Origin: Triatoma infestans
Taxonomy: Eukaryota; Arthropoda; Insecta; Hemiptera; Reduviidae
Assembly (NCBI GenBank): GCA_011037195.1
Contig: JAAEAF010001988.1
Location: forward strand, 46,741-110,740
Direction of reading: 5' to 3'
Length of the DNA stretch: 64,000 nucleotides
In this document: one piece after another, positions 1 to 64,000 of the stretch
Layout of the letters: each line of letters begins with the position of its first letter
Position numbering within the stretch: position 1 is the stretch's first letter
The notes under the pieces: model-generated
Told to the model about the DNA's origin: nothing
The model's input: only the letters and a program-made list of their open reading frames with translations
Database searches by the model: none
Position numbers and translations under genes: made by a program

Positions 1-225
1 TATAAAAAAAAAATTGTGGACCAAATTGAAATAAGCCATTTTTTTGGAAATCTGCTATTTCTGTAGCTTTGAAAAATTATTAGATCATATGAAATAATCC
101 ATGAAAAAATTAAAAAGGGCCACTATTTGGATTCTTTTCTTCTGACTTTCATACTTTACAAGAAAAGTAGATTGTACATGTTAAAATTGTCACACCTTAT
201 TATACAGGATGCCCCAACTAACGTG

Positions 226-325
226 TACACCGCTCATGTGGAGGCCCCTATTGCTGGCTCCATGATTTTGGCAGGGGTACTGTTGAAGTGGGGGGTTATG
301 GTCTTCTGCGTGTTTCTTATATTAT
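226..325 (+). pseudogene. nad4: Nuclear mitochondrial insert (numt): nad4 fragment
   Basis: The translation AHVEAPIAGSMILAGVLLK (from about 232) matches the most conserved stretch of mitochondrial NADH dehydrogenase subunit 4, a proton-pumping membrane subunit of complex I. After LLK the family continues with L-GGYGLLRV; here that continuation (GGYGLLRVSY) lies in another frame, so one base has been lost around 294-296. The residues just upstream (VYT in place of the usual LPK) already diverge, so only about 100 bp of homology remains. The G/T-rich third positions fit an insect nad4 template, which is coded on the G/T-rich strand. A short, frameshifted piece in AT-rich nuclear-type sequence is a dead nuclear copy and not a mitochondrial contig. 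Confidence 0.8.
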
Positions 326-669
326 TCATGAGTATATGTATTTGAAAATGGATGGAAAGTATTTGAAATGGAATGGAGTATGTTTCTTTGAAAATGGAAG
401 GAAATATTGTAAATGGTAACCGCCCTTATTTATTTATTTTTTTTTTTTCCGTAGATTCAGAATATGACAGTCGCACATATTTGCGCAATATGCTATGTGC
501 CCCAAATCGGTGCTAACTTGAATATTTCAAATGAAAACTCCTAATTTTTAATTTTTTCCTCTGATAGTAGGTTTTTTTGATGAATAATTAGCCTAATTAC
601 ATGATAATTGGACAATAGTTCCGGAGTTTTTTTTTTTTTTTAAGTAAATTATATACAAATTATAGCTCA

Positions 670-902
670 GGGGAGGGATTAGCTAAGTGGTTAGCGTGTT
701 GGACTCTCGCGCGGAGGTCCCGGGTTCGAGTCCAGTGCTACCCTTAGATTTTTTCTTCCTAGGAGCCTCTACAGCTCACTGTTCGGTGATGGACAGTATT
801 GTCTGTAGCGAGAGAACACTGTCCGGAGGCCGGCAATGCACTGAGAACGCTCCGGGCGCTAATGACCATAGATGTTGAAGCGCCTACATTAAAAAAAAAA
901 AA
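670..902 (+). repeat. tRNA-derived SINE, tail type A
   Basis: Pol III promoter boxes are plain: A box TAGCTAAGTGG at 680-690 and B box GGTTCGAGTCC at 723-733, spaced as in a tRNA. A body follows with the block CCTAGGAGCCTCTACAGCTC and then a 3' tail ending in the ACCATAGATGTTGAAGCG type motif and a poly(A) run at 891-902. Related copies lie at 19994-20230, 23681-23945 and 35741-35944. Such elements are transcribed by RNA polymerase III and mobilised by a partner LINE. Confidence 0.85.
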
Positions 903-2271
903 TTACACTGCAGTTTATATTATATTATATATATATATATGATATATATGGTAGAGTTGTGCATGATAATAGTTTTAGGAAAAAATAATATATAAGATTA
1001 TTGTTAAATTCAAATTGTTTAATAAGGTTTTTGAAAGGGTTTCTCCTGGCTTGAGCGGCCCTTAATGATCATACGACGCTAGTGAGCCAAGTTGTCGCTG
1101 CGCAACAAAAGAAAGGTTACAAACAAAAATTAATGATTTAATCGCACATAATCACAAGTTAATCGCACTTAATTAGCTTGATTTTGCTTTTGTGCGCTGC
1201 TAAAATCTGTGCTGCAATAAGTTACATTTCAAAAGGGAAGCAAATCATCTTATGATAAATTTTTTGATACAACAATGCACGTACGAAGAGTTGGTTCTTT
1301 TAATTTATTTTTATAGAACATACCCAACAGGAACTAGTGAAACTTTGTTAAAAATAAGTGTAAATAGGCTACTCCTAAGAAGCCTTTGGGCTTAATAAAG
1401 TCAGAGTCAACTAACTGAAAACTAATATTGGTAGAATATAATCAGCTTAGAGAGCTGTCCAGTTACTAACGATTTGTTGAGAAAATAGAAAAGGAACCTT
1501 TAAGTGTCACTAGAAAATCTCTACATTCATTTCTATTAATGGTAGTGTGTGTACCTACGGTGCGTTTCCAGATGAACATTTCACTTCTTGTACACCCTAA
1601 CCTTACTTCTAATTAATATTACCTTTATGCAAATGTTGACCGAACCGTTAGCAAGACAGAGGACAGAGATGAGCAGGAAGAAGGATGGTAAGAAGAGCGA
1701 GCAATAGTAAGTGGGAGAGTGAATAAGATAGAGATACTGAGAAGGAAGTAAGCCGCTTAACATGGGGGACCCTTCACAATGCGTCAGCTTCCAAAGTTTT
1801 CTTATCTCAATGTTAATTTACAAGTTCACTACTTCAAGAGGGAATTTCAAATTAAAACCAATTAAATGCAAAAGGAAAACCCTTTTCCAATTCAATATTA
1901 TATATAGATGGTATTTAATAATTTTAAATTATGCACCCTTATATTTCTGCTCCCAGTTTTACATATAATTAATACTAATATAATGTTAATGGAAAAGTCA
2001 GAAACCTTGCCGTGAAAAGTTACAAACCCGGTAACACATTTCACTTTCAAGGTAATTCATCCCTGAAGCTGACATCAAAGCTATCTTCAGAATCAAGAAC
2101 ACCAAAGAAATGTAGTTCTTTTTCAGGTATGTATACCTGAAATTCTGATCTTCCCGGCCATCTGAGAGAGGTAAAAATACTGCTTAATTAGTATTAATAA
2201 TACTAAAGAAAACAAATTAACTAGGAGGTGTAAAACTGTTCTGTGTAAATCTGAGAGGAGCACATCAGTCT
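903..2271. other. No gene recognised; AT-rich with short (TA)n
   Basis: A (TA)n-like run lies near 918-942. The two ORFs of 60-70 codons around 1581-1968 have no recognisable motif and look like chance openings. Confidence 0.5.
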
Positions 2272-2905
2272 CTGCAGGCATGAGTTCCAAACGGTGGACT
2301 CCCTCAAGTACCTGAACGCGCTGGTGATGAGCATTGTAGTCTTAGTGCGGAAACCAAAGCTCGTCTAGCGGCTCGTACACGGTGTATGTTTGCATTTCAA
2401 AAAGCTTTAGGGTTTCGGAATTAGTCACGAAAGGTCAGAATTAATTTATAAGACTATGGTCCGATCCGTAGTTATGTAGCAAGTGTGTGATGGACCCTGA
2501 CAAAGGAGGCTGAAAAGGCTCTTCTTGTTTGGGAGAGAAAAGCGCTGCGAAAAATGTATGGCCTGATAAAAAGAAATGAAGAATAGAGGATACGCATAAA
2601 TGCAGAGCTTCGCGACCTATTCCGGGAGTGCGTCCTTGTGACTACCATAAAAATGGCGAGGCTGAAATGACTGGTCATATAGAAAGAATGACGGAAGAAA
2701 GGGCCCTAAAAACGCTGCTTTACGGCAAGCCTGGGTATCAAAGGTTAAAAGGAAGGCCTAGTTTTGCCTGGCTGCAGGATGTCGAGGACGATCTCCCTAG
2801 GATGGGCGTCAGAAGGTGGCGCACAAAAGCTCGAGATCCCCGGAGTGGCTCTTAATTGTTGGTGAGGACAAAATCCTTTAAGGACTGTAGTGCCGATAAG
2901 TAAGA
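2272..2905 (+). pseudogene. 3' remnant of RTE-like non-LTR retrotransposon
   Basis: The end of a LINE reverse-transcriptase protein. Pieces in order are a FKYL-like VDSLKYLNALV segment near 2297, KALLVWERKALRKMYG near 2515, and the C-terminal block AWLQDVEDDLPRMGVRRWR near 2770, typical of the extreme C-terminus of endonuclease-reverse transcriptase LINEs of arthropods. The reading changes frame several times and contains stops (for example after RNEE and in the final VGEDKIL*GL*CR*). The catalytic FADD region is missing, so the copy is 5' truncated and dead. It ends in a TAAG-like tail near 2897-2910. A LINE at 12382-13503 has a similar C-terminus. Confidence 0.75.
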
Positions 2906-3408
2906 AAGTAATTCTGCTCACATTCGAAACACTTATTAGCCCTACTAATCAGACGAACCATGCTCTTTCACAAAATAATATGGAGACCAATTCGGATTTG
3001 TGGTTGAGACTCAAACAACTGCTCCAATTTCAAAAGTATCCAAGATGATGGTATACAGTTCGGCACAAATTCGCTCAAGTACCCAACTACCCGAAACTAG
3101 TATACTAGTTCAAATATTCCCTTCATCAAATACAATTCCTTCTCCGTTAAATAATTTTACTATACTGCAATGTCTAATGTTGATATTTTCATGTAACTAA
3201 TTTTCCCTCTCTGTAGCATTACTAATTATATACTTTCCACCGAACATTATTAGCATCTCCAATTTCTTTTAGATGGATCTCAATGAACAAGTACTATTTG
3301 TTAGTGAAAATATCGGTGGAGCAAAAAAGGAACTACAGTACATCCAGCACCCCTTCGTGAAAGGAGCCATTCCATTTCAATTTATATATACTCGTATATA
3401 ATTATATG

Positions 3409-3848
3409 TGTAGTGGAATCAATTGTCGTGATTCCTGAGGTATGAAGTTAGATGTCTTGAAGAGGGATTTATTAGGCGAAGTTAGTTTAGAGAGTTATAT
3501 CTTGAATTACTAACACTGAATTTATAAAATAGAATATATTTTAACAATAATTTGAATGAGCCTAATGGTAACTACAATTAATATGATTTGATAAAAGTAA
3601 ATAAATAATTTTAAGAGTTAAATAACAAACAATTTAAAATTATTATAACAAATAAACTAATATGCACAACTATGAAAATAATTATAAGATAAACCTTGTA
3701 TAGGGACGCGCTCGGAACTCAAGTATAACTGCTGCTGTAAAATGATACTGATATAATGATGTGGCTACTCGTATAATGATGAATGATATAATAATCCCCT
3801 CTTCCAGTGGGGCGAAGTTTATATTAGTCTTACTCACACTAAGACAGA
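3409..3848 (+). repeat. LTR-like repeat C, copy 1 (3' deleted)
   Basis: Begins TGTAGTGGAATC and is followed in direct tandem by a second copy at 3849. Shared blocks are GATTCCTGAGGTATG, ACTAACACTGAATTTATAAA, TAGGGACGCG, AATAATCCCCTCTTCCAGTG and ACTCACACTAAGACA. A third, more distant copy is at 62505. The TG start and length suggest an LTR; the class is not determinable. The 3' half present in copy 2 is missing here. Confidence 0.6.
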
Positions 3849-4476
3849 TGTAGTGGAATCGTTTATTGTGATTCCTGAGGTATGTAGTAGATGCCCTGAA
3901 GAGGGCGGAAGTAGTTTAGAGATTTTTGGAAGTTAGAGCTCAATTTACTAACACTGAATTTATAAAAATAGACTATATTTTTACAGTAATTTAAATGTGA
4001 GAAATGGTAACTATTAACATGAAATACTTAGATAATTTACAGTTAAAATAACAATTAATTTAAGATGATTAAAATAAATAAACTAAGATGCACAATTATG
4101 AAAATAAGTATAAGTAAAATCTGTATAGGGACGCGGAACTGCTGCTCGTATAACGATGTACTCGTATATAATAATCCCCTCTTCCAGTGGAGCAAAGTTT
4201 ATATTAGTCTTACTTACACACTGTCAAGTGTGTAAGTAAGTTCTCACACTAAGACATCTCTAGTAGCGTGCGACCTTGTGCGACCTTGGTTAGGTCGGCG
4301 ACCAGTGATTCAGGTCAGTGGCCAGATTTGGTCGCCCATCGGCGACTTTCAAAGACCAGGTGGCTTCTGTTCAATGAACAGGGCTTTATCGGTGCTTGTC
4401 TTTGATACCTTTGTATTGAAAAGGCAACGGCCGGCTGTGGGGCCCTACTTATAAATTATTCTTTCCTTTTGTTATA
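3849..4476 (+). repeat. LTR-like repeat C, copy 2
   Basis: Starts TGTAGTGGAATC immediately after copy 1. Beyond the shared first half it carries a GC-richer 3' half (AGGTCGGCGACCAGTG, CCAGGTGGCTTCTGT) that also occurs in the copy at 62505-63292. The 3' boundary is approximate, set where the two copies cease to align (CCTTTTGTTAT). Confidence 0.6.
4209..4240. repeat. Perfect 13-bp stem hairpin inside LTR C
   Basis: CTTACTTACACAC at 4209-4221 and its exact reverse complement at 4228-4240, separated by TGTCAA. The copy at 62505 keeps a partial version (CACACATTGACAAGTGTGT). A hairpin kept in the same place in two diverged copies may belong to the LTR transcript, but no function can be read. Confidence 0.7.
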
Positions 4477-5150
4477 TTTTGTGAAGGCTTTGACATTGCT
4501 ATGTCATTACATATGTTTTTTCTACCATGTCGTATCTAGATAACGGATAGAAACATATCTAAAATCCCCATAAAAATTTTACTGAAAATTCTGATTCGAT
4601 ATTGCTTCCGCAGATAGCAGAACCATTCATCAATCAATAAAACGTCTTTGAGGTTAGGTTACAAACGTATGGATTTTCATCCAAGCATTCCGTTTCTTCA
4701 CATATTCCATTCTAAAATAGCTGCAGCTTCTTTTAGGTTTCTAATCAGTCAATCATAATAATAATTAACCCTCAAGTACTAATTTAATTAAAATCATATA
4801 CATATGAATTGGGTCTGCCGGATTCTTCAAAACATATATTATAAGGAAAATAAAATTAATTTAATACTTTTTTAGTATTTTTTTTTTTTAAATTTTTCAT
4901 ACAGTTTTTCAGTTTTAGTATCTTCGAGAAATTGCTCTATACAACTGCTGTCGCAAATTGCCAACTTTTTTTTTAATCTTGAGAGATTAAAAGTAAAACA
5001 GTGTTGCCACTTTTCAATAAACAAATTTCAAGGTTTGGATGAAATTACTAAAATACTAATTACTATAATATGCTTGATATTCTTTATGACCGCTATATTT
5101 GTTATTGCAACATGTATAATAGGTTCGAGAAATTGGTTTAGATAGATAAA
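4477..5150. other. No gene recognised
   Basis: AT-rich unique-looking sequence without an ORF or repeat that I can name. Confidence 0.5.
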
Positions 5151-5441
5151 TGAACTAGAAGTAAAACTAAACACTGTATAATAGAAAAGTAGCACAAGCT
5201 GCCTGGACTTTAAACTAAAATATATAAAATGGTACTGAGAGATTTATGGTGAGCAAGAGAAAAGTGGTTTACGCGCTATGACTGCTGTGTAAACTCTGCT
5301 GCTAGAATCCCGGTATACTCTCCCGGAGCTGTAATCAAACAGTTTCTGTTGTTCTAGTCTGGCCTAAGCTAGAGAGTGATCCTGTCTAGTTTTATGTCTC
5401 TCTCTCTGCTAAGGATCCCTTTCTTCGGATCCTATTACTCA
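5151..5441 (-). repeat. Solo LTR-like repeat B
   Basis: On the minus strand it runs from a TAATAGGATCCGAAGAAAGG start to CACTGTTTAGTTTTACTTCT and a TTCA end, about 291 bp. The start and the TTATACAGTGTT block near the end recur at 14747-15037, 37370-38204, 38398-38696 and 51631. No clear target duplication was found. Confidence 0.55.
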
Positions 5442-6428
5442 TGGATGTTGCGTTTATAATTCCATTTCTCTTTAAATAATATATTAATGACTGTTTAACA
5501 GTTGTCTCTAAAGAACATATTCATATCATCCTCAGTATCTTTCATTTATACCATCCCCGCTTACAATTTACGAAATAGAAATAGAGAATAAAATTAATTT
5601 TTTAGACATGACGATTATCCGTGAAGAAAATGGTTCTCTTAATACTAACGTTCTGCTGGATTCCTCCATTTCCTTTTCAATCATCCATATAATCAAAAAA
5701 TTACCTTTGTTAAATTTTTTTCCAAACGTGTACTTCATCTTAGCCATCCCCATTTCCATGAGGACAACAAATTAAAATTATCCAAGATATTTAAAAATAA
5801 TGGCTATATTCACCATGTAATACATAAAACAAGTAATATACATCAACTATCCACAACTAATATGATTAATCAAATCCCGCCTATGCCTTCCTTATCCTAT
5901 ATCTCTATCCCATGCATAGAGGATCTATCAGAAAAATTAGCTAAAATCTTCTAAAAAATATCACATCTCCATCGCTCAAAAAAACTCCAATCTCTAAGAG
6001 AGATTTATTTACTTTCTTTTTTCTGGCAAGTAGGAAAAGAAGAATGTATTTCCTGGTGATTCAAGGGATATAAACTACGTAATTTGCCGTCAATTGTCAT
6101 TAGAAACATTAAATCTGTCTAAGTACATATTTTGTCGTCAATTTTGACAGTTCGTCATGCTGAATATGCCCATTAGCTGGACTATTATCTAATACAGTTT
6201 AATATTCCCCTTTATTTTTTGAACAAAATCTAATTTTAATATGTGTAAATTTAAACGAAATTACTATTATTTTTTTTCATCCGACAACAGATAGTAAATT
6301 TTTCAGGAGATGTGTAATTTTAAATTACGTTAATTTAATTTGGATTTTTCCAATCGCAAAGAAAATTTTAAATGTTAAGTTAAATATAACTCATTCTAAT
6401 TGAATGTTTTTGCAATGAAGCATGCATC

Positions 6429-6467
<39 letters not shown>

Positions 6468-7413
6468 AATGAATACTAGGTGGGGGGTAGACAAGCCAAG
6501 GTAAGGGATGCTATGAGTCAGAATAACAAGAATTACAGTGAGGGAATTCTCCATAAAACTGGCAATAAAGAGTCTGATAGGAAATAGGGTATTCACAAAT
6601 AGCTCCCACTGGTCTAATTCGTTTCCTATTGATGCCTAAATCGATTAATGCACATCCTCATTTAAATTCATTCATAGGCAAACAAGTAAAAAAAAAAAAA
6701 AAATTACATAATAAGAACTAATTTTAAAATTATTTAAAGCGATGGAGAAAAGTTTTTGCCTATAATAAAACGCATATATATGAAATAACACTTGAAATTT
6801 GGACTCTTATTGTTCTAGGGGGAGAGTAATATTCACCTCATAGCGTAGGACCACTCCAGTGATCGCAAAGTGAGCATTTCTCTCGCACTCTATATTTAAC
6901 TAAATTCAGTGATAATTCCTTATTACCAAACATTAGCACAGATAGACAATTAAATAGACTAAATATGAATTTATTTCTAAAATATTTTGACAAAAACTAG
7001 ACAAAATAATATGTAATTCAACAAATTCCTAAATTAAATGAGTTTTTTTATATAAAAAATTAAAAGACTATTGTAAAAGCAATGCAAATTTTTAAAGTGT
7101 CGTTATTCAGACAACTTGCACATAAAAACTCAGAATGCTCATTCAAAGTTGGAATTTTATAGAAATTTTTTTTATTTTCTACCTTTTCCTTGGTTACATT
7201 GCACACAATCCTTAGACTATATTTTCCATTTTACTCCTTAATTCTTCAATTTTAATCGCTGCTGTTCTTTTTATAAACATTTTCAATGGTATAAGAAACT
7301 AATAATACCGTGCACGTTTAATTAAATCCGATAATCCAATAAAATAAAAGAGAACAGTAAACAATTTACAATTATCAAAAAAACACTGAATCGCTCGCTA
7401 AATAGAACTAACA
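5442..7413. other. No gene recognised; (GT)n microsatellite
   Basis: Contains an uninterrupted (GT)n run at about 6434-6466 and poly(A) near 6688-6703. No ORF here has recognisable motifs; the 66-codon ORF crossing the microsatellite is an artefact of it. Confidence 0.5.
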
Positions 7414-7415
7414 TA

Positions 7416-8157
7416 CGAGGTGTGTAAATTAAGTAATGAGACTGATTTTCAAGTGTTCGATCTGGCAATACTGGAGACGCGGCGCATGCGTGGTAGGGCA
7501 AGTAAACATCTGATACACGTCCAGTGCAAATTTGAAAACGCTAGAGTTGTTGCACTGTCCGTAGTGACTTTTTTTGTGAGCAAGGTTTTTTCAGTGCGTT
7601 TTAAAAATGAGTGTCATCAGGTTTGTGCAACGTTGTGCTATCAGGTTTTGCTTCAGACTTGGGCACAGTGCAACGGAAACGTTTGAAAACTGTGCCAGGC
7701 CTATGGAGACAATGTTTTGTCGAGAGCACAGGTTTTTAGGTGGTTTAAGTGGTTTGCAGAAGGAAGGGAATCAATTGAAGACAAGCCTCGCAGCGGAAGG
7801 CCTTCATCTTCAAGAACCGACGAAAATGTTGGCAGAATCCGCGATCTCGTGCGTACAGATCGTCGTTTGACAGTCCACTGTCGGCGAAGAGTTGAATTTG
7901 ACTCACACAACCGTTCATCAAATTTTGACTAATGAATTGGGGATGAGAAACATTTGTGCAAAAATGGTTCCGAAAAATAGTAGTAGAAAAATAGTATTTG
8001 GCCAGTATTTCGCCACTGCTATAACGAATGGACGAATCGTCTTCAGCGTTGTGTGGCTTCCCAAGGTAGTTACATTGAAGGGGACAATTTGAATTGTAAT
8101 TTTATTTGAATAAAAAAAGATAAAAAATCAGTCTCATTACTTAATTTACACACCTCG
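7416..8157 (+). mobile_element. Mariner element, internally deleted
   Basis: A complete Tc1/mariner-type element by its ends. The terminal inverted repeats are identical over 34 bp (starting CGAGGTGTGTAAATTAAGTA) and the element sits between TA dinucleotides at 7414-7415 and 8158-8159, the expected TA target duplication. At 742 bp it is shorter than a full-length mariner (about 1.3 kb) because the transposase is deleted internally. Identical ends with a broken gene suggest it was moved in trans by another copy. Confidence 0.93.
7607..8099 (+). pseudogene. Mariner transposase relic: DNA-binding half and last residues only
   Basis: Starts MSVIRFVQRCAIRFCFRLG at 7607. After a frameshift near 7684 it reads SRAQVFRWFKWFAEGRESIE and KPRSGRPSSSRTDENVGRIR, the mariner helix-turn-helix and its GRP linker. 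A second shift near 7872 restores EELNLTHTTVHQILTNELGM and CAKMVPKN (to about 7978). The reading then jumps to the C-terminal residues NRLQRCVASQGSYIEGDNL at about 8030-8085. The whole catalytic DD34D domain (the GDE, HDN and SPDL blocks) is missing, so the protein could bind ends at best and could not cut. Two frameshifts add to the damage. Confidence 0.9.
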
Positions 8158-8159
8158 TA

Positions 8160-8464
8160 CAACTATAAGTACACTGACATGAATGGGCGCATAAGGGAAC
8201 TAATCATATCCCGCCTTTTCCATATAAAAAGCCTTCCAGGAATAAAACAGGAGTTTTTAAAATTACAAGATCTCATATTGTTGTTCCTAGAAGACTTCAC
8301 AACTCAGCTAGACAAATGGAAATTCTAATATATAAAATATTTATTGAGATATTAAAATATTTTGATTTTAATCCGTGTGAAGGAAATGGCGCGACTAATA
8401 TCGGCTTAATCATATCCCCACCGTAAAACACCATTATGAAATTAACATACAGACGATCTTATAA
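8160..8464. other. No gene recognised
   Basis: AT-rich sequence after the mariner with nothing identifiable. Confidence 0.5.
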
Positions 8465-8725
8465 AAGACGATGTATGTAAATTGTTGTATATGTGGTTGG
8501 ATCTACAATGCTGGTAACATCAAGAATTTTGTCCGTCAGCACGCTCATTTTAATTACTACTGAATGCTTCGGATTCTCATCCATCGTCTGTTTAAAGCTT
8601 TCAAGTTCGTGTAGAAAGTTGACTTCAACTTCAGGATTCTGTCATGCATCAAACACGTTCAGTACCACAAAGTCAAGTATAATGTATAGAATAAGCTTTA
8701 AACGTAAGCAAACTTCATCTTGACA
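8465..8725 (-). repeat. Decayed relative of hammerhead repeat subfamily 2
   Basis: On the minus strand it contains GATGGATGAGAATCCGAAG (8567-8587), which aligns with the stem II and GAAA region of the hammerhead motif at 53423-53452. It continues through GACGGACAAAATTCTTGATG to CCAGCATTGTAGATCCAACC, which aligns with CCAGCATTGTGGACCCAACC near 61181-61202. It thus joins pieces seen separately at 53.4 kb and 60.9-61.2 kb and gives their original order. The catalytic CUGA core is mutated. Confidence 0.6.
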
Positions 8726-9092
8726 CATGCGGCCCCAAGGCACTTGAAATAGTTCTCTTAATTTCCAAAAGAAATAATCATAGCGCCGTCTGTTGTAGTA
8801 TTAGTGTGGGGCGGCGTAAACGGAACCTGAATATAAAAACAATAGTTGGTTATCTCTCCTTTAAAATGTTAACAGATGCCTGGAAGGGCAAAATTAATGC
8901 CTTATAGGATAACTTCTTGTCTCCATTAAACGATTTTTCACCACGGTATGGTTTAGGATTGTACACTACAGCAATAGTGAGGATGTTCTCGCTACATCCT
9001 ATGCCGTGGCAATAGGAAACATTATGAAAAATCTGTAATGATATGCAAATCTTAACAGTTTCTCCAACTATGAAAATTGAATTAAATACTAT
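8726..9092. other. No gene recognised
   Basis: No ORF or repeat identified between the hammerhead relic and the LTR. Confidence 0.5.
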
Positions 9093-10541
9093 TGTTACGT
9101 ACTTGCAAGCTCGGTAAGTAGTTCATCCGGCACCAACAGATGGTTTCCGGGAATTTAGAACACTGCAGGCACTCCGTAAGGAGACCATAGGCAGTTCTTG
9201 CTGTAATGAATAAAAGGGTGGGGCAACAAAGACAGAAAAAGCACCAAGTCAAAAATAACAATAAGTTTATTGATGAACAAGCGATTCTCCAGTTCTCCCG
9301 CCTCACATCCGAGCTGGAAAACGAACGTTGACAAGTGGGTACGCCCTGGGAATTACTCTGACTGTCTGAATGGCAAACAATCCCTTCCAGGACTGTCCAC
9401 AGGTTGCTGAAGAAAGGATGACTTCACATCCGTCGGAGGACCAGCAGGTGGTAGACCCTGCGAAGCTGTTGGCACAAGAATAAATATGTAGGAAAATAAG
9501 GCTAAAGACAGAACTGCAAATTCTCAAACTGGGTTTGAGAAAATATAAAATCACACTAGGAGGTCGACTAAGAGAAGTTAAAGAGAGTATACTTGCCTTA
9601 AAGTTACAGCCCCTCACGCCTCCTTTAATCAGAATTTGTTCTATCTGGTGTATAGAATACGTTTCCCCGGAACGTATAAGTTGAGCAGGCAGTGAAGAGT
9701 CACTTAGCTTTGAATTATAGAGAAATAGTTAATAATACAATAAATATTAAGCTGAGACTGAAGGCACTGATAAAAAAAATAAAATAATAAGATTGGTTAC
9801 CTTCAGAGCGATTTCAATTATCGCATAAATGGCATCTGCCAGCTTATAATAATACTGAATAGTGAGTAAAGATATAAAGGAGAGGAAAAAATGGGATAAG
9901 TATCTTACTCAGAATTAGTTGAATAAAGTTAGTACAAGCCACTTGCATCCGCCAGAGATTGACGCTATCTGAGTTGGTGAATCGTGTAATCACCACTGCT
10001 GAATAGGCCCTTAATGAGCGTTAAACTGTAAATTAAATGATCACCTGACTGCTAGAAGTATTAAAAAAACGTGAGGCTGCAACTTTACGCAGTAAAAGAA
10101 AAGTATGATACTGCGAATTGAAGGTACGCCACAAGAAAGCGTGGAAAAAACACTTAAATAATAAGCTTGATATGTACCTGTGCAGACACACAATAAATGA
10201 ACCTCAATACAAACGATTTGTAAATAATAATTAGTAAAAAAGGGCGGTCTGGTTAATAGCGTCGCACTGCTATGCTACTCAACTACATGTGAACTATTTG
10301 AGCAGTACTAGTAGACTACTGGTGGCGTCGGTATCGCCGATCACGATAAGAAGTGTCAGTCAGCGCTCAAATGACGAAATTTTTAAATAATTAAGTATGA
10401 CAGTGCTCTGGGTGACGAGAGTTACAAGTAGTGCCACTCATTTGATTGCCATTAGCGCAATCTATTGATTTTTTATCGACCCAGTTACGTGTTCCTTGAA
10501 TTTTGTCAAAAGCCACCCTTAAACCCCAGGAATACGTAACA
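9093..10541 (-). mobile_element. Putative solo LTR with CTAT target duplication
   Basis: Bounded by TGTTACGTA at 9093 and TACGTAACA ending at 10541, a TG...CA pair of inverted termini, and flanked by the 4-bp direct repeat CTAT (9089-9092 and 10542-10545). A 4-bp duplication fits Ty3/Gypsy-type integration. On the minus strand an AATAAA signal (about 9262) lies near the 3' end, so minus orientation is preferred. The ORFs inside (9082-9306 and 9303-9617, minus) have no recognisable domains. At 1.45 kb it is long for an insect LTR; a non-autonomous DNA transposon with short terminal repeats is the alternative. Confidence 0.55.
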
Positions 10542-10635
10542 CTATCCATCTTCATTTGTTGTGGTGGTTGGTTCCGCAGAGCTGGAAAACATCAGAGACA
10601 TTTTCCGTGGTAGCCTACTTCATTTTGTGATTATC

Positions 10636-10665
10636 GACCGGTTTCGAGCGTTCGCTCATCTTCAG
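10636..10665 (-). ncRNA. Minimal hammerhead ribozyme motif (stem II GAGC/GCUC)
   Basis: On the minus strand: CUGAAGA, an extra U, stem II GAGC-GAAC-GCUC, GAAA, then the palindrome ACCGGU and C at the cleavage position. All invariant core residues of the hammerhead (C3 to A9, G12-A15.1, U16.1, H17) are present. Compared with the other copies, the second stem II pair is A-U and not G-C, with both strands changed. Stem III has no loop, so cleavage would need pairing of two RNAs through ACCGGU. Stem I has four possible pairs (CAUC with GAUA/GAUG). Confidence 0.7.
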
Positions 10666-10789
10666 GATGCGTTTGTCGACAGTGTGATAACACAGACTTG
10701 CACAGAGCAAATTCAGTTTATACACTGACTGGTCTTTTTTGGTTGTATTTTAAAAACTTTAAAGTATCACACTATCTGACAAACGCATC

Positions 10790-10819
10790 CTGAAGATGGG
10801 CGAACGCCCGAAACCGGTC
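10790..10819 (+). ncRNA. Minimal hammerhead ribozyme motif
   Basis: CUGAAGA at 10790-10796, one extra U, stem II GGGC-GAAC-GCCC, GAAA, and ACCGGUC. Stem I can pair CAUC (10786-10789) with GAUG (10820-10823) exactly beside the core. This is the best-preserved copy in the window. The one departure from the textbook hammerhead is the unpaired U between A9 and stem II. Confidence 0.75.
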
Positions 10820-10867
10820 GATGAAAATCGACTCTACCATGGAAAATGTCTCTGACATCTTTATTTG

Positions 10868-11859
10868 GTTAAGCATTGTGTGCGAAATGTCCTCGCTGAT
10901 ATTGAAGTTTAAGAAAAATTATTTTCCCAAGGATTGAAAAAGCTAAAGAAAATATTCAAGAAGGCCAGCGACCTAGAGAACTTTTGGAGATTTGATAGTA
11001 AGGCCCGAATTATGCCTTGTGAATTCCTTAATTTAACTAAAAATTGAAGACTTCTTGTCAATGTTCAGTAAAATGATCAACGACAGGTCTTGTTAAGTGT
11101 TATGAGAATTATTCAAGGAAACATATTATTTTAATGTAATTGACAATTAAATTTTGATCTCATACTTCGTCAAATAATTAATAATGATAATAAGAGGTGG
11201 GGAAAATTTTTAATTTCCTCGTCAACACGGAGCTCCACGTCCCAAAGTTCAATTGGCATGACATAACCTCAAGTCTGAAGTTATTATAGCTCTTACTATT
11301 CCATGAACCGAAAACGAAACTCTTAGACTCTTAGAAAAATGGTATTAAGGGAAAGTAAGCATGTAAGCGTGGTCAATAGCAATATTAGTTATTTATTTGA
11401 CAAGAGAGGTGGCAAGTGAACGAAAGTTGTAAAGAACTTTTCTCTAGAGTTAAATATTCATTTTTTTCTACAATCGTATTAAATTGGTTCTTGATTTTTA
11501 TGAACTTACAAAAAATGTGAAAAGGTGCAACTATTGAGAATTACATTACATTTACACACTAGTGAGAGAAAGTAGTGTGCAACTCACTAGTGAGAAAAAA
11601 TAGAACTTGCGTCACATTATTCAACGATTGCAGAAAAAAAATTGCTCTCCCTTTTTGATCGGTTCAACCGTTAAAGAATTTAGTATCTGATTACTGTCGA
11701 CTTCAACCACACTGGAAAATGAAAGAGAACATGTCAGTTGATACGTGAAATCTAGTAAACGTCTTCTTACTTTTCAGAGACTGGTGCCGCAAAATCACTC
11801 GACTGGTGTCCGGCAGTCTACCACGATGCTCAACGGTGGTCCGGATCGGGCTATTAGTG
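10868..11859. other. No gene recognised
   Basis: AT-rich. A CACTAGTGAGA direct duplication occurs near 11559-11594; nothing else is identifiable. Confidence 0.5.
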
Positions 11860-12052
11860 AGATGTTTTTGTGACTTTCACGGAATTCTCTAGGCATCTGA
11901 TTGGTTCCCTTACTGGACATTGTGATTTAAAGAGATGTCCCTACATAATGGGGCACATGCCGGATCCATGTTGTAGAGCCTGTGAGACAGAGGAGGAAAC
12001 ACCCATCCATCTTATGACAGATTGCATAAGATGCTACGAACGATTGGGGTGA
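11860..12052 (+). pseudogene. LINE C-terminal fragment after RNase H domain
   Basis: The reading LIGSLTGHCDLKRCPYIMG, then DPCCRACETEEETPIHLMTD, is the Cys/His-containing C-terminal tail that follows the RNase H domain in I/R1/Jockey-like LINEs (LTGHC..., CRxCxxEEETPxHL). The same family is seen in minus orientation at 55815-56565 (LTGHCGLRRHLYIMG). Only about 65 codons survive. Confidence 0.75.
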
Positions 12053-12381
12053 TTATTTAGATAAGATCGCAACATATTTACTAATTCAATTGAGTTTTAT
12101 TAATATTCACTTGAAATAGTTTCATTGGCTTTTAATTATTAAACATGTAAAAGTGATTTAACGAATTTTATCACCGTTTATATTCATAGTATATATAGTA
12201 TTATAATATATATAATGTATAAAATAATGTAGTATATGTACTAATATACTGCATATTATTTTCACACACTCGTACAAAAAAAGGAAAAAACTAATACATC
12301 ATAAACAGTATAAATAAATAAAATATAAAAATTTATTTAGAAATATAATACAAATATATTTGGTGGAGTCATGAAATTTCT

Positions 12382-13503
12382 ACATAAATCTACATCACAT
12401 CTTCATAGACTTCAAGCAGGCTTATGACAGTTTATATAGAGAGAAGGGATTTGAGATCCTGCAAGAGTTTGGAATCCCTTCCAAAATTGTTAATTTAGTT
12501 AAGATGTGTCTTCAAAACTCGGCCGCTAAAGTTAAAGTGCAAGGAGGTTTCTCAGAAATGTTCGTTATAAGTAGAGGTCTCAGGCAGGGAGATGCACTTC
12601 GACTATTTTATTCAGTCTCGCGCTAGAAAAAGTTATAAAACAAACGGATATGAATCCCAATGGTACGATTTTTAATCTTCCATGCAATACCTAGCGTTCG
12701 CCGATGATGTTGTTCTAATAGGAAGAACTATGAAGGTGGTAGGAGATTGTTTTGAGCAATTTGAGAGGAGCGCGGCATCAAGGGTCTTCGGATCAACTTT
12801 GTCAAAACTAAATATTTGTTTGCATCCAGATATGACAATACAATCTGTCGGTCACAAACCGTTATGATAAATGGAAAAGCCATTGAAAATGTGAAAGCAT
12901 TTAAGTACTTAGGAGCTTTGTTCACGCACAGAGGGAAATGGCCAGGGAAATGAAAGAAAGAATGGCAGCCGGCAGCAGATGCGTCTTTGCTCTACGTTCA
13001 GTCCTCAGGAAGAAATCGCTTTCGAGGAAGCATAAGGTTAGGATCTACAAAACAATAATCCGTCCCGTGGTTATGTATGGATGTGAGCCTTGGGTTTTAA
13101 ATGTATGTGAAGAGAATTTGCTTCGCATTTGGGAAAGGAATATTTTGAGAAAAATTTTCGGTCCAAACTTCGTTAATGGGGTTTACTAACTAATGCGGAA
13201 CTAAAAAGTTTGTACAATACACCCGACATAGTATCCGAGATAAAGGGGAGGAGACTGGAATGGATCGGGCACCTTATAAGAATGGGCAGAGAGCGAATGG
13301 TCAAGAGATTATATGAAGATCGGCCCGAAGGAAGAAGAAAGGTGAGGAGGCCGAAAAGAAGGTGGCTGGATGATGTCGAAGATGATCTCAGAAAGTTAGG
13401 AGTAAGTAGATGGAGAGGGCAGGCACTGGATAGGGAACCTTGGAAAAAGATTATTTTGGAGGCCAAAGCCCTGCTTGGGCTTGAGTGCTAAAAAAAAAAA
13501 AAT
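12382..13503 (+). mobile_element. 5'-truncated RTE-like LINE with long target duplication
   Basis: Reverse-transcriptase half of a non-LTR element. FIDFKQAYDS lies at 12402-12431, a GLRQGDAL block near 12572-12598, LAFADDVVLIG near 12688, then RKHKVRIYKTIIRPVVMYGC near 13027 and RWLDDVEDDLRKLGVSRWR near 13361. It ends EAKALLGLEC* plus poly(A) at 13491-13502. Several frameshifts break it. Flanks at about 12351-12381 and 13505-13535 are an imperfect 31-bp direct repeat (4 mismatches by eye), which I take as an old target-site duplication. Truncation falls inside the palm domain. Confidence 0.85.
13210..13491 (+). pseudogene. C-terminal reading frame of the RTE-like LINE
   Basis: The longest unbroken piece of the element at 12382-13503, 93 codons. 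It begins near MYNTPDIVSEIKGRRLEWIG and runs through HLIRMGRERMVKRLY to the terminal RWLDDVEDDLRKLGVSRWR block. This segment lies after the reverse-transcriptase fingers and palm and has no catalytic residues. The methionine at its start is internal and not a real start codon. Confidence 0.7.
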
Positions 13504-13535
13504 CCAAATATATTTGGTACAGTCGTGCAATTTCT

Positions 13536-14746
13536 GACTGTATTTTTAACTAATTCAATTTATTTAGTATAGAATTTATATTTCTAAAAGTTCTATGAAT
13601 AATTATTTAAAAAAAATATATATATATATTATATATACGTATATAGAATAGAATAGAATTTTATTAATTGCCAAATGCCAATATACAAACATTCGTAATC
13701 GACCCATAACCAGCAAAATAAACATTCTATATTACAATATGTACAATCAAAATGAATTCGCTTCAATTGAAATTGTATAAAATACAAATAATTATTACTG
13801 TATTCATTTGAAAATAAAAATAATATATTTTCCATATATCAAATAATAATCAATTTAGTAATAAAATTATAGTCCTTATTTGAATATTTTATGTTTGCAG
13901 AACTTTTGAATATACATAAATAAGTTACTATAGATAGCTAACTAAATCCGCCTCTGATCAAAACATAAAATAAAATAAATCTATCATACAATGAAGTAAA
14001 GTACAAATTGTGAAAATGTAAAAATGAACAAAAGAATGTTCCTTTAAAAATAAAGAAAATTAAACAATAATCTTTCATCCTTCTAGAAAAATAATTTTTA
14101 AATATACAACATATATCTGCATTATTAAAGTTATAGATCAAGTAAGTAAAATTATAATTATTTTTAATTAAATTTTTGTACTATTTTTCTATTCATTTGA
14201 GTACTGCTTAAACTGCACATGGATAGTACGAATTTTTGGGAAATAAATGAAGCGGAATTCTAATAAAATTGGACAGACTGCGACAAAAGGAAACACATTT
14301 TGAACCATCTCTTCTTCGAGTAAAGTAGAGTAATGTCCTTATTTTTTCAGGTGGCTTAATGTCCCAACTACCAAATTAGGTGGCGGACTGGGGCGGAAGC
14401 ACCTACTTTACTATTAACATTTTTTAAAAGAATATAAAATTATACTTTATAAAATTAAACGAATATACACGGTACTCGAACTAGGTATCTCCCCCCAGTT
14501 ACTAGTCAATGCTCATAACTACTAAACCTGTAATAAGGAAACGAGCAATCATCTTAGTCACAGAAATATGGCGGCAAATAAATAAATTTTACTAAATAAA
14601 GGCTGGGTTAAGTTTTGTGATTATTAAAAGAGCCATTTTACTTTCTTCTTACGGCTTGTTGTGTATGTGAAAATAAAATACCTAAAAAATGAAAATTGGT
14701 AGAAAGTATAATGGGGTTTTTGAGGAGAGAATTAGGTTTGATTAAA
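13536..14746. other. No gene recognised; very AT-rich
   Basis: Contains (TA)n near 13616-13645 and long A/T tracts. The two ORFs of 67-68 codons on minus are low-complexity. Confidence 0.5.
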
Positions 14747-15037
14747 TGAACAGAGATATGCTGACACTAATATAATGTAGCTAAGTTTACACTAACTGCA
14801 CTGGACTTTATAATGAAAAATGATGAAATGATTGGTGAGATTAGAGATGTGACACGATGCGAAGACTGGTGTACGGTTGTATGGTTGTATATGATAGATC
14901 TTTTAGATAGATTCTCACTGGCTTATATACACAGGTTCTCCCAATCTAGCCAGCCTAAGTCAGAGAGTAGTCTCTGTTAACCAGAGAGGGCCTCTCTTCT
15001 CTCTGCTGTGGTTCATTCTCTTTGCGCTAGTATTACA
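14747..15037 (-). repeat. Solo LTR-like repeat B
   Basis: Minus strand: starts TGTAATACTAGCGCAAAGAG near 15037, includes a pyrimidine/purine-rich CTCTCTG section, and ends TCTCTGTTCA at 14747, 291 bp. That is the same length as the copy at 5151-5441. Sequence has diverged strongly between the two. Confidence 0.45.
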
Positions 15038-16052
15038 GAAAGTATTTTTATAGTCGTTTATTATTAAGCAATCTTTAATCTTCAGGAAGCATTAATGAGA
15101 ATTAAATATGTCAAATACAGGAAATTGTGTATTTGAAGAAAAATCAGTTGACCGAATGTGCAACGGGTATCACTAAGCATGGGTTCTCACTCTGCATGCA
15201 TGGATTTGAAGGGTTTTCTGGAAGAGGCTGCAAGAAGATGTTTCATTCTAATACTGACGTCACTTAAATTTAGTATAAATTCCGAATTTGGAGAAAAGTG
15301 TCAGTAATAACTTCGTAAGTTGCAGTAAGAGAAAGTCATGTGATTGTGTCACACTAATTTATTTATTTATTTTTTTTAACAAGCGGAAGAGGTGCTTACA
15401 TACAAAAATAAAATGGTGTGCATAGGAATGCAGAGGTGCACAGGAGACTCCAGTCTGTTATATCATTGGCATGTCTCCTTTTTCCAAAACTAACAATGGC
15501 AGCGATAGGGCATTTTTTAAGTTGCTCTTGCCTGCTCAAAAATTGTTTTCAGCTACTATATTTAGAAGCTCCGAATCCTTTCGCATAGAGTCACTGTATT
15601 TTTGTTTCATTTAGGATGATGTCTTGGACCGAAATGTGGAAATTCTAAAGCTATATACAGGGTATCTCAAGGTATATGGATAACGACTTTTTCTCGGAAA
15701 CTAAGATAGCTAGAAAAAAAATTAAAAAATATGTGTCCCCTTAGTGTTTTGTTAGAAAACCAAATATAATTTGCAATTAATTTGTTTTGGTGCTTCCAGA
15801 AGCGAGATACAGGCATCAACTTCATTTTCTTAAATAGGGAGATGTGGTTTTTATTTAAGAAATAGATTCCTCTATTTTTTTGTATGAATAATTTACTTCA
15901 ACGGTTTTTTTCTTTGAGCGATATTTTACAAGTTATGAATGAAAACATGATTCCTATAAGAAAGTTCAAAAATGATATTATAACGGTTTTTTTGATTGAA
16001 TAAGAAGAAAAGTACTATTTTATTATAAATTTTACTCCTCATTATTTACAAA
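15038..16052. other. No gene recognised
   Basis: AT-rich; ACAGGGTATCTCAAGGTATA near 15658 resembles termini of several insect DNA transposons but no second end was found. Confidence 0.4.
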
Positions 16053-16166
16053 TCTTGCTCGAACTGGCCTCCACCATTAGAGATGTATTTCTTTGGTCGT
16101 AAGATACAATTGGCAGGAAAAATCATGTGTTTGCATCTCTAATGGTGGGGGCCAGTTCGAGCAAGA
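16053..16166. repeat. 33-bp near-perfect inverted repeat
   Basis: Arm 16053-16085 (TCTTGCTCGAACTGGCC...AGAGATG) and arm 16134-16166 are reverse complements with one mismatch, separated by 48 bp. The region is otherwise AT-rich, so these GC-richer arms stand out. The transcript would form a long hairpin. Confidence 0.8.
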
Positions 16167-17290
16167 TCTGTAATTTATTTTGAAGTTCCAGGTTTTTACT
16201 TTCCCTGGGAGATTTTCCGCCTTATCTACTGCTACACATACACCAATAAGATATCCCAATTTTTTCAAATATCTTTAACAATTCCGTTACGCTATTTTTT
16301 GGTTTTTCTAACTAGCCCCAACATTCGCACCAGAATGTTTCGTTTAAATCAGTCAAGCCAATTTGTTGATATCAATTGGTTCATTAGATTTTTGCAGATT
16401 TCAATTATAGTGCAATGACTTTCGGAAAACATTTCAATCCTGGTAAGAAACAATATTCAGCCATAATCCTACTTAGTTCATCTAGTTTTCATTTGCTGAT
16501 AGGCGAAAGTACTTGGTAGCCTTTTGTTCTTCGAGGCTACTGTCGTAGTAACGCGCCCATGTGGAATTTATCACGAGTGAGACGCATCAGTCCTATTAAC
16601 GCATCTTATGCCCTTCCCAAAAATGATATAAATTAGTGACCGTCAAAAATGCAATTTACCTAAAATTTACTGCCGGTTTGCACCAAAAATATTAAAGATG
16701 AAGCCTACCTCCTTAAATAACCAATGGGTAATTATCCTAAATAAAACATAACATAAGAAACCAGAAATAATTAAATAATATAGAGATAATGGATGTTAAA
16801 TTAGTTTTGTATATAACATTTGTAGATATTGAGTTTGTATTGTGTATTAAATAGCAAAGGTTGGTTGTACGTTGTACAGAACAGGGTGGCACGTTATAGT
16901 TCTAACTCGGCTCCCTATTACCAAGTTCTGACCACAGCTTGTAATTAATGTGTTTTGTTGTTTCTCCAGCCCTTTTGAGCTAAACATGTTCCTTTGACCT
17001 AAAAATATATATTACATTTTAACTAAATCAACTTATATTACAAAAGAGATAATTAATAATTATAACAAGAAGTTTATATTTCATTTATTTAAAAAAAAAA
17101 AAAAAAAGGTATGAGATTCTCACACGACTTTTATAATGCAATTCTAATCCTCTCACGGTGAAGTGAAAAAATAGCCTTTCAGTTACGGAACAAAATTTTT
17201 GATTGGACATTTCTTATCGATAAATGAAACGGAGAATACGTCCTGATAAAACACAATAGCGACTTTTACCAATTAACTAATTCTATATCT
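16167..17290. other. No gene recognised
   Basis: No domain-bearing ORF; poly(A) near 17092-17107. Confidence 0.5.
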
Positions 17291-17303
17291 AAGCATAAAA
17301 ATT

Positions 17304-17976
17304 CAAGGTATGTGCGAGGTCTGAGAAAAAACTTATTCCCAGTGAAGGAGTATCGAGAGGCATTGTCGAGACTCTGCAGGCACAACAAGGTACAGCTGAT
17401 ATGGGTGCCTGGACATGTAGGGATTGAGGGTAATGAGACAGCTGGCCAACTGGCCAGGAACGGGGCGGTTCATTGGTCCAGAGCCTATCCTGGGGATAAC
17501 TGGCGGGGCGATTCGTGTGGCGATTAGAGAGAGGTATCGTAGTAAGCATGAGGAACTCTGGAGGGGGAGCCCAGGTGCCATACACAGTAAAAGGATGATC
17601 CCAGGACTGTGTAAACGAAGGACTAAAACGATCCTCAGTCTGAGTAGGACTAAATCACTCTGGTGACGGGACTATTTACGGGTCATGGCAGGTTCAGGAA
17701 GCCTCTGAACAAGGTAGGGCTCATAAGCGCGGAATCCTTGTGCAGATTATGTCAGAAAGAGGAGGAGACGGCCCCCCATCTGCTTGCATAGCAATAATTA
17801 AATTGAGATACGAGACCTTTGGTACGTTGCGACCTGAGGAGATAGTAGCTAAAAACGATCTGGTGGTGAAAGCCCTCAAACTCCTTAAGGAGGGAGGGTT
17901 CATCTACTACAGATTACCGGGGATGGCACAATAAGCCTCTGTTGGCTGCAGTACCGGGGTATAGCTCACCCGTAGT

Positions 17977-18007
<31 letters not shown>

Positions 18008-18010
18008 GAT
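17304..18010 (+). mobile_element. 5'-truncated I-like LINE (RNase H end) with (AAT)n tail
   Basis: Opens inside an RNase H domain: KVQLIWVPGHVGIEGNETAG at about 17389-17448 with the family's WVPGHxGIxGNE motif. Further on, in other frames, comes SLCRLCQKEEETAPHLLA near 17729-17783, the zinc-knuckle-like tail. The 3' end is (AAT)n at 17981-18007, the trinucleotide tail type known for I-clade elements. Target duplication AAGCATAAAAATT (17291-17303) and AAGCATAGAAATT (18011-18023) differs at one base. Frameshifts make it inactive. Confidence 0.85.
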
Positions 18011-18023
18011 AAGCATAGAAATT

Positions 18024-18834
18024 ATTTTATTCATTCCACACCAGAAGTTTCCATTTTCTCCGACTTAGATCGGTGGTTTAAAAAAACAAATCTGTTTCAC
18101 CAATTTTCTATCGAAAGAAATGCAATTACATGGAAAATTGTGGCCTTTTATAAGATTGTAGATAACATTTTTAAGTTTTGTTCCGATAAATTCCAAATAG
18201 TATAATATAAATGCAAACTATAATTAATTTCAATCATAATAATAATAATAAACGTTTCTAAAACAAATGAACAATTGGACAATAACTGAGAAATAAAAAA
18301 ATAAATCCAAATATTATTCAGCAATGAATTGTTGTAAAGTATAAAAAAATAAATAAAATAAAATAAAAGTAATATCTACTATAAAAATTGCAAAACAAAT
18401 TCACTAAACCATCTTGGTCAACTTCAAAGAACTTGTTCAGTTAGCTTGTGCATTCATTGATCGTGATAATATGTGAGATTGGACCGAGCGCTTTCAGAAA
18501 TATTAGAATTATTTTTTTTAAATAAACAATTTTCTTTCTAAATCCTAGAAATATATTTTTTTTAAATTTTTTTATTTTTCTTCAAAGAAAAAAGTTATTA
18601 AACTAACAGAAAATAAAAATATTAGATAGTATTATTGACTTGAATCCGTATGACTTGGGACAATATTGGAACAATTCCATGAAGAAAGATAATATCCGGT
18701 CATATATATATGTATATATATATATACGTAATAGAGGGGAAGGAGAGAGTAGTATATATATATATATATATATACCATACCGTGAAATGTTATTGGTGTG
18801 ATGTTGTGTTGTAGTTGTTTGTAGTAGTAGTTGG
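18024..18834. other. No gene recognised; (TA)n runs
   Basis: Two (TA)n stretches lie near 18706-18726 and 18752-18772; the ORF spanning them is a repeat artefact. Confidence 0.5.
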
Positions 18835-19329
18835 TGTAGCACGAGCGGTTTAGTAAAAGGGCTTGTGAGTATATATATTTGAGATTAAGAAATAATCAAG
18901 AAAACACTGGTAGATTAACTTAAGTACTTTAAAGATATTTAAATGCTATTTAATAGCACAGCAATATGTTTATTAATTTGCTGAATTTAGTTGGAATAAA
19001 CTCTTATGTTTTAACTTATTTCTGGCACTGATTCTAAGATAGCGATTCCTGAAGTGTTCTGCTTCGGTGTCCACAACAAACTATTCTTGTTTAAAAGCAG
19101 AAGGCAGACTGTTCGAAAGAATGCCCTCTCTAAAGGGGGATTTTCTCTTACAAAACAGTTGGCCAAGTGGCATTGTTATGATCCTAACGGATTCCTGTGC
19201 CTTTGTCTCTTTAGCAACAATGACCTTAAATTATAGCACCTGACACTAAAATACATTATTTTTGCCCAAATTATTTCACTTAAAATATTTTTTTAAACTA
19301 TTTATTTTTGCATTTCTTCTTCCACTACA
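18835..19329 (+). repeat. LTR-like repeat A, copy 1
   Basis: Starts TGTAGCACGAGCGGTTTAGT and shares with 28478-29261 the blocks GAATGCCCTCTCTAA, TTTTCTCTTACAAAACAGTT, CTAACGGATTCCT, CTCTTTAGCAA and CTAAAATACATTATTTTTGC, ending near TTCTTCTTCCAC. TG start and CA-like end suggest an LTR. No target duplication seen. The ORF of 60 codons inside is not considered real. Confidence 0.5.
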
Positions 19330-19862
19330 ACGCTATATAAATGAAAATACGCCCGATGATTGAAAAGAAAGCGTTCAATAAGCATTTGCATATTTCTGTC
19401 AGTGTGCATTTTAGCAAACATGGAAGACCCAACCATACACAAATTGTTTCACTACCAGCAAAAAAAAACTGATTGAACGAGCTAATAACAGCATTTCAGA
19501 ATGATTTGACTTTTCAGAATTTGACTATTCCATTCTATATACTCCGGGGAAAGAATTATACGTATATTATACTATACATTATACTATTTCTAGGGTTAGT
19601 ATATAGAAAAGGTCGTAGTTAGCAGGGTCATAGACAGAAAAAGTTGAATTGCCCAAAAATGCAGGTCACTTCCGGATTCAGATTTACAAAGAAAAACACT
19701 ACGAAGGATTGTAGGTGACTGACATTAGGTGCACTACCTAAAGATATATATTTACAGAAACTCTAGCCGATAGGTAAAGTTGGCTATTCAGTAGTCGGTG
19801 GATTTTACAAGATATCCGACTTGCTTTTCACACATAGGTTTTAGTAACGAAGAATGACCGAA
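19330..19862. other. No gene recognised
   Basis: Nothing identifiable between the LTR and the minisatellite. Confidence 0.5.
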
Positions 19863-19938
19863 TTGGTAGCACAAATACCATTAATTATATTGGTAGCACA
19901 AATAACATTAATTATATTGGTAGCACAATAACATTAAT
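19863..19938 (+). repeat. Three-copy minisatellite, 27-bp unit
   Basis: TTGGTAGCACAAATACCATT and the following seven bases repeat at 19863, 19890 and (slightly shortened) 19917. Confidence 0.8.
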
Positions 19939-19993
19939 GGAAGCTTCTGAGATTATAAACACTAGCGTGAATATCACACGAATTTCAGTTTCT

Positions 19994-20230
19994 ATTTTTT
20001 TTTTTAATTTAAGGCGCGTCAAAATCTGTGGTTATTGACCCTTTTCAGTGCACTGCCGGCCACCGAACATTGATTTCCAGTTAAAGACATATCTGCACAT
20101 TATCAGACAGTGTGAGCTGTATAGTTTAGGAGCCTAGGAGAAGACAAAATCTAAGGGCAGCACAGCTAGACGCGAATCCAGGACCTCCGCGTGAGAGTCC
20201 AGTGCGCTAACCATTGAGCTAATCCATTCC
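19994..20230 (-). repeat. tRNA-derived SINE, tail type A
   Basis: Minus strand: tRNA-like head GGAATGGATTAGCTCAATGG with the A box near 20211-20221 and a weak B box (GGATTCGCGTC, mutated). The body block CTCCTAGG...CAGCTCACACTGTC follows, then the ACCACAGATTTTGACGCG tail and poly(A) (poly-T 19994-20005 on plus). Confidence 0.8.
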
Positions 20231-21539
20231 ATTTCTACTATTAACACCATTATTATCATTAAATAATGTTACATTGAAACTGCAAATTTTACTCATTTGT
20301 CCAAAACTTAATATAGAGGTATTGGAGAAAAATTACTTGCACAGGCAGTTATTGGAATGATTATATTATAGTCCAAAAACCACCGCAAATAACACTGAAC
20401 CAGACGTATATAACAATTGCAGTTTAATGCCACCAATTTTGCAAAACTACCCAAAATTCATTTGTATTCAGTGAAAAGTTTCAATTTTATAGGAAATTAT
20501 TGTAGTCATTTCCGTGAAAATTTTAAAAAAAACCTTAAAAAACTTTAATCAATAATTAACATCGATAAACCAATTTTTCCGAATTTAAAATTGTACCAAT
20601 ACTAATTGCGTTTATTAAATATTATATTGGTGTTAGAACCATACATGGTATTGATGTGGTACTTTAAGCTACTGTTCCCCCAGAACCTCCCAAAATATAA
20701 TGTTCAGGTGAAAATGTGTTCAGTTAAAAATGATAGGGTATTTATATGGGTAGCTGGTATAAGCAGTTTAAAGAAAATCATTGTAGCGTTTTCGCTGGAA
20801 ATCGGGAAAAACTTTAAAAAAAAAAAAAACAAACATTTACTGTAATCGTACAGGATGATGAAACTGCCGAATTCGTCTCGTATCAGAGTCAGTTATGGTT
20901 GTGTTTAAACGCAATACTAAGTTCCCAATCATCTATTGTTGAAGAATTTTTACTCAAACTAAAAACAATCCTTGATTATATTTGTGTTTGACAACACGGA
21001 TGTTAAACAACTATTTATAAAATGCTCTGAAAAATAGTTAGTTTGCAAAAATAAAGTGATTATATGAAACTGAAGAAGTTTTATTATCTATATAAATGCA
21101 TAACCAATTAAAGTTTCAACAAAATAAAATTATTTATTGCAAATTAAGTAAGTACACATGATGAGTTGAAAGTAATTCAATGAAGAGAGGGAATGTAATA
21201 AAAAGTTTATGCTTCTATAAAATGAAAGGAATAATGAGGTATACAACAGCCGGCAAAGAAGATAGGGAGAATGAAAAAGCAATGAAGAGTCAAGTCACCA
21301 ACTAGTATGATGTCAGAAATTGGTCTTAGTATCCTGCTTTCAGTATCACCCCTAAGTGCAACCACCACTACACTAGTATAGAGAGAAGATTAAACTAACT
21401 TAGCCAGAATTACCTACTAACAGAATGAAAAGTTCCTTTTTTTTTTTTATTACTTAATATTATTACAGTTCAATTTATTCAATAAAATTGAATAAACTTA
21501 AATTTAATTCATTAATTCTTATTAAAATATATTTTTCGG
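20231..21539. other. No gene recognised
   Basis: AT-rich; the 79-codon ORF at 20606-20845 ends in a poly-lysine run from a poly(A) tract and has no known motif. Confidence 0.5.
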
Positions 21540-21563
21540 GGTGGTGGGTGTCAAAGACAATTC

Positions 21564-22612
21564 CTAAGGAATCATATCCCCAATGCTCAAAGTCCAAGAT
21601 TCCCTGTCCTCCCACTCCCGTTCCCGAAGACCTCTAGAGGCCATTCCTTCGGTGATACCCTCCATCCAAGTTTTCCTAGGCCTGCCTTTCCTTCTCCTCT
21701 CACTAGGAATAAAATCAATGATTTTCCTAGGCCATCTCTCACAACTCATTCTTATCACGTGGCTCATTACTACCACTTTAACTTACGTGTTTCAACGGAA
21801 TACAAAATGTTTTTTTTGTATTCCAACACGTCTTCGGATTTCCGGATTTGGCACGTGCCATATCTTGGAGACTCTACAGCTTCTTCTCCAGAAATCCTTT
21901 TTTAATGACAATAGCTTATCTTCCAATTTCTTCGTTAGGCTCCAAGTTTCTGCCGCGTAGAGGGATATACTCGCTAAAAACGTGAAAGCACCTTTTTTTA
22001 ATTTCCATGCGGATAGATTTACTCCAAAGTACCGAGTTTAAGAAATGGATAGCTTATCTTCCCTTTACAATTTTCTTTTGGATATCAAATTCTGAAGACC
22101 CAGTAGCTGATAACCAGGCACCTAGGTACTTAAACTCGCTACACGGATATAGCTGCCAATCATTCACAATCAGGGACGTTGGAGAAGATCCGCCTACCAC
22201 TACGTATTGCGTTTTGGACTTAGTGACCTCTAAGCCACATTCTGAGTACGCTGCAAGCAACTTCCTCAACATGTATGCTAGGTCTTCCTCATCTTCAGCA
22301 ATAAGAACTTGATCGTCCGCAAACTGCAACGTGTACAGGGTATCTTCTCCCACTTTCACTCCCATTTTTCATCGTTTTCTCTTCCAATCAGAGAGGGCCA
22401 CATCGACGAAGATGTTAAAGAGGACGGGCGAAACACAGCAACCTTGTGTGAGCCCTTTTGATATATGAAACAATTCAGAAAGGCAGTTACTAAGTTTAAC
22501 TGTACATTTCGCTTCCTTATAAATATTATGCACGGCTTGAATTAAGTAATCGCTAACACCCGCTTTACCCAGAGCATCCCAGAGTTTTACCAAAGGCACA
22601 GTGTCGTAAGGT
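21564..22612 (-). pseudogene. 5'-truncated LINE reverse transcriptase (minus strand)
   Basis: Minus-strand order: YDTVPLVKLWDALGKAGV near 22611-22558, KGLTQGCCVSPVLFNIFVD near 22460-22400, then an in-frame stop at 22369-22371. LQFADDQVLIAEDEEDLAYM (catalytic ADD) follows near 22330, FKYLGAWLS near 22130, and the C-terminal ERRRKGRPRKTWMEGI near 21700. Further stops and frameshifts occur between 22054 and 21776. The C-terminus differs from the elements at 2272 and 12382, so this is a separate family. The fragments were part of an RNA-directed DNA polymerase that copies its own mRNA at a nicked target. Confidence 0.88.
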
Positions 22613-22639
22613 TTAAAATATTATTAAAATTGTCGATTA

Positions 22640-23200
22640 TTAAAATATTATAATCGTGTCAAATTTTCATATTGTTATCACCGGAAATAGACGTCTTGTG
22701 GTCCCCTCAGTTAGCGAAATTGATTTTTGGAATATGGTGTGTGTGTGTGTAAAGCCTGCGTAGCACAAATATGAAAAATTACAGGAAATTCAAATTTAAC
22801 ATTTCCTTTGAGTATCACCGAAGGACGTAATCTGAAAAACACTTTCCAACCGGAAGTACTTTGGTAAATGGATTTTTCAGTTTTTTCCTATTTTCTCAAA
22901 AATAACTCATATAAGTTTCCTTAAACTTCGTATATATGCTACCTGTTGCATTATGACTGTTATTTAAAATATTTTTCTAGGGATATTCATTTAAATATTA
23001 ATCAGAAGTAAAGTGGTGCGAGAATTCCGAGTCTGAAGAAATTTAGTTAACTAAAATTGTGCCTTTATTACAGATTTCTGTGATTTTCTCCATAAAGACA
23101 CCATCGGGTTTCATTAAACTTGGTATCCTAACTATATATATAGAGACATATCTTTTCCAATTTGGTTATAACCTGGGACAATTTTTATCATACAGTCTTA
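22640..23200 (+). repeat. Dispersed repeat D
   Basis: TATAATCGTGTCAAATTTTC, a CACCGGAAATA block, GGTCCCC, and a short (GT)n near 22737-22750. The section ATTTTCTCCATAAAGACACC to TTGGTATCCTAACTATA matches the minus-strand copy near 56870-56905. Other copies are at 29460-30450, 38215-38825, 39598-40200, 51040-51491, 56810-57465 and 61520-61915. Class unknown. Confidence 0.65.
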
Positions 23201-23680
23201 CGATATAACCAGCACATTTCCATTTTAACAATTTTCTCGTTCTTACTAAAGTTATATGTAGTCTTGTGTCATTCCTAATTTTTTGGTTTTTACTTTTTTT
23301 TTGGCTTCTCTGGTAATTTCTGGATTATCGGTTGTTTGTAAATGATCAAATTTTTGATCCATATATTAATGCTGGCAAAACACAGGTTTTTCAAAATTTT
23401 TACTTAATTTCCCAGGCTTATTTTATTGTTTATTTTTTTTTTTTAATAAACTTCAGTGACCAAAATTACGTCAAGGTCATAGAACTTCTTTTTCAACTCT
23501 TTCTCTAAAAAATGATAAGATGTCCCATAACGAGGACATCTTAACTCCAGCTTAGTTTGCGTCCTAGCTGAATCGTCTTCCTTCTTTTTGATCATCAAAT
23601 AAATGTTAAAATACAAATAATAATAATAATATAATTGAACTGCCACTTAAGCTGATTTGCAGAATAAAATAATTTTATTT
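23201..23680. other. No gene recognised
   Basis: AT-rich; the 67-codon minus ORF at 23443-23646 has no recognisable motif. Confidence 0.5.
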
Positions 23681-23945
23681 GTTTTTTTTTTATCCTCAGT
23701 GGGGAGGGATCAAGCCCTATGCTATCCAGAGCTCCTCTAGGCCCACATAGCTACCCCAAATATCAGAGCCTTCCCAGTGCACTGCCGCCTTCCCGGACAG
23801 TGTTCTCTCGTGACAGACAGCGCTATTCATCACCTGACAGTGAGCTGGAAGAGGTTCCTAGGAAGAGAAAATCTAAGAGCAGTACTGCTGGACTCGAACC
23901 GGCACATTGCTAGTCCAGCGCACTACCACTGAGCTAATCCCTTCC
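23681..23945 (-). repeat. tRNA-derived SINE with LINE-like tail (tail type B)
   Basis: Minus strand: A box TAGCTCAGTGG (23926-23936) and B box GGTTCGAGTCC (23890-23900) are intact. The body TTCCTAGGAACCTC...CAGCTCACTGTC matches the other SINEs. The 3' tail (23701-23761 on plus) is different: GGGGTAGCTATGTGGGC...CTCTGGATAGCATAGGGCTT. It matches the 3' end of the LINE at 55815-56565. A poly(A) tail follows (poly-T 23681-23692). Confidence 0.85.
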
Positions 23946-24139
23946 CTCATAATTATTTATTTATTTTTTTTATTTTTTTTATCATTCCATATAAATGGCC
24001 ATTTAAGATGTTTTGCAAAAAATAATAATAATAATTTTATTTATAGAATTAAATTTCCACCCATCTGGCCACGTCCCTTGACCTAATTTAAGAGTTTAGT
24101 TTTTTAAAAATACTGTTAAATCAGTTAGTTGAAACTAAG

Positions 24140-24290
24140 TTTGCTCTGTGCATGTCTATGTTGTCACACTGTCTGAAAAACGCATCCTGAAGATGGGCGA
24201 ACGCCCGAAACCGGTCATTTAAAAAAAAAACAAAGATGACCACAAAATGAAGCAGGCTACCATGGAAAATGTCTCTGATAGGGAAGAAAA
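24140..24290 (+). repeat. Single arm of the hammerhead foldback element
   Basis: Carries TGCTCTGTGCATGTCTATGT, CACACTGTCTG, the hammerhead motif, then a 10-A insertion, AAAATGAAGCAGGCTACCAT and the terminal GGAAAATGTCTCTGAT. It matches one arm of the elements at 10559 and 60259. The opposing arm is absent. Confidence 0.75.
24187..24216 (+). ncRNA. Minimal hammerhead ribozyme motif, stem I weakened
   Basis: CUGAAGA, extra U, GGGC-GAAC-GCCC, GAAA and ACCGGUC are intact. The 3' side of stem I is AUUU, where a complete copy has GAUG, followed by an A-tract that interrupts the element. Stem I would be weak. Confidence 0.65.
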
Positions 24291-25253
24291 GTTTATTGTA
24301 TTTTATTCACCAGGAATGTCAGTCAGTAGATTAAAGATTCTATTAGGATGGCAAGGTTAAAAGTACAGTGCTATTCCAGGATATGTTCTGCTATAATTGG
24401 GTTACCATCAGGAATTGTGCTTATGTGAGTATATAGGAAGAACACAATTTCCACTACCTCCATATTTACCTGTTCTACATCTTTAAACAGAAACAGTACA
24501 ATTCACTTTCTTGCTTTTCAATTTACAACTAAGTTATTGGTGGGGCAAAAACTACAGGAAGGGAAATTTTGAAAAGTTTATTGTACAATTTAGAATAAAG
24601 TTTCCCTTTCAATTGCTTGGCCATTAAGTTACTAAATATGTTGCTATACTATAACCTAATTTAATATTATAAAAACTTTGAAAATATTTTTTGTAGAGAG
24701 AATCATAATATTTATATGGGTAGGAAAGGAAGGAATAAAATTTGGAAAAAATAGAGATATGCTCTTCTAATATCATATGAATATATTCGAATAATAGTCT
24801 TACTTGTATTGTATGGAAAACGTAAGGTATTTTATAAAAATATAAACATATAACGATTGCTTAGTAAGTAATGGGCTACTTTATGATATGTAAAATAATA
24901 CATGTTTTTTCTCTCTATACGAAATTCTTAGAGAAAATATTATTTTTCTCATAATAACAAGGTTTATTTTTACGTTTATATGATGGAATATTATTTATAA
25001 AAACGTAATATAAATATAAAGATTTGTTTAAACATTACGGGAAGTAGCTAATTTTGACCAGTCTCACTTTAAATCAATAAGCAGATATTCACGTATATAT
25101 TGATTTTTAGGTAAGTTTCATCCCATTAAATCTTTAGGAATGTTTACAATCAACCAGTAGTCTAGAAAACAAATTAAGTATGCTCTTATTATTTTGTTTG
25201 TCCGTAAGATTTATTTGGCCTGGAGTTACAACCCATTTCCTATCATACCCCTC
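24291..25253. other. No gene recognised
   Basis: AT-rich sequence without identifiable features. Confidence 0.5.
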
Positions 25254-25308
25254 CTCAAAATACCATCATCAATTGCAGTTGTACAATTTTAAAGTCGATT
25301 CTATCTCT
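25254..25308 (+). repeat. 55-bp exact duplication, copy 1
   Basis: CTCAAAATACCATCATCAAT through TCGATTCTATCTCT is identical at 26260-26314, 1,006 bp downstream in the same orientation. Flanking sequences do not match. Confidence 0.9.
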
Positions 25309-26259
25309 CAAAGTCATGGTTGAGTACCCGTCGAACGAAAAATGTCTTACTGAAAACATTGGAAAGACTGTTGTTGGGTCATTACATTAAAAAGGCGATT
25401 TTTAGCGTCCACGTCCACTAATCTTCCTTCTTTAAGCACGCTAAGACCGGTAAATCTACAGATACCACATTGGATTCTTTCATTGGCTGCAAAATCAGTG
25501 AACTATTCGACAAACATCACTGAATAGATTTCATCAGAGAACCTTCTAAATAAATCCTACGGCCGACTATGTGCCGCATAACATTAATAGTTCCGGTAAT
25601 CGATTATAGAGGAGCCAGTGGAACCGCTTCCCCATTCATTTCATTTTCTATCCTATTCCTCGTTGTTATGATGAAAATATTCATAAAAATACATATTAAT
25701 TTTTTGAATGAAATGATTTTATATAATAATTATTATTTAAACTAAATTGCCTGCATTATTTGACCATTATTTAGGAATTTGATCGTTCCTGTTTTATTAA
25801 ATAGTAACCTGCTGTGTCGCGTATTTAAAACCCCACGAATTTAAACTACTTGGATTTCCTGTGGCAGTTCAGCTGTTGGCCGCCTGGCGGATGTACTATT
25901 CAATTCGTGGTTTATCAACCCGGTATTATTTAAATTTTGTGTATATAATAATCTCTCATCACTCTTTGAGTGTGTAATATTTTTATTATTTTGGCTGAAA
26001 CTTTACAAAGCCTCTATTTGAGCCCAGCTCAGACGCTATTTGTCTCACCTTCAGCCAATCAAATTCGTCCATTGGCGTACGAACACTTGTGTCTGTCTGC
26101 CAAGGGAATCGTCACTTTGTCTTCTCTGCCAGCCATTATTACGTATCACTTATCATGGTGCTTTGATTATTGCACTTTATTTCGCCTGTGTGTGTGCGTG
26201 TCGTTATCAGTGCTTATGCGTTTTTGTCAATGAAAATATAATTTTTCGTGGCCTTACAG
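25309..26259. other. No gene recognised; somewhat GC-richer
   Basis: Base composition is less AT-rich than the neighbours at 25860-26200, but the overlapping ORFs at 25970-26324 lack known motifs. It could be part of an unclassified repeat that carried the 55-bp duplication. Confidence 0.4.
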
Positions 26260-26314
26260 CTCAAAATACCATCATCAATTGCAGTTGTACAATTTTAAAG
26301 TCGATTCTATCTCT
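26260..26314 (+). repeat. 55-bp exact duplication, copy 2
   Basis: Identical to 25254-25308. Exact identity in otherwise decayed surroundings implies a recent event or a recent pair of repeat copies. Confidence 0.9.
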
Positions 26315-27123
26315 GTTCCGCTGAATCGTCATTTTACTAAGTTGGGCTGTTTGGATACTTTAAACCTGTTTTCAGCTAATTTATTCTCGCAACAAATATT
26401 ACTACAAATCACACATATACCAAGCGTGGTACTGGTAAAGATTCAACAATGTAGCCCTTATTCTCTATTTTTATTAATTATTATTATTTATTATTATATT
26501 TTCTTCTCTCTTTAGAGCTTCTTACTTTATATATTTAAGTGTTGCATTTTATCCATAAATCTTGGCAAGACCTTTTGTGCAGAGTGATTAAATTCACGAA
26601 TTTGATTACTAACAGGTTCTTCACATACTACAAGTCTGAAACCAGGTAATTATTTATTTTATTAGATTTCGTAAATACCTATCATTTAATATTTTTGCCA
26701 TTCTATTGGGCACCTTTTACTTGTGCCAGTGTGTAAAACTTTCTATTGGTTTTCAGCTAACCTCACCCATACTCACTTGTTAGGGTATTTTACTGCTTTA
26801 GTTTCTTGTAACCACTTTAAGCTGATCAGCTAGAGTTTATTGTTACAAATAGCGTTTCTTCATTACAGGACTAAGCACCTTTCTTATACAAGAATAGCTG
26901 TATCAGCTGGTACGCTGGCAAACTACAGCATACGCATAACTCTTCACATTATTTGGTCAAGGTCAAGGTATATTACCTATTCATTTCTGTTTCTATTCAA
27001 CAACTATTTCATTGTATAGTTCAATCCTTCACTGTGAAGGTGTAACCATACCTTGACCCACTCAATTACCTTCTATTTTGTGACCACTTGTCTTCAGTTA
27101 TAACTATTTCGCTAATTTTTTAT
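26315..27123. other. No gene recognised
   Basis: Contains TCAAGGTCAAGGTATATTAC near 26958; no element assigned. Confidence 0.45.
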
Positions 27124-27468
27124 TTAATCTTCATTATTCAGGTTAACACCTGATGGCCCTCCGATCTGGAAATTGACACCCGGTCTCATGGAAAACGACA
27201 TGGAGCTCTCGGTCCGACTATAGAGTCCGTCCGCTTGGCGTGTAAGCTCGAGCATGCTGGCTTGCTGTATTTTCTCCATGGCGACGCCACCACAATTGCT
27301 TCCAATTGGGTTATAGATAGCATCAAGCCTATTCTGCTCTAAGCTCTGTGCGGAACGTTTGAAAATAATACTATATTGTGGACATTGGTGATTCAAGATC
27401 TTAATAAATAGAGATTTATTTGTCGTTAGTTCTTGATGGTGTTTTTTGTTACCCCCCCGGTCTTCCAT
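27124..27468 (-). CDS. Unrecognised 114-codon ORF
   Basis: I do not recognise this protein. It is one of the longest uninterrupted frames in the window outside the LINEs, and its second half is less AT-rich than its surroundings (GSNCGGVAMEKIQQASMLEL, SMRPGVNFQIGGPSGVN). No signal peptide, membrane segment or catalytic motif is visible. The opposite strand over the same stretch also reads rather protein-like but with a stop, so the coding strand is uncertain. It may be a fragment of a gag-like or other transposon gene, or chance. Confidence 0.2.
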   Translation of the reverse strand: MEDRGGNKKHHQELTTNKSLFIKILNHQCPQYSIIFKRSAQSLEQNRLDAIYNPIGSNCGGVAMEKIQQASMLELTRQADGLYSRTESSMSFSMRPGVNFQIGGPSGVNLNNED

Positions 27469-28477
27469 TCCAGGTTTCTTTATTTTTGGACGTTAACTTT
27501 TCCACATATGGTGATTTCTATACAACTATTTGATTTATTAGTATTCGTTCATTGTTTCAATTTCAATAAAATTTTGTGAAAATATTTTAGTTCTTTAGTT
27601 TTGCATAACTTGTTCATTAATTAAAAGAACTGTAGCCAATTTTTATCGGAGAAATACGAAATTTAACAATTTCACTAGTACCCAGTAGACTAGTTATAAA
27701 ATTAATGTCTAGGTTCGGTAGAAGAATGTTTCAAATAAAAGTGATACGTGTTTCTTCCATCATAATAGGCAAATAAAGTTGGAGTAAAAAAAATCCATGT
27801 TAAAGAAATTCATTCAAATTAGAATTGCCAGAATGGTATGCGTATTTTACACCATTCAAACAAGAATTTGTGTAATTAAATTTACGATGTAATTAGTTAA
27901 TTATTCATTAAATCAATAATAGAAGTTCAAATTTACAATGTATTAATTCAAAAAGAAAGTTTTTTTTTTTTTTTTTTTTTTTTTCACTTTTTCCACTTAC
28001 TTAGGAAGGAGGTTTAAGAAAAACATGACCTAAATAAATACGCAGTGGTTAGTATTTTTTTTTTTCTGTCGGAAAAAAAAGAAAGGAAAAATACAGAAAC
28101 GTTCCCGTTATTAGGGGTTTTATGTTAGTTTTTCCCTTGTTTAAATAACATTTTAGACTTTTTTATGCAGTGTGCAAAAGGTAACACTAATGTAATCAAA
28201 ACTACGTTGGGTCAATAAAAGAAAGCCATATAGATTGAAGGATATGGAAAATAGACATAGTCTTCATAATTTTTCTAATAAACTCAATTTATTTGTTAGG
28301 TCTTGTGATTACCTTGAATATTAGTGATGCAAATAAAACTTTTCCAAGATATTATTATATTTGTTCCAATTTTTAATTAAGTTACAGAAAAGTGCTCAAA
28401 ATAATGCTTTAAAGAAGGCAATAAAGGTAGCAACTGAAATGTGTTTGGTGATGTTGTATTTGTGTGCTGGTAGCTTG
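27469..28477. other. No gene recognised; long poly(T)
   Basis: Poly(T) at about 27959-27984 and other A/T tracts. Nothing else is identifiable. Confidence 0.5.
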
Positions 28478-29261
28478 TGTAGCACGAGCGGTTTAGTAAA
28501 AGGGCTTGTAATTATATATGTTTAAGAGAGTGAAGTATCAGAAATAAGAAAGTAGTCACTACTGCTAACAATAAATATATTCTATTAAAATAATAACTAC
28601 AAGTTATTTGCAAGAAATAATTAACTTATAATATGCACTGATGCTAATGTAATGGTTGTAGGAGGAGATGTTGGTTGTAGATGTTGATAGATAAATAACA
28701 CCTCAATATCGGTATAAGATATATAATTGATATATATGTATATGACTGACTGCCAAGGACTGTATACTTTACACTACAAGAACTGAACAGACTGACTGAC
28801 GTGGCTAAACGATGTGTACAATTCAAGTGTGAGACTGTCAACAGAATATCTCCTCTTTGACTCTGTCTCTCGTATATATATCCAACTGGCCTCTCCTCTC
28901 CTCTCTCTCGAGAGTGGCTCTTTCTCTCTGATGCGTGGTGGGGGTTTACTCGCTAGTGTGGATGAGTGGTGGGGGTTCACTACCCCTACACTAAGAGAGC
29001 GAAAAACAAGTGTTCTGCTTTTGACTGTCTACAAACAACTGTCCTTGAAGGAATGCCCTCTCTAACGGGGAATTTTCTCTTACAAAACAGTTGGTCAAGT
29101 GGCATTGTTATTTTCCTAACGGATTCCTTTGCTTTTGTCTCTTTAGCAATAATGATCTTACATTTTAGTACCTGACTCTAAAATACATTATTTTTGCCAG
29201 AATTATTTCATTTAAAATATTTTACAAAACTATTTAGTTTTGCATTTCTTCTTCCACAACA
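28478..29261 (+). repeat. LTR-like repeat A, copy 2
   Basis: Same TGTAGCACGAGCGGTTTAGT start as 18835 and same 3' blocks, ending TTCTTCTTCCACAACA. It is about 290 bp longer than copy 1 because of an internal section (about 28620-28960) with a CT-rich stretch and two GTGGTGGGGGTT repeats. The ORFs at 28814-29065 and 28774-28980 are considered incidental. Confidence 0.5.
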
Positions 29262-29459
29262 CAACCTTATTTTCTAACAACCTATATTCTGTCGTCTGTG
29301 AGAGACTCACACGTTTTTTAGTTACTCCTATCCCAGCAAAAGGAAGTAAATTTACGATTGAGTTTTCACCACGATACATGTTTTCAGGTTTCCTGAGTCC
29401 GGAAAAAATGGTTCCTAGAATTGGTTTATATGTGTTGTGTATGTGGCCAGGCATAATTA

Positions 29460-30129
29460 TGTAAAAAACGGAAAAACTCTGAAAATATTTAAATTGATAT
29501 ACCAGGGGATGCTGCTAAAAAGAAGCGAAAATCGATCAACCAGAGTTTTACCAATTTACTGGAGAGTTTTTTTTTTTTTTTTTTGTAATTCTTTGCAGTT
29601 TTCTAGAAAATGATACCAACCATTTTAAGATAAACTTTTTATAAACTTTACAGATCGATCGCTTTATTTGTTACATTTTCTGGAAAAATTCATTTTGGTG
29701 GTTCATGGGAGGAGCTAATTCACAAATAAAATCCTAAATCCTACATTCATTTAGAATGATTTTTGAAATTAACTTTCCACTAAAATGCCATTTCTATAGG
29801 TTATATGATTCTATCATCTATACAAATATTAATAAGAATTAAATTGCTTAATAAAATTTCGGGGTTGAAAAAAAAATCGGTTGAAGGGAATTGCAATTGT
29901 ATTGAATCATTTTTCTAGTTTTAGGTTGTTTACTCCATAACATACCAGCAGCTTTTATTAATCTTGATATTTAACTACATGTATTTGGCTAGCTATAAGC
30001 GTTTTTTACTTTCTCTTACTCCTAGTAAGTGGAAGTATTGTAATCGTGTCATATTTTCGATATCGAGTTTTCACCGGAAATATCTGATTTGAGGTCCCCA
30101 GAGTCCAAAAAAGTGGTTTTTAGCAAATG

Positions 30130-30166
<37 letters not shown>

Positions 30167-30450
30167 AACAGCATACCTCAAAAACGAAAAATCGTAGAAA
30201 GTTGAAACTTGATATTCCGTTTAATCAAAATACAAATACACTACATTTGGCCGTCTCTCTTACTATGGTATGATGACGCACCATAGGTAGAAGGCCTCTC
30301 CTCTGTGAAGGTAACATGGTTGAACGACATGAAACTTGGTAAACCCCCTATGGCTACGACTCCAACTTTAACTATAGCGTGAAAATCTTTCATTTCAATT
30401 GCAATTAATATAGTATATAAAAATTTACTAATGCGTATGAAAATTCAGGT
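29460..30450 (+). repeat. Dispersed repeat D, two adjacent partial copies
   Basis: The second copy starts with the family hairpin (CTTTCTCTTACTCCTAGTAAGTGG, about 30009-30033, shown here only as landmark positions in part: CTCTTACT and AGTAAG arms). It continues TATTGTAATCGTGTCATATT and CACCGGAAATATCTGATTTG, and includes (GT)n at 30131-30160 where other copies have short GT runs. The first part (29460-29920) matches the inner section of the copy at 39598. Confidence 0.6.
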
Positions 30451-30800
30451 ATTCACCAAATATGAATATAAATAGGTATAAATATTCGTAGCACACAGAA
30501 GAATATACAAAATAACTGAAGAATTTCGCAATACGTTCGCTTCTGATCTCTCTACTCCTAGATTAACTTCCATGACGCCACGTGGTGGCAAACAAGAAGC
30601 AAAGCCTGCGTCTTCTCTCCTACCCCCGTCATCGCTCCTAGCTTTACCCTATGACTTGAAAAATAGAAAGACGAAATCAATTTTCCTTGCTACAAAAATA
30701 AAATTAATAAACTAACAATTTAGACCTTTACAGTAATTATTAATTAATGTTCGGTTATCAATTAATGGTATTTGGTTACAGTATATATTATTCAAATTTT

Positions 30801-31133
30801 GTGAGGTCCGGCCAAAAGTAAAAACAAAATGAATTCTTGCTAACGTTTCGATAAATTTATTATCTTTTTTTCAAACGGCGATTGGGAAAAGTCCCATGTT
30901 ACTAAAGTTATTTAGAAATAATCACTGACAAAATAAATACTGTTAACTTTATTCTAACAGATTACCAGTGCATTGTGTGAAAAAAATTAGGGCTAGTGTG
31001 GGAACTTCCTGGACCTGAACGTGTAAAACTCACTTGTAGATAAATAACTAGATAATAAATCAAAAAGGAATACATTTATCGAAATGCTGCGAATGAATTT
31101 ATCTTATTTTTACTTCAGGCCGAACCTCACGAG
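30801..31133. mobile_element. MITE-like element with ~60-bp inverted termini
   Basis: GTGAGGTCCGGCCAAAAGTA...GTTTCGATAAATTT at 30801-30858 is the diverged inverted counterpart of 31076-31133 (TCATTTTTACTT-like...GGCCGAACCTCAC). No ORF is inside. An inner 157-bp block (30873-31029) recurs at 31572-31732. Confidence 0.6.
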
Positions 31134-31249
31134 TATGTATAATCAAATTATTAATACCATAAACATGTTATAAGTGAGGAATAATGGTTCAAAAGCTGCT
31201 ATTCAAAGTCATATCTGAAGAATTGATGTTCTTAAATGAGACATTTTTT

Positions 31250-31410
31250 TTTTCTTTTACTGTATAAGAGAAAATGTTGCATTCGTATCAACTTTTCGAT
31301 GATGACTTTTCAACGGAAATATTGTTTTGATAGCACGGGAGCAATAAAAAGTGGTTTTAAAAAATAGCTATGACAGTATGGTGAGTGTAAATATAATACA
31401 ACTTATCGAT
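31250..31410 (+). repeat. Fragment of dispersed repeat D
   Basis: TCGTATCAACTTTTCGATGA, CAACGGAAATATTG and AAAAAGTGGTTTTAAAAAAT align with the early part of the D copies at 22640 and 30033. Confidence 0.5.
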
Positions 31411-31571
31411 TTAAATTCATTATTCAAAATTCCCTTCATGTTTTTCAACTACTTAAATTTATCTTAATTCTATTTATTTATAGAAAGTTACATTGGTCTC
31501 TGTTTCAGGCATGCTTCCACTTAATTACTAGTTCATGAAGGCGGTTTTTTTTACTCTAACTTTACTTTCCA

Positions 31572-31732
31572 AAACGGCGGTTGGAAAAGTCCGATGTTAC
31601 TGAAGTTATTTAGAAACAACCACTAACAAAATAAAGTACTGTTAACTTTATTCTAACAGGTTATCTTTGCATTCTACATGTGAAAGAAACTAGGGCTCGT
31701 GTGGGTAATTCCTGGACCTGAATGTGTAAAAA
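31572..31732 (+). repeat. Second copy of the MITE inner block
   Basis: AAACGGCGGTTGGAAAAGTC...GTTAACTTTATTCTAACAGG...TTCCTGGACCTGAA aligns with 30873-31029. The inverted termini are not recognisable here. Confidence 0.65.
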
Positions 31733-31959
31733 ACCACCTCTTTACTCTCTTGACAGATAGTAAACTACTTGTTTGTTAGCAATCTGATTTCATTTACTCT
31801 TGTGTCTTTTAATATTACATAATATCTGGTGCGACACACTCATATGACTTTCGCTTACTCAGAATTGGAAATAATAGATTTTCTTTAAACATCTGGCTAC
31901 CACAATTTCTATGGTTCTATTCTGGCACCCACAAAAAGAGTACTGACTCTTGTTCTATC

Positions 31960-32330
31960 TGTTTAATTAGACTTAGGAGACTGGCGAGAGATTCCAGGGT
32001 GAAGCATAAAGGCCTCAGTTTTTAGTCACTGAAGAGGCGAACTCTCATTCACAAAAGCCCTTCACAGTGGCACAATATATGCAGTGCTATCTTCTCTTCT
32101 GTCTGACAAAACCTGCATAGGCTATCCGTTGTAAGATCCGTGCTTCACACTGGCCGGTGTGAAGCCTACAGTCATCCTTTTGGCCGCATAGTCTTTTTGG
32201 AATATTTCAGCCGTAAGCATGGACGAATAGTTATTAATTATACTTTTCGCCTGGTCCGTCCTGGTGTTTTCGCCCCTCATTCTCGTGCTCTACTTTATAC
32301 CCATGCTTTTTGGCTACACTCATGAGGCAT
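31960..32330 (-). pseudogene. LINE C-terminal fragment (post-RNase H), minus strand
   Basis: On minus, near 32125-32055, DSLCRFCQTEEK then ALHILCHCEGLL matches the CxxC...EEE...LHILC pattern ending RNase H-bearing LINEs. A TGQC segment just upstream corresponds to the LTGHC block of its relatives. Outside this the sequence is too decayed to follow, so the boundaries are approximate. Confidence 0.65.
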
Positions 32331-32334
32331 CTTT

Positions 32335-34886
32335 CAATGTCACATAAGTAATTGAATTTATTTATATTAGATATAATCAATTTTATTTTTACCTTATCGA
32401 AAATAATTCAACCAAATATTGTTACTAAATATTTTATTGATTTATCAAATCATAATATTAATTAAATCAATGTTTTTTTTTTTTTTTTTGGATAAAATTG
32501 ATAGATCAAAAAGACGATGGATAATATTAAAAAAAAAAAAAAATTGAAATGAAACAACATAGAAAAGATTTTCTGCTTCCAAATGAATGATGACTTTTCT
32601 TTCTTCGTCATCGTCATCGTCTCATCTATTGTTTCATTATGAACATTCAAGAAAAGGTTTCAAGTGTTTTGTTATTAACGTTATTGATTAAGTTTCTGTT
32701 AGAGAATAAAAAGTTAGAAAAAAAAAAAAGTTAAGGAAAAATGAAGACCCCTTACCACCTTCTTCTATGTTAAGTTCAAGTTCAGTTAGTGAGAAACGGA
32801 GACGAAGAAAAACTTTATTCTTAGGTAATTCAAGTAGCAAAGTCCAGAACAGAGTAAAAAGAAAGATAGAATGAGAAGGAGTTTGAAGACTTGACAGAGA
32901 AAGGCTAAGGGATGGTCTCCTTGGGGCAAACTGAGGTGAATTTTTCTCTTGAGGGCTGAGCTAAGTATTTGGTTAAGAAACTCTCAACTACTTTTCTAAC
33001 CCTCCCTCCGGACTTCTTGTTGTTCCACTCCTTTCCCCGATCATCTTTACCATCATCCTTTTTTATTCTTCCTATGTATACCATACCTCCAACCATTTTC
33101 CCCCTTCCCAACCCCCAGTAAGGCATGTCCGGATATTGTAGGGCAATAATTCTCCTCGGCAATATCCTGAGCACGTACTTCTGAATACCAATCAACTGTG
33201 ACATACACCAACCAGTTTTTTTTTTTTTTTGACAAATCTACATCCGCATAGTATAAACGTTTCCGGTCTATGAATAGGAAGAAGGATGAAAGTTTCTCTA
33301 AATAAGGGGGAGGATAAGATTTGATTGTTAGTCACCAGACTATCAGGGGTTGGTTGTATGAGATTGCTTTAGAGAGGGCACTATTCACCATGTCAGAACT
33401 TATTCTTGTATTATTATTTATAACCACATTTAAGACAAGTTTGTTGATGTCTGATTCAAGTACAAGATATGAAACCATCAGAATGATTTACCCATGAACT
33501 AGGAATTATTTAATTTTTGAAGTTTTGAAATATCGATTTAGCTAGTTGATTTCGCTAATATTCGAACTATTTGAAACAAGATAATTCCAGTAATTTTACA
33601 CACTGTATCAAATTTAATTTGAAACACTTACATAACTTCCTCTTTCGACGTTCTTAAACTCATGAGTTTCAACAAAGTAATTATCCTTCCATCACATGCG
33701 GCTAAACTTTTGTATAGTTAGTACGCGGATATCTGGAGGATGAATTCAGTTTTCATGAAAATGAAGAAAAATTCAAATATTTGTCCAAACAGATGAGACA
33801 TTAAATTAATTATGAAGAAAATATAAACACACTATAATAGCAGTATATAAGCACAATTTTAAGCATTCAAACATGATTTAAGAAAAGAAACACACCAATC
33901 ACTAATGACTTTTAGGAAAAAAAAATCAAATACCTCTTTGTCTCTCACTTAAGAAAAATTGAATAAATCAAAGTTTTGACATTTGAATTTCTAAATATTA
34001 ATAAACTAAACTTCTTTTATCTAAATTGGCGATATACTTTCGGAAATTTATTTAAATTGACATTGCTCCACACTTAGAAAAAATTTATCTTTATAACAAG
34101 AATACTATCTCCTCAAATCCGTAATAGAAAACATTTTATATCCTTAACTGGCCGGTATTCCGGAATTAAATGAGATGGCATTTTGAAAAGCTACCAATAT
34201 TTCATCTTTTGTGATATTTTAATCTATCGTATAAATTTGTGAAGCAAATAGCTGGAAAAATAGTATACAATACATAAATGTTAGTATACTATTTAATATT
34301 AAAATATATTTATTTCTTTAAAGAAATGTTAAAAATAAAATCCTTGATTACATGATACTCAGACAGAAGAAATATTAAATTTGTCAAAAACTTTTTATAG
34401 TTTAGATCAGCTTTTTAAACCTTTTTTTTAAATATTATAAATATGTTATATTTCGCAAGTAATTATGTTATATCTCCGCTAGTATTTGTTCAGATAATAG
34501 AATAACGTTAATCAATCAAAACTTTCAGTATCACAAAATAAAAATCATACACATTTTTGAATTATATTTATTTCAATCTCTTGCTGAAAAAAAATAAAAT
34601 AAAAAATAAATTAGATCTTTTTAATAAAAAATAGGATTAAGGCACTAAGAAATAGAATGAAATTGAATTAAACGAAATACAAATATTTCATATTGAATGC
34701 CCAACGAGTTATGAATAATAAATCACCATAAATGTTTGTGGTTTGGATGATCAGTGCATTACAAAGTTTTAACAAATATTACATAATTAACAAATATACT
34801 AGTGTCAGGAAACGCACAACATCAACTTTTTCTCAAATTGCTCTCTTGAAAATGCCATTGACCATCTGTATCATGATATCGCTCGC
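32335..34886. other. No gene recognised
   Basis: AT-rich with many homopolymer runs (poly-T 32473-32490, poly-A 32529-32543, poly-T 33218-33231). The 99-codon minus ORF at 32905-33204 (SGGRVRKVVESFLTKYLAQP near its end) has no known motif, and the plus strand there is pyrimidine-rich. Confidence 0.45.
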
Positions 34887-34933
34887 GGACCACAGATTTT
34901 GACGCGGCTAAAATAAAAAAGAAATAAAAAAAC
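34887..34933 (+). repeat. SINE tail fragment, type A
   Basis: GACCACAGATTTTGACGCGG followed by an A-rich tail is the 3' end of the SINEs at 670 and 19994. A heavily 5'-truncated insertion. Confidence 0.65.
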
Positions 34934-34959
34934 ATAATACTGGAGTAGTTGGCCTGCAG

Positions 34960-35505
34960 TGGAACTTCACCTTTATTCCTGGAGGGTCAGTAAGCTTATG
35001 CATGTTGTATTATCTGATTAGAGAAAAGCATGAACTTAGGATGGCTCCTAAACAGGCGTTAGGGCGGATGGCCACGGTTTTCCATGCCGAGATTATGTAT
35101 CATTGATTCTGCTGTACGTGGAAGAGTGGCTGGGAAAGGTTAAAGAGGTAAAGGATATTCTCTAATAGTCAAGCTGCAATAAAAACTTTGGAGGGCATGC
35201 AGGAGTTCTAAACCAGTGGGCAAATTTAGGAGAAGACTTAACGGTATTGCTCAGAGAAGCAGGGTAGAACTCTTCTGGGTACCAGCTTATACGGGTAGAG
35301 ATGGCAATAAGAGTGCGGACGAGTTGGCTAAGGTGAATTGGGACACTGCCATTTTATGGTCCCGAGCGAGTATTAACTGTCACTAAGCAATTCAGTGGCA
35401 GAGAAGTTAAACAATGGAGTAAAAGGAAATTGGAAGAACACTGGAGAAGTGGGGATGCCCCCAGGCTAGAAAATTTATAACGGATAAAAGACAAGGAGAT
35501 TTGAT
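34960..35505 (+). pseudogene. RNase H domain fragment of an I/R1-like LINE
   Basis: The reading ALGRMATVFHAEIM near 35061-35100 corresponds to the ATVFQAEI block with the catalytic Glu. SNSQAAIKTLEGMQEF near 35165-35212 corresponds to SDSQAAL with its catalytic Asp mutated to Asn. VELFWVPAYTGRDGNKSADE near 35267-35325 corresponds to WVPGHxGIxGNExAD. Frameshifts separate the blocks. It ends in a decayed tandem of TAATCTATC-like units (35511-35560). Confidence 0.75.
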
Positions 35506-35740
35506 GCTAATCTAGCTAATCTATCTAATTTATCTAATCCATCAAATCTATGAAATCGATCTACTTTTTCTTTTATTTACTTTGCTCAAAATATTTTCCT
35601 ATTGTTCGGACAGGAACACTGGCATTGGAAGAAGGACTGAAAATAAGTTTTACCTCAAACCTGGTGTTTTATCAGGTGTGTGTGATTAAAATAAGATGAA
35701 ACTGGGCTGCACGATGACCTATTTTTGCCTAAGTGTTTTG

Positions 35741-35944
35741 CCGCGTCAACATCTGTGATCATTGGCGTCCGGAGGAGCCTTCTCTACCGGCCTCCGGACA
35801 TGGTTCTCTCACAGACAACATCGCCGGACAGTTAGCTGTAAGGCTCCTAGGATGAAAAAATCTAAGGGTAGCACTGTGAAATTTGAACCCGGAACCAGCG
35901 CATTACTAGTCCAGTTGTCTACAACTGAGCTCATCCATTCCCTT
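35741..35944 (-). repeat. tRNA-derived SINE, tail type A
   Basis: Minus strand: head GGAATGGATGAGCTCAGTTG, a mutated B box (GGGTTCAAATT), body CATCCTAGGAGCCTTACAGC, and tail TGATCACAGATGTTGACGCG. The 73-codon plus ORF over it is incidental. Confidence 0.8.
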
Positions 35945-37149
35945 AGCATTAGAATTTTATTATGTAATAACAAGAGCAAATAACTATAGTAAATATAGAA
36001 AATTTGTCTAGCTGACTTTTTACATGGGATCCAAAGAAACTGAACTCGTTTGATATAAATTAATGTTTATAACTTAATTACTAATTAGAAATATTCAGAA
36101 GTGAAAATTTATTCATAGAAATAGAAAATTGGTAACTTTAGAACAAAATAATCCATTGGTTATAAAGTTTTCTTTGAGAGATTATTCAGTAGAAGAAGAA
36201 GAAGAAGAAAGATAAGGAAGCGAAAGATGATGGAGTTTTAGAAGGAGAGAGAGAAATCTTGAATGTAAGGAGGTAATGTGCCTCAGGTTACATGGCAACT
36301 CAAAGACAAAGTTAACTCTCGATTAACTTTTGTCTGGAATGATTAACTTGGCTTTTACTTTATCATCTCACACCTCCAGGGCGGCCAATAACCTTCATAA
36401 TGGTGGCACTTCTGCTTCTCCTATGAAATCTCACTTTTACTGTATATTCGCAAATATTCTTACAAAAGGAACAAAAGAATAAAAAAGAGAGAAAATATAA
36501 TAAAAAAATATATAAAAAAAAGAAGAGAAGTTAAAAATCTTCTTAAGTTATCCTCTTTAAAAGCGTTAACGTATCCAGCCTAAGGCGTTCATAAAGCTAA
36601 CATTAAACTCTTTCTCTCATCCCAATTATTACATCCAAGAAGTAGTAGTCTCCAAGGCAGTTTTCCTTAAATAGCCTACAAGATGTTTTTATTATCTAGA
36701 AAACAGATATTCTAATGTTTAAAGTTTTCTTCTTAATTATTAACCCTAGGCAGTTTTATAAAAATATGAAGTAACCTGATAGGAGTAGAAAATATTACTA
36801 CTAAAATTCTCCCGAAGCTTAATAAAGAAACATTAAAGTTGTTTTGAATTTTAGAGTGTGGGGAAATAATTATTTTTATCTAATATTTCAATTATTGTTG
36901 AAACTTTGGAAAAATGATCCGATATCCCTCAAAAAATACAGCATAATCTTAAAAAACTGTTCAATTTGTAAACTTCAACAATATTAAGGAACATCTGGTT
37001 GATTATTTTGATAAAAAAAAAAAAAAAAAAAAAATCTGCACTGAACCAATCTAACTACTTACTCTTACTACAATTTACATCATTATATTTGATTCATAAA
37101 CTTTCATTAAACTTACAATTTTTACTAAAATCTTAATAGTCTTCAATAT
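35945..37149. other. No gene recognised; (GAA)n and long poly(A)
   Basis: (AGA)n near 36191-36210 and poly(A) at about 37012-37034. No ORF of interest. Confidence 0.5.
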
Positions 37150-37290
37150 TTTTTGAGGAAAGTGTGAATTCACGCGATAATCATATTTAAAATAAAAGTG
37201 ATAGGTGTTTATGTATGTAGACAGTATACAAAGTTTAAATAAAACTGTTCGGAGCTATCTTCGAAATAATCATGAAAACATTTAATAAAT
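37150..37290 (-). repeat. Inner fragment of dispersed repeat D
   Basis: AAATAAAAGTGATAGGTGTT and GTAGACAGTATACAAAGTTT match the inner part of the minus-strand copies at 51131 and 61531. Confidence 0.5.
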
Positions 37291-37569
37291 TGTAAAGTAT
37301 AATGGATACGAGTAGGAGATAGAATTAGAGAGAATGGATTTTATGGAAATAAACTACAATATATGCTGAACACTGTATAATGAAGGACTTTATAAGTATA
37401 TAGAAGTTAGGTAGAGAGAAATATAAAGAGACAGACTGGCTGAGTGATGAGAAGGTAGTAAGTAGAAGGTTGCTGATTGGTTTTAAACTCGTCGTAAACT
37501 GTTGTAAAACTTTGCCACTTTCGTTCTATTTATATGAATCGACTAGGAGACTCCCTCCTAGTCGGGTCT

Positions 37570-38115
37570 AGGTGGGGGAGCAGATTAGATTAGATTGGGG
37601 AGGGCCACGCCTCATTCCACGGCGACCTTCATTAAGAGGTCTATTGGGGATCCTCTGGGTTTATAGCACATCCCTCAGCTTCGCTCTCTTAATCAGGCCT
37701 AGCAAAGCTGAAAGTGGCTCCGTCATGAAGCTCGTGGCTTCGGGATTGCTAGTTCCCAGTTGAAGAAACCTTGTTCTCGCCAGGCCGGCAAACTCACAAA
37801 GGATGTGTGCCGGCGTTTCCTCTTCAGTCTTGCAGTATTCAGTCTACAATGCCCACTATTAGACCCACTATTAGCCTTATATCCCTTCGGCTATGACTCA
37901 ATAGAACCCTGGTAAATTTAAGCAAATGTCTCTTAATAAAGAGTTTTGCCTGCCTCTGTCTTGGTGTACTCTCCCACCAATGCAGACCCTGTACTTCCCT
38001 CAAACTCTTGATGAAGTCTTGGTGTACTCTCCCACCAATGCAGACCCTGTACTTCTCTCAAACTCTTGATAGAAGTTTGATTTAGGCTCCTGGACAACTT
38101 GCAGAAGGTTTCGGG
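37570..38115 (-). pseudogene. LINE RNase H C-terminal fragment nested in LTR B
   Basis: On minus, CKTEEETPAHILCEFAGLAR followed by TRFLQLGTSNPEATSFMTEP (37840-37710) is the Cys/His tail of an RNase H-bearing LINE. Upstream in another frame comes RQRQAKLFIKRHLLKFTRVL (37965-37905), the helix-rich stretch before the tail. Protein-coding frame breaks by stops and a 58-bp tandem duplication. Confidence 0.75.
37958..38072. repeat. 58-bp tandem duplication in the nested LINE
   Basis: GTCTTGGTGTACTCTCCCAC...CAAACTCTTGATGAA at 37958-38015 is repeated at 38016-38072 with very few differences. It lies inside former coding sequence and shifts the frame. Confidence 0.9.
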
Positions 38116-38214
38116 GCCTATAAAGGTATTCTTTGATTCATTTAATGTCCTTCTTCGCTCTTCGTATCCTATGAATCTTTCATGATTCGGATCCTATTAC
38201 ATCAGTAATGTTGC

Positions 38215-38825
38215 AATTCCGTTTCGTGGATTTTCGCCCTAAATCTTCGTGTCAGATGCGGAAGTAATACCTAAACGGAATACCAAGTTTAAGCTTCCCT
38301 CGATTTTATGTTTATGAGATATTTTGTTCACACTCACACAGACCATTCACTAAAAACATTTTTCTTTTTTTTTGTTGGCTGGCCACATCAAATCACATGT
38401 AATAGGATCCGAAGAGCGGAGAGAACCACAAAAATACCAATTTAGTTACTCGCCAACTAGGCCAGACTAGGGTGGGAGATTGTGTACGTATATATACAGC
38501 CGAGCTAGCCCTACAAGAGAACAGTTTTACAACAGTTTACATCAGTTAACAACGAATCAGCAACCTTCCTACTATCTTTCTCATTCTTTATATATTTCTC
38601 TCGCTACCTATTTACTAATATACGTGTAAAGCCCTCGCAGTTTTATGTCTTTCTCTCATTATACAGTGTTCAGCATTTATTACAGCTTATTTCTCAAAAA
38701 ACCTTTTCTCATTAATTTTCTCTCCTTCTCACATCCATTATACATATATTTCCGGAGAAAACATACTTTCGAAAATTTGATATGATCGCAATACTTTCTC
38801 TTACTATGGGAGTAAGAGAAATTAA
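38215..38825 (-). repeat. Dispersed repeat D split by an LTR
   Basis: 38215-38380 (ATACCTAAACGGAATACCAA, CACACTCACACAGACCATTC) and 38700-38825 (ATATATTTCCGGAGAAAACA, then the terminal CTTTCTCTTACT/AGTAAGAGAAA hairpin at 38791-38819) are the two parts of one D copy. The part between them is the LTR B copy at 38398-38696. Confidence 0.65.
38398..38696 (+). repeat. Solo LTR-like repeat B
   Basis: TGTAATAGGATCCGAAGAGC start, TTTACAACAGTTTACATCAG middle, CATTATACAGTGTTCAGC and a TTATTTCTCA end, 299 bp. It interrupts repeat D and lies head to head with the minus-strand copy ending at 38204. Confidence 0.65.
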
Positions 38826-39597
38826 AAAAATTGAAAATCACTTGGAGTCTAACATAAATAACTAAAGATTGATTTTGAAATAATAATTTTAATAAATACA
38901 ATTATATAATTTAACTAACTCACACAAACAAACAAACAAACAAAAATGATCGTCTTTAATTTAAATCTTGACCTAAAGAAAACAAGCACAGGATTTCATA
39001 ATCATGGTTATAAATTTAAAAAATAAATAACTTGGTTCTCTTGAAGTAGTGTAAACCATATCTTCTATTATTAAATTATATTCGCCAAAATCAGAAATCT
39101 GACATCCGACAGCTAATCTAAGTGATCTTTAATAAACTGAATGTTTACAATCAGTATGATTAATATATCTTCTAATTCCTCATTACAAAGTATTTTATAA
39201 ATTTGAGCATTGATTACAGTATATTTATTTTGATCATTTAACAAATATAAGAAAAACTTCATCAATTGAATAACCTGGGTAAATAATTTAATATATTTTA
39301 TTAGTAAATCCAATAAGAGATATGGCTGACATTTTAACTCGTTTAGTAACACTAATTTGATAAGTACATTAAATGTTGATTTGTTAGTCCTTACGAAGTC
39401 CAGATTTAATAAGTACAATTTATATTTTTGATAATAGATTTTTAGTTTACCTAAAAGCTGATGGGATTCTGGGTTAAAAGAATTAATTAAACATTTAAAT
39501 TGTGTAAAACATATTCTAATTTTGCATTAACATATTCATGTGAACTTCCGTGTTTCAATTCAAAAAAAAAAAGGAAGAAGAGAATCTGGTTATCTTT
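38826..39597. other. No gene recognised; (ACAA)n
   Basis: (ACAA)n near 38924-38942. The 101-codon minus ORF at 39113-39418 is rich in Leu/Ile/Asn as expected from AT-rich sequence and has no motif; I treat it as chance. Confidence 0.45.
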
Positions 39598-40200
39598 TTC
39601 CTTTCTCTTAACTCCTAGTAGGCGGAAGTTCCAATCATGCCAATTTTTCGAAATTCATTTTTTTGCCGGAAATTGATGTTTTGTGTTCTCATGTGTTCGA
39701 AAAGTTTTTAGCCAAGTGTCTATAAGTGTGTGTGTGTGTATGTGTTTTAACAGAATATTTAAAAAACGAAAAATCTCACCAAATTCATCAAACTTGATAT
39801 CCTGTTTAGATACTAACACACCTCGTCAAACCAGAAGATTTCGCGGTCAAAATCCATCAACCGGAAGTACGACCTTTTTTTTTTTTTTTTTTTATGTTTC
39901 TGCGATTTTCTAGAAAACCTTTGCAACGATTTTCTTTCATCATATATGTCTACCTACATAAGCACCTAACATTTTTATTTTTAAAATTTTTCTAAGAAAA
40001 TTGATTATTTATGTTTACAGGGGATCCCGCAACGGCTTTAAGCTTTCCTCTAATATACTATTTAAGTACAATGCATGGTTCTATCAGCTATATAATATTA
40101 ATATTCATTACAAGCTTGCTAAAATTCTAAATTTGATAAAATATCGATTGACCGAAAATGGAATTTCAAAGATTATGTTTTTGATTACTTTGGAATTTTA
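39598..40200 (+). repeat. Dispersed repeat D
   Basis: Begins with a decayed CTTTCTCTTAACTCCTAGTA hairpin, then GCCGGAAATTGATGTTTTGT, (GT)n near 39728-39742, ATATTTAAAAAACGAAAAAT and AACCGGAAGTACGACC. The later part matches 29460-29920. Confidence 0.6.
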
Positions 40201-42430
40201 TCGAAAACATCAATAACGATTTCTTTTTAACTTAGTATGCTAACTGCCCAGATATGAAATTTTCACTTTTATTTGCAACATTAAAAAAAAAAAAAAAATT
40301 ATTTTGGATAGGTGTGCGGAGTTTGTAGTGTTGAATTTGAAATATTATATTTAGTTGTTTTCATGTTTTTGGTGTGCTTTACTAGGCCAAAATATAAACA
40401 CTTCTCTACCTCCCAAGGTTATTAAGTAGGTAATTATCTTCCATCTTCCCTGTATTTATGTTAGATCACATATTATGTAAAATTTAAAGTAAATTTGTCT
40501 TGAATATATTATAATTGTACTAACAGGAATAAGGGAAAGTTGTTTGAGTGTTTCACACCACATTTTTTTTATCTAACGAAGCCCTCCGACTTATTTATCA
40601 CGGGAACACAGTTGAATTTAAAATTCAAAGTGTTTAGAATTCATCGCATACTTTCAAACCAAAGTTGGTGAATATTAATTTTGATTTGTATGTATGCTTT
40701 CACAGCAAAACCACATGAACTTGATTAGACCAATGATGTTTCCACAACACAATTCTATAGAATTTCAAGTGTTTATACAACATTGTTTTTTTTTAATTAT
40801 TGTAATAAATATGTGGAAAGTTTGATATTAATAATTTAAAAATAAAAAAAGTGGTAAAAAATAGTTTGTACATATTTTATAAACATTGATTTAAAATAAT
40901 GTGACTTCAGTCATTTCCATTTCACGACGGATTTTGGAATTTCGTCGTCTTGTTAGTGCAGTAATTTTTATTGACGTTGAAGTGTGTAAAATCTATAAAT
41001 TGAATGATTAACAAGTATAAATTTGTTTCCCCCTTTGCGAGCCGTAGAAAAGGTAAGATGCGCTGTTAGACAACCGTACGGTAGGAGTTGCGGCAGATGT
41101 CGTCACCATATAAGTCAGCAATTTTATGGTGTATTTCACAATATAGGGCTGTTTATTTCATTACAGTTACTCTCCCGTTCCAGCAACGTGTTCTCTAAGC
41201 CCCAAGTCTTCTAATGAACTATTGAGGTGTTTTTGTGAGGTGGACACAGAAAAATTGAAGAATAGAAAAAGTACATTGACTAATTATTGAATATATTGTT
41301 TGAGTAACAGAGTGTTGCAAGGACTTAATGAAACTGAGTATAGAAAGTGTGTGGTAGAATGAGAGAATTACAGACAGAGCTGGCAGAGCTTTGGTGATGA
41401 TGTTTGCTTGATGGTTGTGTGCAAGTCTGAATCACCAACCAGACTTCTCACTGGTTGAATGTCGCTAGCGTTATATATTATGATTTTTTTTTACTTCCGC
41501 TATTTCTCCTTAGTTTTACTACTAGGATGTTAGCAAGGCGGATTTCGATCTAGCCTCTAGTTAGAATTTGAATCCTTGTGGTAGGAAAGTATGCCATGCC
41601 TCATGTGATGAATTGAATGATGAAAGACGCACACGCCAATCCATTACAGAACAAAATGATAAAACAAAAGTAGATCATTTTTAAATATAATTAATTTTTG
41701 AAGAAATATTTTTTTAATTGCAAATGTTTGATTTCAATTAAATTTGGTGTCAACTTGGTGATTAACATTAAATTGAATTTTTATTTCAATACATTGATGT
41801 ACGATTTTGTAGCGTCTATGCTATCGTGATGCGAAATATCTTAAATAAAATCACCTTAGTCTTTCTTTATCCATCCATTTGAAAATAAAAAAAAAATTGA
41901 ATTTAATAAATTGAATTGAAGAAATTAAGCTTTTTTTTAATTTCAAAATTTATTTTATCAATAATAATAAAGCAAAGGATTTAAAAACAATTCAACTTTA
42001 ATCAGAATTTTATGTCACCAGATTTAATCAAGATGTCCTAGTCTAAGCGCATTGAATCATAGATTTTACATTAATGTTCAACTGATGTGGTTAGAAAAAT
42101 AGCGCTGCTTTTTATATTATTTAGTTAAAAATTAATCAGTTGAAAATTATGCAATTAATATTTTTTATAATAATTTTAGTTCTATTTAATTTTTTGGTAA
42201 ACTTCCACTTTCGAGTGAATTGCCTTATGCTTGAACTTCCGTTTGTAAGATTTAGGACTTCCTCTTTTGCACTAGTCACAAAGGTTAGTGGCGATACCAT
42301 ATTAAATATATTTAGGTTAAATTGCACCTATTTACCATTTGCACTATTTGTTAACTATTTGCATCCATTACATCTGACCGTCTACAATTTTGGATCAGCA
42401 TCCGTCCAAGTAGCCATTTAGTAAACAGAA
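40201..42430. other. No gene recognised
   Basis: AT-rich. The stretch 41030-41120 is less AT-rich and includes GAAAAGGTAAGATG, which would fit an exon/GT-donor boundary, but no reading frame supports an exon. 41230-41590 has the style of an LTR (paired short repeats around CACCAACCAGACTTCTCACT) without clear ends. Confidence 0.35.
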
Positions 42431-43010
42431 AACAAACTTCCTACGATGCCCCTCCTCCTCCAGATGCATTTTCTCCTCTTCTTCGTCTTTTGAGGGGGCT
42501 GACCCTAAAATAGCTGAGAGTTCCATATCTCCCAGACTTCTCCAAGTCTTCCAGACTTCTCTTTCGTTATCCGATTTGAGCTTTCCTCCAGAGGATGGTG
42601 CACAGCTGGTAGTGCCTTATTTGAGGTGGTGGTTAAAGAAGCCGTTTGCTTCTTATATTTCCTCTCACCTTCCAGCTTCTTCAAACCTCTGACATTAATT
42701 TTACTTAATCGATATCAGATGGTATGTCCCTTCCTCGACAGCCATGACTGGTCCAGGTTTGACCAGTGGTCAAAACAAGTTCTGAGATTTGCTCGTTGCA
42801 GCTAAGGATTTTCCACGTCTTTGTGTTAACTCCCTTGATCAGGGCATCGCCCAGGGCAAGCAGCTTTTTAATGTCCTTCTGAGCACTCCTTGGGAAAAAA
42901 AGTCGTGATGCTATGCAGTTTCGGGATATGCTGTTTTCTGAACACGCCCCAATAATTCCATCTCCGTCCAAGTAGAACAGCCAGTCTACCGACCATAGAA
43001 ACCAACCTGT
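42431..43010 (-). pseudogene. Possible LINE ORF1 fragment
   Basis: The minus ORF 42971-42705 (88 codons) contains FFPRSAQKDIKKLLALGDAL and GVNTKTWKILSCNEQISELV. This resembles, weakly, the DUF4780-type domain found in ORF1 of some insect LINEs (a segment ending in NxxLxTxxWxVL). Downstream on minus, RVSPLKRRRRGENASGGGG would fit a basic linker. No catalytic motif is available, so this stays tentative. Confidence 0.3.
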
Positions 43011-44902
43011 AACCTCATCATTCTATATTTATGTTAGAGTTGGAGAAAAAAAAATCAATCGTTTAAAAACAATTTGCCAATTTTGAAATTGAGTTAATTG
43101 GAGTAAGAGAAAGTCTATGAGCATTCAGCAAACATATATTCCCATCAGATTTTTTTGTTTAAAGAGATTAAAGTTCCACTGGCTTCATCGTCAGAAAGTT
43201 AAACTAATACTAGGAGTTCTTTAACAACACAACGACCCCTATGTCACCATACAACGTTAAAGCGTTAATATAACTTAACAAATCCAACTATACTATAACT
43301 ATGTATATATCTGCACTAACTTTGTCATCAATATGACTAAGTTTTAGTTGGTTTATAAGATTTTCCTAGTATGACGGAATATATAATATTCTATGTTATA
43401 AGGCAAGAGAATATCAAGGTAAATAAGCTATATACGTAACTTGTAGATTAGATACATCACTTAGTTATAAACAAACTTACCATCTTATTTACCTTTTTAT
43501 TAAATTAAATGGAAAAATTAAACTATATAATGTAATATATATATTATATATATATATAACAATCTAGTGAACTAACTGATCATTAACATTTCAGTGATTT
43601 TCTTGAAACTTAGTAGGTATATGTGTTTCGAAGTAAAATGAAAGACTCGAAGATTCACTTTTATTTGAAACATTTTCCCAGAAAAAGTTAACTTTTGTTT
43701 CGTTAAGTATAATGACTGGTTCTACCATGTATATAATATTTATTTTATTTTTATTTATTTATTTATTTATTGCTTTTAAGCTTACATATGCTTTTGAGCA
43801 AGTGAGTCAGCCATAATAATGATTGTAAAATAATAATTAATTAAATATTAATTGCAATATAAATTTTAAAGCAAATACAAAGTGAAAATAAAACAGAATA
43901 ATTATGATTTCTAGTAAAAGAACAAAAATAAAAAACAAACAAGCAGGCACGAGAAATAAAGTTAAAAATTGTATAAACCTAAATGGCAAAGAAAATAAAT
44001 ATAAACACAAAATTATTCTCCCCAATACAAAACTTCTTATCTTAAGTGATTGTTTACAAAAATTATGTTTAACATTTATCTGCTCTTTAGAGCTTATAGT
44101 AAACAATTCTTCGAATAAGTTTTCTTTTGGAATATGAAAATTGGATGATATAAAATTCGAAAGAAAAAAAAAGTCTGAACAGTTTTAAGAGTTTTACAAT
44201 CAAAAAGGAAATGCCATTACAGAATCTTCACATAAACAAAACCAAATTAAACATGTATTAATACAATCAAATATGTATGTAGATCTGTTTAAATAAAGTT
44301 TCGTACATTTTATTCTGCAAAAACGAATTTGGGAAATTGTTTCCCCACTAGTTTAGTTACATAACATCCTAAATCTAAATATAATTCTTTAAACCCTCAA
44401 AATTAGAAATATGTCTATATAATACATTATATTTGCTGTTTAATATCTTATCTATATCCTCAGAAAGGAATTTATTTGTCAGTTTGGTTAGGATGTTATT
44501 CTTTTCTTTTCTTAAAATGAGGAGATCTTGTTTAAGTAGAATATCCAATGCGCCTATAGACGACATTGTATTCTTAATGAAAGATAACCAGTTTTTACTA
44601 ATATTTCATTTCGGAGAATTGATTTTAAACAAAATATCATGACAATATACTCGTAAGGCAGACGTGAACTGTTCATTTTAAGGATTTTAATCAACAAATG
44701 GTACATAAATTTATAAACAGACACTACAATTAGGGAAAACCTGAACTCTAAACGTACAAACGAATTAGGGGTAATTTTTGGTAGTAAAGACTTTAGAGAT
44801 TACAGTTGCACAATTTCTAGCAACTACAGGTAAATTATATGCCCAGATTTACGAGCAATATAGCATTGTTGGTTTAAGGATGTAATTTAGTAATTTTTTT
44901 TT
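43011..44902. other. No gene recognised
   Basis: Very AT-rich; (TTTA)n near 43740-43772. A piece near 43570-43700 resembles the inner part of repeat D. ORFs at 43837-44642 on both strands have no motif. Confidence 0.45.
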
Positions 44903-46256
44903 AGTTTCGTGAAGCTCATCTTCCGTCATCCTACCGGCCAATCAGTTTACTACCTATCATGGGTAAGGTACTTGAACGGCTCCTCTTCAAACGAATCTTT
45001 CCTCTTTTAGAAGGTTTTCTTCCAAATCATCAGTTTGGTTTCCGTAGCTCCCACTCACCAATTCACCAGTGCCACCGCCTTATTGACACCATCTCATCTG
45101 CCCTTGAGCAGAAGCAGTATTGCCCGGGTGTCTTCCTGGACATCGCTCAGGCGTTTGACCGGGTTTGGCATGCGGGTTTGTTGTGGAAGCTCAAGGGAGT
45201 CCTTCCCTCTCCCTACTATATGATCCTTAAATCATACCTGTCTGATCGTTTCTTCTGGGTTCGTTCTGGCTCCTCCAGATCTTCTATCCTTCCAATCTCT
45301 GCAGGTGTACCCCAAGGCAGTGTCCTTGCTCCTCTCCTATATATTTTCTATACTGCAGATATTCCTTTCCACCCAAAAACAATCCTTCATTCCTACGCTG
45401 ATGACACATGTGTTATTGCTCCAAATCCCGATCCTGTTTCCGCATCCCGTGCACTACAATCCCATATCATCTCTCTACAAGACTGGCTTATCCGGTGGAG
45501 AATAAAGGTCAATCCCACTAAAAGCAAATGCGTTTCCTTCACCCTCCGCCGCGCTACTCTCCCGCCCATCCTCCTTCATGGGACTATAATACCGACAGTG
45601 GACAAAGTCCGATATTTAGGACTTTATCTAGACAAAAGACTTACTTGGAATCCGCATACACGATTAAAAAGACTTGAACTAAACAGACGTTACAAACTTC
45701 TCTCGAGACTACTTGACCGACGCTCTAAACTTTCTCTTGAAAACAAAAGTCTTATCTACAACACTATTATAAAGCCCCTCTGGACGTACGGATGCGAGGT
45801 CTGGGGTTCGACCAAGCATTCCAACACATATCGCATTCAAGCTTTTCAATCCAAAACCCTCAGAAGAATTACCAATGCCCCGTTCTATGTTTCCAACCTA
45901 ACCCTTCACAATGACCTCAAAATCCCTTTTGTTCATCAGTTCATAAAATCACGTTACAAGAAATTCCATAACCTCATATCCAACCATTCTACCCTTTAGT
46001 CCAACAACTCTCTTCTCTTTCTATTCCACACAACCCTTCCAGGAGACAGAAACGCCACTGGCCGCGCGACCATCTAACTCTTGTTAGCATTTTATAGCAA
46101 TAATTAGGGAGTACCTCCACTGGGAGGCATCTCCTAACAAGACATTCACGCCCTTTTTTATGTCACTACTATCATATTCACTCATAATACTGTTTGTATA
46201 GTTGTGAATTTCTTAATAAAACGAAAAAAAAAAAAAAAAAAAAAAGTTTCGTGAAG
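44903..46256 (+). mobile_element. Young 5'-truncated Jockey-like LINE with intact target duplication
   Basis: Flanked by identical 12-bp direct repeats AGTTTCGTGAAG at 44903-44914 and 46245-46256. Element body 44915-46244 has the reverse-transcriptase reading frame open from its first bases, a 3' untranslated part, an AATAAA signal at 46215-46220 and a poly(A) tail of about 22. Exact target duplication, an unbroken frame and a clean tail mark a recent insertion by target-primed reverse transcription. Confidence 0.95.
44917..45999 (+). CDS. Jockey-type reverse transcriptase, C-terminal 360 codons
   Basis: Enzyme part of a non-LTR retrotransposon ORF2 that would copy its mRNA onto nicked chromosomal DNA. 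The frame opens at the truncation point with YRPISLLPIMGKVLERL, so the Met at 44959 is internal. Counting from that Met: FGFRSSHSP near 26-34, FLDIAQAFDRVWH at 59-71 (catalytic Asp 61), AGVPQGSVLAPLLY at 115-128, YADD at 146-149 (catalytic Asps 148-149), RYLGLYLDKRLTW near 218-230, and YGCEVWGS near 274. No stop or frameshift up to the TAG at 45997-45999. The N-terminal endonuclease, ORF1 and promoter are missing, so the copy is not self-sufficient. Decayed relatives lie at 58005 and 63420. Confidence 0.93.
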   Translation, partial: HLPSSYRPISLLPIMGKVLERLLFKRIFPLLEGFLPNHQFGFRSSHSPIHQCHRLIDTISSALEQKQYCPGVFLDIAQAFDRVWHAGLLWKLKGVLPSPYYMILKSYLSDRFFWVRSGSSRSSILPISAGVPQGSVLAPLLYIFYTADIPFHPKTILHSYADDTCVIAPNPDPVSASRALQSHIISLQDWLIRWRIKVNPTKSKCVSFTLRRATLPPILLHGTIIPTVDKVRYLGLYLDKRLTWNPHTRLKRLELNRRYKLLSRLLDRRSKLSLENKSLIYNTIIKPLWTYGCEVWGSTKHSNTYRIQAFQSKTLRRITNAPFYVSNLTLHNDLKIPFVHQFIKSRYKKFHNLISNHSTL

Positions 46257-47030
46257 TGTTGCCGCAAAGTTTAACAAAATAGATTTTACTTTATTAAATG
46301 CCAGTTTTCCTACACTCAAAAAGTTTAGAAGCAGAAATATTTACCATTAGAGGGTAATAGGTAAACCTAGATAGTGGTAACGATTAACAAGTTCTATGCT
46401 TACCTGCAAAGAAAATATTACGGATTTTCTTTTTATGTGTACTACGAGTACTTAAACAGTAAAGAACAGTAAAATTAGGATTTTCACAAATTGAGGAACT
46501 ACTTAGTTGTTTTGTTTGATGAGTGCGTGTTGGGATGCGGTACCTTTGAAGTTCTGGGTTATTTATCCTGGGAGGGCAGAAAAAACGATTCTAATGTGGC
46601 TGAACCAGATAACTTCAGTTTTCTTTTCTTTGAAATCGCTCTTGAGGATGTTTCAGAAATATCTGTATCCTGGTCAGAGGCCTCAATACCGTGTGGTGTT
46701 TTCCCATCTCGATTACTCTTCATTGATACCTGCCTGTTGTAAATGTTTGGAGATCTTCCTCACAAATTTTTTGCTAGAGTTCAGATAGTTCAGTTGTCTT
46801 TACAGAAAGTCTGTTATTTTTAAATCAGGTAAATTTAACGATATTATTATTTTTTTAAGGTTCTAATTTTTTTATGCAATGAAGAGTAGAAAGGAGACAT
46901 ATTTTCTGAAAAGTAAGAGTGGTTGATTTCAACCAATTTTTAGGTATATTTCAGCGTTTAAATACAAGTAAAAAATGGCCCGCGAAGATTTCATAAAGCT
47001 TTCTTTAACCGTTTGCCATATAAATTTAAC
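46257..47030. other. No gene recognised
   Basis: Overlapping ORFs of 83 and 93 codons at 46491-46788 lie in less AT-rich sequence but show no known domain. Confidence 0.45.
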
Positions 47031-47032
47031 TA

Positions 47033-47965
47033 CGAGGCATGTCCAGAAAGTAAGTGTACTGAGGCTTTCACGGCCGGAGGGATTTTGTTTTCGACAGTTG
47101 GCTACACTGTCGTGTAGCCTGATTCCTCCCCTCCGCAACGAGACCGGTTCGAGGTCAATACGTTGAGAACTGTCGACGCGACAATACGTTTCGTGAAAAA
47201 TGTCAATCCAATCTCCCACCAAGTGTGAAATATTCAAGGTCGGGCAAGAGTTTTTGAGACGCTACAAACTCCATGAAGATGAATTTCTCCGCTCTGTCAT
47301 TACTGGAGATGAAACTTGGGTTGCACACTAAACACCTGAAACCAAAAGGCAGTCTCAACAGTGGCGTCACACCTCTTCACCCTCCGCCAAAAAGTTCAAA
47401 ATCACAGAGTCAGCCAAGAAAATCATGGCATCCGTGTTTTAGGACTGTCAAGGCATAATTTTAATTGAATATATGCCTCAAGGGGAGACCATCAACTCTG
47501 CAAGATACTGTGAGACCCTAAAAAAATTGCGGAGGGCGATTCAGAACAAAAGGAGAGGCATGCTGACAAAGGGAGTCTGCCTGCTGCACGACAATGCCAG
47601 ACCACACACTGCTTGCCTCGTTTAAATGGGATGTCCTGAACCATCCCGCGCATTCCCCTGACCTAGCACCTTCAGATTACTATCTCTTTACCTCCCTGAA
47701 GCTGCACATGGGTGGAAAAAGGTTTTCAACCGACGAGGAGGTGAAGGGGGAGGTGGAGAAGTGGACGAAGGGGTTGGCGGGAAACTACTTCGAGGAAGGC
47801 ATCAAAAAATTAATACCCCGGTTCACCACCTGCATTGAGAGGAATGGTGACTATGTCGAAAAATAGCTCACATATGTACTAATGTAACCAGGTAATTTTT
47901 TTGTTCAAATAAAAATTTTTGTATCCCACAAAAATTCAGTACACTTACTTGCTGGACATGCCTCG
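47033..47965 (+). mobile_element. Mariner element, N-terminally deleted
   Basis: Terminal inverted repeats of 30 bp (CGAGGCATGTCCAGAAAGTA and on to TACTGA) with one mismatch, between TA dinucleotides at 47031-47032 and 47966-47967. Length 933 bp. It belongs to a different mariner lineage from the element at 7416, judging by the inverted repeats and transposase. Confidence 0.93.
47202..47866 (+). pseudogene. Mariner transposase relic: catalytic domain without DNA-binding domain
   Basis: Opens MSIQSPTKCE at 47202, then jumps into EFLRRYKLHEDEFLRSVITG, so the helix-turn-helix part (over 100 residues) is deleted. The catalytic triad is visible: GDETW near 47307, LLHDNARPH near 47583-47606, SPDLAPSDYYLF near 47655-47690. 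Stops replace Tyr in VAHY (47328-47330) and Trp in SVFW (47440-47442). A deletion near 47615 removes about seven residues and shifts the frame. The C-terminal part GKRFSTDEEVKGEVEKWTKG is open to the natural stop. It is the complement of the relic at 7607, which kept the DNA-binding half. Confidence 0.92.
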
Positions 47966-47967
47966 TA

Positions 47968-49438
47968 TTATCGGAAAATAATATTGGACCATTTCTTAAT
48001 TTGATACGGAAAAATTCAAGATTATTGAAACGATTGAATCCAATATGTTTACAAATAATTTTCAACGATTTCATTTAAATCTTTTCCTTTAGAAAAAGAT
48101 ATATTTTCAATTCTAATATCGCTGTAATGTATGAATTGTTCGAGATTATAAAACTGTATTTGCCCAGTATTGATTATCACGTTTTAACAAAATTATTTTC
48201 TTTGTGTAACCTTTAAGTTTTCTTTTTTTATTTTTTTAAATTATCCTTTTGTAATACAGCAAAAGAGCTTCTTTTAAATATTTTTCAGATATATCAACTT
48301 TTTTAACGATCGTCTGGTTTTTAATTGACTTAATATCTGCAACTACATTGTCAATACGTGAAAGAAGTATACGAGTATACTAATAAGATTACCAGGGTAC
48401 TCGCAACCTTAATTACACATTTGACATGTTTTCATTTGAGTTACTCAATTGCACTGTTCGTATTTTAATAAAAACACTATAAGAGAAACATTTGGGCAAA
48501 AAAAATCACGTGAATTCAAGCTCAAAAAATCCACTAAAAATTACGTTTAATTACAGAGCGTTATGAAAGATGCATACACATTTAATATTCAAGCCCTATT
48601 CTCCTGTGTACATAATATTATGATATATTTATTAAAAACGCTGCTAGAATACTAAATTTGAAGAAAATCTGTGTATAAGAAATGCAATTTAATAGATACT
48701 TTGAGTTTTTGATAATGTGAAGGTTGCACTCTTGAATTACTGAAGGAATAAAAAATATGCATTCTATTAACTTTCCATGCAAAATAATTCGCATAGTACT
48801 TAAATGGGGAAAATTGCCTTTTCTTTAATAGTATTTTTGTTACCAAGTTAACTAGAAATAGAGAAGATTGTTGATCAAAAGGCCAAGTGCAATACATTAG
48901 GAATGCTAGGAACTCCAAGACTCTTTGTACAAAGATCAATGGCACCATGTTTATCGAGAAATTCTAGTGGCAACCGTTAACTTTTGAAGGTCTGAGAGAT
49001 CAATAGTAAAAATTTATAAGTCTTTGTTAAAAAAACCTTCTTCTACTTAATAAAAAGTTTAATATTTCTTTTTTTGTATTGTCCATAAAAGTATCATCTT
49101 TCGTAATTAATGTTCGAATTTTTTTTATCCTAAATTATACAATTATCTATCGATATATTAGTTTTTATAATTTCTTTTGTAAAAATTGAATAAACCAGGT
49201 AAATCAAACTAAATTTTCACTTTAATTTATTAATTAATATCTTGAGAATCAACACTTGTAACAAATAAATGTTATAAATTTGATGTTTGTTTAATATATT
49301 TTACAATATTAACGGAATTAAAAACATCGCTTAATAAACAAGAAAAATAATTGAAACAGAAAGTGTATTATTATTTTTTAATTACAAGAAAACTTCTGGT
49401 GTGAAACATTCAAACGAAATTCATTTATTGCAGTTAAT
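47968..49438. other. No gene recognised
   Basis: AT-rich. The 98-codon minus ORF at 48652-48948 has no motif. Confidence 0.5.
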
Positions 49439-49439
49439 A

Positions 49440-50389
49440 TCTACATATATATAAAAATTCAGCATCCGTATGTTTGTGTCCGCAAAACTCGAAAAGTAGT
49501 CGATGGATTGACTTGAAAAATTTTGACACAACGTTGCATTTCTATATAGGCGTGTTTATATATATACTTTTTACTTCGAAGTTACCACATAAAAACGGGA
49601 ACTTCTCAGAGCGTTTTGCGAGTTTGGCAGAAATAGACAGACGCAGGCACGTTGCGATGGTGGCGCGCTCTCTGAACCTCTTTCTCAACTATTTATAAGT
49701 CGCTCTATTCCGAAGTTTCCATGAAAACGGGAAATTCCGAGCTAAAATCCGTTCAAACGGCTATATTGCGTTAGCACTTGCTTCTTCAAATATTGCGTTA
49801 GCACTTGCTCTTAAACTGTCATGCACTTAAACATGCACTTCACAGAAAACCCAACATGTAACATTTCTAAAACATCAGGAATGGGGTAAAGGTTCTTCGG
49901 GCGTGCAAAATCATAGTATGGGATGAGTGTACAATGGCTTATAAGAAGTTATTGGAAGCATTAGACCATACATTGAAAGACTTGCGAAATAATCAGGTTT
50001 TACTAACCGGTGACTTCAGGCAAACGCTTCCAGTGATACCTCGCTCAACACCAGCTGATGAATTGCATGCCTGCTTGAAATATTCAACTCTTTGGAGCAC
50101 AGTAAAAAAAAAATCATTTAACAACGAATATGAGAGTTCAACTTCAAAACGATCCAACAGCTGCCATATTTTCAAGACAATTACTCGAACTCGGTAACGG
50201 CACTGTTCCTACAAATCCGGAAACGGAGAAAAATCACCTTCCCATCTAATTTCTATAACATTGTACATTCAAAAGAAGAATTAGTAGACAGGGTATACCA
50301 AAGCATTGAAACAAATTATCAAAAATCACGCATGGTTAAGGCCTAAAAATCAGACTGAGCCACAGCGAAGCGTGGACGGGTTAGCTAGT
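49440..50389 (+). mobile_element. Internally deleted Helitron
   Basis: 5' end TCTACATATATATAAAAATT after an A (49439), with the usual Helitron 5' text following (GTTTGTGTCCGCAAAACTCG, GATTGACTTGAAAAATTTTG). The 3' end has a small hairpin, CCAC-A-GC, loop GAA, GC-GTGG (50360-50375), and terminates CTAGT at 50385-50389, matching the CTRRT rule. The base after CTAGT is C where a T is expected. Helitrons move by rolling-circle replication and make no target duplication. The replication-initiator domain is gone and only a helicase scrap remains. Confidence 0.85.
49892..50346 (+). pseudogene. Helitron (Pif1-type) helicase fragment
   Basis: ACKIIVWDECTMAYKKLLEA near 49901-49957 has the Walker B-like DE. 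QVLLTGDFRQTLPVIPRST follows at 49996-50052 (GDFRQxLPV motif). After a slip in the A-run at 50103-50112 the frame continues LTTNMRVQLQNDPTAAIFSR and LLELGNGTVP, then after another break KEELVDRVYQSIETNYQK near 50274-50327. Walker A and the C-terminal motifs are absent. Confidence 0.9.
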
Positions 50390-51039
50390 CATTATATATA
50401 AGTGACAAAATTTATTTAAACACAAAACTATATATATTATTATTTATCCTAACATAAAGACAGACGTACGTAGTAGGGGGATTGGTACCTACTTACTAAC
50501 CTCGGCAAATAGAGAAATGGATTATACCAGCAGAGCCGCACGAAGAGCACTAAAAAATTTGAAATTTAACGCCACTAATTCCGCAGAACTCTTTGAAATC
50601 AATTTTTTTTTTTTTTTTTTTTAATAAAATATTTCAAATAAAAATTATACGTATCTATCTATAAAGCAAGCTTAAAAAAATCATTGTTAACCGCTTTCAA
50701 GAAAATTCCGAAAAATCACAAATACCTTCAGATCTGGAATTCTATCAATGCTTCTAATTATATGCATCAATAATTAGGCAGTAAAAACCAATGCAATAGA
50801 ATATAGACTAGAAACATACTGTATTTATGTAAGCTACATGATACAGGGGGTCTGGCCCAACATTACAAAGTAAACAAAAAAAATATATAGCCGGGAGCCC
50901 TATTGTCACAAGTGTGTTGTTGAGATGCAGGAACCAATGGTTTTTTGAATGCGATAGCAGGTTGATTGTTGTTAGATAATTTATTATAACATCAAAGCAT
51001 TTTTTTAAAGGTTCATTTCCAATACAATATATATATTAT
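50390..51039. other. No gene recognised
   Basis: AT-rich; poly(T) at about 50605-50622. Confidence 0.5.
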
Positions 51040-51491
51040 ACTGAAATGGGAATTTAGTGGAAAGCTTAATGATAAACTTAGCCCCCCCCCCCCCCCAAAG
51101 CCCCAAAAAATCAATTTTCCCGGGGAAAATATTTTATAAATAAAAGTGATCGACATTTAAGTGTGTAGATAGTATAGAAAGTTTAACAAAAATTTTTGGA
51201 GCCGTTTTCGAGAAGAATCGCCAAAAATGATTAAAAAAAAAAAAATGTATCTAATTTTGTCGCATGATTAATTATGGCCAAACTTTCGTTTGTGATGCTG
51301 TTATATTTATACTTCAACAAAATATCCTGTTTAAGCTTCCTGACATATTTCGTTTTTAAGATATTTTCTTCATACACCCATAGATATTCGCTAAAAACCT
51401 TTTTGTATGTACTTTCGGCACCTCAAAATATTTCCGGTGAAAATTTGACACTATCGTAATTACTTCCTCTTACTAGAGTAAGAGGAAGTAA
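51040..51491 (-). repeat. Dispersed repeat D with intact terminal hairpin; C15 tract
   Basis: Minus-strand copy. Terminal hairpin is perfect: TTACTTCCTCTTACT at 51460-51474, AG, and AGTAAGAGGAAGTAA at 51477-51491. Inner landmarks are TTTCCGGTGAAAATTTGACA and AAATAAAAGTGATCGACATT. A run of 15 C at 51082-51096 is unusual for this AT-rich sequence. Confidence 0.7.
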
Positions 51492-51630
51492 TAAATACAA
51501 TTCAGTGGTAAATTTAGGCCAGCTGCATTTTTTCTGTGCCTAGGTTAATTTAAAAGACATGAAATTTTATGTTTTCTTTGAAATTTATATTTTCATCTAA
51601 ATATTAATTTAAAGGTATTTATTTATAATA

Positions 51631-51920
51631 TGTAATGGGATCCGAATAATTAAAGATTCATAGGATCCGAACAGCGGATAAGCACATTAAATGAATCAAA
51701 ATTTAATTACTCCCCCCCCTCGTAGGCCAGACTAGGAAGGGACCTTTCGATGCATATAATAAACAGAGCGACATCAGTAATGTTCAGAACAGTTTACGAC
51801 CAGTTTAAATCCAGTCAGCAACCTATCTGCTTCCTTCTTATTACACCGCCAGTCTTTCACTTTATATTTCTCTTGCTACCTAACTTCTATTTTACTGTAA
51901 ATGATTCGGATTCCATAACA
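51631..51920 (+). repeat. LTR-like repeat B fragment with inverted second start
   Basis: TGTAATGGGATCCGAATAAT start at 51631; GGCCAGACTAGG, ACAGTTTACGACCAGTTTAA and TTTATATTTCTCTTGCTACC blocks follow. At about 51895-51920 the sequence GATTCGGATTCCATAACA is an inverted copy of the LTR start, so a second, minus-oriented fragment abuts it. Confidence 0.55.
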
Positions 51921-52002
51921 TATATATATATTGGATTTATGACACTGAAGTCAAGGATCATTTTATAGATATCATTATCCACCTAGGAAAAATATCAATG
52001 TA

Positions 52003-52105
52003 TTTAAAGGTATTTATAATATGTAATGGGATCCGAATCATTAAAGATTCATAGGATCCGAACAGCGGGGAAGCACATTAAATGAATCAAAATTTAATCT
52101 CATGA
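52003..52105 (+). repeat. Direct duplicate of the LTR B start and its flank
   Basis: AAAGGTATTTATAATATGTA, GGGATCCGAATCATTAAAG and AGCACATTAAATGAATCAAA repeat 51610-51705 almost exactly, including about 20 bp upstream of the LTR start. The shared flank points to duplication of the locus, not to a second insertion. Confidence 0.65.
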
Positions 52106-52603
52106 ATCCTTATTAGGAGAATGCTTGAACTTCAAATCGATCAAGACAATTACTAATGTTCTATTCTTCACGATGTCCGTCCATAGTTTTTTTGAATTAC
52201 TTACCATTTCTGCAATGATGTCTCCATGAGTACTAACTATACTCATGGCACATCTAGATATGAATGACGATACAAATCTCGAACAGCTAACGATGTACTT
52301 TGTTCTTTAACCAAGATGTTTTAACCGGACGGTTTCCATATCCACCCGATTGGTGTTATTTCAGATCTTTTAGGAAAAGATTATTATCATGTTTGAGTTC
52401 TTGTGCGTTTGTTAGTAACAGAGTTTTAGTCGCTTAATATATTAGAATCTTGAAATCTGGAGCTTTAAGTATTGAGACAAAAAAAGTAGCAAAGTTTTGT
52501 GAAACTTTTTTTTAAAAAAAAAGTTGTAAAACGAACTGCTGATCACACCCAGCTTAAAGTTAGGTAGGCCAGTGGAAATAGCTAAATTCTTGTCAACGAA
52601 CAC

Positions 52604-52900
52604 ATGTCATTAGATAAGGAATATCAGGCTTTCAAGAGTACGGAAACCAGGATTATTGGTATTGAGAAAGTAGTGAAGAATATTCGAACTAAAGTTGGAA
52701 AAGTTAGAAGAGAGGATGTGATTTCTATTATGACTTTGATGTCAATTCAAACGAAAATCTACTTTTGCGGAATAATCAGGGAAAGAGTTAACACATTTCC
52801 AGCATTTAGAGAAGAAGAGAGGCATAGCGAAGTTAGGAAGAGGTTAAAGAAATTGTCTAGAAAAAAATTTATGAATAAGAAGCGAAAAATTTCTGAGTGA
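52604..52900 (+). CDS. Unrecognised 98-codon ORF, Lys/Arg/Glu-rich
   Basis: I do not recognise it. MSLDKEYQAFKSTETRIIGI leads into a charged helical-looking sequence ending in a basic cluster (RKRLKKLSRKKFMNKKRK). No membrane segment or catalytic motif. The composition is more protein-like than the AT-rich ORFs around it. Together with the ORF at 53141 it may be the remains of one gene broken by stops and frameshifts near 52900-53110. Both end just before a hammerhead repeat on the opposite strand. Confidence 0.3.
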   Translation: MSLDKEYQAFKSTETRIIGIEKVVKNIRTKVGKVRREDVISIMTLMSIQTKIYFCGIIRERVNTFPAFREEERHSEVRKRLKKLSRKKFMNKKRKISE

Positions 52901-53140
52901 GACGAAGATAAGAGACGGAGTCTGAGCACTATAGATATTAAATGTCAGGATTTATCAAACATGAAAATAGGATTGGTCATGTGGAAGCTTCTAAATCAGT
53001 GAGGATTAGTACTATTAAATATGATGTAACTAAGGCGTTTGGTAACCTCTTAGAGTTCTAAAAATTTAAGAAATAATGGATTTATCAGGAATAAAGTTCA
53101 ATTTGAGGCTGATGCTAAGTTTTGCAAGAAAACTTACTTT

Positions 53141-53362
53141 GTGGCAAAGATTATGGATAAATTAGACAGTGAGGAAATTAACAGATACTTGTTGAACAGA
53201 ATTTTGCTGGGAGCGTTGAAAGTTAAAGGTTCCAATTCAGTAATGTGTGGCTACAAATGTCTGGACTTTGACATCCTGCTAGGCAGCATGCTCAAAGGAC
53301 GAACCGACGGCGTTCATCTTGATATTCGTAGAGTACCTACAGTGCGCTTAGAAGTTATTTAG
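53141..53362 (+). CDS. Unrecognised 73-codon ORF
   Basis: The frame is also open a little upstream of this (non-ATG) start. It contains DKLDSEEINRYLLNRILLGA and CGYKCLDFDILLGSMLKGRT, with a hydrophobic/charged pattern like a folded domain. No family match by eye. Possibly the C-terminal part of the same lost gene as 52604-52900. Confidence 0.25.
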   Translation: MAKIMDKLDSEEINRYLLNRILLGALKVKGSNSVMCGYKCLDFDILLGSMLKGRTDGVHLDIRRVPTVRLEVI

Positions 53363-53369
53363 ATAGAAT

Positions 53370-53530
53370 AAGTTTTCATATATGATTTTATCCGTCCATG
53401 CATGCTTCATTTTGTTGGTTCTAACCGGTTTCGGATTCTCATCCATCATCAGAATAAGGCTATACATTCGCGTAGCTAGTTGGCTTCAACTTGCTCGGAA
53501 TGTTGATTTCATGCGGGAAGCTAATATAGT
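53370..53530 (-). repeat. Hammerhead repeat subfamily 2
   Basis: Minus strand order: GCATGAAATCAACATTCCGA, AAGTTGAAGCCAACTAGC, the hammerhead motif, AGAACCAACAAAATGAAGCA, GGACGGATAAAATCATA. Relatives are at 8465-8725 (decayed) and around 60858-60920 (motif mostly deleted). Confidence 0.65.
53423..53452 (-). ncRNA. Minimal hammerhead ribozyme motif, subfamily 2
   Basis: Minus strand: CUGAUGA, extra U, stem II GGAU-GAGA-AUCC, GAAA, ACCGGUU. Core residues are all present and stem II is perfectly paired though its sequence is wholly different from the foldback subfamily. The nucleotide at the cleavage position is U, where the other copies have C. Stem I next to the core pairs only weakly. Confidence 0.6.
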
Positions 53531-54242
53531 AATATTAGTATGTATAAGCAGTGTATTTTAGCGAAAAAAAATAGGAAGTTATATAAGCTATAATTAAAAA
53601 TTAAATAGGGTATATATTGTATAGCGTGTATTGAAAGGTAATTTAAATTATTTCTTTTTAGTAAAATGTTAAGTGGTATAGGTTAGTTTGCTCTGTTGTT
53701 TTCATTCTTAATTAGGTAAAGCGAAATGTCAAATTCAAACTTACAGACCCAGTGAAGCGAAAATACATACAAACACCCAGACCCAGTCATTTCTAAAAAC
53801 ATTATTTCGCATATATGGCCATCCTCACAAAAATATATATAATTCCAGTAAATTCTTAATTAGACTGAAAACTGTGAAAATTGAATTCTTATTAATTTAA
53901 AAATTGTTTCCAAGGAAATTATTAGAATCTCTACACTAATATAGAGAAATCGTGTATTTGATTGGATTAATAATAAAGAGGATGAAGGCATAGAAGTGGC
54001 TGTACAATATGTAATAAAGAAATGAAATGTAGAGAAATGGAAGCTTACAGTATATCTGTTATATTAGAGAAATCTCGGATGTTTAATTGGACCAGTAAAG
54101 ATACAATAGTTGTATAGTACTCACAACGGAGTAATAGCTTACGTCAAGCACGAATGGTTAGACAATGTGTAGACAGCGTACACCTCTAAGCAATAGTAGT
54201 TATGAGAGCATCAGTGTATGCAGTCAACGCAGTGTTTGTGTA

Positions 54243-54246
<4 letters not shown>
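53531..54246. other. No gene recognised
   Basis: AT-rich; nothing identifiable before the microsatellite. Confidence 0.5.
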
Positions 54247-54284
<38 letters not shown>

Positions 54285-54306
54285 CGTGTACGTGAGAGAG
54301 AGAGAA
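54247..54306 (+). repeat. Compound microsatellite (TG)n-(CGTG)-(GA)n
   Basis: (TG)n to about 54280, CGTGCGTGTACGT, then (GA)n. Confidence 0.9.
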
Positions 54307-55814
54307 ATTGAGTGGGTGAGAATCTGAAGCACATAGAATGCTATTCAGCTTGAGACTAGCCAGGTAGTTTAGCTTAATTAGTTACAGTACAATAGCTACA
54401 TTGTATATACTGTAGAGTGTACAGTAATAGTAGAAGATTTCAGAATGAAGGTATATATACCACATTTGGTATTATATGTATAAATATATTGTAGAGAGAT
54501 AGCTGAAGTTGTAAGAGACCATCATCTCTTCGGCTTACTAACTAATCTAACTAAAAACAAGCGCATAACCAACCACAAACTAAGAGAGAACGACCAACTT
54601 CTGCGTTAAGTAGTAAACCGTAGACAATGGAAAATAATACACTACCTTTGAATCTCCCATGTTTTTCATATCTCTAGCGTCATTAACCTAGCAAAATGAT
54701 TCCAAACTTTCTCCTGGCAGTTAGCAATATCACCAGATATTTATACCCACCGAAAAACCAACCGTATCTAATAATTAAGTAGTATATATGGCACAGATAT
54801 ATAAACGGATAATCTCTTTAATTATACATTAATAAATGCACCAATTTATTTCAAAAGACTTATATTAAGCAGATTAAATGAATATTAAGATAACTTATAA
54901 TAATACCATGACTTCACCTGTAGGTAAATTACTTAGAATTAATCGTTCAATTAATATTAATATCCCGAGTAAAGTTTAATCTTGCAATAAATATCCGGAG
55001 TTTTTGTAACAGCCATTTAAAGTAATGATTTATTAGAGAATTTGATGGAAATTAAATTATTTATGCTTCCCGCTTGAATCGTTTGTTAATTAATAATAAT
55101 CAATCATATATTATGAACAAAATTATATTTAAAACTGTGACATTATCAATGAGATCACCTCAAGTTCATAGTGCACTTCGATTGGTACTTTTTGTTGGCC
55201 AAAAATAATCTTTTTTATTCATAACTGCTGTGGTTGCATTCTCCATTCAAATTAAAATAATGACAATGGAAACAAACCTTACAAATCTTGAGAAATTGTT
55301 GGTTGGCAGGTTTTATGCTTAACCTGAGAATGACATTATTTGCATAAACAATTATTTTCTCAGCTGACTTTGCTGACTTTGTTGATGAAAACTAAAGTAT
55401 TTGCAAATGGAATTTTAGTCTGTTCAAGACTTGCAAACATTGAAGATCTTATTAATGCAGAAAAGCAATCAAGTTATAGATATAATAATGAAACTTATAA
55501 TGTTCATTTATCACAAAAAAAAACAAACCATTTATCTCAAAAATTAAAATGAATAATCGATTTTATGATAGTTAATTTTTATAAATTAATAAATTAAAAT
55601 AAACCTAAACAGAGGAAAAATCAATCCTTTGTCTTCAGTGCTCTTAGAAAAAAAAATTATACTGCCCGAAATGAACTTTAATTATATGGATGTGGCAAAA
55701 AAAAAGAAAAAGATTTTTAATCACTGTTTTAAAATATTCAGTTTTGATTGCTAAAGCTGGTTCTGAACTGAATGCAAAGAGCAGAAAGAAGGCAAGGGTC
55801 CTAGAAACTAACCG
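54307..55814. other. No gene recognised
   Basis: AT-rich. ORFs at 55340-55552 and 55690-55896 have no known motif, and the second runs into LINE sequence on the wrong strand. Confidence 0.5.
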
Positions 55815-56565
55815 TTATATTATTATTATTCAAGGAAGGGGAAGGCAAAAGCCTACACTATCCAAAGCCTCCCTGCGCCCAAATAGCTACCCCTAAAGAA
55901 TTACAACTACTGGGTCTCGAACAAAAGTCCAGTCCCAGGTTTTACCCATCTATGTTTCACCACAGACCGAACAAATCGGACCAAAACCTTAAAAAGACAT
56001 AGCTTAAGATCCTCTACCGATATCCTATTCCGGCCGAAAGACCTAAACCTAATCTCCTCACAGCCCAAACAATCCGTGGGTGATGCATGGGTGTTTCCTC
56101 CATCTCACAAACTCTAAAAAAGAGGTCAGGCATGATCCCATTATATAGAGATGTCTCCTTAAGCCACAATGCCCAGTGAGGATGCTCATCCATAAGGATG
56201 AGTGCTGTGAGATCATCCACGTCCGGAAGCCTGACAACATGTGCCAGAAGACACACTCTGGACCAAGGAAAGGAAGAGAGGCGCCTAATTTGGCAAACCT
56301 CTCCACCTCCTCATTCCCAAAGTTCCCATATGACCTGGAACCCAGACAAGAAGCACATCCTTCAATGAAGAAAGATCTTCCAGTCTTTTAGAACATTCCA
56401 ACAAATCTGGAAGTGAAGACACATGAGCTAAGCGCCTTCATCGCAGACTGGCTGTCCGAGCAGATAAAAAAAACCTTTTAAATTAGTGTTACGCACCCTC
56501 TCATCCAAAATACAGCAAAGTATTGCATAAACCTCAGCCTGGAAAAGTAACTGTTACAGAGAAAA
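55815..56565 (-). pseudogene. RNase H-bearing LINE 3' end with (AAT)n tail
   Basis: Minus strand: QAEVYAILCCILDERV near 56545-56500 (RNase H with the catalytic Glu), CSDSQSAMKAL near 56463-56430, ERFAKLGASLPFLGPE near 56303-56256, LTGHCGLRRHLYIMG near 56180-56136, then in another frame RVCEMEETPMHHP. The 3' untranslated part includes AGGGGTAGCTATTTGGGCGC and TTTGGATAGTGTAGGCTTTT and ends (AAT)n at 55815-55830. That stretch is the one shared with the SINE at 23681-23945. The coding part is frameshifted and dead. Confidence 0.85.
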
Positions 56566-56809
56566 CTATGTTAAAAATCATTTCTATTTTATTATTATTA
56601 TTATATTAAACTATTTTAAATTTTCTCTTATGCTACAACCCGTAATGATCTGAATTTTCCTGTTTTCCATGATCAAAAGAAATCTCGTTTTCCCGAATTC
56701 CAATCCTATACAGTAATTCATTTCTATCTTCTAATAGAACAACTTTCCTGCCCCACAATACCAGCTAATACTCTAAGGAGAATGAGTAGGAGATGATACG
56801 ATAAAATAA

Positions 56810-57465
56810 TGTACTAAGTTTCATGATAATAGCGTTGCCTTCTTCAATTTTATAGTTAGTATACCAAATTTAATGAAATTCGTCGATGTTTTTATGGAGA
56901 AAATAGCAAAAATTGAAGAAAACTGTTCAGTAAAAACGCATTTCTGGTCATCCGATTTTTCGAAAACTCCGAATTTCAACAACATATTTAATTCTAATTA
57001 ATATTATTTAGATGATAAAATTGTGTAATAAATTAAAAAAGCACTTTAGAGGACCCCTCTCCTCCAAAAGTACCCTTACATAAATTTACTGGAAGAAATG
57101 TTACAAATAAAAGTTGTAGCTCTTTGTATGCGTAGTTGATGTACTAAGTTTCAAAAAAATCGTTAAAACCACTTTTGAGAACATCGCAAAAAAGTAAAAA
57201 AAAAAAAAACATTCAGTAAAATGGTACTTCCGATTGAGGAATTTTGACAGATAACCTACTGTCGGATCCCATGGTGATACCTAAACGGAATATCAAGTTT
57301 GAACTTTCTACGATTTTTTTGTTTTTGATCTATGCTGTTCACACACACAGACCATTTTCTAAAAACCACTTTTTTGGACTCAGCGGACCTCAAAACGGAT
57401 ATTTCCGGAAAATTTGACACGATTACAATACTTCCTCTTTCTAGGCGTAAAAGAAAGTAAAAAGA
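56810..57465 (-). repeat. Dispersed repeat D, long copy
   Basis: Longest copy seen, about 650 bp. It runs from TTCATGATAATAGCGTTGCC to the hairpin ACTTCCTCTTTCTAGGCGTA at the other end, with AATATCAAGTTTGAACTTTC, CACACACACAGACC and GATATTTCCGGAAAATTTGA in between. Confidence 0.65.
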
Positions 57466-58004
57466 CTTCCGTTGGAGAATTTTAGGATATAAGGAGTGTA
57501 TTCAGTTGGCAGTGGATTTAGCGGAAAGCGAAGTTTTTAGCTGTCTAAAAGTGAAATGGGAAAACAGCAACGATACTTCCATGAATTACATTAGCAAGAA
57601 TGGGACAAATTGATTGATGAGTTTTGGGATAGACTGGCTATCAGTTAGGATTCTACAATAGCGTATTTGATATACTACACATTCAACACCTTCTGCAACG
57701 GATTTTACTTTCTCTTACTACTGGTAAGTAAGTGAGACACCAAAAGGTTTCATTTAACTAGGTACACATATCACTTTTATTCGAAACATTTTTCCGAGAG
57801 AGGTGATTGAGGAGGGATTTGTGGCTCCCGTCAAGAGGTTTCTCCCCTTCTTCTCTCCTAAAGGGCTATTTTAGTATTAATCGATAATCTTATCTATACA
57901 ATATTACCTAATAGCTTTTGCCCATGACTTGGTCCGCGTGCAATTCGTACTATACTTTCTAGATGTTTTTCGATTAGTTACGAATTTAAATTCCTGTTGA
58001 ATAC
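57466..58004. other. Start of another D copy; otherwise nothing
   Basis: CTTTCTCTTACTACTGGTAA near 57710 is the D hairpin, followed by CACTTTTATTCGAAACATTT. No gene recognised. Confidence 0.45.
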
Positions 58005-58485
58005 CTGATTATCACTAGAAATAAAAACGACTCATATACAACAGCTTACTTTATCCAACATGTACCTAAGGAGTCAAACTGTAGGGTTCTGCCAAGTGTT
58101 CCACCATCCTAAGGATTCAAACATTACAATCTAAAGAAACCATCGAACTATAAACCATAAACATTCATAGTGATCTCAACATTCCATTCATTTCTGACTT
58201 AATCATAACCCGATATAAGACATCCACAACACCCTAACCACGCACAACTCTCTTGTGAATTACCGCGTCGCCACTCTTCTCAAACTCTCCCCGACAATCT
58301 TCCTAAACGTCTCAAGGGATCCCTCGAGAATTATTCACGAGTTAATCTAGTGAGCGAAGTTCTTTTGCGAAGCGCTACATCTGGGTAGCTTCTCCACTCA
58401 TTTATTGTAAATGGTTTCCTCTACCATCTGTATTACTTGTGACCAAACCCTTGCTGCGTTGAAAAATAATAATTAAAAAAAAAAA
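58005..58485 (+). pseudogene. Decayed Jockey-like LINE 3' end
   Basis: Aligns with the end of the Jockey ORF at 45730-45999: ATTATCACTAGAAATAAAAA near the start, GGTTCTGCCAAGTGTTCCAC, and DLNIPFISDLIITRYKT near 58172-58222 against DLKIPFVHQFIKSRYKK. It ends in an A-rich tail at 58461-58485. Frameshifts and stops throughout. Confidence 0.7.
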
Positions 58486-60246
58486 TTGATATTTTGCTCG
58501 TTTCAGCTCCTTTTTTTTTTGCCTCCAATCATACATTAAATACAGATTTAAATATACCATACATCCGTCAAGAAATCCTATTCCGTTACAACAAATTTCA
58601 CAACAGTTTATCCTTTCATGTCAGTGGCTTCGTGAGTTACTTATTGAGTAAATCGGAGTTTCACTATTGAGTGACTTCTGCGCTCCCGTTTCTATTAATT
58701 GTCCACAATTAACAAATTTACTATTGTTAAGCGTATAACAGGTGTAAATATCAATAAATTAATTAATAAAAAAAAAAAAAAATTAAATACAAATTAAAAA
58801 AAGAAAACGAAACTGTGCATCCATCAAAACAATTACCAAAAAAATGTGCATACAATTATTCTCAGTAGTGAAAACTTGCCTGAAAGGCTGTTCATAAAAA
58901 AATGACACAAATGACTCACTGTCTAACACCAAATGTAGCGGTGGTAAGTGTACAGTATATTAATTTAAATGAATATCAAATTTGTTGATCGATTGTTAAT
59001 ATAATTAATATTACATACAATAAATTTCTTTTGCTTTTATTAAATACATTCTGATATCTCTAAGATTAATCTACTAATTTATTGGTCATAAAATTGTAAT
59101 ATTTATTAAAGTTTATAACCCCTATATATACAAACAATGCTTTACATAACAAAAGAGCTACAACACTCTATGGAGTGTTTCATTTGGATGATGTAATTCC
59201 ATAGCATATGTATGTAACAAGACAAGCAGGTATTGTTAAGTATTCAAGCTCAAAGTGATTGGTCCTGAAAGGGTAGTTATGGTTGGGCACTTATACCATT
59301 AACAAAGCTACACAACTACTACACGCCAGAGAATTTTGTATTAAACACTAAATTACAACAATAACATTTAATAATATATAATTTACTCAAGAAATTTGAA
59401 TTTGGTGCTTTACAATTATTTTGATATTCTAATGTACATAAACTGTTAATTATTCACAGCTGTAAAACCCATTAATGGTGTGTTTTTGTTTTAATGAAAA
59501 TATAAAGATTACCCTTGGCATTTCACTACCATTAATATCTTAACGAAATTCCAAAGAAATTTACATTTAATTTTCAAAATGTATGATTTGATCATCATTT
59601 TCCTAAAATAAATATTGAATAATATATTTCAAATTTAATATCTATGCATATATATATTTCTTATGAATCGTATTCACATTAAATTTTCCAGTTTATTCTA
59701 CTTAAATATATCATATTCCATTGGCCACTAAAACTGTATTTTTCATGCAATATTTTACATTATGTGTAGGCATTTAGATATCGCTTACCACCAACTTTTT
59801 ATTTCTATTCGAACAAATCAGCACCAAGAATAGACTAATAATAATTTCTATAAAGTAAAATTTATCTCAGCATTAGCCACATTTTTATCATGAATTTTAT
59901 AATTTTATTTGAATTAATGCTAAATATTTTACAATCTACAAATATCAATTTTTGTTTAATTTAGTATATAAGAATGGTCTCCAATTTTCAAGATGCACTC
60001 TGCAAAATTTATATTTCATTGTGTGATCACAGTCAGTTGTGTATCTCGAAATAAAAATGTACAAAGGGATAAAAAATTCACCCCGAGAAAAGCAATAAAT
60101 TTGGTGAAACATCAATGAAAATTTGGAAAAAAACTTTTTTCTGTGACAAAGCCTCATCAACCATTTTACAATATTAAGACATTATTTATGATATTCTGAT
60201 AATTTAATTTTAATCACAATTTGTCCTCATTCTTTTTTCCTTTAAT
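58486..60246. other. No gene recognised; very AT-rich
   Basis: No repeat or ORF of note; the 71-codon minus ORF at 59945-60160 has no motif. Confidence 0.5.
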
Positions 60247-60302
60247 ACACGCTATACATCAGAGACATTTTCCTTGATAGCCTGCTTCTTTTTGTGGTCA
60301 TC

Positions 60303-60332
60303 GACTTGTTTCGGGCGTTCGCCTATCATCAG
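60303..60332 (-). ncRNA. Hammerhead motif, stem III lost
   Basis: Minus strand: CUGAUGA is canonical, stem II AGGC-GAAC-GCCC (three pairs plus A-C), GAAA present, but the palindrome reads ACAAGU and not ACCGGU, so stem III cannot form with itself. Confidence 0.6.
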
Positions 60333-60622
60333 AATGTTTTTGCCAAACAGTGTTATAACATAGACTTGCAAAGAGCAAATACAGTTGATACATTGGATTT
60401 AAGTGCTTTTGTTATGACCTACCTAGGTTAAGAGGGGTGTTGCTACCTGAATGGGAAAACAATTATAAGGACACATAAAGGACCGAAACATAGTTTTCCC
60501 ATTCAGTAGCAACACCCCTCTTAACCTAGTTAAGTCATAACAAAAACGTTTTTAAAATCCAGTGAATCAACTGTATTTGCTCTGTGCAAATCTATGTTAT
60601 TACACTGTTTGACAAAAACATC

Positions 60623-60652
60623 CAGATGATGGGCGAACGCCCGAAACCGGTC
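60623..60652 (+). ncRNA. Hammerhead motif, U4 mutated
   Basis: CAGAUGA in place of CUGAUGA (core U4 to A), then GGGC-GAAC-GCCC, GAAA and ACCGGUC intact, and GAUG for stem I. Expected to be inactive. Its partner arm has the reverse defect. Confidence 0.6.
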
Positions 60653-60857
60653 GATGACCACAAAAAGAAGCAGGTTATCATGGAAAATGTCTCTGATGCT
60701 TTCCAGGTCTGCAGAACTAACCAGAACAACACGCTATACACATAGTTCTATAACCTTATTAACCTCCTACATACAGTCAACCAGTATGGTTTGTGACTTA
60801 AACTTATATTTAAAAGATGTTAGAGTTTACGTCAAAAAATTGATAATAAACCTTACT

Positions 60858-60874
60858 CTGACGAAAAACTGGTC
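60858..60874 (+). repeat. Hammerhead relic without stem II
   Basis: CTGACGAAAAACTGGTC: CUGA joins directly to a CGAAA-like and CUGGUC segment with stem II deleted. The following CAGAACCAAAACAATGAAG and GGATAAAATCATAGG match subfamily 2 at 53370-53530. Confidence 0.5.
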
Positions 60875-60920
60875 AGAACCAAAACAATGAAGTATGCTAA
60901 TCACGGATAAAATCATAGGA

Positions 60921-61160
60921 GTTGTGGTCAAAGCTGGAAAGCATCAGAGACATTTTTCGTGGTAGCCTGCTTCATTTTGTGATCATTGACCGGTTTCGGG
61001 CGTTCGCCCATCTTCAGGATGCGTTTTTTAGACAGTGTGACAACACAGACTTGCACAGAGCAAATTCAGTTTTTCACACTGACTGGTGTTTTTAACTGAC
61101 AGTTAAGCAGACTAACAGTTTAGGCACAAAATGAAGCAGGCTACCACGGAAAATGTCTCT
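60921..61160. mobile_element. Hammerhead foldback element with perfect 15-bp target duplication
   Basis: Flanked by GATAAAATCATAGGA at 60906-60920 and 61161-61175, identical over 15 bp. The left end is GTTGTGGTCAAAGCTGGAAA and the left arm carries the hammerhead. The right arm is reduced to AAAATGAAGCAGGCTACCAC and GGAAAATGTCTCT. It sits inside an older subfamily-2 repeat, whose sequence resumes exactly after the duplication (TGTTATCCAGCATTGTGGAC). Confidence 0.9.
60988..61017 (-). ncRNA. Minimal hammerhead ribozyme motif
   Basis: Minus strand: CUGAAGA, extra U, GGGC-GAAC-GCCC, GAAA, ACCGGUC complete. Stem I can pair AUC-side bases with AAUG (three pairs). It lies in the most recent of the inserted elements by its duplication. 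Confidence 0.7.
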
Positions 61161-61175
61161 GATAAAATCATAGGA

Positions 61176-61519
61176 TGTTATCCAGCATTGTGGACCCAAC
61201 CACATATTCAACAACAGGCAGCCAAGCGGACACCACTATGAGGATATAAGACATTCAAAACAAGATTTTACGTACTACTACAATAATGTCCCTAGTATAT
61301 CACTAACACAACGCTCCACACACCGATTTCCTATTCATAAACGAGTCTGACAGAACAACTCTACACAAGATTCCACAGCAAACTACTCGTAGGTATACAC
61401 TAACTGTCCTCCCTCAAAATACCTGGGAATCCTTCCAAACGTTTAAAGCGGCGCTGGCCAAGAAACCTCCTGATCGAGCAAGAGACGTAACCCCTGTCAA
61501 CGGATTGAACCCCTAAAAT
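61176..61519. other. Continuation of subfamily-2 repeat; no gene
   Basis: CCAGCATTGTGGACCCAACC near 61183 matches 8500-8520 on minus. The rest to 61510 is less AT-rich with short frames (for example PQNTWESFQTFKAALAKK) but no known domain. Confidence 0.4.
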
Positions 61520-61915
61520 CTTGATTTGTGAGAAAAATTACACTGATAAACATTTATGTGTGCAGACAGTATACAAAGTTTAATGAAAACCGTTGAAACT
61601 GTATCAAAGAAAGCTAGAAAAGCTAAAACAAAACATACAATAAAGACGTAGTTTCGGTTAATGGATTTTGGTCGAAACCTTCGTGTTAGATGCTTTAGTG
61701 TTATCCAAACAGAATCCCAAATGCGATTTTTCATTTGAGATATGTTCGCACACAACATACACTCAAACCATTCGATAAAAAGATATTTTTCTCTTTTCCA
61801 TACTCAGAGGACTTCAAAACATACTTATATTCAATGGTGAAAACAAAACTTTGAAAATTTGAAGCGATCGTAATATTTACACTTACTGCAAATAAGAGAA
61901 AGTAATAAATGTATT
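61520..61915 (-). repeat. Dispersed repeat D
   Basis: GTGTGCAGACAGTATACAAA, AATCCCAAATGCGATTTTTC, and a decayed hairpin TTTACACTTACTGCAAATAA near 61875. The ORF 61513-61758 is incidental. Confidence 0.55.
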
Positions 61916-62504
61916 TTAGAAAAGAAAAATAAAAATTTTGCTATTAAAATTAATTAAGAGTACTTTTTTAATTAATACAATAGTATAAATAATGACTACA
62001 TGCCCCGGCAAATAACTTTAAACCCAAAGGATAAAAAAGAACAAAGTTTCAATTAACATAAGACCAAGATAAAGCTTAATGAAAAATAGCTGTTTCAGTT
62101 TAATTAGAATTTAGAATTGAGAAAAAGTATAAAGATTAATTTTTGTCAACTTGGTGATTTTTTTTCAGAAAAATTGATTGTACCGGAGCTTTTTTTTTTA
62201 TAATACGTACCTATACTTTTTTTTTTTTTATAAGCAAGTTTATCGAGTACTTCGTTTAAAAAGTAATCTATCTTAATACTTATCTTAATGTTACTTTTGT
62301 TTAACTGACATTATTTTGCGATGAAAACTTTTTGTTAATTTTGTGTCCCAGTATAATTTATAATTATTGTTCCACAAAAATAATATTCCTGTATTCTAGA
62401 ATCTCTCCTATTGAACAGAAGTTCTGTGTTTAGGAAAGCGCCAATAATTTTTATATTCAGTAACCTTATGTTTGTTTTATCGATTACTTTTCTTTTTTTG
62501 TGTG
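61916..62504. other. No gene recognised
   Basis: AT-rich with poly(T) runs near 62190-62229. Confidence 0.5.
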
Positions 62505-63292
62505 TGTAGTGGGATCAGATGTCTTGGAGAGGGTTATGATGCGATGAATAGTTGGGAGTTAGTTAGAGATTTTTAGAGAGTTGTTACTCAAAATGTGAAC
62601 TACTAATTTACGAAAATAGATATATATTTTAACAATAAATTAAACGTTTGAAAAGATATAACTACAATTAATTTAAAATGATTTAAAAGGTAACTAGAAT
62701 GCACAACTATAATGATTGATAAATAAATATATGTTTAAATACTTTGATAGGGACGCGCTCCGATGTATGAACTATGTCACTGCTAGAATCTTGATGATAC
62801 GCTGATGAAATACTGAAGAATAATCCTCCCCTCTTTCTGTGGAGAGACGTTAAATTGCCAACACTCACACATTGACAAGTGTGTAATTACGAGTCACACT
62901 AAAACATCTCTTGCCGTGTGTTGAACCTAGGTCTTGAATAGGTCGGTGAACAGGTGTGGCAACAGGTGATGGCGGTTATCAAAGGACTGTAGCCAGGTGG
63001 TCTTTTGAGTGTTTGTTTATTGGCGGTTATCAAAAGACTGTAGCCAGGGGGTCTTTTGAGTGATTTGTTGACCCTTGTATATGGCCAGGTGGCTTCTGTA
63101 TACTGACCGTATAATGACCCTTTTAAAAGGGTTTCTTGTTGAAAGCGTTGTGTCTTTGGCGGTCCCTTTGACCGTGCACTGGCCGCACCTCTTGACCTGA
63201 ATAATAGCGACTGGCTGGCACCACAAGTTATAATTTTTATAATTAAAAATTATATATTTTCCTTCTTGTTATCACTCCTTCTTGTTATCACA
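62505..63292 (+). repeat. LTR-like repeat C, copy 3
   Basis: TGTAGTGGGATCAGATGTCT start, TAGGGACGCGCTCCGATG, TCACACTAAAACATCTCT and CCAGGTGGCTTCTGTAT blocks shared with 3849-4476. It is longer owing to a 51-bp tandem duplication (TGGCGGTTATCAAAGGACTG... at 62970-63020 and 63021-63072). The end is placed at TTGTTATCACA. Minus ORF 63017-63226 is incidental. Confidence 0.55.
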
Positions 63293-63419
63293 TTAAATTT
63301 GGATATTATACCAAACTTTGCTCTCTGAATATTAGTTGCAGTGCTTAGCTTGATTTTTTTTTTATTGCCTATATTAAAACAATACTACAAGTTGTGGCTT
63401 CTCTATCTACCCCATCCTA

Positions 63420-64000
63420 GGGCAGCATCTTGGTACCCATTTATATACAATTTATAATGTTGACATCCCCCTACAGCCCTACACAAACTTATTATCTTAG
63501 CTTATTATTCATTTTATTCATCTTAGCTGTTGTTGCAGCAATCCTTTCACCCCATAGCGATCCCGTTCTCTCCAGGCGCTCTTTGCAAACCAATCACCGC
63601 TCACCTCAATCCTAGTTAACAGAATGGAGAATAAAAAATCAACCCTAATAAGTCCCACAAGCATCTCACATAGAATCAATCCCCAAAAGAGATTTAAACA
63701 AATCATCTCAACCAACGCTTCAGTTTTCTGACTAGACTTCTTGACAAACGCTCTAAACTAATACTAGCTGAACGAAACATGTTTTTATATATCACTGATC
63801 GCTTCAATATGGAATCCATATGGGCTAGAGCTATACGGCACTGCTAAACATACTAATCTCAGTAGAACCCTTCAAACCCTTCAGTAAAATAATTCTCCGT
63901 CATATATCGACACCACTTTTTGTGATCTCCAACCACACCATTCACATGCACCTGAAGATCCCGTTTGTCAAAAATTTCGCAAAATCCCCTTACAACAAAA
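63420..64000 (+). pseudogene. Decayed Jockey-like LINE, cut by the window end
   Basis: PIYIQFIMLTSPYSPTQTYY aligns with LLYIFYTADIPFHPKTI of the Jockey ORF. AAILSPHSDPVLSRRSLQTN then aligns with CVIAPNPDPVSASRALQSH, with TEWRIKNQP against IRWRIKVNP. Further on LLDKRSKLILAERN aligns with LLDRRSKLSLENK, and LKIPFVKNFAKSPYNK with LKIPFVHQFIKSRYKK at the window end. The catalytic YADD stretch is lost and stops and frameshifts are frequent. The missing part between 63640 and 63720 is an internal deletion. Confidence 0.8.

Follow-up and report, generated by a model that had tools for sequence, protein, structure and literature searches.

A foldback repeat in the Triatoma infestans genome is a head-to-head pair of Penelope-type retrotransposon ends

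Results

The foldback and its parts

The window is a 64,000-nucleotide stretch of Triatoma infestans DNA (contig JAAEAF010001988.1), and a 0.3-kb foldback within it was the subject of this analysis. The inverted-repeat search returned three pairs of inverted arms in the foldback, 10633-10677/10778-10822 (45 nt, 96% complementary), 10592-10613/10834-10855 (22 nt, 95% complementary) and 10678-10689/10765-10776 (12 nt, 92% complementary). The foldback is therefore real, and the ends given in the original prediction were correct within a few bases, judging from the flanking duplication (Table 1). This 12-bp duplication, with its one mismatch, was recognized by eye, and the automated scoring took only its unbroken 6-nt part. 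The two ends of the insertion are unequal, one arm being about 33 nt longer. The original prediction had the inversion right but overlooked the unequal ends, as well as the size of the family, whose motif copies number at least 39,720 genome-wide, including four more in the window. The foldback is two Penelope-type retrotransposon ends placed head to head, a common and abundant kind of fragment. Reading frames for reverse transcriptase (RT) and GIY-YIG were absent from the window copy; the 297-bp element has no room for either, as expected for a copy of the end only.

Table 1. Positions of the foldback, its parts and further family copies in the window
Feature	Position	Strand	Details
Entire insertion, a head-to-head pair of Penelope-type pseudo-LTR ends	10559..10855	.	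297 bp
Left target-site duplication CATCTTCATTTG	10547..10558	.	By eye; one mismatch to right copy
Left arm with tail	10559..10728	-	Profile match 10562-10728, profile positions 3-170, 170.8 bits; outer end by eye
Tail, about 33 nt, AC-rich, sense end ...CGGAACCAACCACCACAA	10559..10591	-	As in the family; tail type of PMC11167929 and of the available part of PMC3846280
Hammerhead-like core CTGAAGATGAGCGAACGCTCGAAACCGGTC	10636..10665	-	Pattern match and letters
ATG of PLE reading frame within motif	10657..10659	-	Stop at codon 15 in window copy (MSERSKPVDNHKMK, then stop)
Centre between arms	10729..10764	.	36 nt
Right arm, 5'-truncated, short end CTCTGA	10765..10855	+	Begins at profile position 42; profile match extends to 10867, i.e. 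into the flank
Hammerhead-like core CTGAAGATGGGCGAACGCCCGAAACCGGTC	10790..10819	+	Pattern match and letters
Right target-site duplication CATCTTTATTTG	10856..10867	.	By eye
Single-arm family copy	24128..24281	+	Profile match
Another head-to-head pair	60247..60724	.	Arms 60247-60394 minus and 60560-60724 plus; profile match
Probable additional head-to-head pair	60928..61201	.	Minus arm 60928-61082, weak plus arm 61125-61201

Further copies and other features in the window

The conserved hammerhead core that had been predicted for both arms is present, far above chance. Six places in the window match the degenerate core pattern (≤3 mismatches), four of them beyond the foldback's own two, and 100 shuffles of the window gave zero matches. 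The additional pair at 60247..60724 has one short and one tail arm and shares the flanking word ACACGCTATACA. Nested in its centre is an inverted repeat (60407-60545, 40 nt, 95%) that resembles, by eye, the longer upstream pseudo-LTR of other copies. The weak plus arm of the probable third pair scored 42.1 bits, below the 60-bit filter, so that its minus arm was counted as single.

Several other features were noted in the window. A frame at 7717-7932, which we take to resemble the start of a mariner-type transposase, has weak helix-turn-helix matches (HTH_32 and HTH_29), both below the Pfam cut-off. At 44905-45999 lies a 364-codon reverse transcriptase frame (RVT_1, E 3e-36), presumably of non-LTR type; its nearest protein is from Triatoma infestans (63%), and those named among the best ten hits are mostly hemipteran. 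An inverted repeat at 16041-16178 has 45-nt arms that are 91% complementary and 48 nt apart.

Family size and locus sample

In the 941-Mb assembly (13,959 contigs), the core pattern with ≤2 mismatches occurred 39,720 times (19,953 + 19,767), and the same pattern read backwards occurred 0 times. Loci were taken from 100 exact-match places, the first listed among the 39,720; 88 loci were read, and 86 without overlap were used together with the window. As a result of this choice, core preservation in the sample exceeds the family average, and the contigs listed first are over-represented. An arm profile was built from 137 arms, and 153 arms of at least 60 bits were kept. The arm counts exclude 17 profile hits below 60 bits and another 6 that came from overlapping loci (L006, L029, L090).

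Pair geometry and the one-tail rule

Among the 86 loci and the window, 51 of the 66 neighbouring arm pairs, at any distance, were head-to-head, 6 were tail-to-tail and 9 direct. Genome-wide, exact cores lying 120-150 nt apart were found head-to-head at 769 places and tail-to-tail at 0. Head-to-head is thus the rule for the family. The ends of the 153 arms fell into two classes, separated by about 33 nt, with the longer end in an AC-rich stretch. When ends were assigned by sequence anchors, 44 of the 49 close pairs had one tail and one short end. Two of the other five were scored short+short but have a decayed tail by eye, and three have an unanchored arm. Compared with one half, the one-tail pairing (44/46) gave P = 1.5e-11. 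With ends taken from the profile only, the 49 pairs comprised 39 tail+short, 6 tail+tail and 1 short+short, besides 3 with an 'other' end; the 6 tail+tail pairs turned into tail+short only by the sequence anchors. The original prediction was right to single out the inverted layout as worth following.

Outside any close pair were 55 of the 153 arms. An inverted tail end was found within 600 nt upstream of 7 of the 34 short-ended single arms, or 6 when L074, where it is the tail of a neighbouring pair, is set aside; an inverted short end lay upstream of 3 of the 34, and two of these three arms (L074, L022) also had an inverted tail further out. For the tail-ended single arms (n = 20), none had an inverted tail end and one had an inverted short end. 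No two of the 66 tail-ended arms were alike just past the tail, indicating that the sampled arms are end copies.

The arms have lost variable lengths on their central side. In 19 of the 49 pairs, the inner arm limits differed by over 5 positions, and the centre measured at least 24 nt in 22 of the 49, part of some centres being longer upstream pseudo-LTR. For overlapping centres, joining at an inverted word of 6 nt within the arm was weighed and dropped, as the L034 junction, read by eye, does not contain it.

Target duplications

A shared flanking word of at least 8 bases was found in 36 of the 49 pairs, compared with 3.5% of 959 mismatched flank pairs. In these 36 pairs the words span 8 to 15 bases, and the commonest length is 12. 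The duplications are AT-rich (76%, against 66% for the loci), and in most pairs one duplication pair encloses both arms. Across single arms, a repeat of at least 10 bases was observed in 16 of 55, versus 0-4 in shuffles, and at least one of those 16 (L052) is repeat sequence and no target duplication.

A common source RNA is indicated for the two arms of one insertion

An initial comparison by identity never placed an arm's own partner nearest (0 of 49 pairs) and gives no support for a common source; it included flank columns and was confounded by age. At transversion sites that mark subfamily haplotypes, on the other hand, the arms within a pair were discordant in 0-14%, versus 26-48% if independent, and transversion differences between paired arms at other sites amounted to 4.7%. 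Rare alleles common to own pairs numbered 17, against 1-11 in 20 shuffles. In nine pairs picked as young, arms differed by 2.5% within and 5.6% between insertions. Because haplotypes and rare alleles are shared, the sequences point to one and the same source RNA for the two arms of an insertion. Different templates for the two arms, which the differences between the arms of the foldback had suggested, were rejected on these counts.

Penelope-like identity and the GIY-YIG link

Judging from its sequence features, the window element is a pseudo-LTR end insertion of a Penelope-like retrotransposon (PLE), an assignment that draws on partial copies, none of them full-length with the sampled end. 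The ends about 33 nt apart among the 153 arms correspond to a pseudo-LTR with the optional 30-40 nt 3' tail of PLEs. The reading frame starts within the pseudo-LTR, at hammerhead stem II, where the ATG of the motif opens it; the L008 copy reads MGERPKPVDDHKMKQATTENVSDAFQLCGTNHHN without a stop. Target duplications of variable length were seen in 36 of 49 pairs, and the window insertion has one of 12 bp with one mismatch. Moreover, coding sequence for GIY-YIG is linked to the end elsewhere in the family. In L033, L041 and L076, GIY-YIG matches over the Pfam cut-off lie on the strand of the arm, 881, 727 and 726 nt upstream, respectively, which places the sampled pseudo-LTR end in a GIY-YIG element. 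These linked copies are partial, and the coding part of L041 is split over two frames. The 1.4 kb upstream in L041 is common to L040 (95.7%) and L076 (91.2%), and partly to L026 and L033. Genome-wide, there were 38 GIY-YIG matches among 150 scored candidates.

The same genome contains an open 809-aa frame at L093:577-3003, with GIY-YIG over the cut-off and RVT_1 0.3 bits below it. L093 gave no match to the pseudo-LTR end profile and is a different Penelope-like element family. Its PLE-type frame was used as tblastn query against the 87 sampled sources, five of which matched (L001, L033, L041, L076 and the window). The window match (5572-5951, plus) is weak, covers residues 548-685 of the L093 protein (28-39% identity, E 4.5e-9) and probably marks a decayed PLE coding remnant. 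In L001, PLE protein matches at 182-893 minus (E 3e-12 and 5e-5) lie downstream of a same-strand arm and contain a stop.

The hammerhead-like motif

Both arms read CTGAAGA-T-GRGC-GAAC-GCYC-GAAACCGGTC. The minimal type I core (CUGANGA / stem II / GAAA / NUH) can be recognized in each of them. The original prediction named the parts of this core correctly and overlooked that, in both arms, CUGANGA and stem II are separated by an additional U. This U is part of the AUG. With a core and almost no helix III, the motif belongs, as predicted, with the minimal hammerheads of dimer type that Penelope-like elements are known to carry. Cervera and de la Pena in 2014 and Lunse et al. in 2017 reportedly described such minimal type I hammerheads in PLEs.

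The Rfam hammerhead families gave no match in the window at gathering, and none up to E = 10 in 10500-10900, 10780-10835 or 10625-10680, the last two being short stretches of the arms. The GAGC/GCTC form of stem II had been read as a compensatory change and as evidence for a constrained RNA structure. The letters exist. All four states of the second stem II pair were counted genome-wide with the exact 20-mer, giving 18,048 G-C, 601 G-T, 446 A-C and 18 A-T copies. The 18 double mutants compare with 14.9 expected (odds ratio 1.21, P = 0.25); the doubly changed pair thus occurs about as often as it would if the two transitions arose independently, a matter of chance, and the change was rejected as structural evidence. 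The covariation test that had been proposed over genomic copies, run on the 153-arm sample (146-149 usable per pair), placed pairing in stems I and III at the level of shuffles. Stem II was nearly invariant; for two of its four pairs, 9-18 and 11-16, the observed value was reached by just 11 and 4 of 500 shuffles, in arms that were chosen by exact core and include the window's own copies.

For transcripts of the foldback, folding predicts a single extended hairpin on either strand (-151.2 and -149.9 kcal/mol), in which the ribozyme core pairs with its own complement. By this predicted folding, the foldback looks a poor ribozyme unit on either strand, contrary to the ribozyme on both strands that had been proposed. 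The motif is probably a passenger of the PLE start-codon region with no special role in the foldback, and it may act on PLE transcripts, with predicted cleavage, as dimers or with the help of protein.

The exact motif pattern had 0 matches in prokaryote and viral contigs, and a looser pattern matched two viral contigs. These IMG/VR contigs carry hammerhead-like CTGANGATGG...CCGAAACGTCG motifs at L091:9803-9832 minus and L092:6730-6764 plus. Stem II is fully complementary, with 5 and 6 pairs by eye, and the motifs sit between listed ORFs, the one in L092 overlapping an ORF end by 4 bases. Neither matched an Rfam hammerhead at gathering. They could be chance occurrences or unlisted phage hammerheads.

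Discussion

Much of what the sampled copies show is known from other PLEs. In Anolis carolinensis, the protein of a PLE of the Penelope/Poseidon clade (PAc) cleaves and extends both strands in vitro, its ORF begins at hammerhead stem II, the cut falls 26 bp after the ATG, and two RT start sites bound a 30-40 bp tail at AT-rich targets (PMC11167929). The Triatoma copies resemble PAc in the hammerhead at the border of pseudo-LTR and ORF, the tail, the AT-rich targets and GIY-YIG, and the AC-rich start site lies 111-118 bp into the ORF in PAc (PMC11167929) and about 100 nt into it in the sampled family. Unlike PAc, the 66 tail-ended arms of the sampled family stop at the tail, often in head-to-head pairs. 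For Penelope of Adineta vaga, the available part of PMC3846280 describes inverted pLTRs with head-to-head as the most frequent orientation, a tail optional on one of them, target duplications of 8-10 bp and a pLTR that holds the first ORF codons. All these features recur here. However, the Adineta copies in that text mainly bear ORFs, whereas the sampled family comprises tens of thousands of end copies under a near-strict one-tail rule.

As for the motif, available portions of PMC6155905 and PMC7761336 report that the pLTRs of PLEs contain minimal hammerheads lacking helix III, of which animal genomes hold thousands of dispersed copies. These and the accessible text of PMC7229834 portray minimal type I hammerheads in which helix III is nearly absent and which presumably work as dimers; the sampled motif is of this form and may differ from them in the additional U that separates CUGANGA from stem II. 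Metazoan retrozymes are likewise short, non-coding repeats that carry type I hammerheads and may be mobilized by PLEs, but are direct tandem repeats with canonical hammerheads in what is accessible of PMC7229834, whereas the sampled family forms inverted pairs with the PLE start-codon region, and direct neighbours make up just 9 of its 66 pairs. That PLE ends occur inverted, that their tails are optional and that PLEs carry minimal hammerheads has thus been published; the new part is the near-strict one-tail rule, which was not found stated with counts in the literature covered, some of the key papers among it.

The best explanation, and in our view a likely one, is that the foldback is the pseudo-LTR end of a PLE, inserted by reverse transcription primed from both sides. 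The PLE protein would cut both target strands about 12 bp apart, and from each of the 3' ends a cDNA would be primed on sense PLE RNA. The AC-rich tail site would be the start for one cDNA, and the short site, some 33 nt closer to the RNA 5' end, for the other; both would extend towards that 5' end. The two cDNA ends would then meet and be joined at the centre, in many cases after truncation or with filler, giving the order tail, arm, centre, inverted arm and short end between target duplications. Priming of both strands of a staggered cut on sense RNA would yield head-to-head arms and target duplications; it would also yield independent truncation at the centre and leave no tail-to-tail case. 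The one-tail rule needs an extra step, because start sites are alike between the strands in vitro (PMC11167929). We infer, besides the two-sided priming, that the two starts are coupled, e.g. by two subunits placed differently on the RNA.

The strongest rival is self-priming, proposed for Adineta vaga in the accessible part of PMC3846280, in which an antisense PLE transcript or cDNA would fold back at its 3' end and copy itself into a palindrome. Head-to-head orientation would follow, and shared arm haplotypes are as expected from one copied template. A copied arm should, however, share the outer site of its template, and 44 of 49 pairs combine a tail with a short end. The differing inner limits (19/49) and the long centres (22/49, some of them partly upstream pseudo-LTR) also argue against it, and short-ended single arms with only an inverted-tail remnant would be unexpected. 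We consider self-priming rather unlikely.

Far less probable is a DNA transposon of foldback type, or a MITE, bounded by terminal inverted repeats, even though inverted ends, short size, target duplications and high copy number would all fit one. Its terminal repeats should be equivalent, yet one end is about 33 nt longer in 44 of 49 pairs; the arms are variably truncated from the centre, 55 of 153 lie outside close pairs, and the shared flanking words vary from 8 to 15. Moreover, the ends fit published PLE start sites and GIY-YIG lies upstream of some copies. We give similarly little credence to selection for a functional hammerhead that would be present in sense on either strand, as the original prediction had it. 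The conservation of the core (0.961, against 0.886 in the upstream and 0.934 in the downstream part of the arm) seems to favor it, but this comparison is biased because the sample was chosen by exact core match. There is no genome-wide covariation and no Rfam match, the predicted transcript is a hairpin, and the layout would be explained by insertion. Two independent insertions, side by side or nested, are hardly credible despite the preference of PLEs for AT-rich DNA and their possible entry into their own ends (PMC11167929), since one duplication pair surrounds both arms in most pairs, the arms share haplotypes, and tail-to-tail neighbours, which would be equally frequent, number 6 of 66 and, genome-wide, 0 against 769.

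Returning to priming from both sides, we see about even chances that two-sidedness is built into PLE insertion, with both target strands primed in every event on RNA from one source, and that head-to-head pseudo-LTR pairs are the normal PLE product, with tail and short starts both obligatory and 'solo' ends arising where one cDNA was aborted.

For the reading of repeats in general, a paired change between the arms of one repeat is no evidence of covariation until single mutants are counted. The mode of PLE integration is unsettled, and inverted ends have so far been explained by antisense self-priming. With some 39,700 short copies in one genome, rival insertion models become testable by counting, and the near-strict combination of one long and one short end per pair is a clue to PLE insertion. 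If such pairs are indeed the normal product, the tens of thousands of short copies would be the complete record of an asymmetric two-sided reaction.
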